From the NCBI RefSeq assembly GCF_014873145.1, contig NZ_JADBEK010000001.1, positions 4,464,001 to 4,528,000 on the forward strand: 64,000 nucleotides of DNA, in the 5' to 3' direction. The stretch comes from Nonomuraea angiospora. Its GTDB lineage: Bacteria; Actinomycetota; Actinomycetes; Streptosporangiales; Streptosporangiaceae. The position numbers and the translations under genes were made by a program. Shown here one piece after another: positions 1 through 64,000 of the stretch (the stretch's first letter is position 1; every line of letters starts with the position of its first letter). The notes beneath the pieces are model-generated. The model was given only the letters and a program-made list of their open reading frames with translations. It was not told the origin of the DNA and searched no databases.

Positions 1-201
1 CGCGCCCTTCTTAACAGACCCGACCATCACTTGTCCGGAAATTTCACATGTTTCCCTAAAAACACTCTCTGTAACATTCGTCACTCTGGGAGATCGAGAG
101 CGCGCTGTTGGTGAGCCGATCGGCCCTCCGGAACCCCCTTTGACCACGGAGTTCACCCGCCCGGGCACGCTCCGGGGTCGCGGGGCACGGCGGACGGGAC
201 G

Positions 202-228
202 GGCCGCCTGGACGTGGTCCGGGCGGCC
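202..228 (-). terminator. Hairpin downstream of the LCP gene
   Basis: Read on the minus strand, GGCCGCC and GGCGGCC pair around an inner GGAC/GTCC stem with a CAC loop and one unpaired base on each side. It lies just after the stop of the LCP gene. There is no clear T-run, so termination is inferred from structure and position. Confidence 0.5.
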
Positions 229-251
229 TGTCAAGCCGCAAAGTCAGGAAA

Positions 252-1736
252 TTAAAGGCAGGGGTTGGTGTTGGAGTCGACGACCTTGTCCTTGAGGGAG
301 TCGGGGATCGCCGACACGACCCGCACGCCGGGCCAGTCCGCCCCGATGACGAGCTGGACGATCGGCCCGCCGGGGACCTGGACACCGGCCTTGGACCTGT
401 ACGGCTGCGTGGTGATCGGCTTGACCTTGCCGGCCACGGGCGTCCTCTTCTCCTTCGACAGCCGCGCCGCCACCGCGTCCCCGTAGGCGGGCCCGTCGGT
501 GGCGTCCTTCTTGGCGTACCGCAGGGCGGTCTTCGGGGTGGCGGCGACGTTGCCGACCTCCGTGATGACGAACCCCTGGGCGGCCAGCTCGTCGGCCACC
601 TTCAGCGCCTTGCCCTGCTCCCCCGTGCCGTTGAGCACCTGGACGCGCACCTGCTTGTTCTCGATCTTGGGCGCGGCGGACTTGCCGGGCGCGGGGGCGG
701 CGGTGACCTCGACGTCCTGGCGCACGCTCTCGAAGAAGTCGCGCGCGGCCGGCTGGCTGAACTGGACCCGGTTCTTGTCCGCCGGGTAGGGCTCGGTGGG
801 CACCGTGATGCCCTTGAGCTCTTTGGCCGTCAGACCCCTGACGCTCAAGGCGATGTCCACCATGCGGTCGAGCGTGAGCTGGTCGTCCAGGGTGACGGCC
901 TTGGTGGCGGCCAGCAGGAACGAGTTCAGCTTGGCCGGGTCGGTGAGCAGGCCGCCGTCGGTGACCGCCTGCAGCACCTTGGTGAGGAAGACCTGCTGGC
1001 GCTGGATCCTGCTCAGGTCGCTGCCGTCGCCCAGCGCGTAGCGGGTGCGCACGTACCCCAGTGCCTGCTCGCCGTTGACCACGTGCCGGCCCTCGCTGAG
1101 CACCAGCTTGGCCTTGGGGTCGTTGACGGCCTTGGGCAGGCAGATCTCGATGCCGCCGATGGCGTCGATGATGCCCTTGAAGCCGGTGAAGTCGACCTTC
1201 ACGAAGTGGTCGATCCTGATGTTGGTGAGCGACTCGAGGGTCTTGATCGTGCAGTTGATGCCGCCCTCGTTGAAGGCGGCGTTGATCTGGCGCAGGCCAC
1301 CGGGGATCACGGCGCCGGTACGGCTCCTGCACTCCGGGATCGTGACCATGGAGTCGCGCGGGAAGCTGATCATGGTGGCCTTGTCCCGGTTCGGGGAGAT
1401 GTGCAGCAACATGATCGTGTCGGTGCGCTCGCCGATCTCCTTGAGGTGGGGGCCGTACCTCTTGTTGTCGCCCTCACGGGAGTCGGAGCCGACGAGCAGG
1501 ACGTTGAGCGCCCCGGTGTCCGGCGGGCGGCTCGCGCCGACGGCGATGGGCTCACGAGAGATCTCGCTCTCGATGTGCCGGTAGTACGCGTACGCCCCGA
1601 CCGACACGACCACCAGCACCAGCGTCATCCCGATGCCGACCCACCCCAGCGTGGAGACCCGCCTTCGCGGGCCACGCGCACGCCGCCTCCTGCGCCGCGG
1701 CGAGGCATCCACCACGTGTTCCGGACCCTGACTCAC
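252..1736 (-). CDS. LCP (LytR-CpsA-Psr) family cell-wall glycopolymer ligase with LytR C-terminal domain
   Basis: The 494-residue protein has a basic cytoplasmic tail (RRRRRR near residue 15), one membrane segment at about 29-52, and an extracellular LCP domain from about 78 to 235. That domain shows LLVGSDSREG, ERTDTIML and SFPRDSMV, the Arg/Asp pattern that binds the polyprenyl pyrophosphate. A LytR_C-type domain follows near residues 375-470 (VRVQVLNGTG). Family members transfer wall polymers such as teichoic acid or arabinogalactan-like glycans from lipid carriers to peptidoglycan. The GTG at 1736 was chosen because a G-rich Shine-Dalgarno stretch lies just upstream; an in-frame start at 1850 would add 38 residues unlike the family. 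Confidence 0.88.
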   Translation of the reverse strand: MSQGPEHVVDASPRRRRRRARGPRRRVSTLGWVGIGMTLVLVVVSVGAYAYYRHIESEISREPIAVGASRPPDTGALNVLLVGSDSREGDNKRYGPHLKEIGERTDTIMLLHISPNRDKATMISFPRDSMVTIPECRSRTGAVIPGGLRQINAAFNEGGINCTIKTLESLTNIRIDHFVKVDFTGFKGIIDAIGGIEICLPKAVNDPKAKLVLSEGRHVVNGEQALGYVRTRYALGDGSDLSRIQRQQVFLTKVLQAVTDGGLLTDPAKLNSFLLAATKAVTLDDQLTLDRMVDIALSVRGLTAKELKGITVPTEPYPADKNRVQFSQPAARDFFESVRQDVEVTAAPAPGKSAAPKIENKQVRVQVLNGTGEQGKALKVADELAAQGFVITEVGNVAATPKTALRYAKKDATDGPAYGDAVAARLSKEKRTPVAGKVKPITTQPYRSKAGVQVPGGPIVQLVIGADWPGVRVVSAIPDSLKDKVVDSNTNPCL

Positions 1737-1936
1737 GCGCCCCCCTTCACCCACCCCACAAGAGAAACGCGTTCCGCCAGGTGGCGGCGCGTAGCTCACC
1801 GAGTTACCGATGATTCCAGGACTGTCGCGCCTTGCAGATAAAAGTGGCAATCCTCGGGGCTGCCACTGTTGCGTGCCCGGCGAGGAGCTCCATCCAAAGC
1901 ACGAGAATCCAGGGCGTCACCACGCAGAGTGACGCC

Positions 1937-2677
1937 ATGATGACATTCATGCTGTTGACCGAGATGGCGCCCCCTCCAGGCGCCCAGGAACTGGCCGGGC
2001 TGCGGGCCAGGGCCAGGACCGCCCGCCGCCGGGCCTTCGTCGCGCTCTCCGCCTCGATCGCGCTGCTGGCCACCGCCCAGCTGCTCGCCGACCGGGCGCA
2101 GACGAGGGAGCAGACGCTGCCGCTGGCCGTGCTGTCGCTGGTGGTCTTCGCGGCCGCGGTGCCCGCGCAGGCGATCACGCAGTACGTCTGGGGCACCCAC
2201 GCCCGGCACGTCCACCGTAAGGAGCGCGAACTGTACGCCGCCCCCCGCACCGGCCGCGTGCGCCCCCTCAGCCGGCTGGCCGTGGCCTGCTGCTGGGCGG
2301 TGACGCTGCTGCTCGGCTGGACCGCGCCACGCCTGTTCCGGGAGGCCGCCCTGTACGGCTTCGCCGACTCCCTGGGCCGGGCCACCGAGGCGCTGGCGCT
2401 GATGAGTCTCGCGGCCGGGGTGTTGTTCGTCCTGTGGTGGGCAGGTGACGCGCTGGGGACACTGGCGCGCGCCCTGCGGTCGGGCGGGTCACCTGGCGAT
2501 CCGTGGGACCCCGGCCGAGGCGTGCGCCGGAGAGAGGGCGCGGCGCTCTGGACGGGCGCGGCCGTGGCGGTCGCGGCCCTGGTCGGGGCCCGCGCCCATC
2601 TCTGGGAGCCGGCCACGGCGCTCGTTTACACATTGCTGACCGCCGCCCTCGTCTGCGGAGTAGTTACTGACGAGTAG
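1937..2677 (+). CDS. Membrane protein of unknown function
   Basis: About 246 residues with four to six hydrophobic segments: AFVALSASIALLATAQLLA, LPLAVLSLVVFAAAVPAQA, LAVACCWAVTLLLGW, ALALMSLAAGVLFVLWWAG, and a C-terminal pair. Charged loops separate them. I do not recognise the family. The start is uncertain: ATG codons occur at 1937, 1940, 1949 and 1964, and none has a strong Shine-Dalgarno sequence. The stop codon overlaps the -10 of the fadAB promoter, so the two units are packed closely. Divergent from the LCP gene. Confidence 0.6.
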   Translation: MMTFMLLTEMAPPPGAQELAGLRARARTARRRAFVALSASIALLATAQLLADRAQTREQTLPLAVLSLVVFAAAVPAQAITQYVWGTHARHVHRKERELYAAPRTGRVRPLSRLAVACCWAVTLLLGWTAPRLFREAALYGFADSLGRATEALALMSLAAGVLFVLWWAGDALGTLARALRSGGSPGDPWDPGRGVRRREGAALWTGAAVAVAALVGARAHLWEPATALVYTLLTAALVCGVVTDE

Positions 2678-2680
2678 CAT
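2675..2680 (+). promoter_or_regulatory. Candidate -10 element for fadAB
   Basis: TAGCAT matches the actinobacterial TANNNT -10 pattern. It lies 33 nt before the fadA start and overlaps the stop codon of the upstream gene. No clear -35 is visible. Confidence 0.35.
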
Positions 2681-2713
2681 AGGCACGGAACCCTAACAAC
2701 GAGGAGCGAATCC

Positions 2714-3894
2714 GTGCCTTCCTCTCGTGACGTCGTGTTCGTCGACGGCGTGCGCACGCCCTTCGGCAGGTCAGGACCGAAAGGGCTGTACGCGGAGACC
2801 CGCGCCGACGACCTGGTCGTCCGCGTCATCCGCGAGCTCGTCCGGCGCAATCCCAACCTGCCCCCGGAGCGAGTGGACGAGGTCGCCATCGCCGCGACCA
2901 CGCAGATCGGCGACCAGGGCCTGACCATCGGCCGGGCGGCGGCGGTGCTGGCCGGGCTGCCCAAGAGCGTGCCCGGCTACGCGATCGACCGCATGTGCGC
3001 GGGCGCGATGACCGCGGTCACCACGGTGGCGGGCGGCATCGCGTTCGGCGCGTACGACGTGGCCATCGCCGGCGGCGTCGAGCACATGGGCCGCCACCCG
3101 ATGGGCGAGGGCGTCGATCCCAACCCGCGCTTCCTGTCGGAGAAGCTGGTCGACCCGAGCGCGCTGGTCATGGGCATGACGGCGGAGAACCTGCACGACC
3201 GCTACCCGCACATCACCAAGGACCGCGCGGACGCGTACGCGGTGCTGTCGCAGGAGCGGGCGGCCAAGGCCTACGCCGACGGCAAGATCCAGCCCGACCT
3301 GGTGCCGACCGCGATCAGGACGGCCGAGAAGGGCTGGGGCCTGGCGGTCGAGGACGAGGCGCCGCGGCCCGGCACCACCGTGGAAGGGCTGAGCGCGCTC
3401 AAGACGCCGTTCCGCCCGCACGGCAACGTCACGGCGGGCAACTCCTCCGGCATCAACGACGGCGCCACCGGGTGCGTCGTGGCCGCCAAGGAGGTCGCGG
3501 ACGAGCTGGGGCTGGGCGCGAAGATGCGGCTCGTCTCCTACGCGTTCGCGGGCGTGGACCCCGAGGTCATGGGCGTCGGGCCGATCCCGTCCACGGAGCG
3601 GGCGCTCCGGCTGGCCGGACTGGACCTCTCCGACATCGGGCTGTTCGAGATCAACGAGGCGTTCGCCGTGCAGGTGCTGGCCTTCCTCGACCACTTCGGG
3701 ATCGCCGACGACGATCCCCGCGTGAACCAGTACGGCGGCGCGATCGCCTACGGGCACCCGCTCGCCTCCTCGGGCGTGCGGCTGATGACGCAGCTCGCGC
3801 GGCAGTTCGGCGAGCGTCCCGACGTGCGGTACGGCATCACCACCATGTGCGTCGGCATGGGCATGGGCGGCACTGTGATCTGGGAGAACCTCGC

Positions 3895-3898
<4 letters not shown>
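2714..3898 (+). CDS. fadA: Acetyl-CoA C-acyltransferase (3-ketoacyl-CoA thiolase)
   Basis: This 394-residue thiolase carries out the last step of fatty-acid beta-oxidation, CoA-dependent cleavage of 3-ketoacyl-CoA. The nucleophilic cysteine lies in DRMCAGAMTAV (C95). The later active-site blocks are NEAFAVQ, GHPLASSG with the catalytic histidine, and CVGMGMGG with the second cysteine. Length is normal. The GTG start has a GAGGAG Shine-Dalgarno sequence 8 nt upstream. The stop overlaps the fadB start (ATGA), so the two subunits are translationally coupled. Confidence 0.95.
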
Positions 3899-5985
<2,087 letters not shown>

Positions 5986-5993
5986 ATCCTCCG

Positions 5994-6022
5994 AAGGAGG
6001 CCCGCCCCCGGCGGGCCTCCTT
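5994..6022 (+). terminator. Rho-independent terminator of fadAB
   Basis: AAGGAGGCCCGCC and GGCGGGCCTCCTT form a perfect 13-bp stem with a CCC loop, followed by TTTAT. It starts 8 nt after the fadB stop. Confidence 0.9.
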
Positions 6023-6080
6023 TATCCCGCACCAGCCTCCGTCGTAGCGTTGAGTACCGTTCTACGAACGGAGAGTATTC

Positions 6081-6464
6081 ATGATGAGAGCACTCGGCGC
6101 CATCGCCCTCTGCGGAGCCTTCACGCTGGGCGGGTCGTCGCCCGCCGTGGCCGCGCCGCCCCCGAAGGCACAGCTCAAGATCGTCGACGCCGTCAAGGAC
6201 GGCGTGACCAAGACGGCCTGGCTCAACTGCGGGCCCGCGGGAGGCACCCACCCCAACGCGCGCGCGGCCTGCCGGCTGCTGGAGAAGGTGGACGGGCACC
6301 CCGAGCGGCTCAACGTCACCCCGGACGCCGTCTGCACGAAGGAGCTGCAGCCGCACGCCGTCGTGGTGGCCGGCCTGTGGCAGGGCAGGGCGGTGCAGTG
6401 GGCCAAGGTCTTCGGCAACGGCTGCACGATGAAGGCCGCGGTGGGAGCCGTCGCCTCGCTCTGA
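6081..6464 (+). CDS. Secreted subtilisin-inhibitor-like (SSI family, I16) protease inhibitor
   Basis: 127 residues with a signal peptide ending near AVAA (about 25). The mature part has the SSI signature CGPAGGTHPNARAACRLL and GLWQGRAV...FGNGC. Four cysteines (C50-C64 and C85-C115) match the two disulfides of Streptomyces subtilisin inhibitor. By alignment with SSI (CPMVYDP), the reactive loop is CTKELQP, giving Lys87 at P1. This suggests trypsin-like rather than subtilisin-like targets. A GGAGAG Shine-Dalgarno precedes the first ATG. It is a stand-alone gene between two terminators. Confidence 0.88.
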   Translation: MMRALGAIALCGAFTLGGSSPAVAAPPPKAQLKIVDAVKDGVTKTAWLNCGPAGGTHPNARAACRLLEKVDGHPERLNVTPDAVCTKELQPHAVVVAGLWQGRAVQWAKVFGNGCTMKAAVGAVASL

Positions 6465-6476
6465 CCTGACTCGAGA

Positions 6477-6512
6477 GGCGGGGCGCGCGCCATCCGGCGC
6501 GCGCCCGCCCCC
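6477..6512. terminator. GC-rich hairpin between convergent genes
   Basis: GGCGGGGCGCGCGCC pairs with GGCGCGCGCCCGCC around ATCC, with one bulged base. It lies between the convergent inhibitor and permease stops and could serve both. There is no T-run on either side. Confidence 0.5.
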
Positions 6513-7985
6513 TCAGCCGCCGCTCTTGACGCCGGCCTTCACCGTCCTGCTGTGGCGGTAGCCGTAGACGAAGTAGATGACGACGCCGATGATCATCCAG
6601 ATCAGGAACCTCAGCCACGTCTGCACCGGCAGGTTGAGCATGAGGTAGAGGCAGGCCAGCACCGACAGGACCGGCAGCACCGGGACGAGCGGCGCGCGGA
6701 ACGCCCTCGGCAGGTCGGGCCGGGTGCGCCGGAGGATGACCACCCCGATCGAGACCACCACGAACGCGAAGAGCGTGCCGATGTTGACCAGCTCGGCCAG
6801 CTCGCCGAACGACACGAACCCGGCCAGCGCCATCGTGACCACGCCGATGATGATCGTGAGCCGGGCCGGGGTGCCGAAGCGGGGGTGGACCTTGCCCAGC
6901 GGGCGTGGCAGCAGCCCGTCGCGGCACATCGCGAAGAGCACCCGGGTCTGGCCGAGCAGCAGCACGAGCACCACGGTGGTCAGGCCGGCGATGGCGCCGA
7001 CGCTGATGATCGTGGCCAGCCAGCCGTAGCCGACCGAGGTGAACGCGTCGGACAGCGGCGCCGAGGTGCTGAGCCGGTCGTAGCGCTGCATGCCGACCAC
7101 GACGAGCGAGACGGCCACGTACAGGGCCGTGCAGATGGCCAGCGAGCCGAGGATGCCGCGCGGCACGTCGCGCTGCGGGTGGATGGTCTCCTCGGCGGCG
7201 GTGGCCACGATGTCGAAGCCGATGAACGCGAAGAACACGATCGCCGCGGCGGAGAAGATGCCCATCACGCCGAAGGCGACCGGCGTGACGCCGAACAGCA
7301 CCTGGATCAGCGGCGCCTTCAGCCCTTCCACCCGCGGCGTGGAGACCGCCTCGGGGATGAACGGCGTGTAGTTGGCCCCCTTGACGAAGAACAGCCCGGC
7401 CACGATGACCAGCAGCACGACCGTGATCTTCGTGATCACCAGGATGAGGTTGACCCGCGAGGAGACCTTGATCCCGATCACCAGGATCACGGTGAGGAGG
7501 AGGACGATGAGGATGGCGGGCACGTTGACCACAGGGTTCTCGCCCGCGAGGGAGGCGGGCAGGTGGATGCCGATGGAGGCCAGCATCGAGGCGAAGTAGC
7601 CCGACCAGCCGACCGCCACCACGGCCGCGGCCAGCGCCAGCTCCAGGGTCAGGTCCCAGCCGATCACCCAGGCGGGGAACTCGCCCAGGGTGGCGAAGGC
7701 GAAGGTGTAGGCCGAGCCGGCGACCGGGATCGTGGAGGCGAACTCGGCGTAGCACAGGGCCGCCAGCCCGCAGACGATGCCCGCGACGACGAACGAGAGC
7801 GCCACCGCCGGACCCGCCACCTCCTTGGCGACCTGCCCCGTGAGCACGAAGATCCCGGTGCCGACGATCACCCCGATGCCAAAGACCGTCAGGTCGGTGG
7901 CCGTCAGGCGTTTGCGCAGCTGGTGCTCCGGATCCTCGGTGTCACGGATCGACTGCTCGACACTCTTCGTGCGAAAGATGTCCAC
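6513..7985 (-). CDS. APC-superfamily amino-acid permease (CAT/YfnA type)
   Basis: 490 residues with about 12 membrane helices. The N-terminal block GIGVIVGTGIFVLTGQVA is the substrate-backbone-binding turn of APC transporters, and GLAALCYAEFASTIPVAGSA is the conserved TM2-3 region of cationic amino-acid transporters. The substrate is probably a cationic or other amino acid and cannot be set from sequence. The GTG start has GAAGGATC upstream. It is not in an operon with dxs, whose stop lies 126 bp upstream. Confidence 0.85.
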   Translation of the reverse strand: MDIFRTKSVEQSIRDTEDPEHQLRKRLTATDLTVFGIGVIVGTGIFVLTGQVAKEVAGPAVALSFVVAGIVCGLAALCYAEFASTIPVAGSAYTFAFATLGEFPAWVIGWDLTLELALAAAVVAVGWSGYFASMLASIGIHLPASLAGENPVVNVPAILIVLLLTVILVIGIKVSSRVNLILVITKITVVLLVIVAGLFFVKGANYTPFIPEAVSTPRVEGLKAPLIQVLFGVTPVAFGVMGIFSAAAIVFFAFIGFDIVATAAEETIHPQRDVPRGILGSLAICTALYVAVSLVVVGMQRYDRLSTSAPLSDAFTSVGYGWLATIISVGAIAGLTTVVLVLLLGQTRVLFAMCRDGLLPRPLGKVHPRFGTPARLTIIIGVVTMALAGFVSFGELAELVNIGTLFAFVVVSIGVVILRRTRPDLPRAFRAPLVPVLPVLSVLACLYLMLNLPVQTWLRFLIWMIIGVVIYFVYGYRHSRTVKAGVKSGG

Positions 7986-8110
7986 GGCCGGTGATCCTTC
8001 CCACGCCCTGAGTGATCATGCGTGGCCGGGATCCACTCTCACCGTCGGGATAGGGCGCGACGCGGCGGCGATCGCCCTGCCGGAGATCACCGCCGCGGGA
8101 CGCCGGGCGC

Positions 8111-10000
8111 TCAGTGGCGGGCGGGCACCTCGTGGGAGGTCCGCTTCGCGACCGCCTCGGTGATCTGCCGGGCGAGGTCCTGCCCGGTCAGGCCGACCTT
8201 GGCGAGGATCGCGGCCCGCTTGGCGTGGTCGAGGAACTCCTGCGGGATGCCGTACGTGCGTACGGGCACGTCGACGTCGGCGTCGCGCAGCAGGCGGGCC
8301 ACGGCGTCGCCCACGGCGCCCACGCGGCCGTTGTCCTCGACGACGGCCACCAGCTTGTGGGCGCTCGCGGCCAGCACGAGCGCCTCGTCGAGCGGCTTGA
8401 CCCAGCGCGGGTCGACCACGGTGGCCCCGATCCCCTGGGCGTCGAGCAGGACCGCGGCGTCCATGCAGAGCTGCGCCATCGGGCCCACGCCGACCAGCAG
8501 CACGTCGGGGTCGCCCTTGGGGGTGCGCAGCAGGTCCATCTCGCCCAGCTTGCCCACGGGCTCGACCGGCTCGGCGACCGGGCCCTTGGGGAAGCGCAGC
8601 ACGGTCGGGCCGTCGGTGACCTGCACGGCCTCGCGCAGCAGCTCGGTCAGCCGGTCGCCGTCGCGCGGCACCGCGACCCGCAGCCCGGGGACGACCTGGA
8701 GGATCGACAGGTCCCACATGCCGTTGTGGCTGGCGCCGTCGTCGCCCGTGACGCCGGCCCGGTCGAGCACCACCGTGACGGGCAGCCGGTGCAGCGCGAC
8801 GTCCATGAGGAGCTGGTCGAAGGCCCGGTTGAGGAACGTGGCGTAGACGGCCACGACCGGGTGCATGCCGCCGAGGGCGAGACCGGCGGCGCTGGTCAGC
8901 GCGTGCTGCTCGGCGATGCCGACGTCGTAGATGCGCTCGGGGTAGGCCTCGGCGAAGGCGTTGAGGCCCGTCGGGTGGAGCATGGCCGCGGTGATCGCGA
9001 CGAGGTCCTCGCGCTCCTTGCCGAGCCGGACGAGCTCCTCGCTGAAGACGTTGGTCCAGATGCGCGGCTTGGGCTTCTCCGCGCCGGTGACCCGGTCGAA
9101 GGCGCCGGGCGAGTGGAACTGGTCCTCGTCGTGATTCTCCGCCGGCGTGTAGCCGCGGCCCTTCTGGGTGAGGGCGTGGACGATGACGGGGCCGCGGAAG
9201 TCGCGGGCCTTGCGCAGCGCCGCCTCCATGGCCTGCTCGTCATGGCCGTCGATGGGGCCGACGTATTTGAGCCCGAGGTCCTCGAACATCACCTGCGGGG
9301 CCAGGACGTCCTTGACGCCCTTCTTGAAGCCGTGCAGGGCGTCGTAGAGCACGGGAACGTTCCCCAGCTTGTCCTTGACGTAGTCGAGGAAGTCCTCATA
9401 CCTGCGGTTGACCCGCAGGGAGGACAGGTGGGAGGCCAGGCCGCCGATCGTGGGCGAGTAGGAGCGGCCGTTGTCGTTGACCACGATCACGAGCCGCAGG
9501 TCCTTGGCGGCGGCGATGTTGTTGAGCGCCTCCCAGGCCATGCCGCCGGTCAGCGCGCCGTCGCCGATCACCGCCACGACCGTGCGGTCCTGCTCGCCGC
9601 GCAGCTTGAACGCCTTGGCCAGGCCGTCGGCGTAGGACAGTGCGGTCGAGGCGTGGGAGTTCTCCACGAAGTCGTGCTCCGACTCGGCCTGGCTCGGGTA
9701 GCCCGACAGGCCGCCCTCCTGCTTGAGCGCCTCGAAGCCGGCGGCCCGTCCGGTGAGGACCTTGTGCACGTAGGACTGGTGGCCGGTGTCCCAGACGACG
9801 GGGTCGTCAGGGGAGTCGAAGACCCGGTGGATGGCGATGGTGAGCTCGACCACCCCCAGGTTGGGGCCCAGATGGCCGCCGAACCTGGCGCACGAGTCGA
9901 CCAGCAGGTCGCGGATCTCCCCCGCAAGCCGCGGCAACTCCTCGACAGTGAGCCGTTTGACGTCGTGCGGTCCCTCTATCGAGCCCAGCAACCCGCTCAC
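8111..10000 (-). CDS. dxs: 1-deoxy-D-xylulose-5-phosphate synthase
   Basis: 629 residues, the normal length. It condenses pyruvate and glyceraldehyde-3-phosphate to DXP, the first step of the MEP isoprenoid pathway and a precursor of thiamine and pyridoxal. The thiamine-diphosphate motif begins [18 protein letters not shown] and ends at [21 protein letters not shown] is the N-terminal substrate loop, and [15 protein letters not shown] carries the catalytic glutamate. The GTG start has AGGGGAG upstream. Divergent from the first metallopeptidase gene. Confidence 0.95.
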
Positions 10001-10107
10001 GGATCCGACTCCCCTCTGCTCTTGTGCGCCGTTGACCCGAGTCTAGTTCGCTCCCGCCTCACTGACTCCATCGAGTCAAATCCACCCACATATGTCTGAT
10101 CTTGGGA

Positions 10108-10113
10108 TAGTTT
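10108..10113 (+). promoter_or_regulatory. Candidate -10 for metallopeptidase 1
   Basis: TAGTTT ends 10 nt before the ATG at 10124, which would leave a leader of only a few bases. No good -35 is seen. Confidence 0.35.
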
Positions 10114-10123
10114 TTCGGAACAT

Positions 10124-11014
10124 ATGAACTCTGCCCCCAAAAGCAAAATCGTGGCGCTGGTGGTCGCCATGCTGGCGCTTGCCCTGGCAGCGGCCGGTTT
10201 GGTGGTCGTGCTGGCCGGCGTGGCCACTCCCTCGTCGGAGTCGCGGAACGGGGCGGCCCAGCAACTCTCCTCCCCTCCGGCCAAGGGTTCCAGCGAGTCG
10301 AAGAAGGCGCCCTCGATCGGCCGGGCACTGGCGACGGCCAACCCGCTGTACCGGACCGGGCGCCTGACCGACGTCAACTGTGCGCCCGGCGACCTGCCGG
10401 CGGGGAGCATGACCGCGTACCGGCGCTTCCTGACGCGCGTGACCAACTGCCTCAACAAGGCGTGGGGCGCCCAGTTCCGCAAGGCCGGGCTGCCCTTCAC
10501 CAAGCCGCGGCTGCGCATCATCACCACCAAGGTCAGGACGCCCTGCGGCACGTGGAACACCGGCGCCGACGGCGTCTACTGCTCCACGGACCGCACGATG
10601 TACCTGATGATCAGCAGGGACCAGCTGCGCAACCCTTTCCCGCTGGGCATCACCCGCCTGATCGCCCACGAGTACGGCCACCACGTCCAGCAGATCTCCG
10701 GCATCTGGAACTACTACTGGACCGCCAGGAATGTCGCGGGCAAGGCCAAGCGGCTGCAGCTCTCGCGCAATTCAGAACTGCAGGCGGAGTGCTTCTCCTC
10801 GGTGTTCATGAGCACGATGAAGGGAACGGCACTGGTCACCGACGCCGACTGGGCGTACACGGTCGACTGGTTCAGGAAGAACGGCGCCAAGGGCTGGCCC
10901 CAGAACGACCACGGCAGGGGGCCGACGCAGGCGGCCTGGATGACGCGGGGCTTCAACCGCGGCGGTCCGGGCGCGTGCAACACCTGGTCCGCCCTGGCCA
11001 GAAACACGCTTTAA
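10124..11014 (+). CDS. Neutral zinc metallopeptidase, membrane-anchored paralogue 1
   Basis: 296 residues. A hydrophobic N-terminal segment (about 10-33) without a clear AxA cleavage site suggests a membrane anchor. The zinc motif HEYGHHVQQ starts at residue 182, and the downstream ELQAECFSS block supplies the third ligand, as in the YpfJ-like Zn_peptidase family (PF04228). Conserved cysteines flank the catalytic core (NCAPG, TNCLN, TPCGT, GACNTW). It is the first of three tandem paralogues, and a fourth lies at 18.05 kb. The natural substrate is unknown. Confidence 0.85.
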   Translation: MNSAPKSKIVALVVAMLALALAAAGLVVVLAGVATPSSESRNGAAQQLSSPPAKGSSESKKAPSIGRALATANPLYRTGRLTDVNCAPGDLPAGSMTAYRRFLTRVTNCLNKAWGAQFRKAGLPFTKPRLRIITTKVRTPCGTWNTGADGVYCSTDRTMYLMISRDQLRNPFPLGITRLIAHEYGHHVQQISGIWNYYWTARNVAGKAKRLQLSRNSELQAECFSSVFMSTMKGTALVTDADWAYTVDWFRKNGAKGWPQNDHGRGPTQAAWMTRGFNRGGPGACNTWSALARNTL

Positions 11015-11020
11015 TCTTCC

Positions 11021-11049
11021 TTTACCTGGAACTCCACATTCAATAGGGT
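11021..11049 (+). promoter_or_regulatory. Promoter of metallopeptidase 2, leaderless type
   Basis: TTTACC at 11021-11026 and TAGGGT at 11044-11049 are separated by 17 nt. TAGGGT ends 8 nt before the ATG at 11058, so transcription would begin at or next to the start codon. No Shine-Dalgarno sequence is present. Confidence 0.5.
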
Positions 11050-11057
11050 GCCTTCTC

Positions 11058-11870
11058 ATGCGTATCCCCCGATTGGCGCTTATGGCAGGCGCTATGGCGA
11101 GCCTGCTCTTCGCCGGAACGGCCCACGCGGCCACCGCCGCGCCGGCATACAAGCCCGTGCTGGCGAAAAGCCCGATCTACAAGACGGGCAAGCTCGGCTT
11201 CGACTCGTGTCCGGAGCCGAAGGTGCAGTCCGGCACCCTGGACGAGGTCAAGGGCTACCTGAACGTCGTGCTCGACTGCCTCAACGCCGCCTGGGAGCCC
11301 AAGGTCAAGAAGGCCGGCTTCAAATTCACCAAGCCCACCATGCAGGTGATCGCCAAGCCCGGCGCACAGACCGGGTGCGGCAAGTTCCCCGAGGGCGGCG
11401 TGCAGGCCCTGTACTGCTCGACCAACAACAAGATCACCTATTTCGCCAGCTCCAACCTCGTCGAGGAACAGAACGACCTGATGCTGATGCTGGTCCTGGC
11501 CCACGAGTACGGCCACCACATCCAGCAGCTCACGGGCATGTTCAAGGTCATGACGCCCTACAACCGCAAGAACGAGGCCCGGGTGCTCGACGAGAGCCGG
11601 CGGCTCGAACTGCAGGCGGAGTGCCTGTCCGGCGTGTTCACCGGCAGCGTCTGGCACTCGCTGGGCCGCCAGCAGTCCGAGTTCGACTACTGGGTCAGGA
11701 ACGGCGGCACCGGCCTCGACCTGTCCGCCATCGGCGTGAAGGTCGACAACTGGGGCGAGAAGACGCACGGCAACGCCAAGAACACCGGCGTCTGGCTCAA
11801 GCGCGGCTTCGACACCGAGTCGGCCGGCGGCTGCAACACCTGGAACGCCCCGAAGTCCCAAGTGTCGTAG
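11058..11870 (+). CDS. Secreted neutral zinc metallopeptidase, paralogue 2
   Basis: 270 residues with a Sec signal peptide (LALMAGAMASLLFAG, cleavage near AHA-AT). The zinc-binding HEYGHHIQQ starts at residue 149, and LELQAECLSGVF supplies the distal ligand. It shares the fold landmarks of paralogue 1: DSCPEP, DCLNAAW, TGCGK, YCSTN and GGCNTW. It follows paralogue 1 by 43 bp but has its own promoter, so the tandem is probably not one transcript. The role is inferred to be extracellular proteolysis. Confidence 0.87.
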   Translation: MRIPRLALMAGAMASLLFAGTAHAATAAPAYKPVLAKSPIYKTGKLGFDSCPEPKVQSGTLDEVKGYLNVVLDCLNAAWEPKVKKAGFKFTKPTMQVIAKPGAQTGCGKFPEGGVQALYCSTNNKITYFASSNLVEEQNDLMLMLVLAHEYGHHIQQLTGMFKVMTPYNRKNEARVLDESRRLELQAECLSGVFTGSVWHSLGRQQSEFDYWVRNGGTGLDLSAIGVKVDNWGEKTHGNAKNTGVWLKRGFDTESAGGCNTWNAPKSQVS

Positions 11871-11878
11871 AAGTCCTC

Positions 11879-11884
11879 TAAGAT
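11879..11884 (+). promoter_or_regulatory. Candidate -10 for metallopeptidase 3, leaderless type
   Basis: TAAGAT ends 8 nt before the GTG start at 11893, with no Shine-Dalgarno sequence. This fits a leaderless transcript. No convincing -35 is visible. Confidence 0.45.
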
Positions 11885-11892
11885 CCGCGATC

Positions 11893-12648
11893 GTGCGCAT
11901 ATCCCTCTTAGCGGGCATGGTCGCGGGTTTGCTGCTGTTCTCCGGGCATTTTTCCGGGCCGGCCTGGGCGGCGTCGCGTATCGCGCAGGCCGGCCTCCTG
12001 GGGGACATGGGCGGGGACGTGGTCGCGCAGACCTGCGAGGTCCCGGAGATCCGTCCGGGCAGCGTCGCCTCGCTCAAGGCGTTCTACCGGGCGATGGCCG
12101 CGTGCGCCGACCGCTTCTGGGCCGAACGGTTCGCGCAGGCCCGGCTGCCGTACGCGCCGCCCGAGGTCACGATCACGACGGGGAGCGACTCCGTCTGCGG
12201 GGAGATCACCAGCAACGGCGCGCAGTACTGCCCCGAGCAGCGCACGATCGCCATCCGGATCATGAGGCACGACCTGCGCGACCCCTTCAGGATGAACATC
12301 GCGCACTCCGTCGCCCACGAGTGGGGACATCACGTGCAGCAGCTCATCGGGGTGCTGGACGCGCAGAACGCGCTGTTCTCGCAGGCGTCCGACAGCGCGC
12401 GGGCCCTGCTGAGCCACCGGCTGGAGATGCAGGCCGAGTGCTTCGCCGGCGTCCTGTACAGCGCCACGCTGGAGTCGATCAAGCCGGGGATCGAATGGGA
12501 CGACTGGATCGACGCGGTGCGCAGGGCCGACGAGAGCGAGATCCACGGCAAGCCCCGCAACCTCGCCTTCTGGCAGGAGCGCGGCTACCGCGGCGGGGCC
12601 ACGGGCTTCTGCAACACCTGGACGGCCGCCAGGTCGAAGGTCGGCTGA
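11893..12648 (+). CDS. Secreted neutral zinc metallopeptidase, paralogue 3
   Basis: 251 residues. The signal peptide contains MVAGLLLFSGHFSG and likely ends at AWA-AS. HEWGHHVQQ starts at residue 142 and LEMQAECFAGVL is the distal zinc-ligand block. The third HEXXH intervening residue is Trp where the other paralogues have Tyr. It ends with the shared GFCNTWTAARSKV motif. The GTG start is chosen because it directly precedes the signal peptide and follows a TAAGAT box. It converges with the ROK gene only 8 bp away. Confidence 0.87.
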   Translation: MRISLLAGMVAGLLLFSGHFSGPAWAASRIAQAGLLGDMGGDVVAQTCEVPEIRPGSVASLKAFYRAMAACADRFWAERFAQARLPYAPPEVTITTGSDSVCGEITSNGAQYCPEQRTIAIRIMRHDLRDPFRMNIAHSVAHEWGHHVQQLIGVLDAQNALFSQASDSARALLSHRLEMQAECFAGVLYSATLESIKPGIEWDDWIDAVRRADESEIHGKPRNLAFWQERGYRGGATGFCNTWTAARSKVG

Positions 12649-12655
12649 CGGGGGT

Positions 12656-13861
12656 CTAGGCGGTGGCCCGGGCGAGGACCTCCAGGGGGTCGGCCAGGAC
12701 GTTGGCGAAGGCCAGCTCGGCCGCGCCCACCAGCGGGGCGGCGTCCCCGAGCGAGGCCGTGCGCAGCCTCAGCCGCTCCCGCTGCGGCGCCATCGCGTGC
12801 AGGGCGAGCTGGCTGCGCACCCGCGCGGCGGACCCCAGGTAGATCTCGCGGAGGATGCCCCCGAAGATGACCATTTCGGGGTTGAAGATGTTGACCAGGT
12901 TCGCGACGCCGAGGCCGAGCCAGTCGCCGACCTTCTTGAGCGCGTCCTGCGCCCCGATGTCCCCCCGGTCGGCGGCCTCCACCACGGCGCGCACCGCGTC
13001 GCGCCCGTGCTGCCCGGGGCCGATGCGGCCCGCGGCCTCCAGCAGCGCCCGCTCCCCCACCTCCGCCTCCAGGCACCCGTGGGACCCGCAGCCGCAGGCG
13101 CGCCCGCCGGGGTTGACGACCATGTGGCCGACCTCGCCGCCGTAGCCGTCGTGGCCGCCGAGCAGATGGCCGCCCGCGATGATGCCGCCGCCGATGCCGA
13201 CGTCGCCGTGCAGGTAGATGAGGTCCCTGACGACGGCGCCGACGCCCCGGCTGTGCTCGGCGAGGGCGGCCAGGTTGGCGTCGTTGCCCACGCTGACCGG
13301 CAACCCGAGGCCGAGCCGGCGGCCCAGCTCCTCGCCGAACGGGATCTCCTCGGCCAGCAGGTTGGGCGAGAACCGCACCACGCCGTCGGCCTTGCGCACG
13401 CCGCCGGACACGGCCGCCGCCGCGCCCACGCAGACGGTGTCGTCCCTGGTCTTGCGCCGCATCTGCCTGGCGAAGCCGGCCAGCACCCCGGTCAGCTCGT
13501 CCAGCTCGAACTTCCCGCGCTCGCGGGCCGTCTCACGGCGGTCGAGGATCACCCCGCCCAGCCCCACGCGCGCCACCGCCAGCCGGTCGGGGCCCACGTC
13601 GAACGCGAACACGTAGACCCGGGCCGACTCCGGCCGCACCACGAGCGAGGGCCGCCCCGCGCGGCCGGTCTCGCGGGGCAACTCCTCGCGCACCAGCCCG
13701 GCCGCGGTGAGGTCCGAGGTCAGCGCCATGATCGTGCTGCGGTTGAGCCCCATCCTCGAGGTCAGCTCGGCGCGCGAGATCGGCCCGCCCAGATGGACAT
13801 GGCGAAGCAGCGCGCCGAGATTGTGGCGCCTGATGTCCTCTTGGGAGGGGCCGGCACGCAT
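12656..13861 (-). CDS. ROK-family transcriptional regulator (XylR type)
   Basis: 401 residues. The N-terminal winged helix (residues about 8-70, RRHNLGALLRHVHLGGPISR then LNRSTIMALTSDL) is fused to a ROK sugar-kinase-like domain. GDVGIGGGII is the ROK signature and CGCGSHGCLE the zinc-binding cysteines. It is the last gene of the xylose-type ABC operon and probably its sugar-responsive repressor. The ATG at 13861 has GAAGGA upstream. A GTG at 13900 overlaps the permease stop (GTGA) and would add 13 residues. Its likely targets are the paired boxes at 17.12 and 17.19 kb. Confidence 0.88.
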   Translation of the reverse strand: MRAGPSQEDIRRHNLGALLRHVHLGGPISRAELTSRMGLNRSTIMALTSDLTAAGLVREELPRETGRAGRPSLVVRPESARVYVFAFDVGPDRLAVARVGLGGVILDRRETARERGKFELDELTGVLAGFARQMRRKTRDDTVCVGAAAAVSGGVRKADGVVRFSPNLLAEEIPFGEELGRRLGLGLPVSVGNDANLAALAEHSRGVGAVVRDLIYLHGDVGIGGGIIAGGHLLGGHDGYGGEVGHMVVNPGGRACGCGSHGCLEAEVGERALLEAAGRIGPGQHGRDAVRAVVEAADRGDIGAQDALKKVGDWLGLGVANLVNIFNPEMVIFGGILREIYLGSAARVRSQLALHAMAPQRERLRLRTASLGDAAPLVGAAELAFANVLADPLEVLARATA

Positions 13862-13896
13862 CGTCTGGTTTTCCTTCGGGGGCTGAGAGTCGCTGA

Positions 13897-15159
13897 TCAC
13901 CTTAGACCAGCGGCCGACGCCCGTTTGCGGGCCAGGGCGTCCACGCCCGCGGCGAGCAGCAGGACGGACCCCGTGACCAGGTACTTCACACTGGCCCCAT
14001 ACCCCATCAGACCCATGCCGTTCTCGATGACGGCCACCACGGCGCCGCCGAGCACGGCGTCCAGCACCCTGCCCTTGCCGCCGAACAGGCTCGTGCCGCC
14101 GATGACCGCCGCGCCGACCGCGTACAGCAGGACGGAGCTTCCGCCCGTGTTCGGGTCGACCGAGCTGGCCCTGGACGCGGCCACGATCCCGCCGATCGCG
14201 GCCATCGAGGAGCAGATCACGAACGCGCTGATCTTGATCCGGTCGACCGGGATGCCGGCCCGGCGGGCGGCCTCGGTGTTGCCGCCGACCGCGTAGAGGT
14301 GGCGTCCGAACGCGGTACGGCGCAGCACCAGGGTCCACGCGACCAGCAGCGCCAGGATGATCGGCACCACGATCGGCACGCCGGTGAGCGAGACCAGCGC
14401 CGGGTTGCGGCTGCGCTCCAGGTTGAGCACGTAGACGGCGAGCCCGGCCAGCACCGCCAGCGCGCCCACGCGGGCGGCGATCAGCGACATCGGGTCGGCG
14501 ACCAGCCCGCGCTTGGTGCGCTTCCTGGCCCGCAGGAGCTGGACGGCGGCGAAGACCACCACGCAGGCCGCGTAGAGCGCCCAGCCCAGCCAGGGCGGCA
14601 GGTTCTTGTTGGCGATGGCGACGATCACGTCGTCCCGGATCGAGATGTTCGTGCCCTCCTGGACCAGCACCAGGACCAGGCCCTGGAAGGCCAGGAAGGC
14701 GGCCAGCGTGACCACGAACGACGGGATCCCGACCTTGGCGACGAGCGTGCCGAGCACCACGCCGATGATCACGCCGGTGACGACGGCGGCCAGCGCGCAC
14801 ACGTACCAGGGCAGGCCCAGGCTGGTGAGCGAGACGGCGAGCACCGCCGCGCACACGCCGCTGGCGAAGCCGGCGGACAGGTCGATCTCGCCGAGCAGCA
14901 GCACGAACACCAGGCCCATCGCGATCAGCGTGATCGCGGCGCCCTGGGTGAACAGGTTGGCGAAGTTGATCGAGGTGACGAAGGCGGGGCGGGCGACGGC
15001 GAAGACCGTGCAGAGCACCACGAGTCCCAGCACGGCGGGCAGCGCGCCCATGTCCCCGCCGCGCACGCGCTCGACGTAGGCGAGGAAGCTGTTGCCGATC
15101 GACGGCGACTGCGTCGCGGCGGCGATGGCCTCGCCGGGGAGTTCTTTGACCTTGCTCAT
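13897..15159 (-). CDS. xylH: Sugar ABC transporter permease (XylH/RbsC type)
   Basis: 420 residues with 10 or more membrane helices. LIAMGLVFVLLLGEIDLSAG is the conserved CUT2-family permease block, and RAGIPVDRIKISAFV is the cytoplasmic EAA-like loop that docks the ATPase. It starts with an ATGA overlap on the ATPase gene, so the two are co-translated. The substrate is inferred as D-xylose or a related monosaccharide from the binding protein. The gene symbol is by analogy. Confidence 0.87.
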   Translation of the reverse strand: MSKVKELPGEAIAAATQSPSIGNSFLAYVERVRGGDMGALPAVLGLVVLCTVFAVARPAFVTSINFANLFTQGAAITLIAMGLVFVLLLGEIDLSAGFASGVCAAVLAVSLTSLGLPWYVCALAAVVTGVIIGVVLGTLVAKVGIPSFVVTLAAFLAFQGLVLVLVQEGTNISIRDDVIVAIANKNLPPWLGWALYAACVVVFAAVQLLRARKRTKRGLVADPMSLIAARVGALAVLAGLAVYVLNLERSRNPALVSLTGVPIVVPIILALLVAWTLVLRRTAFGRHLYAVGGNTEAARRAGIPVDRIKISAFVICSSMAAIGGIVAASRASSVDPNTGGSSVLLYAVGAAVIGGTSLFGGKGRVLDAVLGGAVVAVIENGMGLMGYGASVKYLVTGSVLLLAAGVDALARKRASAAGLR

Positions 15160-15920
15160 GGGGTGACCCCGTTCTTGAGGCCGAGTTCCCCGCTGCGGCC
15201 TGAGGTGATCAGTTCGACGACCTGGGCGTGGGTCACGTCGGCGGTCTTGACCTGGGCGGCCATCCTGCCGAGGTAGAGCGCCGCGATCCGGTCGGAGACG
15301 GCGAAGACGTCGTTCATGTTGTGCGAGATGAGCACGACGGCCAGGCCGGTGTCGGCCAGCCTGCGCACCAGCTCCAGCACCTGCGCGGTCTGGGCCACGC
15401 CCAGCGCCGCGGTCGGCTCGTCGAGGATGACGACCTTGCTGTTCCACAGCACGGCCTTGGCGATGGCCACGGTCTGCCGCTGCCCGCCGGACAGGCTGGA
15501 GACCTGCTGCCTGATGGACTTCACCGTGCGTACGGACAGGCCGCTGAGGGTCTTCTCGGCCAGCTCCTCCATGCTGTCCTCGTCGAGCAGGAACCCGTTC
15601 TTGCGCTCCCTGCCGAGGAACATGTTCTGGACGATGTCGAGGTTGTCGCACAGGGCCAGGTCCTGGTACACGATCTCGATCCCGAGCTCGCCCGCGTCGC
15701 GGGGGCTGTGGACGTGCACCTGCCTGCCGTCGAACAGGATGTCGCCGGCGTCGATCGGGTAGATGCCGCCGATGCACTTGACCAGCGTCGACTTGCCCGC
15801 GCCGTTGTCTCCGACCAGGGCCGTCACCTCGCCGGCGTACGCCTCGAACTCGACCTTGTGCAGCACCTTCACCGGGCCGAAGCTCTTGTCGATCCCGCGC
15901 ACTTCAAGGAGGGGGGTCAT
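15156..15920 (-). CDS. xylG: Sugar ABC transporter ATP-binding protein (single-domain XylG type)
   Basis: 254 residues with Walker A GDNGAGKST, signature LSGGQRQ, Walker B VVILDEPTAAL and the switch histidine in VVLISHN. Escherichia coli XylG has two ABC cassettes, but this protein has one. Short forms are common in actinobacterial CUT2-like systems. The ATG at 15920 has AGGGAG upstream; an in-frame start 25 codons earlier would read through the preceding hairpin. It energises xylose-type import together with the overlapping permease. Confidence 0.88.
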   Translation of the reverse strand: MTPLLEVRGIDKSFGPVKVLHKVEFEAYAGEVTALVGDNGAGKSTLVKCIGGIYPIDAGDILFDGRQVHVHSPRDAGELGIEIVYQDLALCDNLDIVQNMFLGRERKNGFLLDEDSMEELAEKTLSGLSVRTVKSIRQQVSSLSGGQRQTVAIAKAVLWNSKVVILDEPTAALGVAQTAQVLELVRRLADTGLAVVLISHNMNDVFAVSDRIAALYLGRMAAQVKTADVTHAQVVELITSGRSGELGLKNGVTP

Positions 15921-15933
15921 GGGGCTCCCTAAG

Positions 15934-15964
15934 AGGGGGCGCGACCGGTCCGGCCGCGCCCCCT
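15934..15964 (-). terminator. Intra-operon hairpin after the sugar-binding protein gene
   Basis: GGGGGCGCG and CGCGCCCCC pair around an 11-nt loop, between the binding-protein stop and the ATPase start. Such hairpins usually stabilise the binding-protein mRNA or attenuate read-through, giving excess binding protein. That role is inferred. Confidence 0.6.
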
Positions 15965-15970
15965 TTGGTC

Positions 15971-17086
15971 CTATTGAATGCCTGCGTCGGTGCACTTCTT
16001 GGCGAAGTCACCCGTGCACAGTTCCTCCTTGGTCACGTAACCGTCGGCCACCACGTCCTTGACGTTGTCGAGGTAGATGGCCTGCGGCTCGAGCAGCTCG
16101 GAGGGGACGTCCTGACCGCTCTCGGGGTCCTTGACGCTGCCGCTCGCCGTGGGCTTCTCGCCCTTGGCCAGCGCCACCGCGAGCTTGGCCCCGGCGTCGG
16201 CCTCCTTCTTGACGGCCTTGTAGACGGTCATGCACTGGTCGCCGGCGAGGATGTTCTGCAGGCCCTGGACGGTGGCGTCCTGGCCGGTGACCGGCACCTT
16301 GCCGTTGAGGTTCTGCTTCTTCAGCACGGTGATGGCGGCGTTGCCGAGGCCGTCGTTGGCGGCCAGCACGCCGGCGATCTTCGGCTGCTGGGTGAGCATC
16401 TGCTCGAAGATCGTGCCTGCCTGGGTGTTGTCCCAGTCGGGCACGGCCTGGTCGGGCCCCTTGACGTACTCGCCGGAGTCGAACTTGGGCTTGAGCACGC
16501 CGTCGTACCCCTGCTTGAACAGGGTGGCGTTGTTGTCCGTCGGCGAGCCGTTCAGGTAGGCCACGATGGGCTTGCTGGCCTTCTTGTCGGTCAGGCACTT
16601 GCTCAGGCCCTCGCCCTGCAGGGTGCCGACCTTGGTGTTGTCGAAGCTGACGTAGTAGGCGGCGCCGCCGCCGAGCGTCAGCCGGTCGTAGTCGATCGTG
16701 GCCACGCCCTGGGACTTGGCCTTTTCGATGACCGCCTTGCCGCTGCCGCTGTCCAGGTTCACGATCATCAGGACGGTGGCGCCGTTGGTGATCATCTGGT
16801 CGGCGATGGTCTGGAAGGCCGTCTTGTCGTTCTGGGCGTTCTGGATGTCGTACTGAACGCCGGCGGCCTTGAACGCCTCTTCGAGGTACTTGCGGTCCGC
16901 CGTCTCCCACCGGGCCGAGGACTTGCTGTCCGGCAGGATGACGCCGATCTTCCCGGCCTTCGCCGCCGCTGGGGCTGAGGCCGACGAGGTCGCCGTCGTG
17001 GTCTGTCCGCCGTCGCCCCCGCAGGCGGTGAGACCGAGGGCGAGCGTGGCTGCCGCGGCGGTCAGGCTGAGGATCCCCTTGCGCAT
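15971..17086 (-). CDS. xylF: D-xylose-type ABC transporter substrate-binding lipoprotein
   Basis: 371 residues. The signal peptide ends in the lipobox LTAC, so it is a lipoprotein on the outer face of the membrane. The periplasmic-binding fold resembles XylF: DSKSSARWETADRKYL, the central DYDRLTLG and YYVSFDNTKVG, and GVLAANDGLGNAA. The ATG at 17086 has AAGGACC upstream and begins directly at the signal peptide. It heads the operon for the ATPase, permease and ROK regulator. Two ROK-type operator boxes lie just upstream. Confidence 0.9.
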   Translation of the reverse strand: MRKGILSLTAAAATLALGLTACGGDGGQTTTATSSASAPAAAKAGKIGVILPDSKSSARWETADRKYLEEAFKAAGVQYDIQNAQNDKTAFQTIADQMITNGATVLMIVNLDSGSGKAVIEKAKSQGVATIDYDRLTLGGGAAYYVSFDNTKVGTLQGEGLSKCLTDKKASKPIVAYLNGSPTDNNATLFKQGYDGVLKPKFDSGEYVKGPDQAVPDWDNTQAGTIFEQMLTQQPKIAGVLAANDGLGNAAITVLKKQNLNGKVPVTGQDATVQGLQNILAGDQCMTVYKAVKKEADAGAKLAVALAKGEKPTASGSVKDPESGQDVPSELLEPQAIYLDNVKDVVADGYVTKEELCTGDFAKKCTDAGIQ

Positions 17087-17123
17087 GGTGCAGGGTCCTT
17101 TCTTCCGGAGGGGCCCGGATGAA

Positions 17124-17139
17124 TGTTGTTTGCGGCAAC
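17124..17139. promoter_or_regulatory. Operator-like box 1 upstream of the xylose ABC operon
   Basis: TGTTGTTTGCGGCAAC contains the dyad GTTG/CAAC. It overlaps a possible -10 (TACGTT, minus strand) of the xylF promoter. A second copy matching at 13 of 16 positions lies exactly 62 bp away. It is probably bound by the ROK regulator encoded at the end of the operon. Confidence 0.5.
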
Positions 17140-17185
17140 GTATTCCGGGATGGCCTGCTTTGGAAGCCCCTTTGGGCCGGGAGTT

Positions 17186-17201
17186 TGTTGTTTCGGGTAA
17201 C
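17186..17201. promoter_or_regulatory. Operator-like box 2 upstream of the xylose ABC operon
   Basis: TGTTGTTTCGGGTAAC repeats box 1 and extends into the dyad TTGTT-N6-AACAA (17189-17203 region). The 62-bp separation is close to six helical turns, so both sites would face the same side of the DNA. Confidence 0.5.
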
Positions 17202-17239
17202 AATCCAGAAACGTCAGCCGAATCTTCCTGTCTTCGGTC

Positions 17240-17974
17240 TCACGTGAGCTGTGCGATCACGTTCTGCGCGAGCAGCGCCACGGCGGAGGCGGCGGCCACC
17301 ACGAGCACGGCCACCCGCACCTTGCCGCCGTCCAGATAGCGCCGCAGCGGCCCCGAGACCAGGAACCCGAGCACCATCGGCACGATCAGCACCGCCCCCG
17401 TCGTCAGCGCCCGGGCCGGGAGCTCGTCCACGACCGCGAGGATGACCAGCGACTGGGCGGCGCTCAGGAAGAAGAACATCGCCAGGGTCGCCCTGATCTG
17501 CGGCCCCTTGGCGTGCTGGTACACCAGGCCCATGGGCGGGCCGCCGATGCCGGTCGCCGTTCCGGTGATGCCGGAGACGAACCCGGCGGAGGCGAGCGTC
17601 ACCCCGTTGCGCGGCACGCTCAGCGCCCTGGCCGTCAGCGCCACCGCGACGAGCACCATGACGGCGACGAAGACACCTCTGGCGTATGGCGAAACATAGA
17701 CAACGATGACCGCGCCGATGACGCCCCCGGGCACCCTCCCCAGCACCGCGAACCCGAGCCCGCGCCAGTCCACCGTCCGCCATTCGGCGGCCAGCGTGAA
17801 CAGCGGGAGCGTCACGTTGACGACCTGGATGGCGCCCGGCATGAGGTGGGGGTCGAGCATGGTGAGCACGGGAGCGGCGACCAGCCCGAGGCCGAACCCC
17901 ACCCCGCCTTGGACGATCGCCCCGACAAAGACCGCCAAACCGCCAACAATTAGCACCAATGCCGCATCAGTCAT
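17240..17974 (-). CDS. TauE/SafE-family sulfite/organosulfonate exporter-like membrane protein
   Basis: 244 residues with about eight membrane helices in two halves. GAIVQGGVGFGLGLVAAP and GFVSGITGTATGIGGPPMGL are the duplicated glycine-rich TauE signatures. Family members export sulfite, sulfonates or similar small anions; the substrate here is unknown. It is a single gene, transcribed in the same direction as the xylose operon but separate from it. Divergent from metallopeptidase 4. Confidence 0.85.
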   Translation of the reverse strand: MTDAALVLIVGGLAVFVGAIVQGGVGFGLGLVAAPVLTMLDPHLMPGAIQVVNVTLPLFTLAAEWRTVDWRGLGFAVLGRVPGGVIGAVIVVYVSPYARGVFVAVMVLVAVALTARALSVPRNGVTLASAGFVSGITGTATGIGGPPMGLVYQHAKGPQIRATLAMFFFLSAAQSLVILAVVDELPARALTTGAVLIVPMVLGFLVSGPLRRYLDGGKVRVAVLVVAAASAVALLAQNVIAQLT

Positions 17975-18040
17975 GGGCGAGAGTCAATCACCTTTACTCT
18001 CCGTGGCCGTCGCCACTGCGGGAGTGGGCCCGCTGATCGT

Positions 18041-18046
18041 TAAGCT
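18041..18046 (+). promoter_or_regulatory. Candidate -10 for metallopeptidase 4, leaderless type
   Basis: TAAGCT ends 7 nt before the GTG at 18054, with no Shine-Dalgarno sequence. Confidence 0.45.
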
Positions 18047-18053
18047 GCCCTCT

Positions 18054-18818
18054 GTGCAGTTCCTCCCGTTCAAGCGCGCTCTCGCCCTCGTCTCGATCCT
18101 CGCGGCCGTCTGCGTGCCCGCCCAGGTGGCCCACGCCGCCCCCGTCACGAACCCGTTCACGAAGAAGGCCGGGAAGCTGCGTGACACCGCCTGCCCCGAG
18201 ACGGCGATCACGTACGGGGGGATTCCGCGGACCCGGCAGTACCTCGCAGCAGTCGTGAAATGTCTGGACAAGTCGTGGGCTGCGTACTTCGGGCGGGCCG
18301 GATGGGCGTTCGGCAAGCCCGTCGTGCGGTACTACGAGGACCCCGAGAGCACCGTGTGCGGCGTGCCCTGGCCCGAGCAGGCGGCGGCCTTCTACTGCAT
18401 GGAGCGCGGGACCCTGGTGTTCCCCCTCACCGGCCGGTGGATCGAGAACAGGACCGATCTCTACCCGTTCAAGGTGGCCGCCCACGAGTACGGGCACCAC
18501 CTGCAGAGCCGGCTCGGCGTCTGGCGGCAGTACAAGGCGAAGATCGGGACCGACCGCCAGGGCGAGCTGAAGCGGCGCTTCGAGCTGCAGGCCGACTGCC
18601 TGTCCGGGGTGTTCCTCGGCAGCGTGTGGGGGTCCCTGCGGCGCGGCGCGGACGACTGGGCGGCGCTGCTCGACGCCACCCGGGCCAGCGGCGACGAGGA
18701 CGGCTACCGCAGCCACGGCAAGGGCGCCACCCGCGTCTACTGGCTCCAGCGCGGCTACCGCGCCGTCTCCCCCTCCGCCTGCGACACCTGGTCCGCGCCC
18801 GCCGCCAAGGTGTCCTGA
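18054..18818 (+). CDS. Secreted neutral zinc metallopeptidase, paralogue 4
   Basis: 254 residues with a signal peptide (ALALVSILAAVCVPAQVAHA, cleavage near AHA-AP). HEYGHHLQS starts at residue 144; ELQADCLSGVF carries the third zinc ligand. DTACPE, VKCLDKSW, STVCG and SACDTW match the cysteine pattern of the three paralogues at 10-12.6 kb. The GTG at 18054 was chosen because it starts the signal peptide directly behind a TAAGCT box. Its last 64 bp overlap the 3' end of the convergent TetR gene. Confidence 0.87.
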   Translation: MQFLPFKRALALVSILAAVCVPAQVAHAAPVTNPFTKKAGKLRDTACPETAITYGGIPRTRQYLAAVVKCLDKSWAAYFGRAGWAFGKPVVRYYEDPESTVCGVPWPEQAAAFYCMERGTLVFPLTGRWIENRTDLYPFKVAAHEYGHHLQSRLGVWRQYKAKIGTDRQGELKRRFELQADCLSGVFLGSVWGSLRRGADDWAALLDATRASGDEDGYRSHGKGATRVYWLQRGYRAVSPSACDTWSAPAAKVS

Positions 18819-19435
18819 GCCTCCAGGCGCAGCCCCATCCCGTCGAGGATCAGCCGCAGGCCGCCCTCGAACGACAGGTCGCCCTGCGGGTCGCCGACCT
18901 CCGCCAGGCCCGCCATCAGCCGCGGATAGGCCGCCTGGAACTCCTCCATGTCCGGCATGCCGCGCTCCTCGTCCGTACGCGTCCGGTCGGCCTGCTCCTC
19001 CAGCACGAAACCGGCCACGTACCCGCTCACCGTGAACAGCCCCCGCGCCGCGTCCCCGGCGCTGAACCCCGCCGCCTCCAGCCCCTCGATCGCCCGCTCC
19101 ACGACGGCGAACAGCTCGGACGACGGCCGCGTGCCCGCCACCAGCCTGGCCCCGTCGCGATAGGAGTTGAGCAGCGCGCGGTCGGCGCGCGCGTAGCCGG
19201 CGATCCACTCCCGCCAGTTGGCCGGCTCGCTCAGCGCGGGGCGGGAGGTGTGCGCGGACATCATCGCCGCCGCCATCGCGTCCAGCAGTTCCTGCTTGTT
19301 CTTGAAGTGCCAGTAGAGGGCCGGGGCCTGCACGCCCAGCTCGCCGGCGAGCCGGCGCAGCGTCAGCCCGTCGAGCCCGGCCTCGTCGAGGAGCCGTAGC
19401 GCGGTCGCGACGATGGTGCCTTTTTCGAGTGCCAC
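18755..19435 (-). CDS. TetR-family repressor of the adjacent efflux ABC transporter
   Basis: 226 residues. The N-terminal helix-turn-helix (LTLRRLAGELGVQAPALYWH) and the TetR_C-like ligand-binding half place it with TetR proper. It is divergent from a DrrAB-like transporter, and a 32-bp perfect palindrome lies between them. It therefore probably represses both itself and the pump and responds to a drug-like ligand. The GTG at 19435 follows TAAGCT by 7 nt, a leaderless arrangement. The C-terminus overlaps metallopeptidase 4 by 64 bp on the other strand. Confidence 0.87.
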   Translation of the reverse strand: MALEKGTIVATALRLLDEAGLDGLTLRRLAGELGVQAPALYWHFKNKQELLDAMAAAMMSAHTSRPALSEPANWREWIAGYARADRALLNSYRDGARLVAGTRPSSELFAVVERAIEGLEAAGFSAGDAARGLFTVSGYVAGFVLEEQADRTRTDEERGMPDMEEFQAAYPRLMAGLAEVGDPQGDLSFEGGLRLILDGMGLRLEAQDTLAAGADQVSQAEGETAR

Positions 19436-19442
19436 GGTTGAC

Positions 19443-19448
19443 AGCTTA
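19443..19448 (-). promoter_or_regulatory. Candidate -10 for the tetR gene, leaderless type
   Basis: TAAGCT on the minus strand ends 7 nt before the GTG start. The expected -35 region falls at the edge of the palindromic operator, consistent with autorepression. Confidence 0.45.
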
Positions 19449-19464
19449 ACAACGTTCAATGCAT

Positions 19465-19496
19465 CCTTAACGCTGTTAGATTTAACAGCGTTAAGG
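19465..19496. promoter_or_regulatory. TetR operator: perfect inverted repeat
   Basis: CCTTAACGCTGTTA and TAACAGCGTTAAGG are exact 14-nt inverted arms around GATT. The right arm runs into the AAGGAGG ribosome-binding site of the pump ATPase, and TAGATT in the centre could be its -10. Bound repressor would block both promoter and leader. Confidence 0.8.
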
Positions 19497-19505
19497 AGGA
19501 TCTTC

Positions 19506-20423
19506 ATGATCCACGCGGAAGGCTTACGGAAGCGGTACGCGGCCACCGAGGCGCTCAAGGGCATCGACCTGGACGTCCCGGCCGGCACCGTCTGCGGCCT
19601 GCTGGGGCCCAACGGCGCGGGCAAGACCACGGCCGTACGCATCCTCGCCACGCTCCTGCGCCCCGACGCGGGCCGCGCCGAGGTCGCCGGGCTGGACGTC
19701 GTGCGCGACGCGGCCCGGCTGCGCTTCCGCATCGGCCTGGCCGGGCAGCACGCGGCGGTCGACGAGCTGCTGACCGGGCGGCGCAACCTGGAGCTGTTCG
19801 GGCGGCTCTACCACCTGAGCAGGGCCGAGGCGCGGCGCAGGGCGGTCGAGCTGCTGGAGCGGTTCGAGCTGGCCGAGGCGGCCCAGCGGCCGGTCAAGGA
19901 GTATTCGGGGGGCATGCGGCGCCGGCTCGACCTGGCGGCGAGCCTGATCGTGTCGCCGCCGGTGCTGTTCATGGACGAGCCGACCACCGGGCTCGACCCG
20001 CGCAGCCGGATGCAGCTCTGGGAGCTGCTGCTCGACCTGGTGAAGGAGGGCACGACGCTGCTGCTGACCACCCAGTACCTGGACGAGGCCGACCGGCTCG
20101 CGGACCAGATCGTGGTGCTGAGGGAGGGCGTGGTGGCCGCGGCGGGGTCACCCGCCGAGCTGAAGAGGCAGGTCGGCGGCGACCGGGTCCAGGTCGTCTT
20201 CCGGGAGCCGGGGGACGTGGCCGCGGGGCTGCGGCTGCTGCGCGGCGCCGGATCCCCCGAGATCGAGAGCGCCGAGGGGCGGCAGGTGACCGTTCCCGCG
20301 GCCGACGGAGCGCAGTCGCTCGTCCGCATCGCCGGCGCGCTGGACGCGGCCGGCATCCCCGTGGAGGACCTGGCGCTGCGGCGGCCGACCCTCGACGAGG
20401 TCTTCCTCCACCTGACGGCCTGA
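19506..20423 (+). CDS. Daunorubicin-resistance-type ABC transporter ATP-binding protein (DrrA-like)
   Basis: 305 residues with Walker A GPNGAGKTT, signature YSGGMRRRLD, Walker B LFMDEPTTGLD and the switch histidine replaced by Q in LLTTQYLDEAD, as is usual in DrrA proteins. The C-terminal DrrA-type domain ends with RRPTLDEVFLHLT. A near-perfect AAGGAGG lies 6 nt before the ATG. It forms an efflux pump with the permease 15 bp downstream and is controlled by the divergent TetR repressor. The export substrate is unknown. Confidence 0.9.
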   Translation: MIHAEGLRKRYAATEALKGIDLDVPAGTVCGLLGPNGAGKTTAVRILATLLRPDAGRAEVAGLDVVRDAARLRFRIGLAGQHAAVDELLTGRRNLELFGRLYHLSRAEARRRAVELLERFELAEAAQRPVKEYSGGMRRRLDLAASLIVSPPVLFMDEPTTGLDPRSRMQLWELLLDLVKEGTTLLLTTQYLDEADRLADQIVVLREGVVAAAGSPAELKRQVGGDRVQVVFREPGDVAAGLRLLRGAGSPEIESAEGRQVTVPAADGAQSLVRIAGALDAAGIPVEDLALRRPTLDEVFLHLTA

Positions 20424-20438
20424 GAAGGAGCCGGAGCG

Positions 20439-21239
20439 ATGTACGAGACGCTGCGCTGGACCCTGAACGACTCCCTCACCATCGCGGGCCGCACCTATTC
20501 GCGGCTGAAGGCCCAGCCGGGCGAGATCGCGGGATTCCTGGTGTTCCCCGTGATCATGACCGTGCTGTTCGGCTACGTCTTCGGCAGCGCGATCACCCTG
20601 CCGGGCGGCGGCGACTACCGCGACTACCTCATGCCCGGCATCTTCATGCAGGTCATGGCCATGACGGCCACCTCTGCCGCCACCACCGTGGCCGAGGACA
20701 TGGCCCGCGGGATCACCGACAGGTTCCGCGCCCAGCCCATCGCCCGCAGCGCCGTGCTGGTCGGGCGGAGCGTGGCCGCCCTGTCGCTGCACCTGCTGTC
20801 GCTGTCCGCCATGGTGCTGACCGGAGTGCTGCTGGCCGGGTGGCGGGCGCACGGGAGCCTGGGGGCGACGGCGGGGGCGTTCGGGCTGCTGGCGCTGTTC
20901 GGGTTCGCGATGATCTGGATGGGCACGTACATCGGCCTGTGGGCCAAGAGCGGCGGGCAGGCGGACGCGGCCACGTTCGGCTGGCTGATGCCGATGACGT
21001 TCCTGGCCAACACGTTCGTCCCCACCGAGGGGCTGCCGGCCTGGCTCAAGCCCGTCACCGACTGGAACCCCATGAGCGCCGTCGCGGCCGCCACCCGCGG
21101 CCTGTTCGGCAACCCCACGTCGGTCTCCTCGGCCTGGCCGCTCCAGCACCCGGTGGCCGCGAGCCTGATCTGGTCGCTGGCGATCCTCGCGGTCTTCCTG
21201 CCGCTGTCCGTCCACCGCTACCGGACGATGTCCCGATGA
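20439..21239 (+). CDS. ABC-2 type efflux permease (DrrB-like)
   Basis: 266 residues with six membrane helices. The ABC-2 landmarks are GFLVFPVIMTVLFGYVFG near the N-terminus and NTFVPTEGLPAWLKPVTDWNP, the conserved extracellular/TM5 block of DrrB-like permeases. GAAGGAG precedes the start, 15 bp after the ATPase stop. It exports a hydrophobic compound with the upstream ATPase. A strong terminator follows at once. Confidence 0.9.
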   Translation: MYETLRWTLNDSLTIAGRTYSRLKAQPGEIAGFLVFPVIMTVLFGYVFGSAITLPGGGDYRDYLMPGIFMQVMAMTATSAATTVAEDMARGITDRFRAQPIARSAVLVGRSVAALSLHLLSLSAMVLTGVLLAGWRAHGSLGATAGAFGLLALFGFAMIWMGTYIGLWAKSGGQADAATFGWLMPMTFLANTFVPTEGLPAWLKPVTDWNPMSAVAAATRGLFGNPTSVSSAWPLQHPVAASLIWSLAILAVFLPLSVHRYRTMSR

Positions 21240-21240
21240 C

Positions 21241-21282
21241 GAAGAGCCGCCCGGCGGGGGTTGTCCCGCCGGGCGGCTCTTC
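21241..21282 (+). terminator. Rho-independent terminator of the efflux operon
   Basis: GAAGAGCCGCCCGGCGGG and its exact complement form an 18-bp stem with a 6-nt loop, followed by TTTG. It begins just past the permease stop. Confidence 0.9.
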
Positions 21283-21403
21283 TTTGTGTCGGGTGGTTCC
21301 CCCGATACGGGCGCGTGAGGATCACGCCCCACCCCCGGCTTCAACGAGCGGCCAAGGGATCCCGGCCCCCGCGCGGCTCATGACCGCGCGCGAGCCCGGG
21401 AAG

Positions 21404-24133
<2,730 letters not shown>

Positions 24134-24239
24134 GGTGATTCGCCTCCTCCATCAGACATTTTCTCAGACCAAATCCTGCCGCACTCTGCGCACGACCAGC
24201 ACGTTAGGTGACCCTAACTGGCGAGCTCCGCGGCGGATG

Positions 24240-24283
24240 TCTCGACGTCAAGATATCCCGAATTTTATCTCGACATCAAGTTA
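24240..24283. promoter_or_regulatory. Pair of near-palindromic direct repeats upstream of acnA
   Basis: TCTCGACGTCAAGATA (24240-24255) and TCTCGACATCAAGTTA (24268-24283) are spaced 28 bp apart. Each is close to the palindrome TCTYGACGTCRAGA. The second overlaps the stop codon of the YdjM-like gene. They are probably binding sites for a regulator of aconitase. I cannot name it. Confidence 0.4.
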
Positions 24284-25009
24284 AGTGGGTGCCAGCCGCC
24301 AGAACAGCAGGCCGACGATGGCCACCGACAGGATCGGCGCGAGGATCTTCTGCTCGAACTTCTTGCCGGTCTTGATGCCGATCTTCCACGGGAGCACGAA
24401 CTTGACCCCCAGCGGCCACAGCACTGGACAGCCCCGTTCGGTCATGCAGTCGCCGACCACATGGATGAGGCACCCGATCGCCACCGCGAGCCCCAGCCAG
24501 GCGTATCCCACCCCGAGCGAGAGGAAGACCGCGTACAGTCCGGCGGTCAGCCCGATGTTGATCATCGCGGAACCCGCCTTGTTACCCGGGATCCCGACGC
24601 CGATCGCCCGCAGGGCCAGTCCGATGAGCAGCACGACCATGATGTCGCGCCCGATGGGATAGGTGTTGGCCAGCCAGTGGGCCCCGAATCCGAGCGCCAC
24701 CGCGAAGGCCAGCGAGTGGGTCGCCCCGCGATGGCCGCCGCTGACCCAGCACACGGCCTTGCTGATCGCCCACGTGATCGGACCGAACGTCTGCGCGATC
24801 GTCGCGCTCGGATGGTCGAGGTCGGGCAGCATCGCGGCGCCCGCGCAGATGAGGGCGCCGGCGATCAGCTCCGCCGGACTGAGGGCGGTGGCCATGATTC
24901 CCGTCTCGACGAACCGGGACGACTCGTTCAGCAACGGAAGTGCGGCGAGGGGCGGCGCCAGCCCCAGCCAGGCGATGGCCCCGGTCATCGCATGCGTGTG
25001 CCCCATCAT
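24281..25009 (-). CDS. YdjM-like inner-membrane metal-dependent hydrolase family protein
   Basis: 242 residues. MMGHTHAMTGA, MLPDLDHPSATI, GHRGATHSLAF and HVVGDCMTERGCPVLWP form the His/Asp pattern of the PF04307 (YdjM/YfhO) family. Several membrane segments lie between. In Escherichia coli ydjM is SOS-induced; the biochemical role is not established. The ATG lies 7 nt after a TACAGT box on the minus strand, so the transcript is probably leaderless. Transcription reads toward acnA. Confidence 0.83.
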   Translation of the reverse strand: MMGHTHAMTGAIAWLGLAPPLAALPLLNESSRFVETGIMATALSPAELIAGALICAGAAMLPDLDHPSATIAQTFGPITWAISKAVCWVSGGHRGATHSLAFAVALGFGAHWLANTYPIGRDIMVVLLIGLALRAIGVGIPGNKAGSAMINIGLTAGLYAVFLSLGVGYAWLGLAVAIGCLIHVVGDCMTERGCPVLWPLGVKFVLPWKIGIKTGKKFEQKILAPILSVAIVGLLFWRLAPT

Positions 25010-25016
25010 GATCCGG

Positions 25017-25022
25017 ACTGTA
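25017..25022 (-). promoter_or_regulatory. Candidate -10 for the YdjM-like gene, leaderless type
   Basis: TACAGT (minus strand) ends 7 nt before the ATG at 25009. No Shine-Dalgarno sequence is present. Confidence 0.45.
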
Positions 25023-25359
25023 CGGCAAAGAGTCCCTTTACGCGCCAGGACCCGCCCTGGCAGGCATTCACGATGGTCCGCGACGGGCGACTTGGCGAAA
25101 ACATTGCCTACGCCGCCCCGGATCTTCCGGGAAAAAGCCCCGCAAACGCAGACGAGGCCGTCTCCGCGGCGACAGCACCCCCCAGCCCTGCCGACGCGGA
25201 ACGACCTCGTCTGCTCTAGATAACGAGGCTTTCCTCAATCCTGTTCCCGGATTCCGCAACTTTTTCGTGATCTGGCTCACTCCCGCAGCCGCCTTGCGAA
25301 CGACATACTATCGATATATCGTTGACGCATCGAGAACAGATCACGATATAGGGGGAGAA
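25023..25359. other. Intergenic region between the YdjM-like and padR genes
   Basis: This 337-bp stretch has no convincing gene. It contains a nested inverted repeat (AGACGAGG near 25149 with CCTCGTCT near 25206, inner CCGCG with CGCGG) that could fold as RNA. At the right end is the padR promoter with its palindromes. A 48-codon plus-strand reading frame from 25072 shows no family features and is not called. Confidence 0.4.
25294..25350 (+). promoter_or_regulatory. padR promoter with palindromic PadR-type operator
   Basis: TTGCGA (25294-25299) and TATCGT (25317-25322) are 17 nt apart. Palindromes TATCGATA and CGATATATCG overlap the -10, and TATATCGT (25315-25322) is repeated inverted as ACGATATA (25343-25350). 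AT-rich palindromes at the promoter are typical of PadR autoregulation. Confidence 0.55.
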
Positions 25360-26088
25360 ATGGATTCAGCACAGGCAGCAGGCGGACACTGGCCCGGCGC
25401 GCACGAGTACCGGCAGGCGGCCCGCGAGGCCAAGCAGGCCGCCCGCGAGGCGTTCAGGGCCGTCTCCGAGGCCTTCGACGAGATGGGCGGTCGCCGCCAC
25501 CATCACGAGCACCGCCAGCGCGGCAGGCGCGGCGGTCCCGGGCCGTTCCCGTTCGACTGGGGGCGCGGCCCCTGGGGCGGGCCCGGCGGGCCGTGGGGCG
25601 GCCAGCGGGGCTGGGGCGGCCGGGGCCGCAAGGCCAAGCGGGGCGACGTACGCGCCGCGATCCTGGCCCTGCTCTTGGAGGAGCCGCGCAACGGCTACCA
25701 GATCATCCAGGAGATCGCCGAGCGCAGCGAGGGCGGCTGGAAGCCCAGCCCGGGCGCCGTCTACCCGGCGTTGCAGCAACTCACCGACGAGGGCCTGGTG
25801 ATCTCGGAGGAGAGCGAGGGCCGCAAGACCTTCCGCCTCACCGAGGCGGGGCGCAACTACATCGAGTCGCACGCGGACGAGGTCCGGGCCCCGTGGGACG
25901 AGATGCGCCCCGACATCGACGACAACACCGCCGATCTCTGGCACATCGCCCGGCAGTCGGCCTTCGCCATGATGCAGGTTTTGCAGACCGGGAGTGACGC
26001 ACAAATCCGAGAAGCGCGTAAGACTCTTATAGAGACCCGGCGCAAGCTCTACCAGATCCTGGCGGACGACGAACCGGGCGAGGAGTGA
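25360..26088 (+). CDS. PadR-family transcriptional regulator with Gly/His/Trp-rich N-terminal extension
   Basis: 242 residues. The PadR winged helix spans about 95-165: VRAAILALLLEEPRNGYQII, GAVYPALQQLTDEGLVI and RKTFRLTEAG. Before it lies an Ala/Lys/Arg-rich helix and a low-complexity stretch rich in GGPWGG and HHHEH, which could bind metal or nucleic acid. A C-terminal helical segment probably dimerises. GGGGGAG lies 4 nt before the ATG. It heads an operon with a DUF1707 protein and probably represses its own promoter. Confidence 0.88.
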   Translation: MDSAQAAGGHWPGAHEYRQAAREAKQAAREAFRAVSEAFDEMGGRRHHHEHRQRGRRGGPGPFPFDWGRGPWGGPGGPWGGQRGWGGRGRKAKRGDVRAAILALLLEEPRNGYQIIQEIAERSEGGWKPSPGAVYPALQQLTDEGLVISEESEGRKTFRLTEAGRNYIESHADEVRAPWDEMRPDIDDNTADLWHIARQSAFAMMQVLQTGSDAQIREARKTLIETRRKLYQILADDEPGEE

Positions 26089-26120
26089 GCGCGAGCTTCC
26101 GGAAGGATTCGGGATCAGGT

Positions 26121-26675
26121 ATGGACTCGCACGACCTTCGCATCGGCGACGCCGAGCGTGAGCAGACGATGGCCGTCCTGCGCGAGCACTTCGCGCAGGG
26201 CCGCCTGACCCACGAGGAGCTCGACGAGCGACTCGACCAGACGCTGGCCTCGAAGACGGCCCGTGACCTGGCCAAGGTAACGGCCGACCTGCCGGGGCCG
26301 CAGCCCGCGCCCGGCTACCGCGAGCCCGCACCCCACTACGACGCTCCCCCTTACGGCCCCCACTACGGCATGGACGGCTGGCGGGAGGCCATGTCGGCGC
26401 ACCGCCGGCAGATGCAGTCCATGCACCAGGCCCACCATGACATGCGCCACTCCATGCACCAGGCCCGCCGGGAGATGCGCCGTCAGTGGCGCGAGCAGGG
26501 CAAGCACCCCTGGCGGCACCATCGCGGGCCGCACCCGTTCGTGGGCGTGCTGTTCGTGTTCCTGCTGCTGGGGCTGATCTTCGGCGGGTTCGGGATCTTC
26601 AAGGTGCTCTTCGTGGTGTGGCTGGGAGCCATGGTGTTCAGCCTCATCCACCGGCGTTTCCACCACCGGCGCTGA
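26121..26675 (+). CDS. DUF1707 (SHOCT-like) domain membrane protein
   Basis: 184 residues. The N-terminal DUF1707 domain reads RIGDAEREQTMAVLREHFAQ then RLTHEELDERLDQTLASKT. A Met/His/Gln-rich linker (MQSMHQAHHDMRHSMHQ) follows, and a C-terminal hydrophobic hairpin (FVGVLFVFLLLGLIFGG...VVWLGAMVFSLI) anchors it in the membrane. An alternative GTG at 26085 overlaps the padR stop and would add 12 residues. Co-transcribed with padR. The Met/His-rich linker could bind metal, but this is speculative. Confidence 0.8.
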   Translation: MDSHDLRIGDAEREQTMAVLREHFAQGRLTHEELDERLDQTLASKTARDLAKVTADLPGPQPAPGYREPAPHYDAPPYGPHYGMDGWREAMSAHRRQMQSMHQAHHDMRHSMHQARREMRRQWREQGKHPWRHHRGPHPFVGVLFVFLLLGLIFGGFGIFKVLFVVWLGAMVFSLIHRRFHHRR

Positions 26676-26762
26676 CGGTCCGCCCAGATCGTTTTGGGCC
26701 TTGACCCTGTCAGGGGCTCATTTCATGATCAGGGCGGATCTTCAGAGTCGAAGGGACGCCGC

Positions 26763-27443
26763 ATGACCCAGCAGGGCGCTCCGGCCCGCCGCACGAACCC
26801 GTTCGCCGCCGTCGCCCGAGCCGACGGCCCCGCCCTGGACGTGCCGGAGTACCAAGCCGGTTTCGACCGCGACCACGCGATCTGCCCCGAGCCGATGTGG
26901 AAGCTGGAGCGGGCCCAGCACTTCTACGAGCCCGACGTGGCGAGCTGGCGGGCCATGATGGACGGCGACTGGGAGCGCTCGCTGGCCCTGACCGAGCGCA
27001 TGGCGGCGACCGTGGCCGACTATTTCCGGCACCGCGTCCCGGTCAGGCGGGTGCGGGTCGTCGAGTTCCCGATCACCCCGTACCTGCAGTGGGAGATGCA
27101 CGTGCTGGCCCTGCGCGCCAGGGCCGGCTCCCCGTGCCGGGTGGTGCCGGCCGAGCGGGTGGCGGGCCTCGACCCGATGCCGGAGCTGGTGATCTTCTCT
27201 CCGTCCCTGATGTACGAGGTGCTGTACGACCGGTACGGCGGGGGCATGGGCGGGCGGCGGATCACCGATCCCGCGATCGTGGGGCCGTGCCTGCGGACGG
27301 TCCAGCAGCTGTTCGCCGAAGGGGAGAACGTGCTCGACTTCCACGAGCGGGAGATCGTGCCCCTGCCTCCGCCGCAGGTCACCGACGAGATGCGGGCCGC
27401 GCTGCCGGCCTACGCGCACCGCACCGAGGAGTTCCGGGTCTGA
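26763..27443 (+). CDS. DUF6879 family protein
   Basis: 226 residues, soluble. The block FYEPDVASWRAMMDGDWERS and ITPYLQWEMHVLALRARAG resemble the DUF6879 family of actinomycetes, often found beside helix-turn-helix regulators. Function unknown. The ATG at 26763 follows AGGGACG. No partner HTH gene is adjacent; the PadR/DUF1707 pair is upstream in the same direction. It converges with the Opp-type ABC operon 18 bp away. Confidence 0.7.
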   Translation: MTQQGAPARRTNPFAAVARADGPALDVPEYQAGFDRDHAICPEPMWKLERAQHFYEPDVASWRAMMDGDWERSLALTERMAATVADYFRHRVPVRRVRVVEFPITPYLQWEMHVLALRARAGSPCRVVPAERVAGLDPMPELVIFSPSLMYEVLYDRYGGGMGGRRITDPAIVGPCLRTVQQLFAEGENVLDFHEREIVPLPPPQVTDEMRAALPAYAHRTEEFRV

Positions 27444-27461
27444 CCGCCCCCTTCTCTCCGC

Positions 27462-28337
27462 TCAGCAGGACGGGAGCCGGGCGCACGCCACGAGATGGCC
27501 GGGCTCGGCCTCCAGCAGCGCTCCCGTGCCGCCGCGCTCGTGGTACAGGCAGGTTTCCACGGGCGTGGCGTCATCCCAGGCCTGGTGCAGGCGCGGCACG
27601 GCCGACAGCAGCTCGCGGGTGTACGGGTGCAGCGGATCCCCGAAGACCTTGTCCGTCGGCCCCGTCTCGACCACGCTCCCCCGGCGCAGCACCACCGTGC
27701 GCTCGGCCAGGTAGTTGCCGAGCGAGAGGTCGTGCGTGATGTAGAGCACGCCGAGGCCCCGGGTCTTCAGCTCGGCGAGCAGGTTGAGCACGTCGATGCG
27801 GGTGGAGGCGTCCAGCATGCTGGTGATCTCGTCGGCCACCAGCAGCTTGATGTCCAGCAGCAGCGCGCGGGCGATGAGCAGGCGCTGGAGCTGGCCGCCA
27901 CTGAGCTGGTGCGGATACTTGCCGAGCACCTGGTCGGGGTTGAGCCGCACGTCGCGCAGGCACGCCGCGACCCGTCCTGCCCACTCGGCCGCCGGGACGG
28001 ACGGGTAGTACGCCTCCTTGACCAGGTCGAACACCCGGTCGGCCTTGAACACCGGGTTGAACGAGCTGAACGGGTCCTGGAAGATGCCCTGGATGTGGCG
28101 GTAGTACTCCTTGCCGCCGCGCACGGGCCGCCCGTCGAAGGTGATCGTGCCGCTGGTGACCGGGTTCAGGCCGAGGATCATCCGGCCGATCGTGCTCTTG
28201 CCGCTGCCGCTCTCCCCGATCAGGGAGACGACCTCGCCGGGCACGACCTCGAAGCTCACGTTCCGCACGGCCGCGACGCTCTTGCCGCCGAACGCGCCGA
28301 TCCTGAATTCCTTGGTGACGTCGTCGAGTTTCAGCAT
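27462..28337 (-). CDS. Opp/Dpp-type ABC transporter ATP-binding protein (second ATPase)
   Basis: 291 residues with Walker A GESGSGKST, signature LSGGQLQRL, Walker B LLVADEITSMLD and switch histidine YITHD. The C-terminal oligopeptide-type segment (GDPLHPYTRELLSAVP, then CLYHERGG) marks an Opp/Dpp ATPase. It overlaps the preceding ATPase stop by one base (TGATG). It is the last gene of a five-gene importer operon that carries an upstream CebR-type operator. Cello-oligosaccharide uptake is inferred; peptides are the alternative. Confidence 0.88.
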   Translation of the reverse strand: MLKLDDVTKEFRIGAFGGKSVAAVRNVSFEVVPGEVVSLIGESGSGKSTIGRMILGLNPVTSGTITFDGRPVRGGKEYYRHIQGIFQDPFSSFNPVFKADRVFDLVKEAYYPSVPAAEWAGRVAACLRDVRLNPDQVLGKYPHQLSGGQLQRLLIARALLLDIKLLVADEITSMLDASTRIDVLNLLAELKTRGLGVLYITHDLSLGNYLAERTVVLRRGSVVETGPTDKVFGDPLHPYTRELLSAVPRLHQAWDDATPVETCLYHERGGTGALLEAEPGHLVACARLPSC

Positions 28338-29278
28338 CAGGCCTTCCAGCAGGCGACGTGGTGGCCGGGGGCGAGCTCGGCCACGGGCGGTTCCTCGGCG
28401 CACTCGTCCCCCGCGATCGGGCAGCGGTCGCGGAAGCGGCAGCCGGCGGGCGGGTCCAGCAGCGACGGCGGGCTGCCGGCGATGCCCTCCAGCCGGCGCT
28501 CGGCGTAGCGGACGCCGACCTCGGGCAGGGCGTCGAGGAGCAGTTTCGTGTACGGGTGGCGGGGCGCCTTGACGATCACGTCGGCGGGCGCCTTCTCGGC
28601 GAGCCTGCCCGCGTACATGACCATGATCGTGTCGGCGATGTGGTGGGTGAGCGCGAGGTCGTGGGTGACGAAGATCATGCTCTTGACGTAGCCGCTCTCG
28701 CGGAAGCCGAGCAGCGCGCGGGCGACGGCCTTCTGGGTGGAGACGTCGAGCGCGGAGGTGACCTCGTCGGCGATCAGCAGGGACGGGTCGAGCAGCGTGG
28801 AGATGACCATCACCATGCGCTGCTTCATGCCGCCGGACAGCTCGATCGGGTAGCGGTCGAGCACCTCGCGGGGCAGGCCGACCTGGTCCATCCGGCGTTC
28901 CAGCTCGGCGGCGTCCAGGTCCGCGCCCCTCGACCTGAGCAGCTCGCCGACCATCTTGCGGATCTTGCGGGTGGGGTTGAGCGCGCTCATGGCGTACTGC
29001 GGGATGAGGGAGACCTCCTTGAAGCGGAAGTCGTTCATCCGGCGGTCGTCGGCGATGGGCAGCTCCCGGCCGTCGAGCACGACCCGGCCGCCGGCGTGGC
29101 GCATGCGGCCGTCCATGCGGATGAGGCTCTTGCCCAGCGTGCTCTTGCCGCAGCCGGACTCGCCGACCAGGCCGAGGATCTCGCCGTCCGACAGCACGAA
29201 GGACATGCCGTCGAGGGCGCGCACCTCGCCCCTGAGCGTGCGGTAGTACACCCTCAGCTCGCTGACCTGCAGGCTCAT
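28337..29278 (-). CDS. Opp/Dpp-type ABC transporter ATP-binding protein (first ATPase)
   Basis: 313 residues: Walker A GESGCGKST, signature LSGGMKQRM, Walker B LLIADEVTSALD and IFVTHD. The C-terminal CRFRDRCPIAGDEC block is the cysteine-rich Opp/Dpp tail. That tail can carry an Fe-S cluster or zinc in some members; this is known from the family and not tested here. It starts with an ATGA overlap on the upstream permease. It pairs with the second ATPase to drive the importer. Confidence 0.9.
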   Translation of the reverse strand: MSLQVSELRVYYRTLRGEVRALDGMSFVLSDGEILGLVGESGCGKSTLGKSLIRMDGRMRHAGGRVVLDGRELPIADDRRMNDFRFKEVSLIPQYAMSALNPTRKIRKMVGELLRSRGADLDAAELERRMDQVGLPREVLDRYPIELSGGMKQRMVMVISTLLDPSLLIADEVTSALDVSTQKAVARALLGFRESGYVKSMIFVTHDLALTHHIADTIMVMYAGRLAEKAPADVIVKAPRHPYTKLLLDALPEVGVRYAERRLEGIAGSPPSLLDPPAGCRFRDRCPIAGDECAEEPPVAELAPGHHVACWKA

Positions 29279-30159
29279 GTCTCCCTCAGTTTCGGGTTGA
29301 AGACCTCGTCGAGGCCGACGTTGGCCACGTACAGGGCGCCCACGATGGCGGTGATGGCCGCGCCCGGCGGCACGAACCACCACCACATGCCGAGCTGGAG
29401 CGCGCTCCACTGGTTGGCGTTCTGCAGCATCAGGCCGAGCGAGACCCCCTCGGTCGGGCCGAGGCCGATGAAGTCGAGCGAGGAGGCGATGAGGATCGAG
29501 CCGCCGAACAGCAGGATGAACGTCATGAACAGATAGGAGCTCATGTTCGGCGCGATCTCCCTGGTGATGATCTTCCAGGTGCTCGCGCCGCTCATCCTGG
29601 CCAGGTCCACGAACTCCCTCGTACGCAGCGAGAACGTCTGCGCCCTGATCGCCCGCGCCGCCCACGGCCACTGCGTCAGGCCGATGAACAGGCCCTGCAC
29701 GGCCACGCTCCTGATCCCCAGGTAGGCGTTGATGATCAGCAGGACGGCCAGGGTCGGGATGACGAGGATGACGTTGGTCAGCATGTTGAGCACCTCGTCG
29801 ACGATGCCGCCGCGGTAGCCGGCCACGAATCCGACGAGCATGCCGATGGCCGCGGCGATGCCGCCGCCGACCACGCCCACGGCGAAGGTGCTGCGCAGGC
29901 CGTGCACGAACTGGAGGAAGATGTCCTGGCCGAACGTCGTAGTGCCGAGCCAGTGCCCGGCCGAGGGCGGGCTCATGGGCTGGGGGCCGTACTCGTTGGG
30001 CGTGCCGCTGGTGAGCACCGGCCCGATCAGGCCGAGCAGGAGCAGCACCAGCACGAGGCCGAAGCCGAACATCAGCTTGCCGTTGCGCACCGCGAAGTAG
30101 AGCGCCTCGCGCCGGACCCCGGCCCGCTCGTGCGGGGCGACTTCCTGGAGTGCCGTCAT
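29275..30159 (-). CDS. Opp/Dpp-type ABC transporter permease (DppC-like)
   Basis: 294 residues with a cytoplasmic N-tail and six helices. GHWLGTTTFGQDIF is the typical OppC/DppC N-domain motif (GTDxxGRD-like), and VDLARMSGASTWKIITREIA is the EAA loop that contacts the ATPases. ATGA overlaps tie it to both neighbouring genes. It forms the heterodimeric channel with the DppB-like protein. Confidence 0.9.
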   Translation of the reverse strand: MTALQEVAPHERAGVRREALYFAVRNGKLMFGFGLVLVLLLLGLIGPVLTSGTPNEYGPQPMSPPSAGHWLGTTTFGQDIFLQFVHGLRSTFAVGVVGGGIAAAIGMLVGFVAGYRGGIVDEVLNMLTNVILVIPTLAVLLIINAYLGIRSVAVQGLFIGLTQWPWAARAIRAQTFSLRTREFVDLARMSGASTWKIITREIAPNMSSYLFMTFILLFGGSILIASSLDFIGLGPTEGVSLGLMLQNANQWSALQLGMWWWFVPPGAAITAIVGALYVANVGLDEVFNPKLRET

Positions 30160-31151
30160 GCCTGCGCACCCGCCATTCCCGCCCTGGTACGCGGATCGAC
30201 CACGACGTAGACGATGTCGATGATGAAATTGGCGATCAGCACGCCGAGCACGATGAACAGGAACGTGCCCTGGAGCAGGAAGAAGTCCTTGTTCTTGATG
30301 GCGTTGAGAATCAGGCTGCCCAGGCCCGGGTAGGCGAAGACGATCTCGGTGACCAGGGCTCCGGCCACGATCACGCCGAGTTGCAGGGCCAGGCCGGTGA
30401 TCTGGGGCAGGACGGCGTTGCGGAAGGCGTACCTCCGGATGAGCCTGGCCGGGGCGCCGAGCGCGGCCAGGTAGTTGGAGTAGTCGGACTCCAGCTCATA
30501 GATGATCATGTTGCGCATGCCGATGGCCCAGCCGCCCAGCGCCACCAGGAACAGCGACAGGAACGGCAGCGTCCAGTGGTGCAGCAGGTCGAGCAGGAAC
30601 GCCCACGACCAGTTGGGCCGCATCGAGAAGCTGTAGCCGCCGGCCACCGGGAACAGGCCGGCGATCACGCCGAACGCCCAGGCCAGGAGCACGGCCAGCC
30701 ACATGTACGGCATCGCGGTCAGGACGTACCCGACCGGGAGCACGGTGTTGTCGAGCAGCTTGCGCCGGGCCGCGTACGCGCCGAACCGGTTGCCCACCAC
30801 CCAGCTCAGCAGCACCGACGGGACGATCAGCGCCAGCGTGTACGGCACCGCGGTCGTGATCACGGAGCTGACGGGGGAAGGGAACAGCCAGATGCTGATC
30901 CCGAAGTCGCCCCTGAACAGCGCGGCCCAGAAGTTGAGGTACTGCGTGATCAGCGGCTGGTCGAAGCCGAAGAGGTTGCTGTAGTAGACCCGCATCGCCT
31001 CCGCGGCGGCGGGCTGGGTGACGTTGGCCCTGGCCACCATGCTCGCCACCGGGTCGCCGGGCATGAAACGCGGGATCAGCCAGTTGACGGTGACAGCGAC
31101 GAAGAAGGTCAGCCCGTATATGAGCAGTTTTCTGCCGAAATATCGACGCAC
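30156..31151 (-). CDS. Opp/Dpp-type ABC transporter permease (DppB-like)
   Basis: 331 residues. The N-terminal RRYFGRKLLIYGLTFFVAV and WLIPRFMPGDPV are diagnostic of OppB/DppB, followed by six helices and the EAA loop YLAALGAPARLIRRYAFRNA. Its stop overlaps the next permease start (ATGA). It follows the binding-protein gene after a strong hairpin. Confidence 0.9.
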   Translation of the reverse strand: MRRYFGRKLLIYGLTFFVAVTVNWLIPRFMPGDPVASMVARANVTQPAAAEAMRVYYSNLFGFDQPLITQYLNFWAALFRGDFGISIWLFPSPVSSVITTAVPYTLALIVPSVLLSWVVGNRFGAYAARRKLLDNTVLPVGYVLTAMPYMWLAVLLAWAFGVIAGLFPVAGGYSFSMRPNWSWAFLLDLLHHWTLPFLSLFLVALGGWAIGMRNMIIYELESDYSNYLAALGAPARLIRRYAFRNAVLPQITGLALQLGVIVAGALVTEIVFAYPGLGSLILNAIKNKDFFLLQGTFLFIVLGVLIANFIIDIVYVVVDPRTRAGMAGAQA

Positions 31152-31180
31152 GTGATGCTTTCTCCGTGAGAGCCGTGAAA

Positions 31181-31208
31181 GTCCCCCGCTCCTGCGGGAG
31201 CGGGGGAC
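31181..31208 (-). terminator. Intra-operon hairpin after the Opp-type binding protein
   Basis: GTCCCCCGCTCC and GGAGCGGGGGAC form a perfect 12-bp stem with a 4-nt loop, followed on the minus strand by TTTCA. Located between the binding-protein stop and the first permease, it probably acts as an attenuator or mRNA stabiliser. Confidence 0.7.
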
Positions 31209-31215
31209 GATGGGG

Positions 31216-32973
31216 TCAGGAGCCGGACGGCTGGAGCTGCGTGAGGGTTTCGAAACCGCCGAGTTCGAGCCAGTTGTGCCACATCACGGCCGGGGTCTTG
31301 GGTGCGCTGCCCGCCGCGGCCGGCCAGTTCTTCCAGACCTGGTTGCTCGACTGCGCCCAGAGGCCGTTGTACCAGAGCGGGATCACCGGCAGGTCGTCCA
31401 GGTGGATCTGCTGGAGCTGGGAGATGATCTTCTTCATGCCCTCGGCGTCGTCGGTCTTGACCTGGTCGAGCTGCTTGGTCAGGTCCCAGGCCCGCTTGTT
31501 CTCGTAGCGGGCGAAGTTGACGGTGTTCTGCTGCTTCTGGACCGGGAGCTGGAAGAGGTACTCGTAGTAGGTGTACGGCGAGTTGGACAGCTGCCGCTCG
31601 TTGTTGATCAGCAGGTCGAAGTCGCCCTTGGCGCGCTTCTCCACCAGGGCGTTGAAGTCGGGGAAGTCCGGGGTGACCTGGATCCCGGCGGTCTTGGCGC
31701 TGGCGGCGATGGACCTGGCCGACTCCATCCAGTCCGTCCAGCCGGACGGGACGATGATGGACAGGCTGATCTTGGAGCCGTCCTTGTTCTCCACGTACCC
31801 GTCGCCGTCGGTGTCCTTGTAACCGGCGTCGGCCAGCGTCTTCTTCGCCTTGGCCGCGTCGAAGGCGAACCCCGATCTGGCCACCACGCCCTGGTCGACG
31901 TACTGCTCCCACTGCGGCAGCAGGCCGGTCGGGCTGGCGGCCTTGACGAGGTTGCCGTACACGCCTTCGACGATCTTCTTGACGTCGATCGAGGAGGCGA
32001 GCGCCTTGCGGAAGGCGGGGTCGTCCATCGGCTTCTTGGTGGTGTTGGGCACCAGCCACGCGGTGTTGGCCGACAGCATGTACGGCGGCTCGCTGTAGTA
32101 GGTCGTCAGGCCGAAGTTGCCCTTCACCAGGTTGGCCACGCCGGGCAGGAAGTTGTTGCTCAGGTCCATGCCCTTCTGCAGCAGCAGCCCCATCGCGACC
32201 TCGTTGCTCGGGGTGGCGATGTCGACGATGTAGCGCGGCTTGGGCTCCATGTTGAGCGCGGCCTTGCCCCACCAGTCGTCGCGCCGCCGCAGCACGACGC
32301 GGTCCTGGTCCTTGGCCATGAACGTGTACGCGCCCGTGCCCACCGGGTTCTCGTTGATCCCGTCGAGCACCTCGTTCTCCGAGCGGCCCTTCCAGATGTG
32401 CTCGGGGACGATCGACCGGCTGTACAGGTTGAAGTCCCACTGCTGGTAGTTGGCCGTGGAGAAGGTGAACTTGACCGTCTGGTCGTCGACCGCCTCGACG
32501 CTCTTCAGCCAGGTCCACAGGTTGTGGTACGGGATCGTCTCCATCTTGCCGAGCTCGAAGGAGAACGCCACGTCCTTGGCCGTCAACGGCTGCCCGTCGG
32601 CCCATTTGACGCCCTGGCGGAGCTTGACCTGGTACGTCTTGTCGTCGGCCCACGAGCCGCTCTCGGCCAGCCAGGGGGTCAGCTTGCCGGCGGTCGCGTC
32701 ATAGTGGAACAGCGTCTCGTACACCAGGCCCTTGGTGCCCGTGGCGTGGTCCCATTCCCTGATGGGGTTGAAGTTGACGGGCGGCCCCCACTGGGTGCCG
32801 GTCGTGTAGAGCGTCTCGTTGCGCGGCAGCGAGTCGGGGTTGGCGCTGCCCGCCGCGCCCTGGCTCTGCGGCTGGGAGGCCGGTGGGGTCGGCGTGGCTC
32901 CGCCGCCGGTGCAGGCCGCGGCGAGCAGGCCCGCCGCCGCGAGCGGAATCATGATCCGAGCCCGGTTTCGCAT
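31216..32973 (-). CDS. Family-5 extracellular solute-binding lipoprotein of the Opp-type importer
   Basis: 585 residues. The signal peptide ends in lipobox LAAAC followed by TGGGA. The SBP_bac_5 fold is shown by YHYD-like FHYDATAGKLTPWLAESGSW, KLRQGVKWADGQPLTAKDV and the C-terminal LPVIPLWYNGLWA. Family 5 covers peptides, nickel and, in several bacteria, cello- and xylo-oligosaccharides. A perfect CebR/CelR operator about 100 bp upstream favours cello-oligosaccharide. GGAGGAAGGAGAG gives a strong ribosome-binding site. First gene of the importer operon. Confidence 0.88.
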   Translation of the reverse strand: MRNRARIMIPLAAAGLLAAACTGGGATPTPPASQPQSQGAAGSANPDSLPRNETLYTTGTQWGPPVNFNPIREWDHATGTKGLVYETLFHYDATAGKLTPWLAESGSWADDKTYQVKLRQGVKWADGQPLTAKDVAFSFELGKMETIPYHNLWTWLKSVEAVDDQTVKFTFSTANYQQWDFNLYSRSIVPEHIWKGRSENEVLDGINENPVGTGAYTFMAKDQDRVVLRRRDDWWGKAALNMEPKPRYIVDIATPSNEVAMGLLLQKGMDLSNNFLPGVANLVKGNFGLTTYYSEPPYMLSANTAWLVPNTTKKPMDDPAFRKALASSIDVKKIVEGVYGNLVKAASPTGLLPQWEQYVDQGVVARSGFAFDAAKAKKTLADAGYKDTDGDGYVENKDGSKISLSIIVPSGWTDWMESARSIAASAKTAGIQVTPDFPDFNALVEKRAKGDFDLLINNERQLSNSPYTYYEYLFQLPVQKQQNTVNFARYENKRAWDLTKQLDQVKTDDAEGMKKIISQLQQIHLDDLPVIPLWYNGLWAQSSNQVWKNWPAAAGSAPKTPAVMWHNWLELGGFETLTQLQPSGS

Positions 32974-33318
32974 CGCTTCTCTCCTTCCTCCGCGCGGGGC
33001 GCGAAGGTTCGCACGTCTTCCATCGACCCCCGATGGGCCGGCTTGCTCTCGAACGGGCGGCGGGGGCTCCCACCTGGGAGCGCTCCCAGGAAGGACGCGG
33101 AACGCGCTCCCGCCCTGGAGACCGGTGAGCGATCAATTGGGAGTAGTCGCAGGCCGCAGGAGCCTGCTGAACCGGATAAGTACCGCGAACGTAAGTTCAC
33201 GATGTCCGTGCCGTCAATACCCGTGACGCTTTCGAGACGCGTCCTGCAAACGCTCTCATCGGTCCGATCCGGCACTCCCGTTGACCTCGACCGCGATTGA
33301 GGTTGCACTGTGGGACGC
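32974..33318. other. Divergent regulatory region: importer operon and LLM gene
   Basis: This 345-bp stretch has no gene. It holds the strong ribosome-binding site of the binding protein (32979-32992), the CebR-type palindrome, and the upstream region of the LLM oxidoreductase gene. No clear -35/-10 pair could be fixed for either direction. Confidence 0.5.
33073..33090. promoter_or_regulatory. CebR/CelR-type operator (perfect 18-bp palindrome)
   Basis: The core TGGGAGCGCTCCCA (33075-33088) equals the known target of the LacI-family cello-oligosaccharide repressors CebR (Streptomyces) and CelR (Thermobifida). It is flanked by CC and GG, extending the dyad to 18 bp. It lies upstream of the Opp-type binding protein. 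A degenerate half-match (GGAACGCGCTCCC) follows at about 33100. Confidence 0.82.
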
Positions 33319-34224
33319 ATGGAGAGCTTCACGATCGGCGTCATCCTGCCGGGGATCGCCGTGCAGCGGCGCGACGGCCTCGACCTGCCGGCCGCCGCCC
33401 GGCACGCCGAGGACGCCGGGCTGGACGGCGTCTGGCACGGCGACCACCTGGCCATCGGCGGGCCGACGCTGGACGGGCCCATCGCCCTGGCCGCCGCGGC
33501 GGCGGGCACCCGGAGGATCAAGGTCGGGATGAGCGTGTTCGTCCCCGCCATCCGGCCTCTCGCGTGGGCCGCCAAGCAGATCGCGACCCTGCAGCACGTC
33601 ACCGGCGACCGCCTCGTCCTGGGAGTGGGCTCGGGCGGCGGTCCCGGGCAGTGGGCCGCGGCGGGCGCGCCCTACCGCTCGCGCGGGCGGCGTACCGACA
33701 CGGCCCTGGAGCTGCTGCCCCGGCTGCTGGCGGGCGAGGAGACCCGGCTGCGGGACGAGCCCGGCGAGCCGCCCGTGCGGCTGTCGCCCGCCGCCACGAT
33801 GCCGCCGGTGTGGGTCGGCAACGCGTCCGGCGCGGCGATCCGGCGGGCGGCGCTGCTCGGCGACGGGTGGTTCCCGTCCCTGGTCCCGCCCCGGGAGGTG
33901 GCCGAGGGCCGGGCCCGGCTCGCGGAGCTGGCCGCGGGCCGGGGCCGCCCCGCACCGGTCGTCGCGATCGGCGGCACGGCGGCCCTGGGGACCGGTGACG
34001 GCGTCCCGTCACGAGAGGAGATCGCGGCGGGCGTCGCCGCCGCCTACGGCCGCCCCTTGGAGGAGGTCCTGCCGATCCCGCTCACCGGCCCGCCGGAGCA
34101 GGCCGCCGAGGCGCTCGCCGCCTACCGTGACGCCGGGGCGGGCCACGCGGTCATCGGCGTGGCGGGCGGCGACTGGCGCACCCAGGTGGACCTGCTGGCG
34201 AAGGTGCGCGACCTGCTGCGGTGA
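33319..34224 (+). CDS. LLM-class F420-dependent oxidoreductase (paralogue A)
   Basis: 301 residues with a luciferase-like TIM barrel: LPAAARHAEDAGLDGVWHGD at the N-terminus, RRIKVGMSVFVPAIRPLAWA, and LVLGVGSGGG. The last motif is typical of the F420-binding loop. Substrate unknown. An in-frame GTG at 33310 would add three residues. Divergent from the importer operon and convergent with the response regulator 13 bp away, so it probably stands alone. Confidence 0.82.
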   Translation: MESFTIGVILPGIAVQRRDGLDLPAAARHAEDAGLDGVWHGDHLAIGGPTLDGPIALAAAAAGTRRIKVGMSVFVPAIRPLAWAAKQIATLQHVTGDRLVLGVGSGGGPGQWAAAGAPYRSRGRRTDTALELLPRLLAGEETRLRDEPGEPPVRLSPAATMPPVWVGNASGAAIRRAALLGDGWFPSLVPPREVAEGRARLAELAAGRGRPAPVVAIGGTAALGTGDGVPSREEIAAGVAAAYGRPLEEVLPIPLTGPPEQAAEALAAYRDAGAGHAVIGVAGGDWRTQVDLLAKVRDLLR

Positions 34225-34237
34225 GGCCTTCGCCCGT

Positions 34238-34837
34238 TCAGAGCCAGCCCATGCGCTGGGCCGTGCGGATGGCCTCCAGCCGGTTCTGGGCGTTGAGCTT
34301 GGTCATCGCGCTCGACAGGTAGTTGCGTACGGTGCCCTCGGTCAGGTGCAGCTCGGCCGCGATCCGCGAGATCGTGGCCCCGTCGCCGGCCAGCCGCAGC
34401 GCGTCGCGCTCGCGCTCGGTCAGCGGGCTGTCGCCGGCGGCCATCGCGGCGGCGGCCAGCTCGGCGTCGAGGTAGCGGCCGCCCGCCTGGACCTTCCTGA
34501 TCGCCATGGCCAGCTCCTCCGCCGAGGCGTCCTTGCCGAGGAAGCCGCTCACCCCCGCCGCCATGGCCCTGCGCAGGTAGCCGGGGCGGCCCAGGCTCGT
34601 CAGGATGACGATCTTGCACTGCGCGCTGATCTGCTCGGCCGCGCTGAGGCCGTCCATGCCGGGCATCTCGATGTCGAGCACGGCCACGTCGGGCCGGTGC
34701 TCGGCCACGGCGGCCACCACCTCGTCGCCCCTGCCCACCTGGGCGACGACCTCGATGCCCTCCTCCAGGTCCAGCAGGGCCGCGATGGCGCCCCGGATCA
34801 GGTGCTCGTCGTCCGCCAGCAACACCCTGGTCGTCAT
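34238..34837 (-). CDS. NarL/DesR-family response regulator
   Basis: 199 residues. The receiver domain (1-120) has the acidic pocket ADDEH, the phosphorylatable Asp in VAVLDIEMPGMDG, Thr/Ser in ILTSLG and Lys in GKDAS. The LuxR-type helix-turn-helix lies at the C-terminus (LTERERDALRLAGDGAT, LHLTEGTVRNYLSSAMTKL). It is the last gene of a three-gene operon (ATGA overlap) after two DesK-type kinase proteins. Confidence 0.9.
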   Translation of the reverse strand: MTTRVLLADDEHLIRGAIAALLDLEEGIEVVAQVGRGDEVVAAVAEHRPDVAVLDIEMPGMDGLSAAEQISAQCKIVILTSLGRPGYLRRAMAAGVSGFLGKDASAEELAMAIRKVQAGGRYLDAELAAAAMAAGDSPLTERERDALRLAGDGATISRIAAELHLTEGTVRNYLSSAMTKLNAQNRLEAIRTAQRMGWL

Positions 34838-35928
34838 GCCGGCACCGCCGCCCGCAGCAGGTAGCCGCCCTCGTGCGTCGGCGCGGCCTCCAGGGTGCCG
34901 CCGGCCGCGCGTACGCGCTGGGCCAGCCCCGCCAGGCCGTTCGGCGCGTGCGCGCCCGCCGGTCCGCTCACCCCGTCGTTGGACATCTCCAGCACTCCAT
35001 CCTCGATCGTGATCGTGCAGCGTTCGGCCGTGCTGTGCTTGAGCACGTTGGTGGCGCCCTCGCGCACGACCGTGGCCAGCAGCGTGCGGGTCTCCGGCGA
35101 CAGCGAGCCCGTCTCGGCGCGCACGGTGCATCGTACGTCCGCCGCCTCCAGCACGGCCCGCACGCTGGCGAGCAGCTCGTCCAGGTCGACGGCCCGGTAG
35201 CCCTGCACGACGGAGCGCACCTCGCGCAGCGAGCGCCGGGCCAGGTCGCGCACCGCGAACATCTCCTCGGCCGCCGCCGCCGGGTCGGCGGGCAGCGTGC
35301 GCGACGCGCCCTCGGTGCGGGCGGCGATGTCGGTCAGGCTCTGCCCGAGCAGGGCGTTGAGGTCGCGGGCGAAGCGCAGGCGCTCCTCCGAGACCGCCAG
35401 CCTGGCCTGCGCCTCCTGCCCTTCGTAGGCCTCCTTGGCCACCCGCCAGAGCCACAGGTTGGTCAGCACGCCGCCCACGCCCATGCCGGTGAACACCGAC
35501 TGCACCAGGAGTGTGCCCCAGATGGGCGCGCCCAGCAGCCCCACGTAGAGGTTGAAGAGCACGACGGACAGGACCGACAGGATCACGACGGTGCGCCTGC
35601 GGACGAAGGGCCCCAGCATGCCCAGCCACGTCGGGATGGCCCACATGAGCCCGTTGACGGCCATGACCAGGGTGATCACGCCGGTCACCGAGAGGATCGC
35701 GGTGGGCCGCCTGCCGCCCCTCATGGCCACCCGGTGCGGCCGGGTCGCCAGCACGTTGAAGATCAGCAGCAGGACGACGCCGGTCAGGACCACCGGCCAC
35801 GGCACCCCGAAGTCCTGCCACCGGACGTAGAGGTCGTAGTAGCCGAAGAGGGTGAGCAGATTGACGAGGTCGATCGAGTAGACGATCACCCAGCGGATCT
35901 TGTCCAGCTTCGTCGCACGGCGGATCAC
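34834..35928 (-). CDS. DesK-type histidine kinase homologue lacking the phospho-acceptor histidine
   Basis: 364 residues with about five membrane helices, a coiled linker (ARLAVSEERLRF) and a HATPase. The dimerisation/phosphotransfer helix reads FARDLNALLGQSL where active DesK kinases read ARDLHDLLGHSL. Asn191 replaces the conserved His, and the second His is Gln. The N-box REGATNVLKHS and G-box GLAGLAQRV are intact, so ATP binding may persist. It overlaps the active kinase and the regulator by ATGA. It may act as a pseudokinase partner or phosphatase-like modulator. Confidence 0.85.
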   Translation of the reverse strand: MIRRATKLDKIRWVIVYSIDLVNLLTLFGYYDLYVRWQDFGVPWPVVLTGVVLLLIFNVLATRPHRVAMRGGRRPTAILSVTGVITLVMAVNGLMWAIPTWLGMLGPFVRRRTVVILSVLSVVLFNLYVGLLGAPIWGTLLVQSVFTGMGVGGVLTNLWLWRVAKEAYEGQEAQARLAVSEERLRFARDLNALLGQSLTDIAARTEGASRTLPADPAAAAEEMFAVRDLARRSLREVRSVVQGYRAVDLDELLASVRAVLEAADVRCTVRAETGSLSPETRTLLATVVREGATNVLKHSTAERCTITIEDGVLEMSNDGVSGPAGAHAPNGLAGLAQRVRAAGGTLEAAPTHEGGYLLRAAVPA

Positions 35929-37046
35929 GCGGGCACCGCCGCTCGCAGCAGGAACTCGCCCGCCGGGGTCGGCCGGGCGGAGAAGGAGCCGCCCGCCGTG
36001 GCCAGCCGCTCCGACAGGCCCCGCAGGCCACTGCCGGAGGCGGAGGGGCGCCCGGCCACGCCGTCGTTGACCATTTCGAGCACGCCGCCGTCGATCGTGA
36101 TCGCGCAGCGGGTGGCCGCGCTGTGCTTGAGCACGTTGGTGGTGCCCTCGCGGACCGCCCAGGCCAGCAGCGTCCTGGCGGCCGGTGACAGCCCGTCGGT
36201 CCTGGCGTCGATCAGGCAGCGCGCGCCGGCCGCCTCCAACGCCACCCGCGCGCCGGCCAGCTCCTCGTCGAGGTCGAGCGCCTGGTATCCGTGCACCGCC
36301 TGCTGGACCTCGGCCAGCGACTCGCCGGCCAGGCGGTGGACCTGGGCCATCTCGGCGGACGCCCGCCCGGCGTCCTTGGTCGCCAGCTTGGCGGCCAGCT
36401 CGCTCTTCAGCGTGATCACCGACAGGCTGTGCCCGAGCAGGTCGTGCAGGTCACGGGCGAAGCGCAGCCGCTCCTCCGACACCGCCAGCCGGGCCTTGGC
36501 CTCCTTGCCGTCGTGGGCGTCCCTGATCGTCCACCAGATCCAGCGCCAGACCAGCATGGCCGCCGTCAGCAGGACGGCGCTGATCGTCTCGGGGAGGAGC
36601 ACCCCGAGCCACGGCTGGCCGGTCACGGCTATGACATAGCCGCTGACCAGGGCGACCACGGCCACGCCGAGACAGAGGGTCACGGCCAGGGGCAGGTAGA
36701 GGGCGGCGATCGACAGCCACAGGATGCCGATCTCCAGCCAGCTGGGCACGCCCTCCAACGGCTGGCGCGGCACCAGCGACACCGCGACCGCCGCGGACAG
36801 CCCCGCGGCCACCAGCTTCGGCGTGGGCCGCGGCCTGGCTTCGTAGGCGTCCCTGAGCAGGGAGGGGAAGAGGCTGAAGCACCCCACCAGGCAGACGAGG
36901 ACGGCCGCGGCGTTGAGCGTGGAGATCCGGCCGGCCACCAGGTAGACGACGGTGATCGCCACGAACATGACGCCCAGGAGCATGATCGCGGCGTCCATCC
37001 AGTAGAGCAGGATCTTTCGCGCCGTCTCCGGACGCGCCGCCATCAC
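35925..37046 (-). CDS. DesK-type sensor histidine kinase
   Basis: 373 residues with about six membrane helices. The HisKA_3 box FARDLHDLLGHSLSVI carries His201. N-box REGTTNVLKHS and G-box GLRGLSERLATAGG follow. The signal is unknown but a membrane-embedded sensor is implied, as in DesK. The GTG (or ATG one codon on) follows a G-rich stretch. A promoter with TTGGCA and TAGGAT lies upstream. It probably phosphorylates the response regulator two genes downstream and may heterodimerise with the degenerate kinase. Confidence 0.9.
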   Translation of the reverse strand: MMAARPETARKILLYWMDAAIMLLGVMFVAITVVYLVAGRISTLNAAAVLVCLVGCFSLFPSLLRDAYEARPRPTPKLVAAGLSAAVAVSLVPRQPLEGVPSWLEIGILWLSIAALYLPLAVTLCLGVAVVALVSGYVIAVTGQPWLGVLLPETISAVLLTAAMLVWRWIWWTIRDAHDGKEAKARLAVSEERLRFARDLHDLLGHSLSVITLKSELAAKLATKDAGRASAEMAQVHRLAGESLAEVQQAVHGYQALDLDEELAGARVALEAAGARCLIDARTDGLSPAARTLLAWAVREGTTNVLKHSAATRCAITIDGGVLEMVNDGVAGRPSASGSGLRGLSERLATAGGSFSARPTPAGEFLLRAAVPA

Positions 37047-37085
37047 GCCATCCCCCTGCCGCTGGAAACCTCGCCCGTCGCGGAA

Positions 37086-37113
37086 ATCCTATAGTCAGGG
37101 AGAGGTCTGCCAA
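37086..37113 (-). promoter_or_regulatory. Promoter of the two-component operon
   Basis: On the minus strand, TTGGCA (37113-37108) and TAGGAT (37091-37086) are 16 nt apart, about 40 nt before the kinase start. The -35 and spacer overlap the 3' end of the upstream gene. Confidence 0.5.
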
Positions 37114-38105
37114 AGAATCCGTGACACGTCCGGCTTGGGGGCGACTCCGCGCAGCGACAGCCAGGCCAGGCCGTGGCGGGCGGCGTAGGCGGCCAGGGTC
37201 CGGGCGTCGACCTCGTTCAGGTCGCCCTCGCCCGCCAGCACCGGGGTGAGCGCGATGTGCGGCCAGGCCTCCTCCGGGTCGTCCAGGCCCTGGGCCTGCG
37301 CGATCTGGTCCCTGGCCGCCAGCACGGCCTCGGCCACCCGGCGCAGGCGGCCGTCCGGGGCGCCGCGCGGCTCGATGTCGGCCAGCAGGTTGACGGTGCC
37401 GATCTCGGCGCCCGCCCGGCGGGTGGCCCGCAGCATCGCCACGTCGCCGGAGCCCAGCCCGTCCGGCTTCAGCGGCAGCGTGAAACTGACCTGGAGCGGC
37501 CGCTCGCGCTGCATGGCGTAGATGGCCCGCGCCCTGCGCAGCACGGCGGCGTCGTCCTCGCTGTCGCTGACCTCGAAGTCGATGGCGTCGGCGTCGAACG
37601 CCCCGACCACCCTGCGGTAGGCGGCCGCGAGCCCGCCCGGCCTGGTGCAGGTGTCGGCCAGCTCCTGCCCCTCCGGGCCGCCGAACACGGGCGCGGCGTC
37701 GCCGCCCAGCGCCCTGAGCCGGCCGATCCGGTTGGCCACGGGGTTCTTGCCCGGATCGAGCGGGTCGGACTGGGACGGGCCGTTCCACTTGGGCGCGCAG
37801 CCGTCGTCGCCCGCGACGAGGTGGCCGAGCGCGTACCGGCGCACCCCGGTGCGCCGGGTCTCCTTGGGCAGGTCGAACTCGGGCTCGCGAGCGGTGTCGA
37901 CGAACTCCACGAACGCCGCCTGCGGCTCTGTCGCCACCGGTGGCGAGACGGCAGGGGTGTGCCTCACCACCGGCGGCTTCGGCGCGAGCGTGGCGCCCGC
38001 GGGAAGCAGGCGCACGATCGCCCCGGTGGCGCCGGTGAGCGCGAGAGCCGCGAGGATCGCGAGCGGGCGCGGGAGCGTGCCCGGCTCCCTCTTGTGCCGC
38101 GGCAT
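37095..38105 (-). CDS. GH18-like (chitinase-fold) exported protein with degenerate active site
   Basis: 336 residues. An N-terminal hydrophobic segment (about 13-33) acts as signal or anchor, followed by a Pro-rich region. The body contains ADDGCAPKWNGPSQSDP, FDADAIDFEVSDSEDD and a late AWPHIALTPVLAGEGD, which recall a GH18 TIM barrel. The canonical DxxDxDxE appears as DAIDFEVS, so the acid/base Glu position is Ser. Binding rather than hydrolysis is likely. The ATG at 38105 follows GGGGTGG. Family assignment is tentative. Confidence 0.6.
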   Translation of the reverse strand: MPRHKREPGTLPRPLAILAALALTGATGAIVRLLPAGATLAPKPPVVRHTPAVSPPVATEPQAAFVEFVDTAREPEFDLPKETRRTGVRRYALGHLVAGDDGCAPKWNGPSQSDPLDPGKNPVANRIGRLRALGGDAAPVFGGPEGQELADTCTRPGGLAAAYRRVVGAFDADAIDFEVSDSEDDAAVLRRARAIYAMQRERPLQVSFTLPLKPDGLGSGDVAMLRATRRAGAEIGTVNLLADIEPRGAPDGRLRRVAEAVLAARDQIAQAQGLDDPEEAWPHIALTPVLAGEGDLNEVDARTLAAYAARHGLAWLSLRGVAPKPDVSRILWQTSP

Positions 38106-38211
38106 AGGCCACCCCACGTGGTCATTCGGCTACGTACCGGCGCTGACTCGAACGGTAGCAAGCGCGCGGGCCGCCGCGCGGTCCTTTTCCGGCACGCGTC
38201 CGTTGTGTGCG

Positions 38212-38217
38212 GATAAT
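38212..38217 (+). promoter_or_regulatory. Candidate -10 for LLM paralogue B, leaderless type
   Basis: GATAAT ends 6 nt before the ATG at 38224. No Shine-Dalgarno sequence is present. Confidence 0.4.
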
Positions 38218-38223
38218 GTCGTC

Positions 38224-39138
38224 ATGAAGCTGCGGATCTTCACCGAGCCCCAGCAGGGCGCGACATATGACGACCTGCTCACCGTCGCCCAGGCCACCGA
38301 GCGACTGGGTTTTGATGCTTTCTTCCGTTCCGACCATTACATGCGCATCGGCCCCGGCGACCCGGGTGTCGGCTCGACCGACGCGTGGATCACGCTGGCC
38401 GGCCTGGCCAGGGAGACCTCGAGGATCCGGCTGGGCACCCTGGTGACGCCGGCCACGTTCCGGCTGCCCGGGCCGCTGGCGATCAGCGTCGCGCAGATCG
38501 ACCAGATGAGCGGCGGCCGGGTCGAGCTGGGCTTCGGCACGGGCTGGTTCGACACCGAGCACGCGGCGTACGGCATCCCGTTCCCGCCGCAGAACGAGCG
38601 GTTCGGGCGGTTCGAGGAGCAGCTCGAGATCATCACGGGGTTGTGGACCGCGGAGAAGAGCTTCTCGTTCGAGGGCAGCTACTACCGGGTGGCCGACTCG
38701 CCCGCGCTGCCCAAGCCGGTCCAGCGGCCCAGGCCGCCGATCATCATCGGCGGGTTCGGCGCCAAGCGCACGCCGAGGCTGGCGGCCACCTACGCCGACG
38801 AGTACAACCTCCCGTTCCACACCCTGGCCGACACCGAGCAGGCGTTCGCGCGGGTGCGGGCGGCCTGCGAGACGACCGGGCGCAGCCTGACGTACTCGGT
38901 GGCGCAGACCACCGTCGTGGGCGCGGATCGGGCGGAGGTCGAGCGGCGCGCGGCCGCCATCGGCGAGAACCCCGAGACCCTGCCCGCGGGCGGCCTGTGC
39001 GGCACCCCGGCCGAGATCGTGGAGAAGATCGGCAAGTTCGCCGAGCTGGGCGCCGAGACGGTCTACCTCCAGATCATGGACCTGAACGACCTCGAGCACC
39101 TGGAGCTGATCGCCGCGGAGGTGCTCCCGCACGTGTAA
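38224..39138 (+). CDS. LLM-class F420-dependent oxidoreductase (paralogue B)
   Basis: 304 residues. MKLRIFTEPQQGATYDDLL, GFDAFFRSDHYMRIG, RIRLGTLVTPATFRLPGPLA and VELGFGTGWFDTEHAAYGI are typical of actinobacterial TIGR03560-like LLM oxidoreductases. The barrel ends with GTPAEIVEKIGKFAELGAE. It uses F420 for hydride transfer to or from an unknown substrate. It is unlike paralogue A at 33.3 kb beyond the fold. The hen1 gene follows after 44 bp with its own promoter-like box. Confidence 0.85.
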   Translation: MKLRIFTEPQQGATYDDLLTVAQATERLGFDAFFRSDHYMRIGPGDPGVGSTDAWITLAGLARETSRIRLGTLVTPATFRLPGPLAISVAQIDQMSGGRVELGFGTGWFDTEHAAYGIPFPPQNERFGRFEEQLEIITGLWTAEKSFSFEGSYYRVADSPALPKPVQRPRPPIIIGGFGAKRTPRLAATYADEYNLPFHTLADTEQAFARVRAACETTGRSLTYSVAQTTVVGADRAEVERRAAAIGENPETLPAGGLCGTPAEIVEKIGKFAELGAETVYLQIMDLNDLEHLELIAAEVLPHV

Positions 39139-39170
39139 GTAATCATTGGCGGCGCTTCGTGGCGGTACGG

Positions 39171-39176
39171 CAGACT
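39171..39176 (+). promoter_or_regulatory. Candidate -10 for hen1-pnkp, leaderless type
   Basis: CAGACT ends 6 nt before the GTG at 39183. No Shine-Dalgarno sequence is present. Confidence 0.35.
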
Positions 39177-39182
39177 TGGGGC

Positions 39183-40682
39183 GTGCTGCTGACGATCACG
39201 ACCACCGCGAGGCCGGCCACCGACCTGGGCTTCCTCCTGCACAAGCATCCCGGACGGGTGCAGGAGTTCGGCCGGTCGTTCGGCACGGCCACGGTGTTCT
39301 ACCCCGAGGCGGAGGAGGAGCGCTGCACGGCGGCGCTCCTGCTCGAGGTCGATCCGATCGCGCTGGTCAGGTCGCGCGGCAAGAGCTCGCCCGACTTCAG
39401 CCTGTCGCAGTACGTCAACGACCGCCCCTACGCGGCCTCCTCGCTGCTGGCCGTGGCGCTGGCCGACGTGTTCCGCACGGCGCGGGCGGGCCGGTGCGCG
39501 GCCAGGCCCGAGCTGGCGGGCACGCCGCTGCCGCTGGAGCTGCGGCTGCCCGCGCTGCCCTGCCGGGGCGGCCCCGAGCTGGCCACCAGGCTCTTCGAGC
39601 CGCTCGGGTGGGAGGTGGACGCGCAGGCCGTGCCGCTCGACGAGGGCTTCCCCGAGTGGGGTGATTCGCGCTACGTCCGGCTCACCCTGCGGGGCACGGC
39701 GCGACTCGCCGACGCGCTCAACCACCTGTACGTGCTGCTGCCCGTGCTCGACGACGGCAAGCACTACTGGATCGCGCCCGACGAGGTCGACAAGCTGATC
39801 AGGGCGGGCGAGGGCTGGCTGTCCGGCCACCCGGAGCGCGGCCTGATCACCCGGCGCTACCTGGGGCGGCGCTGGGCACTGGCCCGCACCGCGCTGGCGC
39901 GCCTGGCCGAGCTGGGCGACGAGACCGAGGAGCAGCTGGAGCCCGCGGTCGAGGAGGACGCGCCCGCCGGGGAGAGCGCCGCCGACGAGGCGGCCGCCGC
40001 AGAGGCCGCGGCCCAGGGCGACGCTCCCCAGGAGGAGGCCGCCCAGGAGGAGGCCACTCAGGAGGCGCCCAAGGCGAAGCCGCTGAACCTGCGGCGGCGC
40101 GAGGCGGTGCTGGCCAAGCTGGAGGAGCTCGGCGCGGTCAGCGTGATCGACCTGGGCTGCGGCCAGGGCGAGCTGGTCGGCGCGCTGCTGGCCAGGCCCA
40201 GGTTCGCCAGGGTCGGCGGCATGGACGTCTCGTCGATGGCGCTCACCATCGCCGCCCGCAAGCTGCGCCTGGACCGCATGCCCGACAGCAGGCGTGCCAG
40301 GCTCACCCTGTTCCAGGGCGCGCTCACGTACACCGACAAGCGGCTGTCCGGCTACGACGCCGCGGTGCTCATGGAGGTGATCGAGCACGTCGACCCGCCG
40401 CGCCTGGCCGCGCTCGAACGCGTCGTGTTCGGCCGCGCCAGGCCACAGCACGTGCTCGTCACCACCCCCAACATCGAGCACAACGTCCGCTACGAGTTCC
40501 TGACCGGCCTGCGCCACCCCGACCACCGCTTCGAGTGGACCCGCGCCGAGTTCGCCGCCTGGGCCACCAGGGTCGCCGGCGAGTACGGCTACCAGGTCGC
40601 GTTCGAGCCGGTCGGCGACGACGACCCCGAGGTCGGCCCGCCGACCCAGATGGGAGTGTTCACCCGTGATCAGCGTTCCTGA
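39183..40682 (+). CDS. hen1: 3'-terminal RNA ribose 2'-O-methyltransferase Hen1
   Basis: 499 residues. The N-terminal half (1-240) is the bacterial Hen1 domain that contacts Pnkp (DLGFLLHKHPGRVQEF, SQYVNDRPYAASS, KHYWIAPDEVDKL). An acidic Ala/Glu-rich linker follows at about 245-295. The C-terminal SAM methyltransferase has VIDLGCGQGEL and the metal-binding set E398, E401, H402 (EVIEH) with H448 in HPDHRFEW. It methylates the 2'-OH at the 3' end of cleaved RNA before ligation, making the repaired junction resistant to re-cutting. It overlaps pnkp by 17 bp. Confidence 0.93.
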   Translation: MLLTITTTARPATDLGFLLHKHPGRVQEFGRSFGTATVFYPEAEEERCTAALLLEVDPIALVRSRGKSSPDFSLSQYVNDRPYAASSLLAVALADVFRTARAGRCAARPELAGTPLPLELRLPALPCRGGPELATRLFEPLGWEVDAQAVPLDEGFPEWGDSRYVRLTLRGTARLADALNHLYVLLPVLDDGKHYWIAPDEVDKLIRAGEGWLSGHPERGLITRRYLGRRWALARTALARLAELGDETEEQLEPAVEEDAPAGESAADEAAAAEAAAQGDAPQEEAAQEEATQEAPKAKPLNLRRREAVLAKLEELGAVSVIDLGCGQGELVGALLARPRFARVGGMDVSSMALTIAARKLRLDRMPDSRRARLTLFQGALTYTDKRLSGYDAAVLMEVIEHVDPPRLAALERVVFGRARPQHVLVTTPNIEHNVRYEFLTGLRHPDHRFEWTRAEFAAWATRVAGEYGYQVAFEPVGDDDPEVGPPTQMGVFTRDQRS

Positions 40683-43128
40683 GCTCTCGCTGGTGGTGCT
40701 CGTCGGCGTCTCGGGCAGCGGCAAGTCGACGTTCGCCAGGAAGCACTTCAAGCCCACGCAGGTCATCTCCTCCGACTTCTGCCGCGGCCTGGTCTCCGAC
40801 GACGAGAACGACCAGTCGGCCACGCCCGCCGCGTTCGACCTGCTGCATCACATCGTCGGCGTGCGGCTGGCCAGGGGCCTGTTCACCGTGGTCGACGCCA
40901 CCAACGTCCAGTACGCGGCCCGCAGGAGCCTCCTCGACCTGGCCAAGAAGCACGACGTGCTGTGCGACGCGATCGTGCTCGACGCGCCCGAGGAGGTGGC
41001 CATCGAGCGCAACGCCGCCCGGCCCGACCGCGACTTCGGCCCCGGCGTGGTGATCCGCCAGCGCAAGGAGCTGCGGCGCTCGCTGAGCAGGATCTCCAAC
41101 GACGGGTTCCGGCGGGTCCACGTGCTGCGCGGCCTCGACGAGATCGACGGCGCGGAGATCACGTACGAGAGGGCCTGGTCCGACAGGACCGAGCTGACCG
41201 GCCCCTTCGACATCATCGGCGACGTCCACGGCTGCCGCTCCGAGCTGGAGACGCTGCTGCGCCGGCTCGGCTGGGAGGGGCTCACGCACCCGGAGGGCCG
41301 CACGGCCGTGTTCGTCGGCGACCTGGTCGACCGCGGGCCCGACACCCCCGGCGTGCTGCGCCTGGTGATGGACATGGTCGAGGCCGGCACCGCGATCTGC
41401 GTGGCCGGCAACCACGAGCAGAAGCTGGTGCGCGCGCTCAACGGCCGCAAGGTCACGGTCGCGCACGGCCTGCGCGAGTCGCTCGACCAGCTCGCGGCGC
41501 AGGAGCCGGAGTTCGTGGAGCGGGCCAGGACGTTCATGGACGGCCTGCTCAGCCACTACCGCCTCGACGGCGGCCGGCTCGTGGTCGCGCACGCGGGCCT
41601 GAAGGAGGCCTACCACGGCCGCGCCTCGGGCCGGGTGCGCGCGTTCGCCCTGTACGGCGACACGACCGGCGAGACCGACGAGTACGGCCTGCCCGTCCGC
41701 TACCCGTGGGCCGACGAATACCGCGGCCGGGCGATGGTCGTCTACGGCCACACCCCCACGGTCCGCCCCGAGTGGGTGAACAACACGATCTGCCTCGACA
41801 CCGGCTGCGTCTTCGGCGGCCACCTGACCGCGCTGCGCTACCCGGAGCGGCAGATCGTCCAGGTCGCGGCCGAGAAGGTGTGGTACGAGCCGGCCAAGCC
41901 CCTCGGCGCCGGCTCGGCCCGCGATCCCGGCATGCTGGACATCAACGACGTGACCGGCACCCGGCACGTCGAGACCAGGTTCGGCACCAGGGTCAAGGTC
42001 CTGGAGGAGAACGCGGCCGCGGCCCTGGAGGTCATGAGCCGGTTCGCGGTGGACCCGCGCTGGCTGGTCTACCTGCCGCCCACCATGGCGCCGCCGGAGA
42101 CGTCCCGGCTGGACGGCTACCTGGAGCACCCGCACGAGGCGTTCGAGGAGTTCGCCGCCGCCGGGGTGCGCGAGGTCGTGTGCGAGGAGAAGCACATGGG
42201 CTCGCGGGCCGTCGCCGTGCTGGCCAGGACGCCGGAGGTGGCAGCGGCCACGTTCGGCGTGACGGACGGCGGCACGGGCGCCGTCTACACGCGCACCGGG
42301 CGGCCGTTCTTCGACGACACGGCGCCGCTGGTGGCGCGGCTGCGCGAGGCGTGCGAGCCGCTCTGGGCGGAGCTGCGCTCCGACTGGGTGGTGCTCGACT
42401 GCGAGCTGCTGCCCTGGTCGGCGAAGGCCGGTGAGCTGATCCGGTCGCAGTACGCCTCCGTCGGCGCGGCCGCCCGCGCCGCGCTGCCCGAGGCGGTCGC
42501 GGCTTTGGAAGCGGCGGCCGGGCGGGGAATGGACGTGGGCGGACTGCTGACCCGCACCCGGCGCCGCTCCCACAACGCTGCCCTGTTCCGCGACGCTTAT
42601 GCACGCTACTGCTGGCCGGTCGACGGTCTGGAGGGCATCCGGCTGGCGCCGTTCCAGATCCTCGCCTGCGAGGGGCGGGCCACGGCGCTGGAGCCGCACG
42701 CCTGGCACCTGTCCACGCTGGCGCTGCTCGACTCGCCGCTGATCGCCCCCACCCGGCACGTCTTCGTCACCCTCGACTCGCCCGGGTCGAGGGCCTCGGC
42801 GACCGAGTGGTGGGAGTCCCTGACGGCGGCGGGCGGAGAGGGCATGGTGGTCAAGCCCGCCGCGTACGCCCCCGGCCGGGTGCAGCCCGGCGTGAAGGTG
42901 CGCGGGCGCGAATACCTGCGCATCATCTACGGCCCCGACTACACCGAGTCGCTCGACGTGCTGCGCCGGCGCTTCCTGGGCAAGAAGCGCTCGATGGCGC
43001 TGCGCGAGTACGCGCTGGGGCTGGAGGCGCTGTCGCGGCTGGCGGAGGGCGAGGCGGCCTGGCGGGTGCACGAGCCGGTCTTCGCGGTGCTGGCCCTGGA
43101 GTCGGAGCCGGTGGACCCCCGGCTCTGA
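40666..43128 (+). CDS. pnkp: Bacterial RNA repair enzyme Pnkp (polynucleotide kinase-phosphatase-ligase)
   Basis: 820 residues in three domains. The 5'-kinase (about 1-170) has P-loop GVSGSGKST. The binuclear-metal 2',3'-phosphatase (about 180-400) has GDVHGC, GDLVDRGPD, GNHEQK and VVYGHTP. The ligase/adenylyltransferase (about 470-820) has nucleophile Lys509 in EEKHMGSRA and the distal GMVVKP. With Hen1 it heals and seals RNAs cut by ribotoxins, notably tRNAs. GGGAGTG lies 8 nt before the GTG start, inside hen1. Confidence 0.95.
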   Translation: MISVPELSLVVLVGVSGSGKSTFARKHFKPTQVISSDFCRGLVSDDENDQSATPAAFDLLHHIVGVRLARGLFTVVDATNVQYAARRSLLDLAKKHDVLCDAIVLDAPEEVAIERNAARPDRDFGPGVVIRQRKELRRSLSRISNDGFRRVHVLRGLDEIDGAEITYERAWSDRTELTGPFDIIGDVHGCRSELETLLRRLGWEGLTHPEGRTAVFVGDLVDRGPDTPGVLRLVMDMVEAGTAICVAGNHEQKLVRALNGRKVTVAHGLRESLDQLAAQEPEFVERARTFMDGLLSHYRLDGGRLVVAHAGLKEAYHGRASGRVRAFALYGDTTGETDEYGLPVRYPWADEYRGRAMVVYGHTPTVRPEWVNNTICLDTGCVFGGHLTALRYPERQIVQVAAEKVWYEPAKPLGAGSARDPGMLDINDVTGTRHVETRFGTRVKVLEENAAAALEVMSRFAVDPRWLVYLPPTMAPPETSRLDGYLEHPHEAFEEFAAAGVREVVCEEKHMGSRAVAVLARTPEVAAATFGVTDGGTGAVYTRTGRPFFDDTAPLVARLREACEPLWAELRSDWVVLDCELLPWSAKAGELIRSQYASVGAAARAALPEAVAALEAAAGRGMDVGGLLTRTRRRSHNAALFRDAYARYCWPVDGLEGIRLAPFQILACEGRATALEPHAWHLSTLALLDSPLIAPTRHVFVTLDSPGSRASATEWWESLTAAGGEGMVVKPAAYAPGRVQPGVKVRGREYLRIIYGPDYTESLDVLRRRFLGKKRSMALREYALGLEALSRLAEGEAAWRVHEPVFAVLALESEPVDPRL

Positions 43129-43178
43129 CTAACGCCATGACCTGCGGGTAGGTCCCCCCACCACGGGGAAGGACCTGC

Positions 43179-44579
43179 ATGGCAACGAAGTACGCGCACC
43201 ACGAGCACCTCGGCCACGTCGTCTTCATCACCGCGGCCGCGGCCATCGGGGGGTTCCTGTTCGGCTACGACAGCGCCGTGATCAACGGCGCCGTCGTCGG
43301 CATCCGGAAGTACTTCCACGTGGGGCCGGTCGAGATCGGGTTCGTGGTGGCCATCGCGCTGCTCGGGTCCGCCGTGGGGGCGTGGGCGGGCGGCGGGCTG
43401 GCCGACCGGCTGGGGCGTACCAGGACGATGCAGGTGGCGGCGCTGCTGTTCGCGGTCAGCTCGATCGGTCAGATGCTGCCGTTCGCCATCTGGGACCTCG
43501 CGTTCTGGCGCGTGATCGCGGGCTTCGCGATCGGCATGGCGTCGGTGATCGGGCCCGCGTACATCGCCGAGGTGGCCCCGCCCGCCTACCGGGGGCGGCT
43601 GGGCTCGTTCCAGCAGCTGGCGATCGTGCTCGGCATCGCGGTCTCGCAGCTCGTCGACTTCCTGATCGTCCAGCTGGCCGGCGGCAACGTGAACAACCCC
43701 CTCTGGGGCCTGCAGGCGTGGCAGTGGATGCTGGGCGCCTGCGTCGTGCCCGCCCTGTTCTACCTGACGTTCGCGCTGATCATCCCCGAGTCGCCGCGCT
43801 ACCTGATCATGTCGGGGCGCACCAGGAGGGCCCGCGAGGTGCTGGCCGAGATCGAGCCCGAGGACACCGACATCGAGGCCCACATCGCGGAGATCCAGCA
43901 CGTGCTGCGCACCCAGCGGGTGCCGGGGCTGAAGGACCTGCGCGGGCCCGCGCTCGGGCTGCTGCCGATCGTCTGGATCGGGATCGGCCTGTCGGTCTTC
44001 CAGCAGTTGGTGGGCATCAACGTGATCTTCTACTACTCGTCCGTGCTGTGGCAGTCGGTCGGCATCAACCAGAGCGCCTCGCTGCTGATCAGCTTCTCCA
44101 GCTCGATGATCAACATCGTGGGCACGTTCATCGCGATCTCGCTGGTGGACAGGATCGGGCGCAAGCCGCTGCTGCTGATCGGCTCCGCGGGCATGGCGGT
44201 CTCGCTGGCCACCGCGGCGTGGGCGTTCAGCGCGGCCAGGACGGTGGGCAGGACGGTCACGCTGCCGGACCCGCAGGGGCTGATCGCGCTCGTGGCGGCC
44301 AACGTGTTCGTGCTGTTCTTCGCCCTGTCCTGGGGTGTGGTGGTCTGGGTGCTCCTGGGGGAGATGTTCCCGAACCGCATCCGCGCCGCCGCCCTGGGCA
44401 TCTCCGCCGGGGCCCAGTGGATCGCGAACTGGGCGATCACGGTGACGTTCCCGGCGCTGGCGGCCTGGAACCTGCCGCTCACCTACGCCATGTACACGTT
44501 CTTCGCGGTGCTGTCGTTCCTGTTCGTCGTCAGGTGGGTGCGCGAGACCAAGGGCCGCAAACTCGAAGACATGGGCTAA
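43179..44579 (+). CDS. Sugar porter family MFS transporter (GalP/XylE type)
   Basis: 466 residues with 12 helices. The sugar-porter signatures are GFLFGYDSAVINGAV in TM1, GGGLADRLGRTR after TM2, IIPESPRYLIMSGR after TM6, QQLVGINVIFYYSS in TM7 and VDRIGRKPLLLIG. Probably a monosaccharide:proton symporter; specificity is not readable. GGGAAGGACC lies before the ATG. It is 50 bp after pnkp in the same direction, but no functional link is apparent. Confidence 0.9.
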   Translation: MATKYAHHEHLGHVVFITAAAAIGGFLFGYDSAVINGAVVGIRKYFHVGPVEIGFVVAIALLGSAVGAWAGGGLADRLGRTRTMQVAALLFAVSSIGQMLPFAIWDLAFWRVIAGFAIGMASVIGPAYIAEVAPPAYRGRLGSFQQLAIVLGIAVSQLVDFLIVQLAGGNVNNPLWGLQAWQWMLGACVVPALFYLTFALIIPESPRYLIMSGRTRRAREVLAEIEPEDTDIEAHIAEIQHVLRTQRVPGLKDLRGPALGLLPIVWIGIGLSVFQQLVGINVIFYYSSVLWQSVGINQSASLLISFSSSMINIVGTFIAISLVDRIGRKPLLLIGSAGMAVSLATAAWAFSAARTVGRTVTLPDPQGLIALVAANVFVLFFALSWGVVVWVLLGEMFPNRIRAAALGISAGAQWIANWAITVTFPALAAWNLPLTYAMYTFFAVLSFLFVVRWVRETKGRKLEDMG

Positions 44580-44582
44580 TCT
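44577..44582 (+). promoter_or_regulatory. Candidate -10 for the DNA glycosylase gene, leaderless type
   Basis: TAATCT overlaps the sugar-porter stop codon and ends 7 nt before the GTG at 44590. Confidence 0.4.
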
Positions 44583-44589
44583 CCGGCAC

Positions 44590-45090
44590 GTGATCGACGA
44601 CGTCCTGGCCCCCAAGCTCGACGTGCTGTTCTGCGGCATCAATCCCGGCCTCATGTCCGAGGCCACCGGCCACCACTTCGCCCGGCCCGGCAACCGCTTC
44701 TGGCCGGCGCTGCACCTGTCCGGCTTCACCCCGCGCCTGCTGGCCCCCGCCGAGCAGCACCTCCTCCCCTCGTACGGGCTGGGCATCACGAACATCGTCG
44801 CCCGCCCGAGCGCCAAGGCGTCGGAGCTGACCAAGGAGGAGCTGGTCGAGAGCGGCCAGGCCCTGGCCGCGAAGGTGGCGGCCGCTGAGCCGGCGATCCT
44901 CGCGGTGCTGGGGATCTCGGCGTACCGCGCGGCCTTCGCCCGTCCCAAGGCCCGCATCGGCCCCCAGGAGGAGCTCGTCGGTGGGGCCAGGGTGTGGGTG
45001 CTGCCCAACCCGAGCGGATTGAACGCCCACTGGACCCTGGCCACCATCGCCGACGAGATGGGCCGACTGCGCGGCTACCTGGCCTCCTAG
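44590..45090 (+). CDS. mug: Mismatch-specific (G:T/U) DNA glycosylase, MUG family
   Basis: 166 residues, typical for MUG. FCGINPGLMSEATGHHFARP is the catalytic-loop region with the GINPG motif and the Asn that activates water. NPSGLNAHW is the intercalating motif that replaces the extrahelical base. It removes uracil or thymine mispaired with guanine and 3,N4-ethenocytosine. The GTG start directly follows a TAATCT box and lies 10 bp after the sugar-porter stop. Confidence 0.9.
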   Translation: MIDDVLAPKLDVLFCGINPGLMSEATGHHFARPGNRFWPALHLSGFTPRLLAPAEQHLLPSYGLGITNIVARPSAKASELTKEELVESGQALAAKVAAAEPAILAVLGISAYRAAFARPKARIGPQEELVGGARVWVLPNPSGLNAHWTLATIADEMGRLRGYLAS

Positions 45091-45129
45091 CTCGACCTAC
45101 TGGCTCGACCTACTGGCTCGACCTGCTTG
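45091..45129. repeat. Three tandem 13-bp repeats
   Basis: CTCGACCTACTGG occurs twice exactly (45091-45103, 45104-45116) and a third time with two changes (45117-45129). It sits between the convergent glycosylase and CAP gene stops. Confidence 0.85.
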
Positions 45130-45131
45130 GC

Positions 45132-45998
45132 CTACTTGGCCGCGAAGTCCTGGGTCCAGTAGATCCGGCCCTGGGAGTTCTTGGCCACACCGACGCCGAT
45201 CAGGTTGTACCGGCAGTTCATGATGTTGGCCCGGTGGCCCGCGCTGTTCATCCAGCCCTCGACCACGGAGGCCGGGGAGGGCTGGCCGAAGGCGATGTTC
45301 TCGGCGAAGGCGTTGCCTCCGCTGAAGCCGGCGGCCCGGATGCGGTCCATGAAGCTGCGGCCGTCCTTGGAGGTGTGGTCGAAGTAGCCCTGCTTCGCCA
45401 TGTCGTCGGAGTGGCCGAACGCGGCGGCGCGCAGCTGCGGGTCGTGCTTGAGCGGCTGGCAGCCGCCCTTGGCCCGCTCGGCATTGGTCAGCCTGAGGAC
45501 TTCGTTCTCCTCGGCCGTGCCGACCGCCCCTCCGGACGCCGGGGGCGGCGCGGAGGGCGTCGGGGTCGACGTGCCGGTGGGAGTGGGGGTGGTGGGGGTG
45601 GGTGTCGGCGTGCTGTCAGGGGTGCAGGTCAGCCGGATGGCCCGGGACTTGGCGGTGCCGCCGCGATAGTCGGTCGCGACCGCGTAGTAGGTGCCCGGTT
45701 TGCAGGCGAGTGTCAGGGTGATGCGGCCGTCCTTGGAGGCCCCGCTCTTGACGACGGGGTCGGGGCCAGGGACGGCGCGCTTGATACGGATGCGCAAGAG
45801 TGCGGTGTCGTCGCAGTTACGCCGGGTGGCGAACGACTTGATCTTCAATGCGTTGGTGAGGCTGGGCTTGGCCACGTTCACGCGGCACGAAGCCTTCGCC
45901 TCAGCCGAGCTCTGCGCCGCGGCCTCGGCCGCACTGATCGGCGCGCAGAGCACCGCCAGGCCGATGAGCCCGGCAAATACCCCAATGGGTCTACGCAT
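45132..45998 (-). CDS. Secreted CAP (SCP/PR-1) domain protein
   Basis: 288 residues. Signal peptide (GVFAGLIGLAVLCAPISA). An N-terminal beta-rich region with paired cysteines (about 35-125) is joined by a Thr/Pro-rich linker (STPTPTPTTPTPTG region) to a C-terminal CAP domain: LTNAERAKGGCQPL, GHSDDMAKQGYFDH, FAENIAFG and WMNSAGHRANIM. CAP proteins act extracellularly on lipids, the cell wall or proteases; the role here is unknown. GGAGGG precedes the ATG at 45998. The start chosen skips 24 residues that lack signal-peptide character. Confidence 0.88.
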   Translation of the reverse strand: MRRPIGVFAGLIGLAVLCAPISAAEAAAQSSAEAKASCRVNVAKPSLTNALKIKSFATRRNCDDTALLRIRIKRAVPGPDPVVKSGASKDGRITLTLACKPGTYYAVATDYRGGTAKSRAIRLTCTPDSTPTPTPTTPTPTGTSTPTPSAPPPASGGAVGTAEENEVLRLTNAERAKGGCQPLKHDPQLRAAAFGHSDDMAKQGYFDHTSKDGRSFMDRIRAAGFSGGNAFAENIAFGQPSPASVVEGWMNSAGHRANIMNCRYNLIGVGVAKNSQGRIYWTQDFAAK

Positions 45999-46667
45999 AG
46001 GGGATTCCCTCCAGTTGCCATAGACGCTGGATGGCAAGGCATTCTGTCGGGAACGAGACCGACTTGTCACTCAATTGCGACATAAATCTCGAAACTCAGG
46101 TAAACCAGAGTGCCACCTGAGGCGTCCGTGCCCCCGCCGCCGCGGGCCCGAAACCCCTGTCCCGCCGGGCTTTGCGCACCCCTGGCCCCCGTGGGAGCCA
46201 CCTGGAGATACGCGGAGGATCGCTTGGGGGTTCACGAAGAAGCCCGGCGCATCCGGCACGACCGCCCCCGCATCCGACGGCCGCGATCTTCGACGGGCTG
46301 ACGCGAGCAGTGATCAGGCCGCCCGCGCCCGCACCCGCGCCTGGCCGGCTATTCGGCGTTGATGCCGCGCACCGGCGGCGCGATCTGCGCGCAGAGCGGG
46401 ACATCGTTCTGGGCGCAATCCGCGAAAGAAATCGCCCAGTTTAGGGGCATATGGCACACTTTCGCGGTGACCTCAGAGACGACACCACCTACTCATCGCC
46501 ACGGCGATGAACCTCACCAGGCTCGGCGCCTGGCTGACCGGAACGCCTCTGACCCGACCCTCAGCTCTCACTTCGCCGCTCTGCGTCCAGCAGCATGATG
46601 CGTGGGGGTTTCGTCTTGTCTGCTCCCGGGAGGTGAAGGCCGCACGGCAAGCGCAGTGAGGACGGCT
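45999..46667. other. Gene-poor interval upstream of the CAP gene
   Basis: This 669-bp stretch holds no gene I can support firmly. The left 30 bp are the CAP ribosome-binding site and leader. A weak 43-codon plus-strand frame at 46467-46598 follows CACACT by 6 nt, but has no recognisable family. Base composition is less uniformly GC-rich than the flanks. Confidence 0.4.
46467..46598 (+). CDS. Possible small protein of 43 residues, unknown
   Basis: The GTG frame starts MTSETTPPTHRHGDEPHQ and ends SSHFAALRPAA. It lies 6 nt behind CACACT, like the leaderless starts elsewhere in the window. There is no Shine-Dalgarno sequence, no known domain and no neighbour support. It may be a chance frame. 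Confidence 0.2.
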   Translation: MTSETTPPTHRHGDEPHQARRLADRNASDPTLSSHFAALRPAA

Positions 46668-47342
46668 TCACTCTGCAGGCCGGCTTGTGGATAGCGGCGG
46701 CATCTGCGGAGGGGGAACCTGTTCGAAGGCGTTCGAGACCCCGGGCATGCTTTTCGCCTTTCTGATCACTGGACTGTTGTCCGCGCCGGGCTCCATGGTG
46801 ACGAGAAACGACTCGCTCATGTCTTTGATCCCTACGCCCGTCATTTGAGGAGCGAATTTACGGAATCTGGCGAGTGCGGCGGCCTGGTCCTCGAAGGTGA
46901 CGCTCACGACCCCTGGTAGTTTGCCCAGCGTTCGCTCGACGTCCGCCTTTTGCTGTTCGGTGATCGCTGTAGCCCTGCCCGGCGGATCGGCCATGATGCC
47001 TCCGCACGCGGGCCATGGATCGTCCTGCTTGCACAGAAAGACCCTGATTCCCGGCCCTTTCGAGCTCATCAGAACGAACTGGTGCAGGCTCGACGCCCTG
47101 ACGTCGTGATCCGTTGCGGCACTGTGATCCGGTGACGGGGTACCGCTGGATGTCAGTGCGACCGCGGCCACGATGCCGGCGAGGGCGACAGGTGCGGCCA
47201 CGGCCACAAACCGCACCCGGAGGGAGAAGCCGCGACGGCGACGGGTGGAGAAGGCGCGTGCGAGGTCGGCGTCGCGGCGGCGCTGGTAAGCGTCCTCGGT
47301 GTTGGGGCGCAAGGAGGTGATCAGGCCGTTGAGGTCGTTCAT
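46668..47342 (-). CDS. Membrane protein with FtsX extracellular-domain fold, partner of the sigma factor
   Basis: 224 residues. A cytoplasmic N-tail (MNDLNGLITSLRPNTEDAYQ) is followed by one membrane helix (about 43-66) and an extracellular domain. In that domain VFLCKQDDPWPACG, ITEQQKADVERTLGKLPGVV and VTFEDQAAALARFRKFAP match the FtsX ectodomain of actinobacteria. It lacks the FtsX permease helices. It overlaps the sigma-factor stop (ATGA), so it may act as its membrane-bound anti-sigma-like partner. That role is inferred from the arrangement. Confidence 0.75.
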   Translation of the reverse strand: MNDLNGLITSLRPNTEDAYQRRRDADLARAFSTRRRRGFSLRVRFVAVAAPVALAGIVAAVALTSSGTPSPDHSAATDHDVRASSLHQFVLMSSKGPGIRVFLCKQDDPWPACGGIMADPPGRATAITEQQKADVERTLGKLPGVVSVTFEDQAAALARFRKFAPQMTGVGIKDMSESFLVTMEPGADNSPVIRKAKSMPGVSNAFEQVPPPQMPPLSTSRPAE

Positions 47343-47842
47343 GACTGCTCCAGGAACGTGGGCTGGGTGAGGTCGAGCGCGTCGGTGAGACGGCGACGGG
47401 CGCGGTGCAGCCGTACGTTGAAGGTGCGAGCCGAGCAACCGGCGATCTTCGCGGCCTCGGCCGGGGTGAGGCCGTACCAGCTGGCCAGCAGCACGGCCTC
47501 GGCATCGAGTTCGGATAGTTCTGCCAGCGCTGCAAGCGCCGCCTGCCGCGCAGCCACCTGCTCGGCCACGTCGTCGGCAGGGGCAAGTTCGGCGAGCCGC
47601 GCGACCAGGTTGTGCCTGCGCGCACTGGTGCGACGTTGCGTCCGTACCAAGTTGCGAGCCACGCCGAGCAGCCACGGCAGCGGCGGCTCCGGCAGGCGGC
47701 TGAGTTTTCGCCACGCGATCACAAAGGTCTCGCTGGCGATGTCCTCGGCCGTCTCCTGATCGGCTCGCAGCAGCACGTAGCTGAGCACGCTGCGGTAGTG
47801 CTCCTCATACAGCGCGGTGAGTCGCGCTTGTGAATCGTCCAC
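47339..47842 (-). CDS. Sigma-70 family (ECF-like) RNA polymerase sigma factor
   Basis: 167 residues. Region 2 includes LYEEHYRSVLSYVLLRADQ and DIASETFVIAWRKL; region 4 includes LTPAEAAKIAGCSARTFNVR. Length fits an ECF sigma factor with no C-terminal extension. The GTG at 47842 is preferred (GAGG upstream); an in-frame TTG at 47860 would add six residues. It is translationally coupled to a single-pass membrane protein with an FtsX-like ectodomain. Confidence 0.88.
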   Translation of the reverse strand: MDDSQARLTALYEEHYRSVLSYVLLRADQETAEDIASETFVIAWRKLSRLPEPPLPWLLGVARNLVRTQRRTSARRHNLVARLAELAPADDVAEQVAARQAALAALAELSELDAEAVLLASWYGLTPAEAAKIAGCSARTFNVRLHRARRRLTDALDLTQPTFLEQS

Positions 47843-48022
47843 GCCTGGTAATGACCTCAACAGCCCCTTGATTACCTGTCCGGGGAGAAATGATCTCTAT
47901 GATCCACTCCCAACGTTCTTCGTATGTGTGATCTCAGCGGTGAAACCGGGCCAGGCGCACGTCCCCCGACACGTGATACGCCCCGTGGTCACAGTGGTGA
48001 TCACGGGCCGCTTCCGTCTTGT

Positions 48023-48205
48023 CTACTTCGCCAACAAGGCCGAGGAGCGGGGCCGTTTGCCCCGTGCCTGGATCGTGGCACAGCGCGTGCCGGCAGGAAG
48101 GACCACGCGCCCTCGGTAGTCGCCGATCTTGTTGACGAGAAGGCCCTTGGTCCGGCCGTGATTGCCGAGTGCCCAGACGATCAGGTTGGACTCGATGCTG
48201 ACCAC
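48023..48205 (-). CDS. Possible small hypothetical protein of 60 residues
   Basis: The GTG start has AGGGGAGG upstream at good spacing. The product (IESNLIVWALGNHGRTKG, then IGDYRGRVVLPAGT) is basic and soluble. It reads away from the terminator at 48.65 kb. No family is recognised. The good ribosome-binding site is the main support. Confidence 0.35.
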   Translation of the reverse strand: MVSIESNLIVWALGNHGRTKGLLVNKIGDYRGRVVLPAGTRCATIQARGKRPRSSALLAK

Positions 48206-48500
48206 GTCGTCGCCCTCCCCTCTGTAGGTGGTGGCGGATGCCGTTGTTTGTGCGTTGGCGGGGGCCGGCGCTGAGGTGAGGAACGCTCCAGCGTTGTGTG
48301 GCTCCTGGGAGTAGGGATGTGGACGGGGTGAGACGCCCAGAAGGGAGCGATGGAGTACGACGACGGCGGCGGGGCTTACTTATGCCGGGTCCTCCTATTG
48401 CTTCCGGCCGGCGAGCAGGTCCGCCAGCGCTCTGACAACGAGGGCGAACCAGAGCGCGCCGTAGTCCGCGTCGCCCATCGCCGCCTCGCCTCAAGATCCG

Positions 48501-48629
48501 GTGCTGCTGGCGGTCATCGAGGAGTTCGGCGACGCGAAGGCCATCAAGGGCCTCAGAGACGAGGGGAAGATCTACGCCCGGCCCGACTTCGGCTCGTTCG
48601 TGGGCCCGGAGCCGGACGACGAGAATTGA
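48501..48629 (+). pseudogene. Orphan C-terminal coding fragment, possibly a decayed gene
   Basis: The frame reads LLAVIEEFGDAKAIKGLRDE then IYARPDFGSFVGPEPDDEN and ends in TGA. It looks like genuine protein but only 42 codons follow the nearest GTG, and a stop (TAG near 48465) closes the frame upstream. A clean terminator follows 20 bp later. It may be the tail of a frameshifted gene that began near 48350, or a very small protein. Family unknown. Confidence 0.35.
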
Positions 48630-48649
48630 TCGACCGCCCTCGACGAACA

Positions 48650-48683
48650 CGCCCCGTCACCGGTTTCGGTGGCGGGGCGTTTC
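48650..48683 (+). terminator. Rho-independent terminator
   Basis: CGCCCCGTCACCG and CGGTGGCGGGGCG form a 13-bp stem with one G-T pair and a GTTT loop, followed by TTTCAT. It lies 20 bp after the stop of the fragment ending at 48629. Confidence 0.8.
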
Positions 48684-48750
48684 ATGATCTTGGAGTCAGG
48701 GACACCCTGAGACGCATTTCAGTTGTCCCGCTGCTGGTCAGAGCCGTGAT

Positions 48751-50001
48751 CTACGCCTTGGCCAGCAGGGCCACGCACTCCACGTGGTGGGTCATCGGGA
48801 AGGCGTCGAAGGCCCGCAGGTCGGAGAGCGGGTAACCGAGCTCCGCCAGCCAGGCCAGGTCCCGCGCCAGCGTGGCCGGGTCGCAGGAGACGTACACGAT
48901 CCGCTGCGCGTCCAGCGAGGCGATCCGCTCCACCACCTCGCGCCCCAGCCCCGAACGGGGCGGGTCGACGACCACGAGGTCGGCGCGTTCGATCTGGAAG
49001 CGGTCCAGCGCCTCCTCGACCCTTCCCCGCTCCACCCGGGCCTGCGGCAGGTCGCGGAGGTTGGCGCGGGCGTCGCGGACGGCGGCCGCCTCCGACTCCA
49101 GCCCGAACACCGCTCCCTCGGCCCCCACGGCCTCCGCCAGCCCGGCGGCGAACAGCCCCACCCCGCAGTAGAGGTCGAGCGCCCACTCCCCCGGCTCCGG
49201 GGCCGCGTAGGCCAGCACCGCGTCCAGCAGCGTCTCGGCGGCGCCCGGGTGGACCTGCCAGAATCCGCTGCCCGCCACCCGGAAGCCGCGGTCGCCGACC
49301 TGCTCGTGCAGCACCCCCGAGCCGCGGCGCGGCACCGTGCGGCCCTTGCCCTGGTCGAGGAGGATCGAGGCGGGCGCTTCCAGCTCGGGCACGGTGACGC
49401 TGCGGCGCGGCCTGGGCGAGACGACCACGGCCCGGTCGCCGGAGGAGGACGCGATGACCTCGACGCCGGCCGCGCCCGGCCAGGAATGCTGCTCCGCCCC
49501 GACCGCCTCCACCTCCGGGTGGGCGATCAGGCAGGCGTCCACGACCTCGATGTCGTGCGAACGATGCCGGCGGAAGCCCAGCTCACCACCGGGCCGGGCG
49601 GCGAACTGCACGCGGGTGCGCCAGCCGAGCCCGTCCTTGGCGCCCGGCACCTCCTCCACCACGACCTCGCGCGACAGGCCCGCGAGCCGCTTGAGCTGCT
49701 CGGCCACCACCTGCCCCTTGAGCCGCCGCTGCGCCTCGAGCGTGGCGTGCTGCCAGTCGCAGCCGCCGCACCGCCCAGGGCCGGCGTACGGGCACGGCGG
49801 GACGACGCGGTCGGGCGAGGGCTCCAGGATCTCCACGGCGTCGGCACGCAGGAACCTGGTGGTCTCCTCGGTGACGTCGGCGATCACCCGCTCACCTGGC
49901 AAGGCGTGGCGTACGAACACCACGCGCCCTTCGTGGCGCGCCACGCACCAGCCGCCGTGCGCGACCGGACCTACCGTCAGCTCGAGAGATGCCTGTTCCA
50001 C
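48751..50001 (-). CDS. Class I SAM-dependent RNA (uracil-5)-methyltransferase, RlmD/TrmA family
   Basis: 416 residues. An N-terminal TRAM domain (VGPVAHGGWCVARHEGRVVF, LPGERVIADV) precedes the Fe-S motif CPYAGPGRCGGCDWQH. The catalytic domain has DLYCGVGLFAAGLAEAVG for SAM, VVDPPRSGLG, and YVSCDPATLARDL with the nucleophilic Cys. The family methylates U to m5U in rRNA or tRNA; which target applies cannot be told. It is 9 bp downstream of the KimA-like gene and probably co-transcribed. Confidence 0.9.
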   Translation of the reverse strand: MEQASLELTVGPVAHGGWCVARHEGRVVFVRHALPGERVIADVTEETTRFLRADAVEILEPSPDRVVPPCPYAGPGRCGGCDWQHATLEAQRRLKGQVVAEQLKRLAGLSREVVVEEVPGAKDGLGWRTRVQFAARPGGELGFRRHRSHDIEVVDACLIAHPEVEAVGAEQHSWPGAAGVEVIASSSGDRAVVVSPRPRRSVTVPELEAPASILLDQGKGRTVPRRGSGVLHEQVGDRGFRVAGSGFWQVHPGAAETLLDAVLAYAAPEPGEWALDLYCGVGLFAAGLAEAVGAEGAVFGLESEAAAVRDARANLRDLPQARVERGRVEEALDRFQIERADLVVVDPPRSGLGREVVERIASLDAQRIVYVSCDPATLARDLAWLAELGYPLSDLRAFDAFPMTHHVECVALLAKA

Positions 50002-50010
50002 AGGGACACC

Positions 50011-52074
50011 CTATGCCCGAGCCTGCTCTCCGTCTTTGACGGTCTGGTCCCAGGGGCGGCGCACCGAGCCCGGCGCGAACGGTTCCGGCCTGCCCTTGAG
50101 GCGGTCGGAGGAGTGCAGCTGCCAGGGCACGCTCGTCACCATGACCCCCGGCTTGAACAGCAGCCTCGCCTTCAGCCTGAGCGCGCTCTGGTTGTGCAGC
50201 GCGTGCTCCCACCAGTGGCCGACCACGTACTCGGGGATGAACACGGTCACCACATCGCGCGGCGAGCGCCGCCGCAGGGTCTTGACGTAGTCGAGGATGG
50301 GCTGCGTGATCTCGCGGTACGGCGAGTCGAGCATCTTGAGCGGCACCGGGATGCCCCGCCGCTCCCACTCCTCCTGCAGCTTGCGCGCGTCCTCGCCCTC
50401 GACGCCCACCGTGATGGCCTCCAGCGTGGACGGCCTGGTGGCGCGGGCGTAGGCCAGCGCGCGCATGGTCGGCTTGTGCAGCTTGGAGACGAGCACGATC
50501 GCGTGGTTGCGCGCGGGCAGCATGGTCGGCTCGTACTCCTCGCTGATCTCCAGCTCGGCCGCCACGTTGTCGTAGTGGCGCCTGATGCCCTTCATCATGA
50601 GGAACAGGATCGGCATCGCGATGCACACGATCCACGCCCCGACCAGGAACTTCGTCAGCAGCACGACCACCAGCACGAGCCCCGTCATGATCCCGCCGAA
50701 GAAGTTGATCACGCGGGAGCGGTGCATCTGGTGGCGCACCTTGGGGTCGGTCTCGGTCTTCAGGTGGCGGGTCCAGTGGATGACCATGCCGATCTGGCTG
50801 AGCGTGAACGAGACGAAGACGCCGACGATGTAGAGGTTCAGCAGGCGGCTGACGTCGGCCTGGAACCCCCACAGCAGCAGGCACGCGCCGAGCGCGAGGA
50901 TGATGATGCCGTTGGAGAAGGCCAGCCGGTCGCCGCGGGTGTGGAGCTGGCGCGGCAGGTAACGGTCCTGCGCCAGGATGGAGCCGAGCACCGGGAAGCC
51001 GTTGAAGGCCGTGTTGGCGGCCAGGAAGAGGATCAGGGCGGTCACCGCCGAGATCACCACGAACGGCAGCGACCCCCCGCCGAACACCGCGTCGGCCACC
51101 TGGGAGATGATCGGCTGCTGGTAGTAGCCGGGGCCGACGGGGTTGCCGTTGGGCAGGTGCAGGTCGGTGGCGACCACGGACGGCTCGGCGATCTTCACGC
51201 CCGACGCGAGGCCGAGCGCGATGATGCCGCCGAACATGGTGATCGCGACCAGGCCCATCATCAGCAGCGTGGTGGCGGCGTTCTTGCTCTTGGGCTTTCT
51301 GAAGGCGGGCACGCCGTTGCTGATGGCCTCGACGCCCGTCAGGGCGGCGCAGCCGGAGGAGAACGCGCGCAGGATCAGGAACGCGGCGGCGAAGGCGGTC
51401 AGGTTGGTCTGCTCGGCCTCGATGGTGAAGTGGGCGCTCGGCGCCTGGAGCTGCTCACCGAGCACCAGCAGCCGGAACCCGCCCCAGCCGATGAGGAGCA
51501 GCACGGCGATCATGAACGCGTACGTGGGGACGGCGAAGGCGGCGCCGGACTCGCGGATGCCGCGCAGGTTGATCACCGTGAGCAGGATCACGATGGCGAT
51601 GGCGATGGCGGGTTTGTGCTGCCCCACGAACGGGATCGTGGCGCCGACGTAGTCGACGCCGTTGGCGACGGACACCGCGACCGTGAGCACGTAGTCGACC
51701 ATGAGCGCGCTGGCGACGGTGAGCCCGGCGTTCTTGCCGAGGTTGGTGGTCGCGACCTCGTAGTCCCCGCCGCCGCTCGGATAGGCGTGCACGTTCTGCC
51801 GGTACGACGCCACGACGGTGAGCATCACGACCACGACGGCGACCGCGACCCAGGGACTGTAGGTGTAGAAGGAGACTCCGGCCAACGACAGGATGACCAG
51901 AATCTCTTGTGGCGCATACGCCACAGAAGAGAGCGCGTCACTCGCGAAAACCGGCAGTGCTATCCGTTTTGGGAGGAGTTGCTCGTGAAGCTGCCCGCTA
52001 CGCAGGGCGCGCCCCACGAGCAAGCGTTTGACAAGATCCGTTACCTTCGCCACGTAACGAGATGCTAGCCCCAT
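50011..52074 (-). CDS. KimA-like APC-superfamily potassium transporter
   Basis: 687 residues with about 12 helices. FASDALSSVAYAPQEIL, SYRQNVHAYPSGGGDYEVA, GLTVASALMVDYVLTVAVSV and INLRGIRESGAAFAVPTYAF closely resemble Bacillus KimA (YdaO), a proton-coupled K+ importer. A C-terminal cytoplasmic domain of about 190 residues follows (RNHAIVLVSKLHKPTMRAL), like the KimA dimer domain. It is divergent from two TrkA genes across 81 bp, which supports a potassium role. Many annotations call this family simply amino-acid permease. Confidence 0.85.
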   Translation of the reverse strand: MGLASRYVAKVTDLVKRLLVGRALRSGQLHEQLLPKRIALPVFASDALSSVAYAPQEILVILSLAGVSFYTYSPWVAVAVVVVMLTVVASYRQNVHAYPSGGGDYEVATTNLGKNAGLTVASALMVDYVLTVAVSVANGVDYVGATIPFVGQHKPAIAIAIVILLTVINLRGIRESGAAFAVPTYAFMIAVLLLIGWGGFRLLVLGEQLQAPSAHFTIEAEQTNLTAFAAAFLILRAFSSGCAALTGVEAISNGVPAFRKPKSKNAATTLLMMGLVAITMFGGIIALGLASGVKIAEPSVVATDLHLPNGNPVGPGYYQQPIISQVADAVFGGGSLPFVVISAVTALILFLAANTAFNGFPVLGSILAQDRYLPRQLHTRGDRLAFSNGIIILALGACLLLWGFQADVSRLLNLYIVGVFVSFTLSQIGMVIHWTRHLKTETDPKVRHQMHRSRVINFFGGIMTGLVLVVVLLTKFLVGAWIVCIAMPILFLMMKGIRRHYDNVAAELEISEEYEPTMLPARNHAIVLVSKLHKPTMRALAYARATRPSTLEAITVGVEGEDARKLQEEWERRGIPVPLKMLDSPYREITQPILDYVKTLRRRSPRDVVTVFIPEYVVGHWWEHALHNQSALRLKARLLFKPGVMVTSVPWQLHSSDRLKGRPEPFAPGSVRRPWDQTVKDGEQARA

Positions 52075-52155
52075 GCGGAGGCCTTAAACGAGGCGCTCCC
52101 CCCTCGGGCCATACTGGTGTCCAGCAATGGGCCGACCGCGAAAGTGCGGGGGGAA

Positions 52156-52821
52156 ATGCATATAGTGATCATGGGGTGTGGCCGGGTCGGTTCGACTCTC
52201 GCTCATATCCTCGAGGACAGCGGCCATTCCGTCGCCATCATCGACCGCGACCCGCAGGCGTTCCGGCGGCTTCGCGCCGGGTTCCGAGGGCGGCGGGTGA
52301 CGGGCGTGGGCTTCGATCGCGACGTGCTCACCGAGGCCGGCATCGAGTCCGCCGCCGCGTACGTCGCGGTCTCCAGCGGCGACAACTCCAACATCATCTC
52401 CGCCCGAGTGGCCCGCGAGACGTTCGGCGTGGACAATGTGGTCGCCCGCATCTACGACCCTCGCCGCGCCGAGGTCTACCAGCGGCTCGGCATCCCCACG
52501 GTGGCGACCGTACGGTGGACGGCCGACCAGATCCTGCGCCGCATCCTCCCCGAGGGCGCCGAGCCGCTCTGGCGCGACCCGACGGGCACGATCATCCTGG
52601 CCGAGGTCACCGCCAACCCCGAGTGGATCGGCACCCGCGTCGTCGACCTCGAGCACCGCGCCAGGGCGCGCGTGGCCTTCATCAACCGCATGGGCGAGGC
52701 CCTGACCATCACGGAGGACACCGTGGTGCAGGAGGGCGACGTGCTCCACGTCATCGCCGCGGAGAACGACATGGACCGGATCAACAAGGTGCTCGCCGCG
52801 GCACCGGAAGAGGACGAGTGA
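52156..52821 (+). CDS. trkA: TrkA-type potassium uptake regulatory subunit (first)
   Basis: 221 residues. RCK_N Rossmann fold with MHIVIMGCGRVGSTLAHIL (GxGxxG) and IIDRDPQAF for nucleotide binding, then a C-terminal RCK_C region (LTITEDTVVQEGDVLHVIAA). Such subunits bind NAD(H) or ATP and gate K+ transporters. The ATG at 52156 follows GGGGGGAA. Its stop and the next start share one base (TGATG), so two TrkA subunits are made together. Divergent from the KimA-like gene. Confidence 0.9.
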   Translation: MHIVIMGCGRVGSTLAHILEDSGHSVAIIDRDPQAFRRLRAGFRGRRVTGVGFDRDVLTEAGIESAAAYVAVSSGDNSNIISARVARETFGVDNVVARIYDPRRAEVYQRLGIPTVATVRWTADQILRRILPEGAEPLWRDPTGTIILAEVTANPEWIGTRVVDLEHRARARVAFINRMGEALTITEDTVVQEGDVLHVIAAENDMDRINKVLAAAPEEDE

Positions 52822-53480
52822 TGCGCGTCGCCATCGCCGGAGCGGGCGCCGTGGGCCGCTCCATCGCGGCCGAGCTCCTGGAGAACGGCCACGAGGTCCT
52901 GCTCATCGACGTGGACCCCCGGGCCATCAAGATCGACAGCGTGCCGCGCGCCGAATGGCTCCTCGCCGACGCCTGCGAGATCGCCTCCCTCGACGAGGCC
53001 GGGCTCAGCAACTGCCACGTCGTGGTCGCCTCCTCCGGCGACGACAAGGTCAACCTGGTGGTCTCGCTGCTGGCCAAGACCGAGTACGGCGTTCCGCGCG
53101 TGGTGGCCCGCATCAACCACCCCAACAACGAGTGGCTCTTCAACGAGTCCTGGGGCGTCGACGTGGCCGTCTCGACCCCGCGCCTGCTGAGCGCCCTGGT
53201 GGAGGAGGCGGTCAGCGTCGGCGACCTCGTCCGCCTGATGACCTTCCGCCAGGGCCAGGCCAACCTCGTGGAGCTCACGCTGGCCGAGGACGCCCCGGTC
53301 GTGGGCCAGCGGGCCGGCTCGGTGCCGTGGCCGGTGGACTCCGCCCTGGTCGCGATCCTGCGGGAGGGCCGGGTCCTGGTGCCGACGGCGGACGATCCGC
53401 TGGAGGCGGGCGACGAGCTGCTGTTCGTCGCGAACCAGGAGGTGGAGCAGGAGCTCGCCCACCTGCTCTCCCAGCACTAG
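52821..53480 (+). CDS. trkA: TrkA-type potassium uptake regulatory subunit (second)
   Basis: 219 residues. MRVAIAGAGAVGRSIAAELL and VLLIDVDPRAIKID form the N-terminal nucleotide-binding fold; ASSGDDKVNLVVSLLAKTEY and VARINHPNNEWLF follow. The RCK_C part contains VPWPVDSALVAILREGRVLV and AGDELLFVAN. It pairs with the first TrkA subunit. No TrkH/TrkG membrane gene is present in the window, so the KimA-like protein is the plausible partner. Confidence 0.9.
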   Translation: MRVAIAGAGAVGRSIAAELLENGHEVLLIDVDPRAIKIDSVPRAEWLLADACEIASLDEAGLSNCHVVVASSGDDKVNLVVSLLAKTEYGVPRVVARINHPNNEWLFNESWGVDVAVSTPRLLSALVEEAVSVGDLVRLMTFRQGQANLVELTLAEDAPVVGQRAGSVPWPVDSALVAILREGRVLVPTADDPLEAGDELLFVANQEVEQELAHLLSQH

Positions 53481-53827
53481 CCCGCAAGGCGAGGCCCTCG
53501 CACCCGGAGCGCTTCGCGCCATGCGGGCGCTCAGGCCCTGCCTCCCAGGGCTCCGCCCCTTCGACCCCGCGACGGCGAGGCCCTCGCCTCAAGGCGCGCC
53601 ACGCGCGACGAGAGCTCGGGCAGCGCCCTGCGGGGCGCAGGCCCACACCCCAGACCGGTCCCACTCACCATGGCGCACGCCCTCGGGGAGCCAGGGCTGC
53701 CGCGGCAAGTCGCCCCCGTCTCATCGACGCCGCCGAAGTTCTGGCCCTCGGACCGTGACCCATGAGCAAGAAACACGAAGACCCCTCGCCCCAACGAGCG
53801 AGAGGTCTTTCCGAGCGGAAGCGGCGC
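53481..53827. other. Non-coding interval with repeated GCGAGGCCCTCGC
   Basis: No gene was found in this 347-bp stretch. The self-complementary GGCGAGGCCCTCGC occurs at 53487-53500 and again at about 53573-53586. The right part is the terminator of the small secreted protein. No -10/-35 pair is evident. Confidence 0.45.
53778..53810 (-). terminator. Terminator of the small secreted protein gene
   Basis: On the minus strand AAGACCTCTCGC and GCGAGGGGTCTT pair with one mismatch around an 8-nt loop, followed by TCGTGTTTCTT. Confidence 0.6.
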
Positions 53828-54043
53828 TCAGTCGAAGGTCAGCCGGAGACGCGGGTCGGACGGGTCGACGCAGTGTGCGGTGATCTTCATGGGCAGCACG
53901 ATGAAGCCTTCGTCCAGCCACTCCAGGTACCGTTCGCACAGAGCCTCTTCCGGCCCCTTCCAGTCGTCGGCCACCGCAGGCCCGGCTGACAGGAGCATGG
54001 CGGCAGCGGCCGTGGCCAGAGCGGTGACGGCGCGTATGTACAT
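53828..54043 (-). CDS. Small secreted protein, unknown function
   Basis: 71 residues. A Sec signal peptide ([19 protein letters not shown], cleavage near AVA-DD) precedes a mature part of about 46 residues with two cysteines (EEALCERYLEWLDEGFIV, KITAHCVDPSDPRLRLTFD). One disulfide is possible. GGGGGCTCTC lies before the ATG. A terminator follows the stop, so it is monocistronic. I do not recognise a family. Confidence 0.65.
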   Translation of the reverse strand: MYIRAVTALATAAAAMLLSAGPAVADDWKGPEEALCERYLEWLDEGFIVLPMKITAHCVDPSDPRLRLTFD

Positions 54044-54178
54044 GAGAGCCCCCGATTGGCTCGAAGTGATCGTTCGCCACACTTCGTACCCGCGCGCGTG
54101 GATCGGCTTGTCAAGGAAACGATCCGGAGATCTTTACCAGGGCGGCTCGGCCGGATGGCGGCCGAGCCGGGCCGATCG

Positions 54179-54850
54179 TCAGGCCGGGGCCACCGGGGGC
54201 TTGATCGGGGTGCGGCCGCGGCCGAGGACCCAGAGCATGGCGCCGAGGGCGGCCACCTGGAGCGGCCAGCCCATGGCGATCTTGGCCACGCCGAGGGCGG
54301 CGACCGCCTCGTTGCCGCCGCCGAACCAGTAGACCGGCCCCTGCACGGCCACCCGGACCGCGCACGGCAGCAGGAGCAGCCAGGTCAGCCGGGTGCACAG
54401 CTTCACGATGCCCGGGTCCTTGTGCCAGGCGGTCGGGTCGCCCGTGACCGAGCCGATCAGGAAGCCCACCACCGGCCACCGGGTGACGATGGACAGCAGC
54501 ATCGCCACCATGTAGCCGGCGTTCCACAGGATGCCGGGCAGGAAGTAGTCCTTCGCGTCGCCGGTGCGGCTGGCGAAGAACGCGCCGATCGCGATGCCGA
54601 TCAGGCTGTTGATCACGAACTGCGGCGTGGACCGCTGCACGATCCTGACCAGCAGCAGCACCACCGCGATCGAGACGCTCACGATGAGCGACAGCTTCAG
54701 CTCCTCGGTGGTGACCCAGCACACCGTGAAGGCGATCGTGGGGATCGCCGCCTCGATGATGCCGCGCACCCCGCCGAACGCCTTGGCGAGCTGGGCTCGC
54801 ACCGCCGCCTCAACGGTGTCGTGGGCGACCTCTTCCGCCTCAGCACTCAC
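54179..54850 (-). CDS. DUF3159 membrane protein
   Basis: 223 residues with five or six membrane helices. GGVRGIIEAAIPTIAFTVCW, SRTGDAKDYFLPGILWNAGY and RWPVVGFLIGSVTGDPTAWH are hallmark DUF3159 segments. Function unknown; the family regularly sits beside OB-fold, DUF3710 and dut genes in actinobacteria, as here. It follows the OB-fold gene by 3 bp, so the two are co-transcribed. Confidence 0.88.
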   Translation of the reverse strand: MSAEAEEVAHDTVEAAVRAQLAKAFGGVRGIIEAAIPTIAFTVCWVTTEELKLSLIVSVSIAVVLLLVRIVQRSTPQFVINSLIGIAIGAFFASRTGDAKDYFLPGILWNAGYMVAMLLSIVTRWPVVGFLIGSVTGDPTAWHKDPGIVKLCTRLTWLLLLPCAVRVAVQGPVYWFGGGNEAVAALGVAKIAMGWPLQVAALGAMLWVLGRGRTPIKPPVAPA

Positions 54851-54853
54851 GTG

Positions 54854-55240
54854 TCAACTCCCTGGGCGCAGCTCGTAACGCGGATTGAACATCACCTTGC
54901 GTCCGTCCTGCATGCTGACCAGGCCCTCGGCTTTGACCGTGCGGCCGGGCTCGATGCCCGCGATCTTGCGGCGGCCGAGCCAGACCAGGTCGATCACGTC
55001 GGACCCGTCGTAGAGCTCGGCCTCGAGGGCGGGGGCGCCGCCTCTCGGACGGAGTGTCACCGTACGTAGCGTACCCGCCACGCAGAAGCGCCGGCGGCCG
55101 CCACACGACACGATGGGGGTGGCACCCACCTCGTCGGCGTCTTCTCGCAGTTCCTGGGCCTCGATCTCGGACTGGGGTGAGGCCAGCCGACTGAAGAAGC
55201 CGCGCAATCCCCCGCGTTTCGGAGGCTCTGCCGTACTCAT
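54854..55240 (-). CDS. OB-fold nucleic-acid-binding domain protein
   Basis: 128 residues. A basic N-terminus (KRGGLRGFFSRLASPQSE) precedes a small beta barrel: VAGTLRTVTLRPRGGAP, LEAELYDGSDVIDLVWLGRR, and KAEGLVSMQDGRKVMFNPRY. This resembles the OB-fold protein found beside DUF3159 and DUF3710 genes. It probably binds single-stranded nucleic acid. Transcribed with DUF3159. Confidence 0.85.
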   Translation of the reverse strand: MSTAEPPKRGGLRGFFSRLASPQSEIEAQELREDADEVGATPIVSCGGRRRFCVAGTLRTVTLRPRGGAPALEAELYDGSDVIDLVWLGRRKIAGIEPGRTVKAEGLVSMQDGRKVMFNPRYELRPGS

Positions 55241-55279
55241 GATGAATCAGCCTATGTGATGTCGGCGCGATGTCAGCCC

Positions 55280-55927
55280 TCAGCGAATCTCGCTGATTTC
55301 GGGCCCCCGTTTGAACGGGTTGAGGCCGGGCCGCTCGTCCGCCTGCTCGCCTGGTTGTTCGTTGGGGCGGCGCAGCGGGATGGGCTCCTCGCGGGCCATC
55401 GGATCGCCGCCCCGGACCACCACGACGTCCTTGACGAAGTCGATGTACGCCGCCGCCACGGCCTCGTCGAGCGCCGCCTTGCCGGAGATCACCGCGAGCA
55501 GGAACCAGCGGGGCCCGTCGATGCCGAGATATCGGGCGGGACGGGAGCCGTCCTCGACCTTCATCTCGCCCCTCAGCTCACTGCCGAACGGGCCCTCCCG
55601 CTCCTCCAGATGCTGCGCCTGGGCCAGGATCTTGGTCTTGACCTCGTCCCACAGGCCCGAGCTGCGCGGTGCGGCCAGGGCCTGGAGCTGCAGCGAGCTC
55701 TCCTCGTAGAGCACGACGACACCGACGTGCTGGTCTCCGACGGAGGCCAGCCGCACGTCGAAGTCGGGGTTGTGCGGCAGCCGCAGGCCGCCCAGGTCGA
55801 TCCTGTCGGTCTCCGGGTGGGGCTCGTCGGCGTCCCACGGGCCGGAATCTCGCGCAGGGGCGGCAGCATCCTGCTCGACGACCTGCTCCGACTGCTCACG
55901 ACGACGACGTCGGAACACGTTCCTCAC
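55280..55927 (-). CDS. DUF3710 domain protein
   Basis: 215 residues. An arginine-rich start (RRRRREQSEQ) is followed by the DUF3710 core: GPWDADEPHPETDRIDLGGL, LQALAAPRSSGLWDEVKTKI, GPRWFLLAVISGKAA and VVVVRGGDPMAREEPIPL. Function unknown. It is part of a conserved actinobacterial block with dut upstream and the OB-fold and DUF3159 genes downstream. Confidence 0.88.
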   Translation of the reverse strand: MRNVFRRRRREQSEQVVEQDAAAPARDSGPWDADEPHPETDRIDLGGLRLPHNPDFDVRLASVGDQHVGVVVLYEESSLQLQALAAPRSSGLWDEVKTKILAQAQHLEEREGPFGSELRGEMKVEDGSRPARYLGIDGPRWFLLAVISGKAALDEAVAAAYIDFVKDVVVVRGGDPMAREEPIPLRRPNEQPGEQADERPGLNPFKRGPEISEIR

Positions 55928-55963
55928 TCTCCTCGCTCGCGGGCCGTCAGCGCGGCCCGATGA

Positions 55964-56404
55964 TCATCGTCCTGTCGATCCGAACCCGTTGGCGCCGCGC
56001 ACCGAACCCGGCAGGCGCTCCACCTCGTGGAACGCCGCGCGCTCGACCCGCTGGACCACGAGCTGGGCCACCCGGTCGCCCCGCTGGAGGCGGAACGGCT
56101 CCTTGGCATCGGTGTTGATCAGCGTCACCCTGATCTCGCCGCGGTAGCCCGCGTCCACCGTGCCCGGCGCGTTGACCAGCGTGACGCCGTGCTTGGCGGC
56201 CAGCCCGGACCTCGGGTGGACGAACGCGGCATAGCCGTCGGGCAGCGCGATCGCGACGCCCGTCCCGACCACGGCCCGCTCGCCGGGCAGCAGCTCGACG
56301 TCCTCGGCCGCGTAGAGGTCGGCGCCCGCGTCTCCCGCGTGGGCGTAGGACGGCGTCGGCAGCCCGGCGTCGAGCCGCTGGATGAGGACCTCTACGTTGC
56401 TCAA
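55964..56404 (-). CDS. dut: dUTP diphosphatase (dUTPase)
   Basis: 146 residues, a homotrimeric dUTPase. All five motifs are present: [45 protein letters not shown] and the C-terminal [11 protein letters not shown]. It hydrolyses dUTP to dUMP and pyrophosphate, keeping uracil out of DNA and feeding dTMP synthesis. The TTG start follows GAGGTG. The initiator is unusual but the N-terminus matches the family. Confidence 0.93.
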
Positions 56405-56408
56405 GGGT

Positions 56409-56537
56409 TCACCTCGTAGTCCCGGTGTTCTGTACGGTGGCGTGCTTGGCGAAGTGTCCCATGCTCACCTCGACGAACAGCGCCGCCGCGCGGACGCCGG
56501 CCGGACCGTCGGGGGCCGTTTCGCCCCTCAGCCTCAA
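56409..56537 (-). CDS. Possible small protein of 42 residues upstream of dut
   Basis: A TTG frame with GGAAGG upstream reads [18 protein letters not shown] then [18 protein letters not shown]. The stop TGA lies 4 nt before the dut start and overlaps its ribosome-binding site, which would couple the two. Codon third positions are GC-rich. There is no known family; it may be a small leader peptide or chance. Confidence 0.3.
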
Positions 56538-56636
56538 GGTACGCCTTCCCGCCCGCGATGCCGTCGCACCCGGCACGCAAGTGGAGTGTCGTGCCCACGG
56601 GAGCGGAGAGGAGACAGGGAGTCACGGCTGACGAGG

Positions 56637-57872
56637 TTACTCGGTGTCCACCCGCCGGCCGTTGTCGCCCTTGCTCCCGGGCTCGGCGCCTTCGCCGCCG
56701 GGCTCCGCGCCGCGCGGTCCGGGCGCGTCGTCGCGCGGAGCGGCAGCGTCGCCGCGCGGGCGGGGAACCTCGCCGGGCCCCGTGTCCTCATCAGGACTGT
56801 GGCTGGGCGGTGGCAGGGCGGGTGGTTGGTGTCTGAGCTCGGGCAGCGCCCGGTAGATCACCGCCGCCACCGGCACGGCGACGGCGGCCCCCGCGATGCC
56901 GGCCAGGATGCCGCCGATGGCCAGCACCAGGATGATCGCCAGCGGATGGAAGTTGAGCGCCCGGCCCACGATCAGCGGCTGGAGCACGTGGTTTTCCAGC
57001 TGCTGCTCGACGATGAGGATGCCGAGGAAGATCAGCGCGTAGACGAGCCCCTTGGCGCCCAGCGTGACGAGGGTGGCGATCGTGCCGGCGAAGAAGATGC
57101 CGACGATGGGGATGAAGCTGGCGAAGAAGATCAGCACGGCCAGCGGCGCCCACAGCGGCACGCCCATGCCCGCCAGCACGATGCCCATGATCAGTCCGTG
57201 CACGGCGGCCACGGCCACGGTGCCCTGCACGTAGTGGGAGAGCGTGGCCCAGGCGGCCCGCCCGGCCCGGTCCACGCGCGGCGCGACGTTGCCGAACCCC
57301 CGCAGGACCCACGCCCAGATGCGATCGCCGTCCTTGAGCAGGAAGAACGTCACGAACAGCAGCAGCACGATGGACGCGAGCACCTCGAAGGCGACCGCGC
57401 CGGCCGACAGCACGGTGCCGGTGATGGCCGTGCGCTGCGCGTTGACCATGGTGGCGATCTCGTCGACGTAGCTCGTGATCTGCGCCTCTTTGAGGTGCAG
57501 AGGGCCGGTGATCAGCCAGTCCTGCACCGATCGGGCCGTCGCCTGCACCTGCTGGACGAGGTTGGGGAACTCGTCGCTGGCCCGCGCCCCCACCAGCCAC
57601 CCGGTGCCGGTGAGCACGGCCAGGGCCACCAGCATGGTGATCCAGGTGGCGTAGATGGGCCGCATCCCCGCCTGGCGCAGGCTGTTGGTCAGCGGGAACA
57701 GCAGCGCGGTCAGCAGCAGCGCGATCGCCACGGGCAGCGCCACGAACGTGAGCCGGGCGATGACGAGGGCGAAGAAGTAGACCACCACGCCGACGAGGAT
57801 CAGGCACGCGCACCACGCGGCCATCTTGGCCAGCACGGGCGGCACGAGCTTGGTTGGGCGGTCGGGCAGCAC
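56637..57872 (-). CDS. AI-2E family (PF01594) transporter
   Basis: 411 residues with eight or so helices. ALPVAIALLLTALLFPLTNS, FVTFFLLKDGDRIWAWV, FIPIVGIFFAGTIATLV and LENHVLQPLIVGRALNFHPL are the family's core motifs. The C-terminal 70 residues are Pro/Glu/Gly-rich and probably cytoplasmic. Members include AI-2 exporters and Na+/H+ or glutamate-like exporters; the substrate is unknown. The GTG at 57872 follows CAGTCT by 7 nt, so it may be leaderless. Confidence 0.87.
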   Translation of the reverse strand: MLPDRPTKLVPPVLAKMAAWCACLILVGVVVYFFALVIARLTFVALPVAIALLLTALLFPLTNSLRQAGMRPIYATWITMLVALAVLTGTGWLVGARASDEFPNLVQQVQATARSVQDWLITGPLHLKEAQITSYVDEIATMVNAQRTAITGTVLSAGAVAFEVLASIVLLLFVTFFLLKDGDRIWAWVLRGFGNVAPRVDRAGRAAWATLSHYVQGTVAVAAVHGLIMGIVLAGMGVPLWAPLAVLIFFASFIPIVGIFFAGTIATLVTLGAKGLVYALIFLGILIVEQQLENHVLQPLIVGRALNFHPLAIILVLAIGGILAGIAGAAVAVPVAAVIYRALPELRHQPPALPPPSHSPDEDTGPGEVPRPRGDAAAPRDDAPGPRGAEPGGEGAEPGSKGDNGRRVDTE

Positions 57873-57879
57873 GTGTTCT

Positions 57880-57885
57880 AGACTG
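57880..57885 (-). promoter_or_regulatory. Candidate -10 for the AI-2E gene, leaderless type
   Basis: CAGTCT (minus strand) ends 7 nt before the GTG at 57872, with no Shine-Dalgarno sequence. Confidence 0.35.
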
Positions 57886-58027
57886 GCACGTCCGCGGCCC
57901 GGATGCGCGCCCATAAACCATGGGGCGGCTCACACTAGAGCAACGCGAAGGCCTCGCGACCAGCACAAGCCCACCTCGCCGAGATCGGGCCTGTGCAAGG
58001 GATGGACGGCGTGTCACCGTCGTGGTC

Positions 58028-58153
58028 ATGAAGGCTGTGGTGGTCCTCGCCGTGCTCGTGTCGCGAGGGGCCTGTACGGCTCCTGGCACCCGACCGAGGA
58101 GGAGCGGGGCCAGGCTGAAGCAGATCTTCCCTACCGGAGTGTGTGACTGCTGA
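58028..58153 (+). pseudogene. Possible remnant of a secreted DUF6351-like protein
   Basis: The frame from the ATG at 58028 reads MKAVVVLAVLVSRGACTAPG and ends LKQIFPTGVCDC. The IFPTGVCD motif resembles the C-terminus of DUF6351-type secreted proteins, where it is followed by Y/W-S-K-P. Here a stop follows. Neighbouring frames show broken pieces, so this looks like a degraded gene end. It overlaps the stop of the MFS gene on the other strand. Confidence 0.3.
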
Positions 58154-59363
58154 CGGGCAGCTCGCGCATCGAGCGCAGGGGCGAGGTGACCAGTGGCAGG
58201 AACGCCAGGCAGGCCCCGGCCGCCGCGACCAGGAGCGTGTGCCGCACCCCGATGGCCCCGCCCAGCGCGCCGCCGAGCAGCCCGCCCAGCGGCAGCGTGC
58301 CCCAGACGAGGAAGCGCATGGTGGCGTTCACCCGCCCGAGCAGCGGATCGGGCGTGATGGCCTGGCGGAAGCTGAGCTGGGTGACGTTGTAGATCACCAC
58401 CCCCGCCCCGACGCAGAACTCGTAGATCACGAACAGCCCCAGCCGCCAGTCGGCCGCCATCCATGGCAGCACGAACGTCAGCGGCGCGGGCACGGCTATG
58501 CCCAGCCACATCGCCGGCCCCTGTCCGAGCCACCTGACGACCCGGGCGTTGACCAGCGCGCCGACGATCCCGCCGAGGCCGCCCGAGGCCATGAGCAGGC
58601 CGATGGCGCCCGCGTCCAGGCCGAGCTCCCTGGCCAGGAGGAGCAGGACCATGGGCTGCGCCACGGAGACGAAGAAGTTCGCGGTGGCGGTGCAGGCGGC
58701 GATGCGGCGCAGCAGCCGGTGCCCGAGCACGAGGCGCACGCCTTCGGCGATCTCCCGGCCCAGGCCGGCCCGGCTGGGCTCCTGGCGGGGCTCGTGCCGG
58801 CGGATCGTGCCCAGGCACAGCGCCGACCAGGCGAACCCGGCCGCCGTGGCGGCCAGCGCGAACGGCGCGGTGAGCAGGTGGATCAGGTAGCCGCCCCCGC
58901 TCGGCCCGCCGACCTGGGCCACCGTACGCACGATCTCCAGCGTGGAGTTGCCCTCCACGAGCCGCTCGCGCTCGACCAGGCTGGGCAGGTAGCTCTGGTA
59001 CGCGACGTCGAAGAAGACGGTGAACACGCCCAGCGCCAGCGCCACCGCGTACAGCTGGTGGATCGTCAGCACGTCCAGCCACCACGCGACCGGCACGGAC
59101 GCAAGCGCCAGCGCCCTCGCCCAATCACTGACCACCATGACCACGCGCTTGCGCAGCCGGTCGACGAGGGCGCCGGCGGGGAGCCCGATCACCACGAACG
59201 CCAGCGTCTGGCACGCCGCCAGCAGGCCCACCTCGAACGCGGAGGCCCGCAGCGCCGACACGGCCACCAGCGGCAGCGCCAGCACCAGGAGCTGGCTGCC
59301 CGCCTGGCTGGCGACGTCGGCGAGGAACAACCGGCGGAAGTCGTGATCGCGTAACAGGCTCAC
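58131..59363 (-). CDS. MFS transporter (EntS/MFS_3-like exporter)
   Basis: 410 residues with 12 helices. FRRLFLADVASQAGSQLLVL, GLPAGALVDRLRKRVVM and PDPLLGRVNATMRFLVWG are characteristic of MFS_3 exporters related to enterobactin exporter EntS and macrolide pumps. It is probably a drug or metabolite efflux protein. Divergent from an ArsR-type regulator that may control it. GTG start; the intergenic region is only 57 bp. Confidence 0.88.
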   Translation of the reverse strand: MSLLRDHDFRRLFLADVASQAGSQLLVLALPLVAVSALRASAFEVGLLAACQTLAFVVIGLPAGALVDRLRKRVVMVVSDWARALALASVPVAWWLDVLTIHQLYAVALALGVFTVFFDVAYQSYLPSLVERERLVEGNSTLEIVRTVAQVGGPSGGGYLIHLLTAPFALAATAAGFAWSALCLGTIRRHEPRQEPSRAGLGREIAEGVRLVLGHRLLRRIAACTATANFFVSVAQPMVLLLLARELGLDAGAIGLLMASGGLGGIVGALVNARVVRWLGQGPAMWLGIAVPAPLTFVLPWMAADWRLGLFVIYEFCVGAGVVIYNVTQLSFRQAITPDPLLGRVNATMRFLVWGTLPLGGLLGGALGGAIGVRHTLLVAAAGACLAFLPLVTSPLRSMRELPVSSHTLR

Positions 59364-59385
59364 CCGTCAGAGGATCCCCGACCGA

Positions 59386-59412
59386 TTGAGAAAAATCAAC
59401 CGGTTATAGGGT
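59386..59412 (+). promoter_or_regulatory. Promoter and possible operator of the ArsR/MFS divergent pair
   Basis: TAGGGT (59407-59412) ends 8 nt before the ATG at 59421. Just upstream, TTGA-N6-TCAA (59386-59399) and AACCGGTT (59398-59405) are inverted repeats that could bind the regulator. Confidence 0.4.
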
Positions 59413-59420
59413 GACGGTCC

Positions 59421-59936
59421 ATGGGCACCCAACGCCGCCCCGCCACCGAGGCCGAGGCCCGCGCGCTCGCCTCGGCCGTACGGCTGCGCATCCTGCGGCT
59501 CTGTCTCGACCAGGCGCTCACCAACAAGGAGATCGCCGGCCGCCTCGACGCCAACCCGGCCACCACCCTCCACCACGTGCGCAAACTCGTGGAGACGGGC
59601 TTCCTGGCCGCCGAGCCCAGCCGGCCGGGGCCGCGCGGCTCCACGGAGATCCCCTACCGGGCCACCGGCAAGTCGTGGGAGATGGACGTCCGCGAGAGCG
59701 GCGTGAGCGGGGGCAGCGCGGCGATGCTCGACGCGTTCCTGGAGGAGAGCAGGCTCATCGACCTCGAGCGGGCCGACCTCGTCAGGCTGGGGCTCAGGCT
59801 CACCCCCGAGGGGCACGCGGAGCTGCGCGGGCGGCTGGAGGAGCTGTTGGAGGAGTTTCGCGGGCGGCAGCCGCCGGACGGGCAGGCGTACTCGATCTTC
59901 CTGGCCGTGCACCGCGACGTCACCCGGGACCCCTGA
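59421..59936 (+). CDS. ArsR-family winged-helix transcriptional regulator
   Basis: 171 residues. The helix-turn-helix contains ASAVRLRILRLCLDQALTNK, EIAGRLDANPATTLHHVRKL and VETGFLAAEP, then a wing and PYRATGKSWEM. No metal-binding cysteine pair is visible, so the signal is probably not metal. It is divergent from an MFS exporter and likely regulates it. The ATG follows TAGGGT by 8 nt with no Shine-Dalgarno, a leaderless arrangement. Confidence 0.87.
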   Translation: MGTQRRPATEAEARALASAVRLRILRLCLDQALTNKEIAGRLDANPATTLHHVRKLVETGFLAAEPSRPGPRGSTEIPYRATGKSWEMDVRESGVSGGSAAMLDAFLEESRLIDLERADLVRLGLRLTPEGHAELRGRLEELLEEFRGRQPPDGQAYSIFLAVHRDVTRDP

Positions 59937-59942
59937 ACGCAC

Positions 59943-59980
59943 GGACGCCGGGCGCCCCGCGAAGGGGCGGCCCGGCGTCC
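59943..59980. terminator. Strong GC-rich hairpin between arsR-like and valS genes
   Basis: GGACGCCGGG...GCCCC pairs with GGGGC...CCCGGCGTCC around GCGAA, with small bulges. It lies between convergent stops and could serve both, though neither side has a T-run. Confidence 0.6.
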
Positions 59981-59993
59981 TGCCATCCGGACG

Positions 59994-62513
59994 TCAGCCC
60001 AGGTGGACCTCGACTTTCAGCTCGTCACCATACTCCAAGACGAACTCCTCCACAGTGCCTGCGGCACAAAGGTCGTCCTGAGCTTGGCGGACAAGCCCGA
60101 CTTCGGGCGCCCAAACGGTCAGCCTGGAGACCTCGGCCCGCATCGACAGCTTGGCCTCGGACTTGGCCTTGCGCACCTGACCGAGCACCTCGGACGCCAC
60201 GGCCAGCACGGCCGGGTCGCCGGCCCCGCGCGGCAGAGCGGGCCACGGGGCCCGGTGGACCGACCCCTCGCGCCACCACGACCACACCTCTTCGGTCACG
60301 AAGGGCAGGAACGGCGCGAACAGCCGCAGCAGCACGTCGAGCGCCTGCCGCAGCGCCGCGTGGGCGGAGGCGGCGCCCGGACCGGACTCGTAGGCCCTGG
60401 CCTTGACCAGCTCCAGGTAGTCGTCGCAGAACGCCCAGAAGAAGCGCTCCACGGCCTCCAGCGCCCTGGTGTGGTCGTAGCCCTCGAACGCCTCCGTGGC
60501 CTCGCGCACGACGTCGGCCAGACCGGCGAGCATCGACAGGTCGAGCGGCTCCGTGACCGTGTTCGATCCTGGCCCGTCGCTCTCGGCCAGGCCGAGGACG
60601 AACTTGGACGCGTTGAGGATCTTGATCGCGAGCCGCCGCCCGATCTTGAGCTACCCGGCGTCGAACGCGGTGTCCACGCCGTAGCGGCCGTTGGCCGCCC
60701 AGTAGCGCACCGCGTCGGAGCCGTGCTGCTTGAGCAGGTCGAGCGGGGTGACCACGTTGCCCTTGGACTTGGACATCTTCTTGCGGTCGGGGTCGAGGAT
60801 CCAGCCCGAGATCGCGACGTCGCTCCACGGCAACTGGCCGAACTCGTAGTGCGATCTGACCACGGTCGAGAACAGCCAGGTGCGGATGATCTCGTGGGCC
60901 TGCGGCCGCAGGTCGGCCGGGAAGACGCGCTTGAACAGGTCGTCGTCGCTCTCCCAGCGGCCCGCGATCTGCGGCGTCAGCGACGAGGTGGCCCAGGTGT
61001 CCATCACGTCGGGGTCGGCCATGAACCCGCCGGGCACGCCGCGCTGGTCCTCGGTGTAGCCGGGCGGCACGTCGGAGGACGGGTCGACCGGCAGCATGTC
61101 CTCCGTGGGCACGATCGGCGCGTCGTGGACGGGCTGCCCCGACTCGTCGATCGGATACCACACCGGGAACGGCACGCCGAAGAAGCGCTGGCGGGAGATC
61201 AGCCAGTCGCTGGTCAGCCCCTCGACCCAGTTGTCGTAGCGCACGCGCATGTGCGGCGGGTGCCACGTCAGCTCGCGCCCGCGCCCCAGCAGCCGCTCGC
61301 GCAGCTCCTCGTCGCGCCCGCCGTTGCGGATGTACCACTGGCGGGTGGTGACGATCTCGAGCGGCCGGTCGCCCTTCTCGTAGAACTTGACCGCGCGCGA
61401 GACGGGCCTCGGCTCGCCCTCCAGGTCGCCGGACTCCCGCAGCAGCTCCACGATCCGCTCGCGGGCGCTGTGCACGGTCTTGCCGGCCAGCTCCTTGTAC
61501 GGCTCCCCCTCCACGCCCTCCGGCGCCTCGGCCAGCAGCCGCCCGTCCCAGCCGATGACCGGCCGGGTCGGCAGGTGCAGCTCCCGCCACCAGGTGACGT
61601 CGGTGATGTCGCCGAACGTGCAGATCATGGCGATGCCGGTGCCCTTGTCGGGCTCGGCCAGCCGGTGGGCCAGCACCGGCACCTCCACGCCGAACAGCGG
61701 CGTCAGCACCGACGTGCCGAACAGCGGCTGGTAGCGCTCGTCGTCGGGGTGGGCGACCAGCGCCACGCAGGCCGGGATCAGCTCGGGCCTGGTCGTCTCG
61801 ATGAAGACCGGGCCCTTCTCGCCGTAGAACGAGATCTTGTGGAACGCGCCCGGCCACTCCCGGTCCTCAAGCTCGGCCTGGGCGACGGCGGTGCGGAAGG
61901 TGACGTCCCACAGCGTCGGCGCCTCGGCGAGGTAGGCCTCGCCGCGCAGCAGGTTGCGCAGGAAGGCGCGCTGGGAGACCGCCTGGGCCTCGTCGCTGAT
62001 CGTGGTGTAGAGCAGCGACCAGTCGACCGACAGGCCGACCCGCCGCCAGACCTCCTCGAACGCCTGCTCGTCGAGGGCGGTCAACTGGTGGCACAGCTCC
62101 ACGAAATTGCGTCGCGAGATGGCGATCTCACGTTTGCCGGGCTTGTCCGGTGGCACGAAGTCAGGGTCGTAGGGCAGCGACGGGTCGCAGCGCACGCCGT
62201 AGACGTTCTGCACCCGCCGCTCGGTGGGCAGCCCGTTGTCGTCCCAGCCGATCGGGTAGAACACCGACTTGCCGATCATCCGCTGGTAGCGGGCCATGAT
62301 GTCGGTGTGGGTGAAGGAGAAGACATGACCGACGTGCAGGGAGCCGGACACGGTCGGCGGCGGCGTGTCGATGGTGTAGACCTGCTCGCGCGAGGCGGAC
62401 CGGTCGAAACGGTAGGTGCCCTCGTCCTCCCAGCGAGCTACCCATACCTGCTCCAAGCCGTCGAGGGTCGGCTTTTCCGGCATGGATGCATGGCGTAGTC
62501 GCTGTTGAGTCAT
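59994..62513 (-). pseudogene. valS: Valine--tRNA ligase gene interrupted by one in-frame amber codon
   Basis: The 839-codon frame encodes a ValRS of the type found in streptomycetes. [14 protein letters not shown] carries the HIGH-type motif, [14 protein letters not shown] the synthesis site, and [11 protein letters not shown] the KMSKS loop. A TAG at 60653-60651 (codon 621) follows AFDAG and precedes LKIGRRLAIKILNASK, where relatives have Gln. It cuts off the anticodon-binding domain. Both sides remain in one frame and well conserved. Sequencing error, recent mutation with another valS copy, or read-through are possible. TACCAT 8 nt before the ATG suggests a leaderless transcript. Confidence 0.85.
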
Positions 62514-62521
62514 GCCTCCAT

Positions 62522-62527
62522 ATGGTA
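62522..62527 (-). promoter_or_regulatory. Candidate -10 for valS, leaderless type
   Basis: TACCAT (minus strand) ends 8 nt before the ATG at 62513. A GGAGG lies only one base from the ATG, too close to serve as a normal ribosome-binding site. Confidence 0.35.
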
Positions 62528-62591
62528 CGGCTTCGCAGGCCCGGCAAGCGGTACAGACTAGTGTTCGTTACAGAGGGGAAGGGAGATCGAC

Positions 62592-62876
62592 ATGGCGGAG
62601 GACAAGCCCGATGTCGCCTGGCGTCTGATCGGCGGTCTGGTCGGTCTGGCGACCGGCTGGGCGGCGAGGAAGGTCCTCGGGTTCGTCTGGGTGAAGGCGA
62701 CCGGGAAGGAGCCGCCGCTCGACACAGACTCGCCCGAGGTCAGCATGGGGGAGGCGATCGGCTACGCCGTGCTCATGGGTGTCGGCATGTCGGTGGCGCA
62801 GATCGTGGTCAACCGGACCGCCAAGAAGCGTTACGACGCGTGGAAGTCTGTGAAGCAGGTGACTCAAGGGCAGTGA
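62592..62876 (+). CDS. DUF4235 membrane protein
   Basis: 94 residues with two hydrophobic segments ([20 protein letters not shown] and [19 protein letters not shown]). These and the [11 protein letters not shown] end match DUF4235, a small actinobacterial membrane family of unknown role. GGGGAAGGGAG lies before the ATG. Its last 68 bp overlap the 3' end of the convergent otsA gene. Divergent from valS. Confidence 0.85.
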
Positions 62877-64000
62877 GAAACTCGTTGGCCCAGCGGTCCA
62901 CGTCGTAGGTGGCGACCCGGCGGCGCATCGTGCGCATCCGCCGGGCCAGCTCGTGCGGCGTGGCCCGCATCGCGGCCAGCATCTGCCGCTTGACGTCCTC
63001 CACGTCGTACGGATTGACCAGGTAGGCCTGGCGCAGCTCGTCGGCCGCCCCGGCGAACTCGCTGAGCACCAGCGCGCCGTGCAGGTCGTGGTGGCAGGAG
63101 ACGTACTCCTTGGCGACCAGGTTCATCCCGTCGCGCAGCGGGGTCACGACCATGACGTCGGCGGCCAGGTAGAGGGCGGCCAGCTCCGCGTGGTCGTACG
63201 ACTGGTGGAAATACTGGATCGGCTGGTAGCCGAGCTGGGCGTGCTCGCCGTTGATCCGGCCGACCTGCAGCTCGATATCGTCGCGCAGCCGCTTGTACTC
63301 CTCCACCCGCTCCCTGCTGGGCGTGGCGATCTGCACGAACACGGCCTCGTTCGTCTTCAGCCGCCCGTCCTTGAGCAGCTCGCCGAACGCCTCCAGCCGC
63401 TGCCCGATGCCCTTGGTGTAGTCGAGCCGGTCGACGCCGAGCAGCACGTGCTCGGGATCGCCCAGCTCAGCCCTGACCTCCTTGGCCCGCGCCATGATCT
63501 GCGGGTCGCGCACCAGCGAGTCGAGCTGCCCGAAGTCCACCGAGATCGGGAACGCCTGCGTCGTCACCACCCGGTCGTCGAGGAAGATCTCGTTCCCCTT
63601 GTACGGCAGCCCGAGCAGCCTGCGGCACAACCGCCGGAAGTTGGAGGCCCCGCCGGGCAGCTGGAAGCCCACCAGGTCGGCCCCGAGCAGCCCTTCGACG
63701 AGGTCCTTGCGCCACGGCAGCCGCCAGAACAGCTCGGTCGGCGGGAACGGGATGTGCAGGAAGAACCCGATCCGCAGGTCCGGCCTGAGCCTGCGCAGCA
63801 TGGCCGGGACGAGCTGGAGCTGGTAGTCCTGCACCCAGACCACCGCGCCCTTCTCGGCGGCGTCGGCGGCGGCGTTGGCGAAGCGCTCGTTGACGGCGCG
63901 GTAGGTGTCCCACATCGCCCGGTCGAACACGGGCGGCGCCACCACGTCGTGATAGAGCGGCCAGAGCGTGGCGTTGGAGAAGCCCTCGTAGTACAGCTCC
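62809..64000 (-). CDS. otsA: Alpha,alpha-trehalose-phosphate synthase (UDP-forming), 5' part beyond the window
   Basis: The visible 396 residues belong to GT20. [18 protein letters not shown] starts at the window edge, followed by [42 protein letters not shown] (UDP-glucose contact) and [13 protein letters not shown] (donor-binding acidic and Lys residues). It makes trehalose-6-phosphate from glucose-6-phosphate and UDP-glucose. The start lies to the right of base 64000. The C-terminal tail (about 20 residues, [15 protein letters not shown]) overlaps the DUF4235 gene on the other strand. Confidence 0.92.

Follow-up and report, generated by a model that had tools for sequence, protein, structure and literature searches.

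The alt_ValS-type valine--tRNA ligase gene of Nonomuraea angiospora is interrupted by an in-frame amber codon, and a second, canonical valyl-tRNA synthetase (ValRS) gene on the same chromosome is intact. We consider this probably a recent nonsense loss of one of two redundant ValRS genes in Nonomuraea. The window analysed here is a 64,000-nucleotide stretch of the N. angiospora genome (G000; other G-numbers denote the other genomes compared), and the features concerned are the following.

59994..62513, minus strand: alt_ValS-type valine--tRNA ligase gene, interrupted by an in-frame TAG; both pieces match NF000540
60654..62513, minus strand: open piece before the stop, 620 codons, with the class I catalytic domain PF00133 and its KMSKS motif
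60651..60653, minus strand: amber codon in frame at codon 621, private to this genome; all 53 other congeneric genomes compared encode Gln
59997..60650, minus strand: open piece after the stop, 218 codons, with the anticodon-binding domain PF08264

The interrupted gene belongs to the alt_ValS family

The amber codon appears as cta on the plus strand at 60651-60653. Counted from the ATG at 62513, the gene comprises 839 codons followed by a TGA stop (59994-59996), with 620 codons open before the TAG and 218 open after it. This start is provisional, as the database proteins of some relatives lack 10 residues (825 versus 835 in N. solani); the in-frame ATG at codon 11 could be an alternative start, which would shift the numbering and not the finding. 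The piece before the stop scored 1181.6 bits against NF000540 over model positions 1-614, and the piece after it, searched for domains, models and structures as 60003-60650 (216 codons), scored 265.7 bits over positions 617-825. Since the two pieces meet at model positions 614 and 617, they represent a single gene carrying a stop without any frameshift, which bears out the initial annotation of an in-frame TAG at codon 621 with the frame intact on both sides. The gene length, the conserved block around the stop and its position after KMSKS also agreed with that annotation. PF00133 reaches residue 617, so that the TAG falls nearly at the junction of the catalytic and anticodon-binding domains, and the presence of PF08264 in the piece after the stop agrees with the expectation that the stop would remove the anticodon-binding domain. 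Among solved structures, the top sequence match of the first piece was the valyl-tRNA synthetase 1gax, and the top structure match of the second was 4xkz, a 269-residue chain of a valine-tRNA ligase, followed by 1gax.

The curated cut-offs are 900 bits for NF000540 (alt_ValS) and 704 bits for NF004349 (canonical valS). The window gene passes the former with its first piece alone and scores 1467.9 bits as a whole frame with the stop read across; against NF004349 it scored 432.6 bits, under the cut-off. Its pieces match in order along almost the whole alt_ValS model, and 839 codons is also the length of alt_ValS in the two nearest relatives. It differs from other members in its stop, because of which no single open frame includes the anticodon-binding domain. 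The window gene is thus a disrupted member of alt_ValS. It shares with canonical valS the enzyme name and the catalytic family PF00133, but canonical valS has a separate model and typically carries a C-terminal tRNA-binding arm, PF10458. In the domain search this arm was present in the canonical gene of N. angiospora and absent from both pieces of the window gene.

Several features adjoin the gene. A divergent pair encoding an MFS transporter and an ArsR-type regulator lies at window positions 58131-59936, next to the 3' end of alt_valS, and a family-20 glycosyltransferase gene, presumably of the trehalose-6-phosphate synthase type, lies upstream on the same strand at 62809-63945. An Rfam search of the window at the gathering threshold returned no match, so no T-box or other leader was found.

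The stop is private to N. angiospora

The initial annotation expected Gln at the interrupted codon. Indeed, the aligned codon encodes Gln in 53/53 other genomes of the genus and in an N. gerenzanensis record, and the disabling change is therefore found in N. angiospora and not in its relatives. The nearest relative, G022, has Gln at the site and 97.6% DNA identity; in G037 and G040, the additional alt-type copy likewise encodes Gln at the aligned codon. A single open frame extends over at least 97% of the aligned stretch in 53 of the 54 relatives (the 53 genomes and the N. gerenzanensis record). The sole exception is G012, which carries its own in-frame TAG in alt_valS at a different codon.

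L013 2878-2880 (G012:C550): in-frame TAG in the alt_valS of G012, codon 460 from the ATG

The open stretch before this TAG spans 461 codons from the previous stop and 459 from the ATG, the frame is otherwise open to its normal end, and the canonical valS of G012 is intact. G012 is a draft assembly in about 590 contigs, and its contamination is estimated at 9%. Within the genus, the alt frame is accordingly broken by TAG in 2/54 genomes (G000 and G012) and open in 52/54. In surveys of 394 and 230 genomes, N. angiospora was the only genome flagged for a stop among the matches listed, and among 584 loci from the GTDB collection the best 80, which are named, showed no break over the parts checked. 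Because 22 of the genus loci match a GTDB-collection locus at >99.5% identity, the two sets overlap.

A second, canonical valS is intact in the same genome

The canonical valS lies at G000:C1:4990223-4992748, ~464 kb from the window gene on the same chromosome, and adjoins clpX (ClpX neighbour, 675.4 bits). It scored 1177.2 bits against NF004349 over model positions 2-860, contains no internal stop, has 857 codons as in most relatives compared, and carries both the HIGH-like motif GVLHIGHA and KMSKS. A second valS elsewhere was among the explanations offered initially, and this gene answers to it. The same annotation had called the interrupted gene an essential enzyme; with an intact canonical valS on the chromosome, the premise of a lost essential function fails. 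We conclude that alt_ValS is redundant in N. angiospora and that ValRS function has probably not been lost.

Both types recur across the genus genomes compared. Canonical valS exceeds its cut-off in 54/54 genomes with a stop in none, and an alt-type match is also present in 54/54. A truncation of canonical valS in G011 was only apparent, the rest of the gene being masked by a run of N. Among 394 genomes sampled from the class, 242 pass the alt cut-off and 183 the canonical one, so that at least 31 pass both. By best E-value, the 41 genomes of the host's family in this sample comprise 21 with alt only, 1 with canonical only and 19 with both, and the 21 indicate that alt_ValS apparently suffices alone in some relatives. 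G343, of the same family as the host, gave a canonical valS match only, which suggests that it has no alt_ValS.

Two of the congeneric genomes, G037 and G040, carry an additional, distant alt-type ValRS frame (~73-74% DNA identity), giving three ValRS-like genes each.

L234 about 2806-5308, plus strand: additional alt-type ValRS frame
L235 about 2163-4614 of the reverse complement: additional alt-type ValRS frame

The stop appears to be recent

Codon changes since the split of N. angiospora and G022 were polarised with G020 as outgroup. The alt gene of N. angiospora acquired 21 synonymous and 9 non-synonymous changes, the stop among the 9, and that of G022 acquired 14 and 5, with 6 changes unpolarised. 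For canonical valS, the corresponding counts were 22 and 7 in N. angiospora versus 15 and 2 in G022, with 13 unpolarised. The terminal-branch ratio of protein to third-position changes was 0.256 for N. angiospora and 0.419 for G012, versus 0.292 for the sum over 54 genomes. Six genomes exceed the ratio of G012, which is thus on the high side and not extreme. Relaxed selection in the N. angiospora alt gene was not apparent (9:21 versus 5:14, with an ordinary branch ratio), the stop being too young for such a test to tell. The substitution pattern of the interrupted copy still looks like that of a constrained gene, suggesting that the stop is recent. Judged from these alignments, both stops are young compared with the species splits, and some relaxation in the alt_ValS of G012 is possible.

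A single wrong base is a rather unlikely explanation

The TAG may instead reflect one wrong base from sequencing or assembly, or a mutation that arose in the culture used for sequencing, in which case the species would have an intact alt_ValS gene; we regard this as possible but rather unlikely. The stop occurs in one assembly, the nearest relative at 97.6% identity is open, and 52/53 other congeners are open over the aligned stretch. Moreover, no second assembly of the strain came to light: the 620-aa product is absent from the best 120 of 7998 protein matches, in a database whose clustering at 90% identity could hide it. Against an error, the assembly is one 13.09-Mb contig with 100% estimated completeness, although its contamination is estimated at 4.65%, and another species, G012, has a different amber in the same gene. 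A miscall at a methylation motif was considered and rejected, as the local five-base motif showed no excess of C>T or G>A changes private to N. angiospora (1 in 641 motif sites versus 402 in 103,291 aligned positions).

The surroundings of the gene also speak against systematic error. Over 140 kb, 93 of 116 G022 gene models have an N. angiospora counterpart, and among these 93 comparable models valS alone has a well-supported internal stop. In-frame stops appeared in the alignments of seven models, six of which were set aside by inspection, a matter of judgement: in g22_9, g22_17, g22_26 and g22_103 the stop falls in a probably over-extended start, in g22_65 it lies past the gene's end, and g22_104 is a doubtful model. 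Four further models (g22_12, g22_16, g22_83 and g22_89) had low coverage in N. angiospora and no stop. Among them, g22_16 represents a diverged copy, N. angiospora's own model and G020 both show g22_83 as continuous, g22_89 has an apparent frame difference near its start in N. angiospora, and only the ends of g22_12 are retained there, apparently after a deletion.

G000:C1 about 4432360-4433015: gene of 875 codons in G022 (g22_12), reduced to its ends by an apparent deletion; positions 4360-5015 of the joined 140-kb stretch

In the reverse direction, g0_57 and g0_84 had one stop each in G022, and both models are doubtful. The comparison is compatible with a single wrong base. Sequencing error, another of the explanations offered initially, thus keeps some probability, and nothing found points to it.

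Read-through and a split protein are poorly compatible with the genome

Alternatively, the amber might be read through or suppressed, with Gln or another residue inserted, and full-length alt_ValS made, perhaps in small amounts. The frame is kept on both sides of the stop with no sign of decay, two species have an in-frame TAG where relatives or the N. angiospora copy have Gln, and tRNA-Gln(CUG) is generally known to read UAG at a low level. We nevertheless consider this very unlikely. Amber suppression was among the initial options, but none of the 65 tRNA genes found by ARAGORN in N. angiospora, which cover 64 Rfam tRNA matches, has a CTA anticodon, although a tRNA too unusual for Rfam would escape such a search. 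Release factor RF1 is present, its match of 497.5 bits exceeding the cut-off, and TAG serves as a normal terminator in the surroundings, ending 27/97 gene models in the 140 kb, the valS piece being one of them. Recoding or suppression is therefore unsupported. None of the other gene models among the 93 compared has a convincing in-frame TAG. Two Gln-to-TAG events are also unremarkable, since a single transition would turn any of the 23 CAG and 27 TGG codons of the G022 gene into a stop.

Among the tRNA genes, a cluster of four (Tyr, Glu, Leu with an AAG anticodon, and Ala) lies at L201 16-380 (G000:C1:1179115-1179479), and its Tyr tRNA is missing from the Rfam list.

We give hardly any credence to a joint reading in which alt_ValS would be a conditional second synthetase, required, for instance, when a natural ValRS inhibitor is present or under stress, and the ambers at Gln codons of the two species would be leaky low-expression alleles and not plain losses. 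In the leaky-allele part of this reading, near-cognate reading would yield mostly truncated catalytic body and a little full-length enzyme.

The position of the stop, almost exactly at the boundary between PF00133 and the anticodon-binding domain, would also suit a split protein, in which the catalytic piece associates in trans with an independently started C-terminal piece. Two in-frame codons, ATG 661 and GTG 688, are candidate starts. However, GGAG lies about 15 bases before the ATG and GGAGG 2 bases before the GTG, neither at the usual spacing of a ribosome-binding site; a start at 661 would drop 39 residues after the stop, and one at 688 would cut into the anticodon-binding domain. In addition, 53/54 relatives checked have one open frame, and the stop is private and young. 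The split protein put forward in the initial annotation is thus extremely improbable.

Consequences for valine charging

Under the preferred reading, a recent nonsense loss, translation would end at codon 621. The product would be a catalytic domain without the anticodon-binding domain and, given the lost domain, would be unable to usefully charge tRNA-Val. The canonical ValRS would then carry out tRNA-Val charging, and the alt copy would be expected to decay. Against this reading, the alt gene is open in 52/54 genomes of the genus and hence probably has some use, and redundancy by itself does not account for the retention of alt_ValS.

Duplicated synthetases with one conditional copy are described for the two TrpRS of Streptomyces (PMC9437257) and for IleRS1/IleRS2 (PMC10485003, PMC4861432). 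These pairs resemble the present one in having two synthetases of one specificity per genome. In contrast, one copy is broken here, and the literature consulted offered no role for the second ValRS. Neither ValRS nor valyl occurs in PMC9437257, and our literature search returned nothing on two ValRS in Nonomuraea or on why 52/54 genomes of the genus keep both genes open.

The intact canonical gene removes the apparent paradox of a stop in an essential gene. In the Nonomuraea genomes compared, two ValRS from different families coexist, and in some related genomes either type occurs without the other. The two amber-carrying species look like natural losses of alt_ValS and could reveal if this enzyme serves a purpose of its own.
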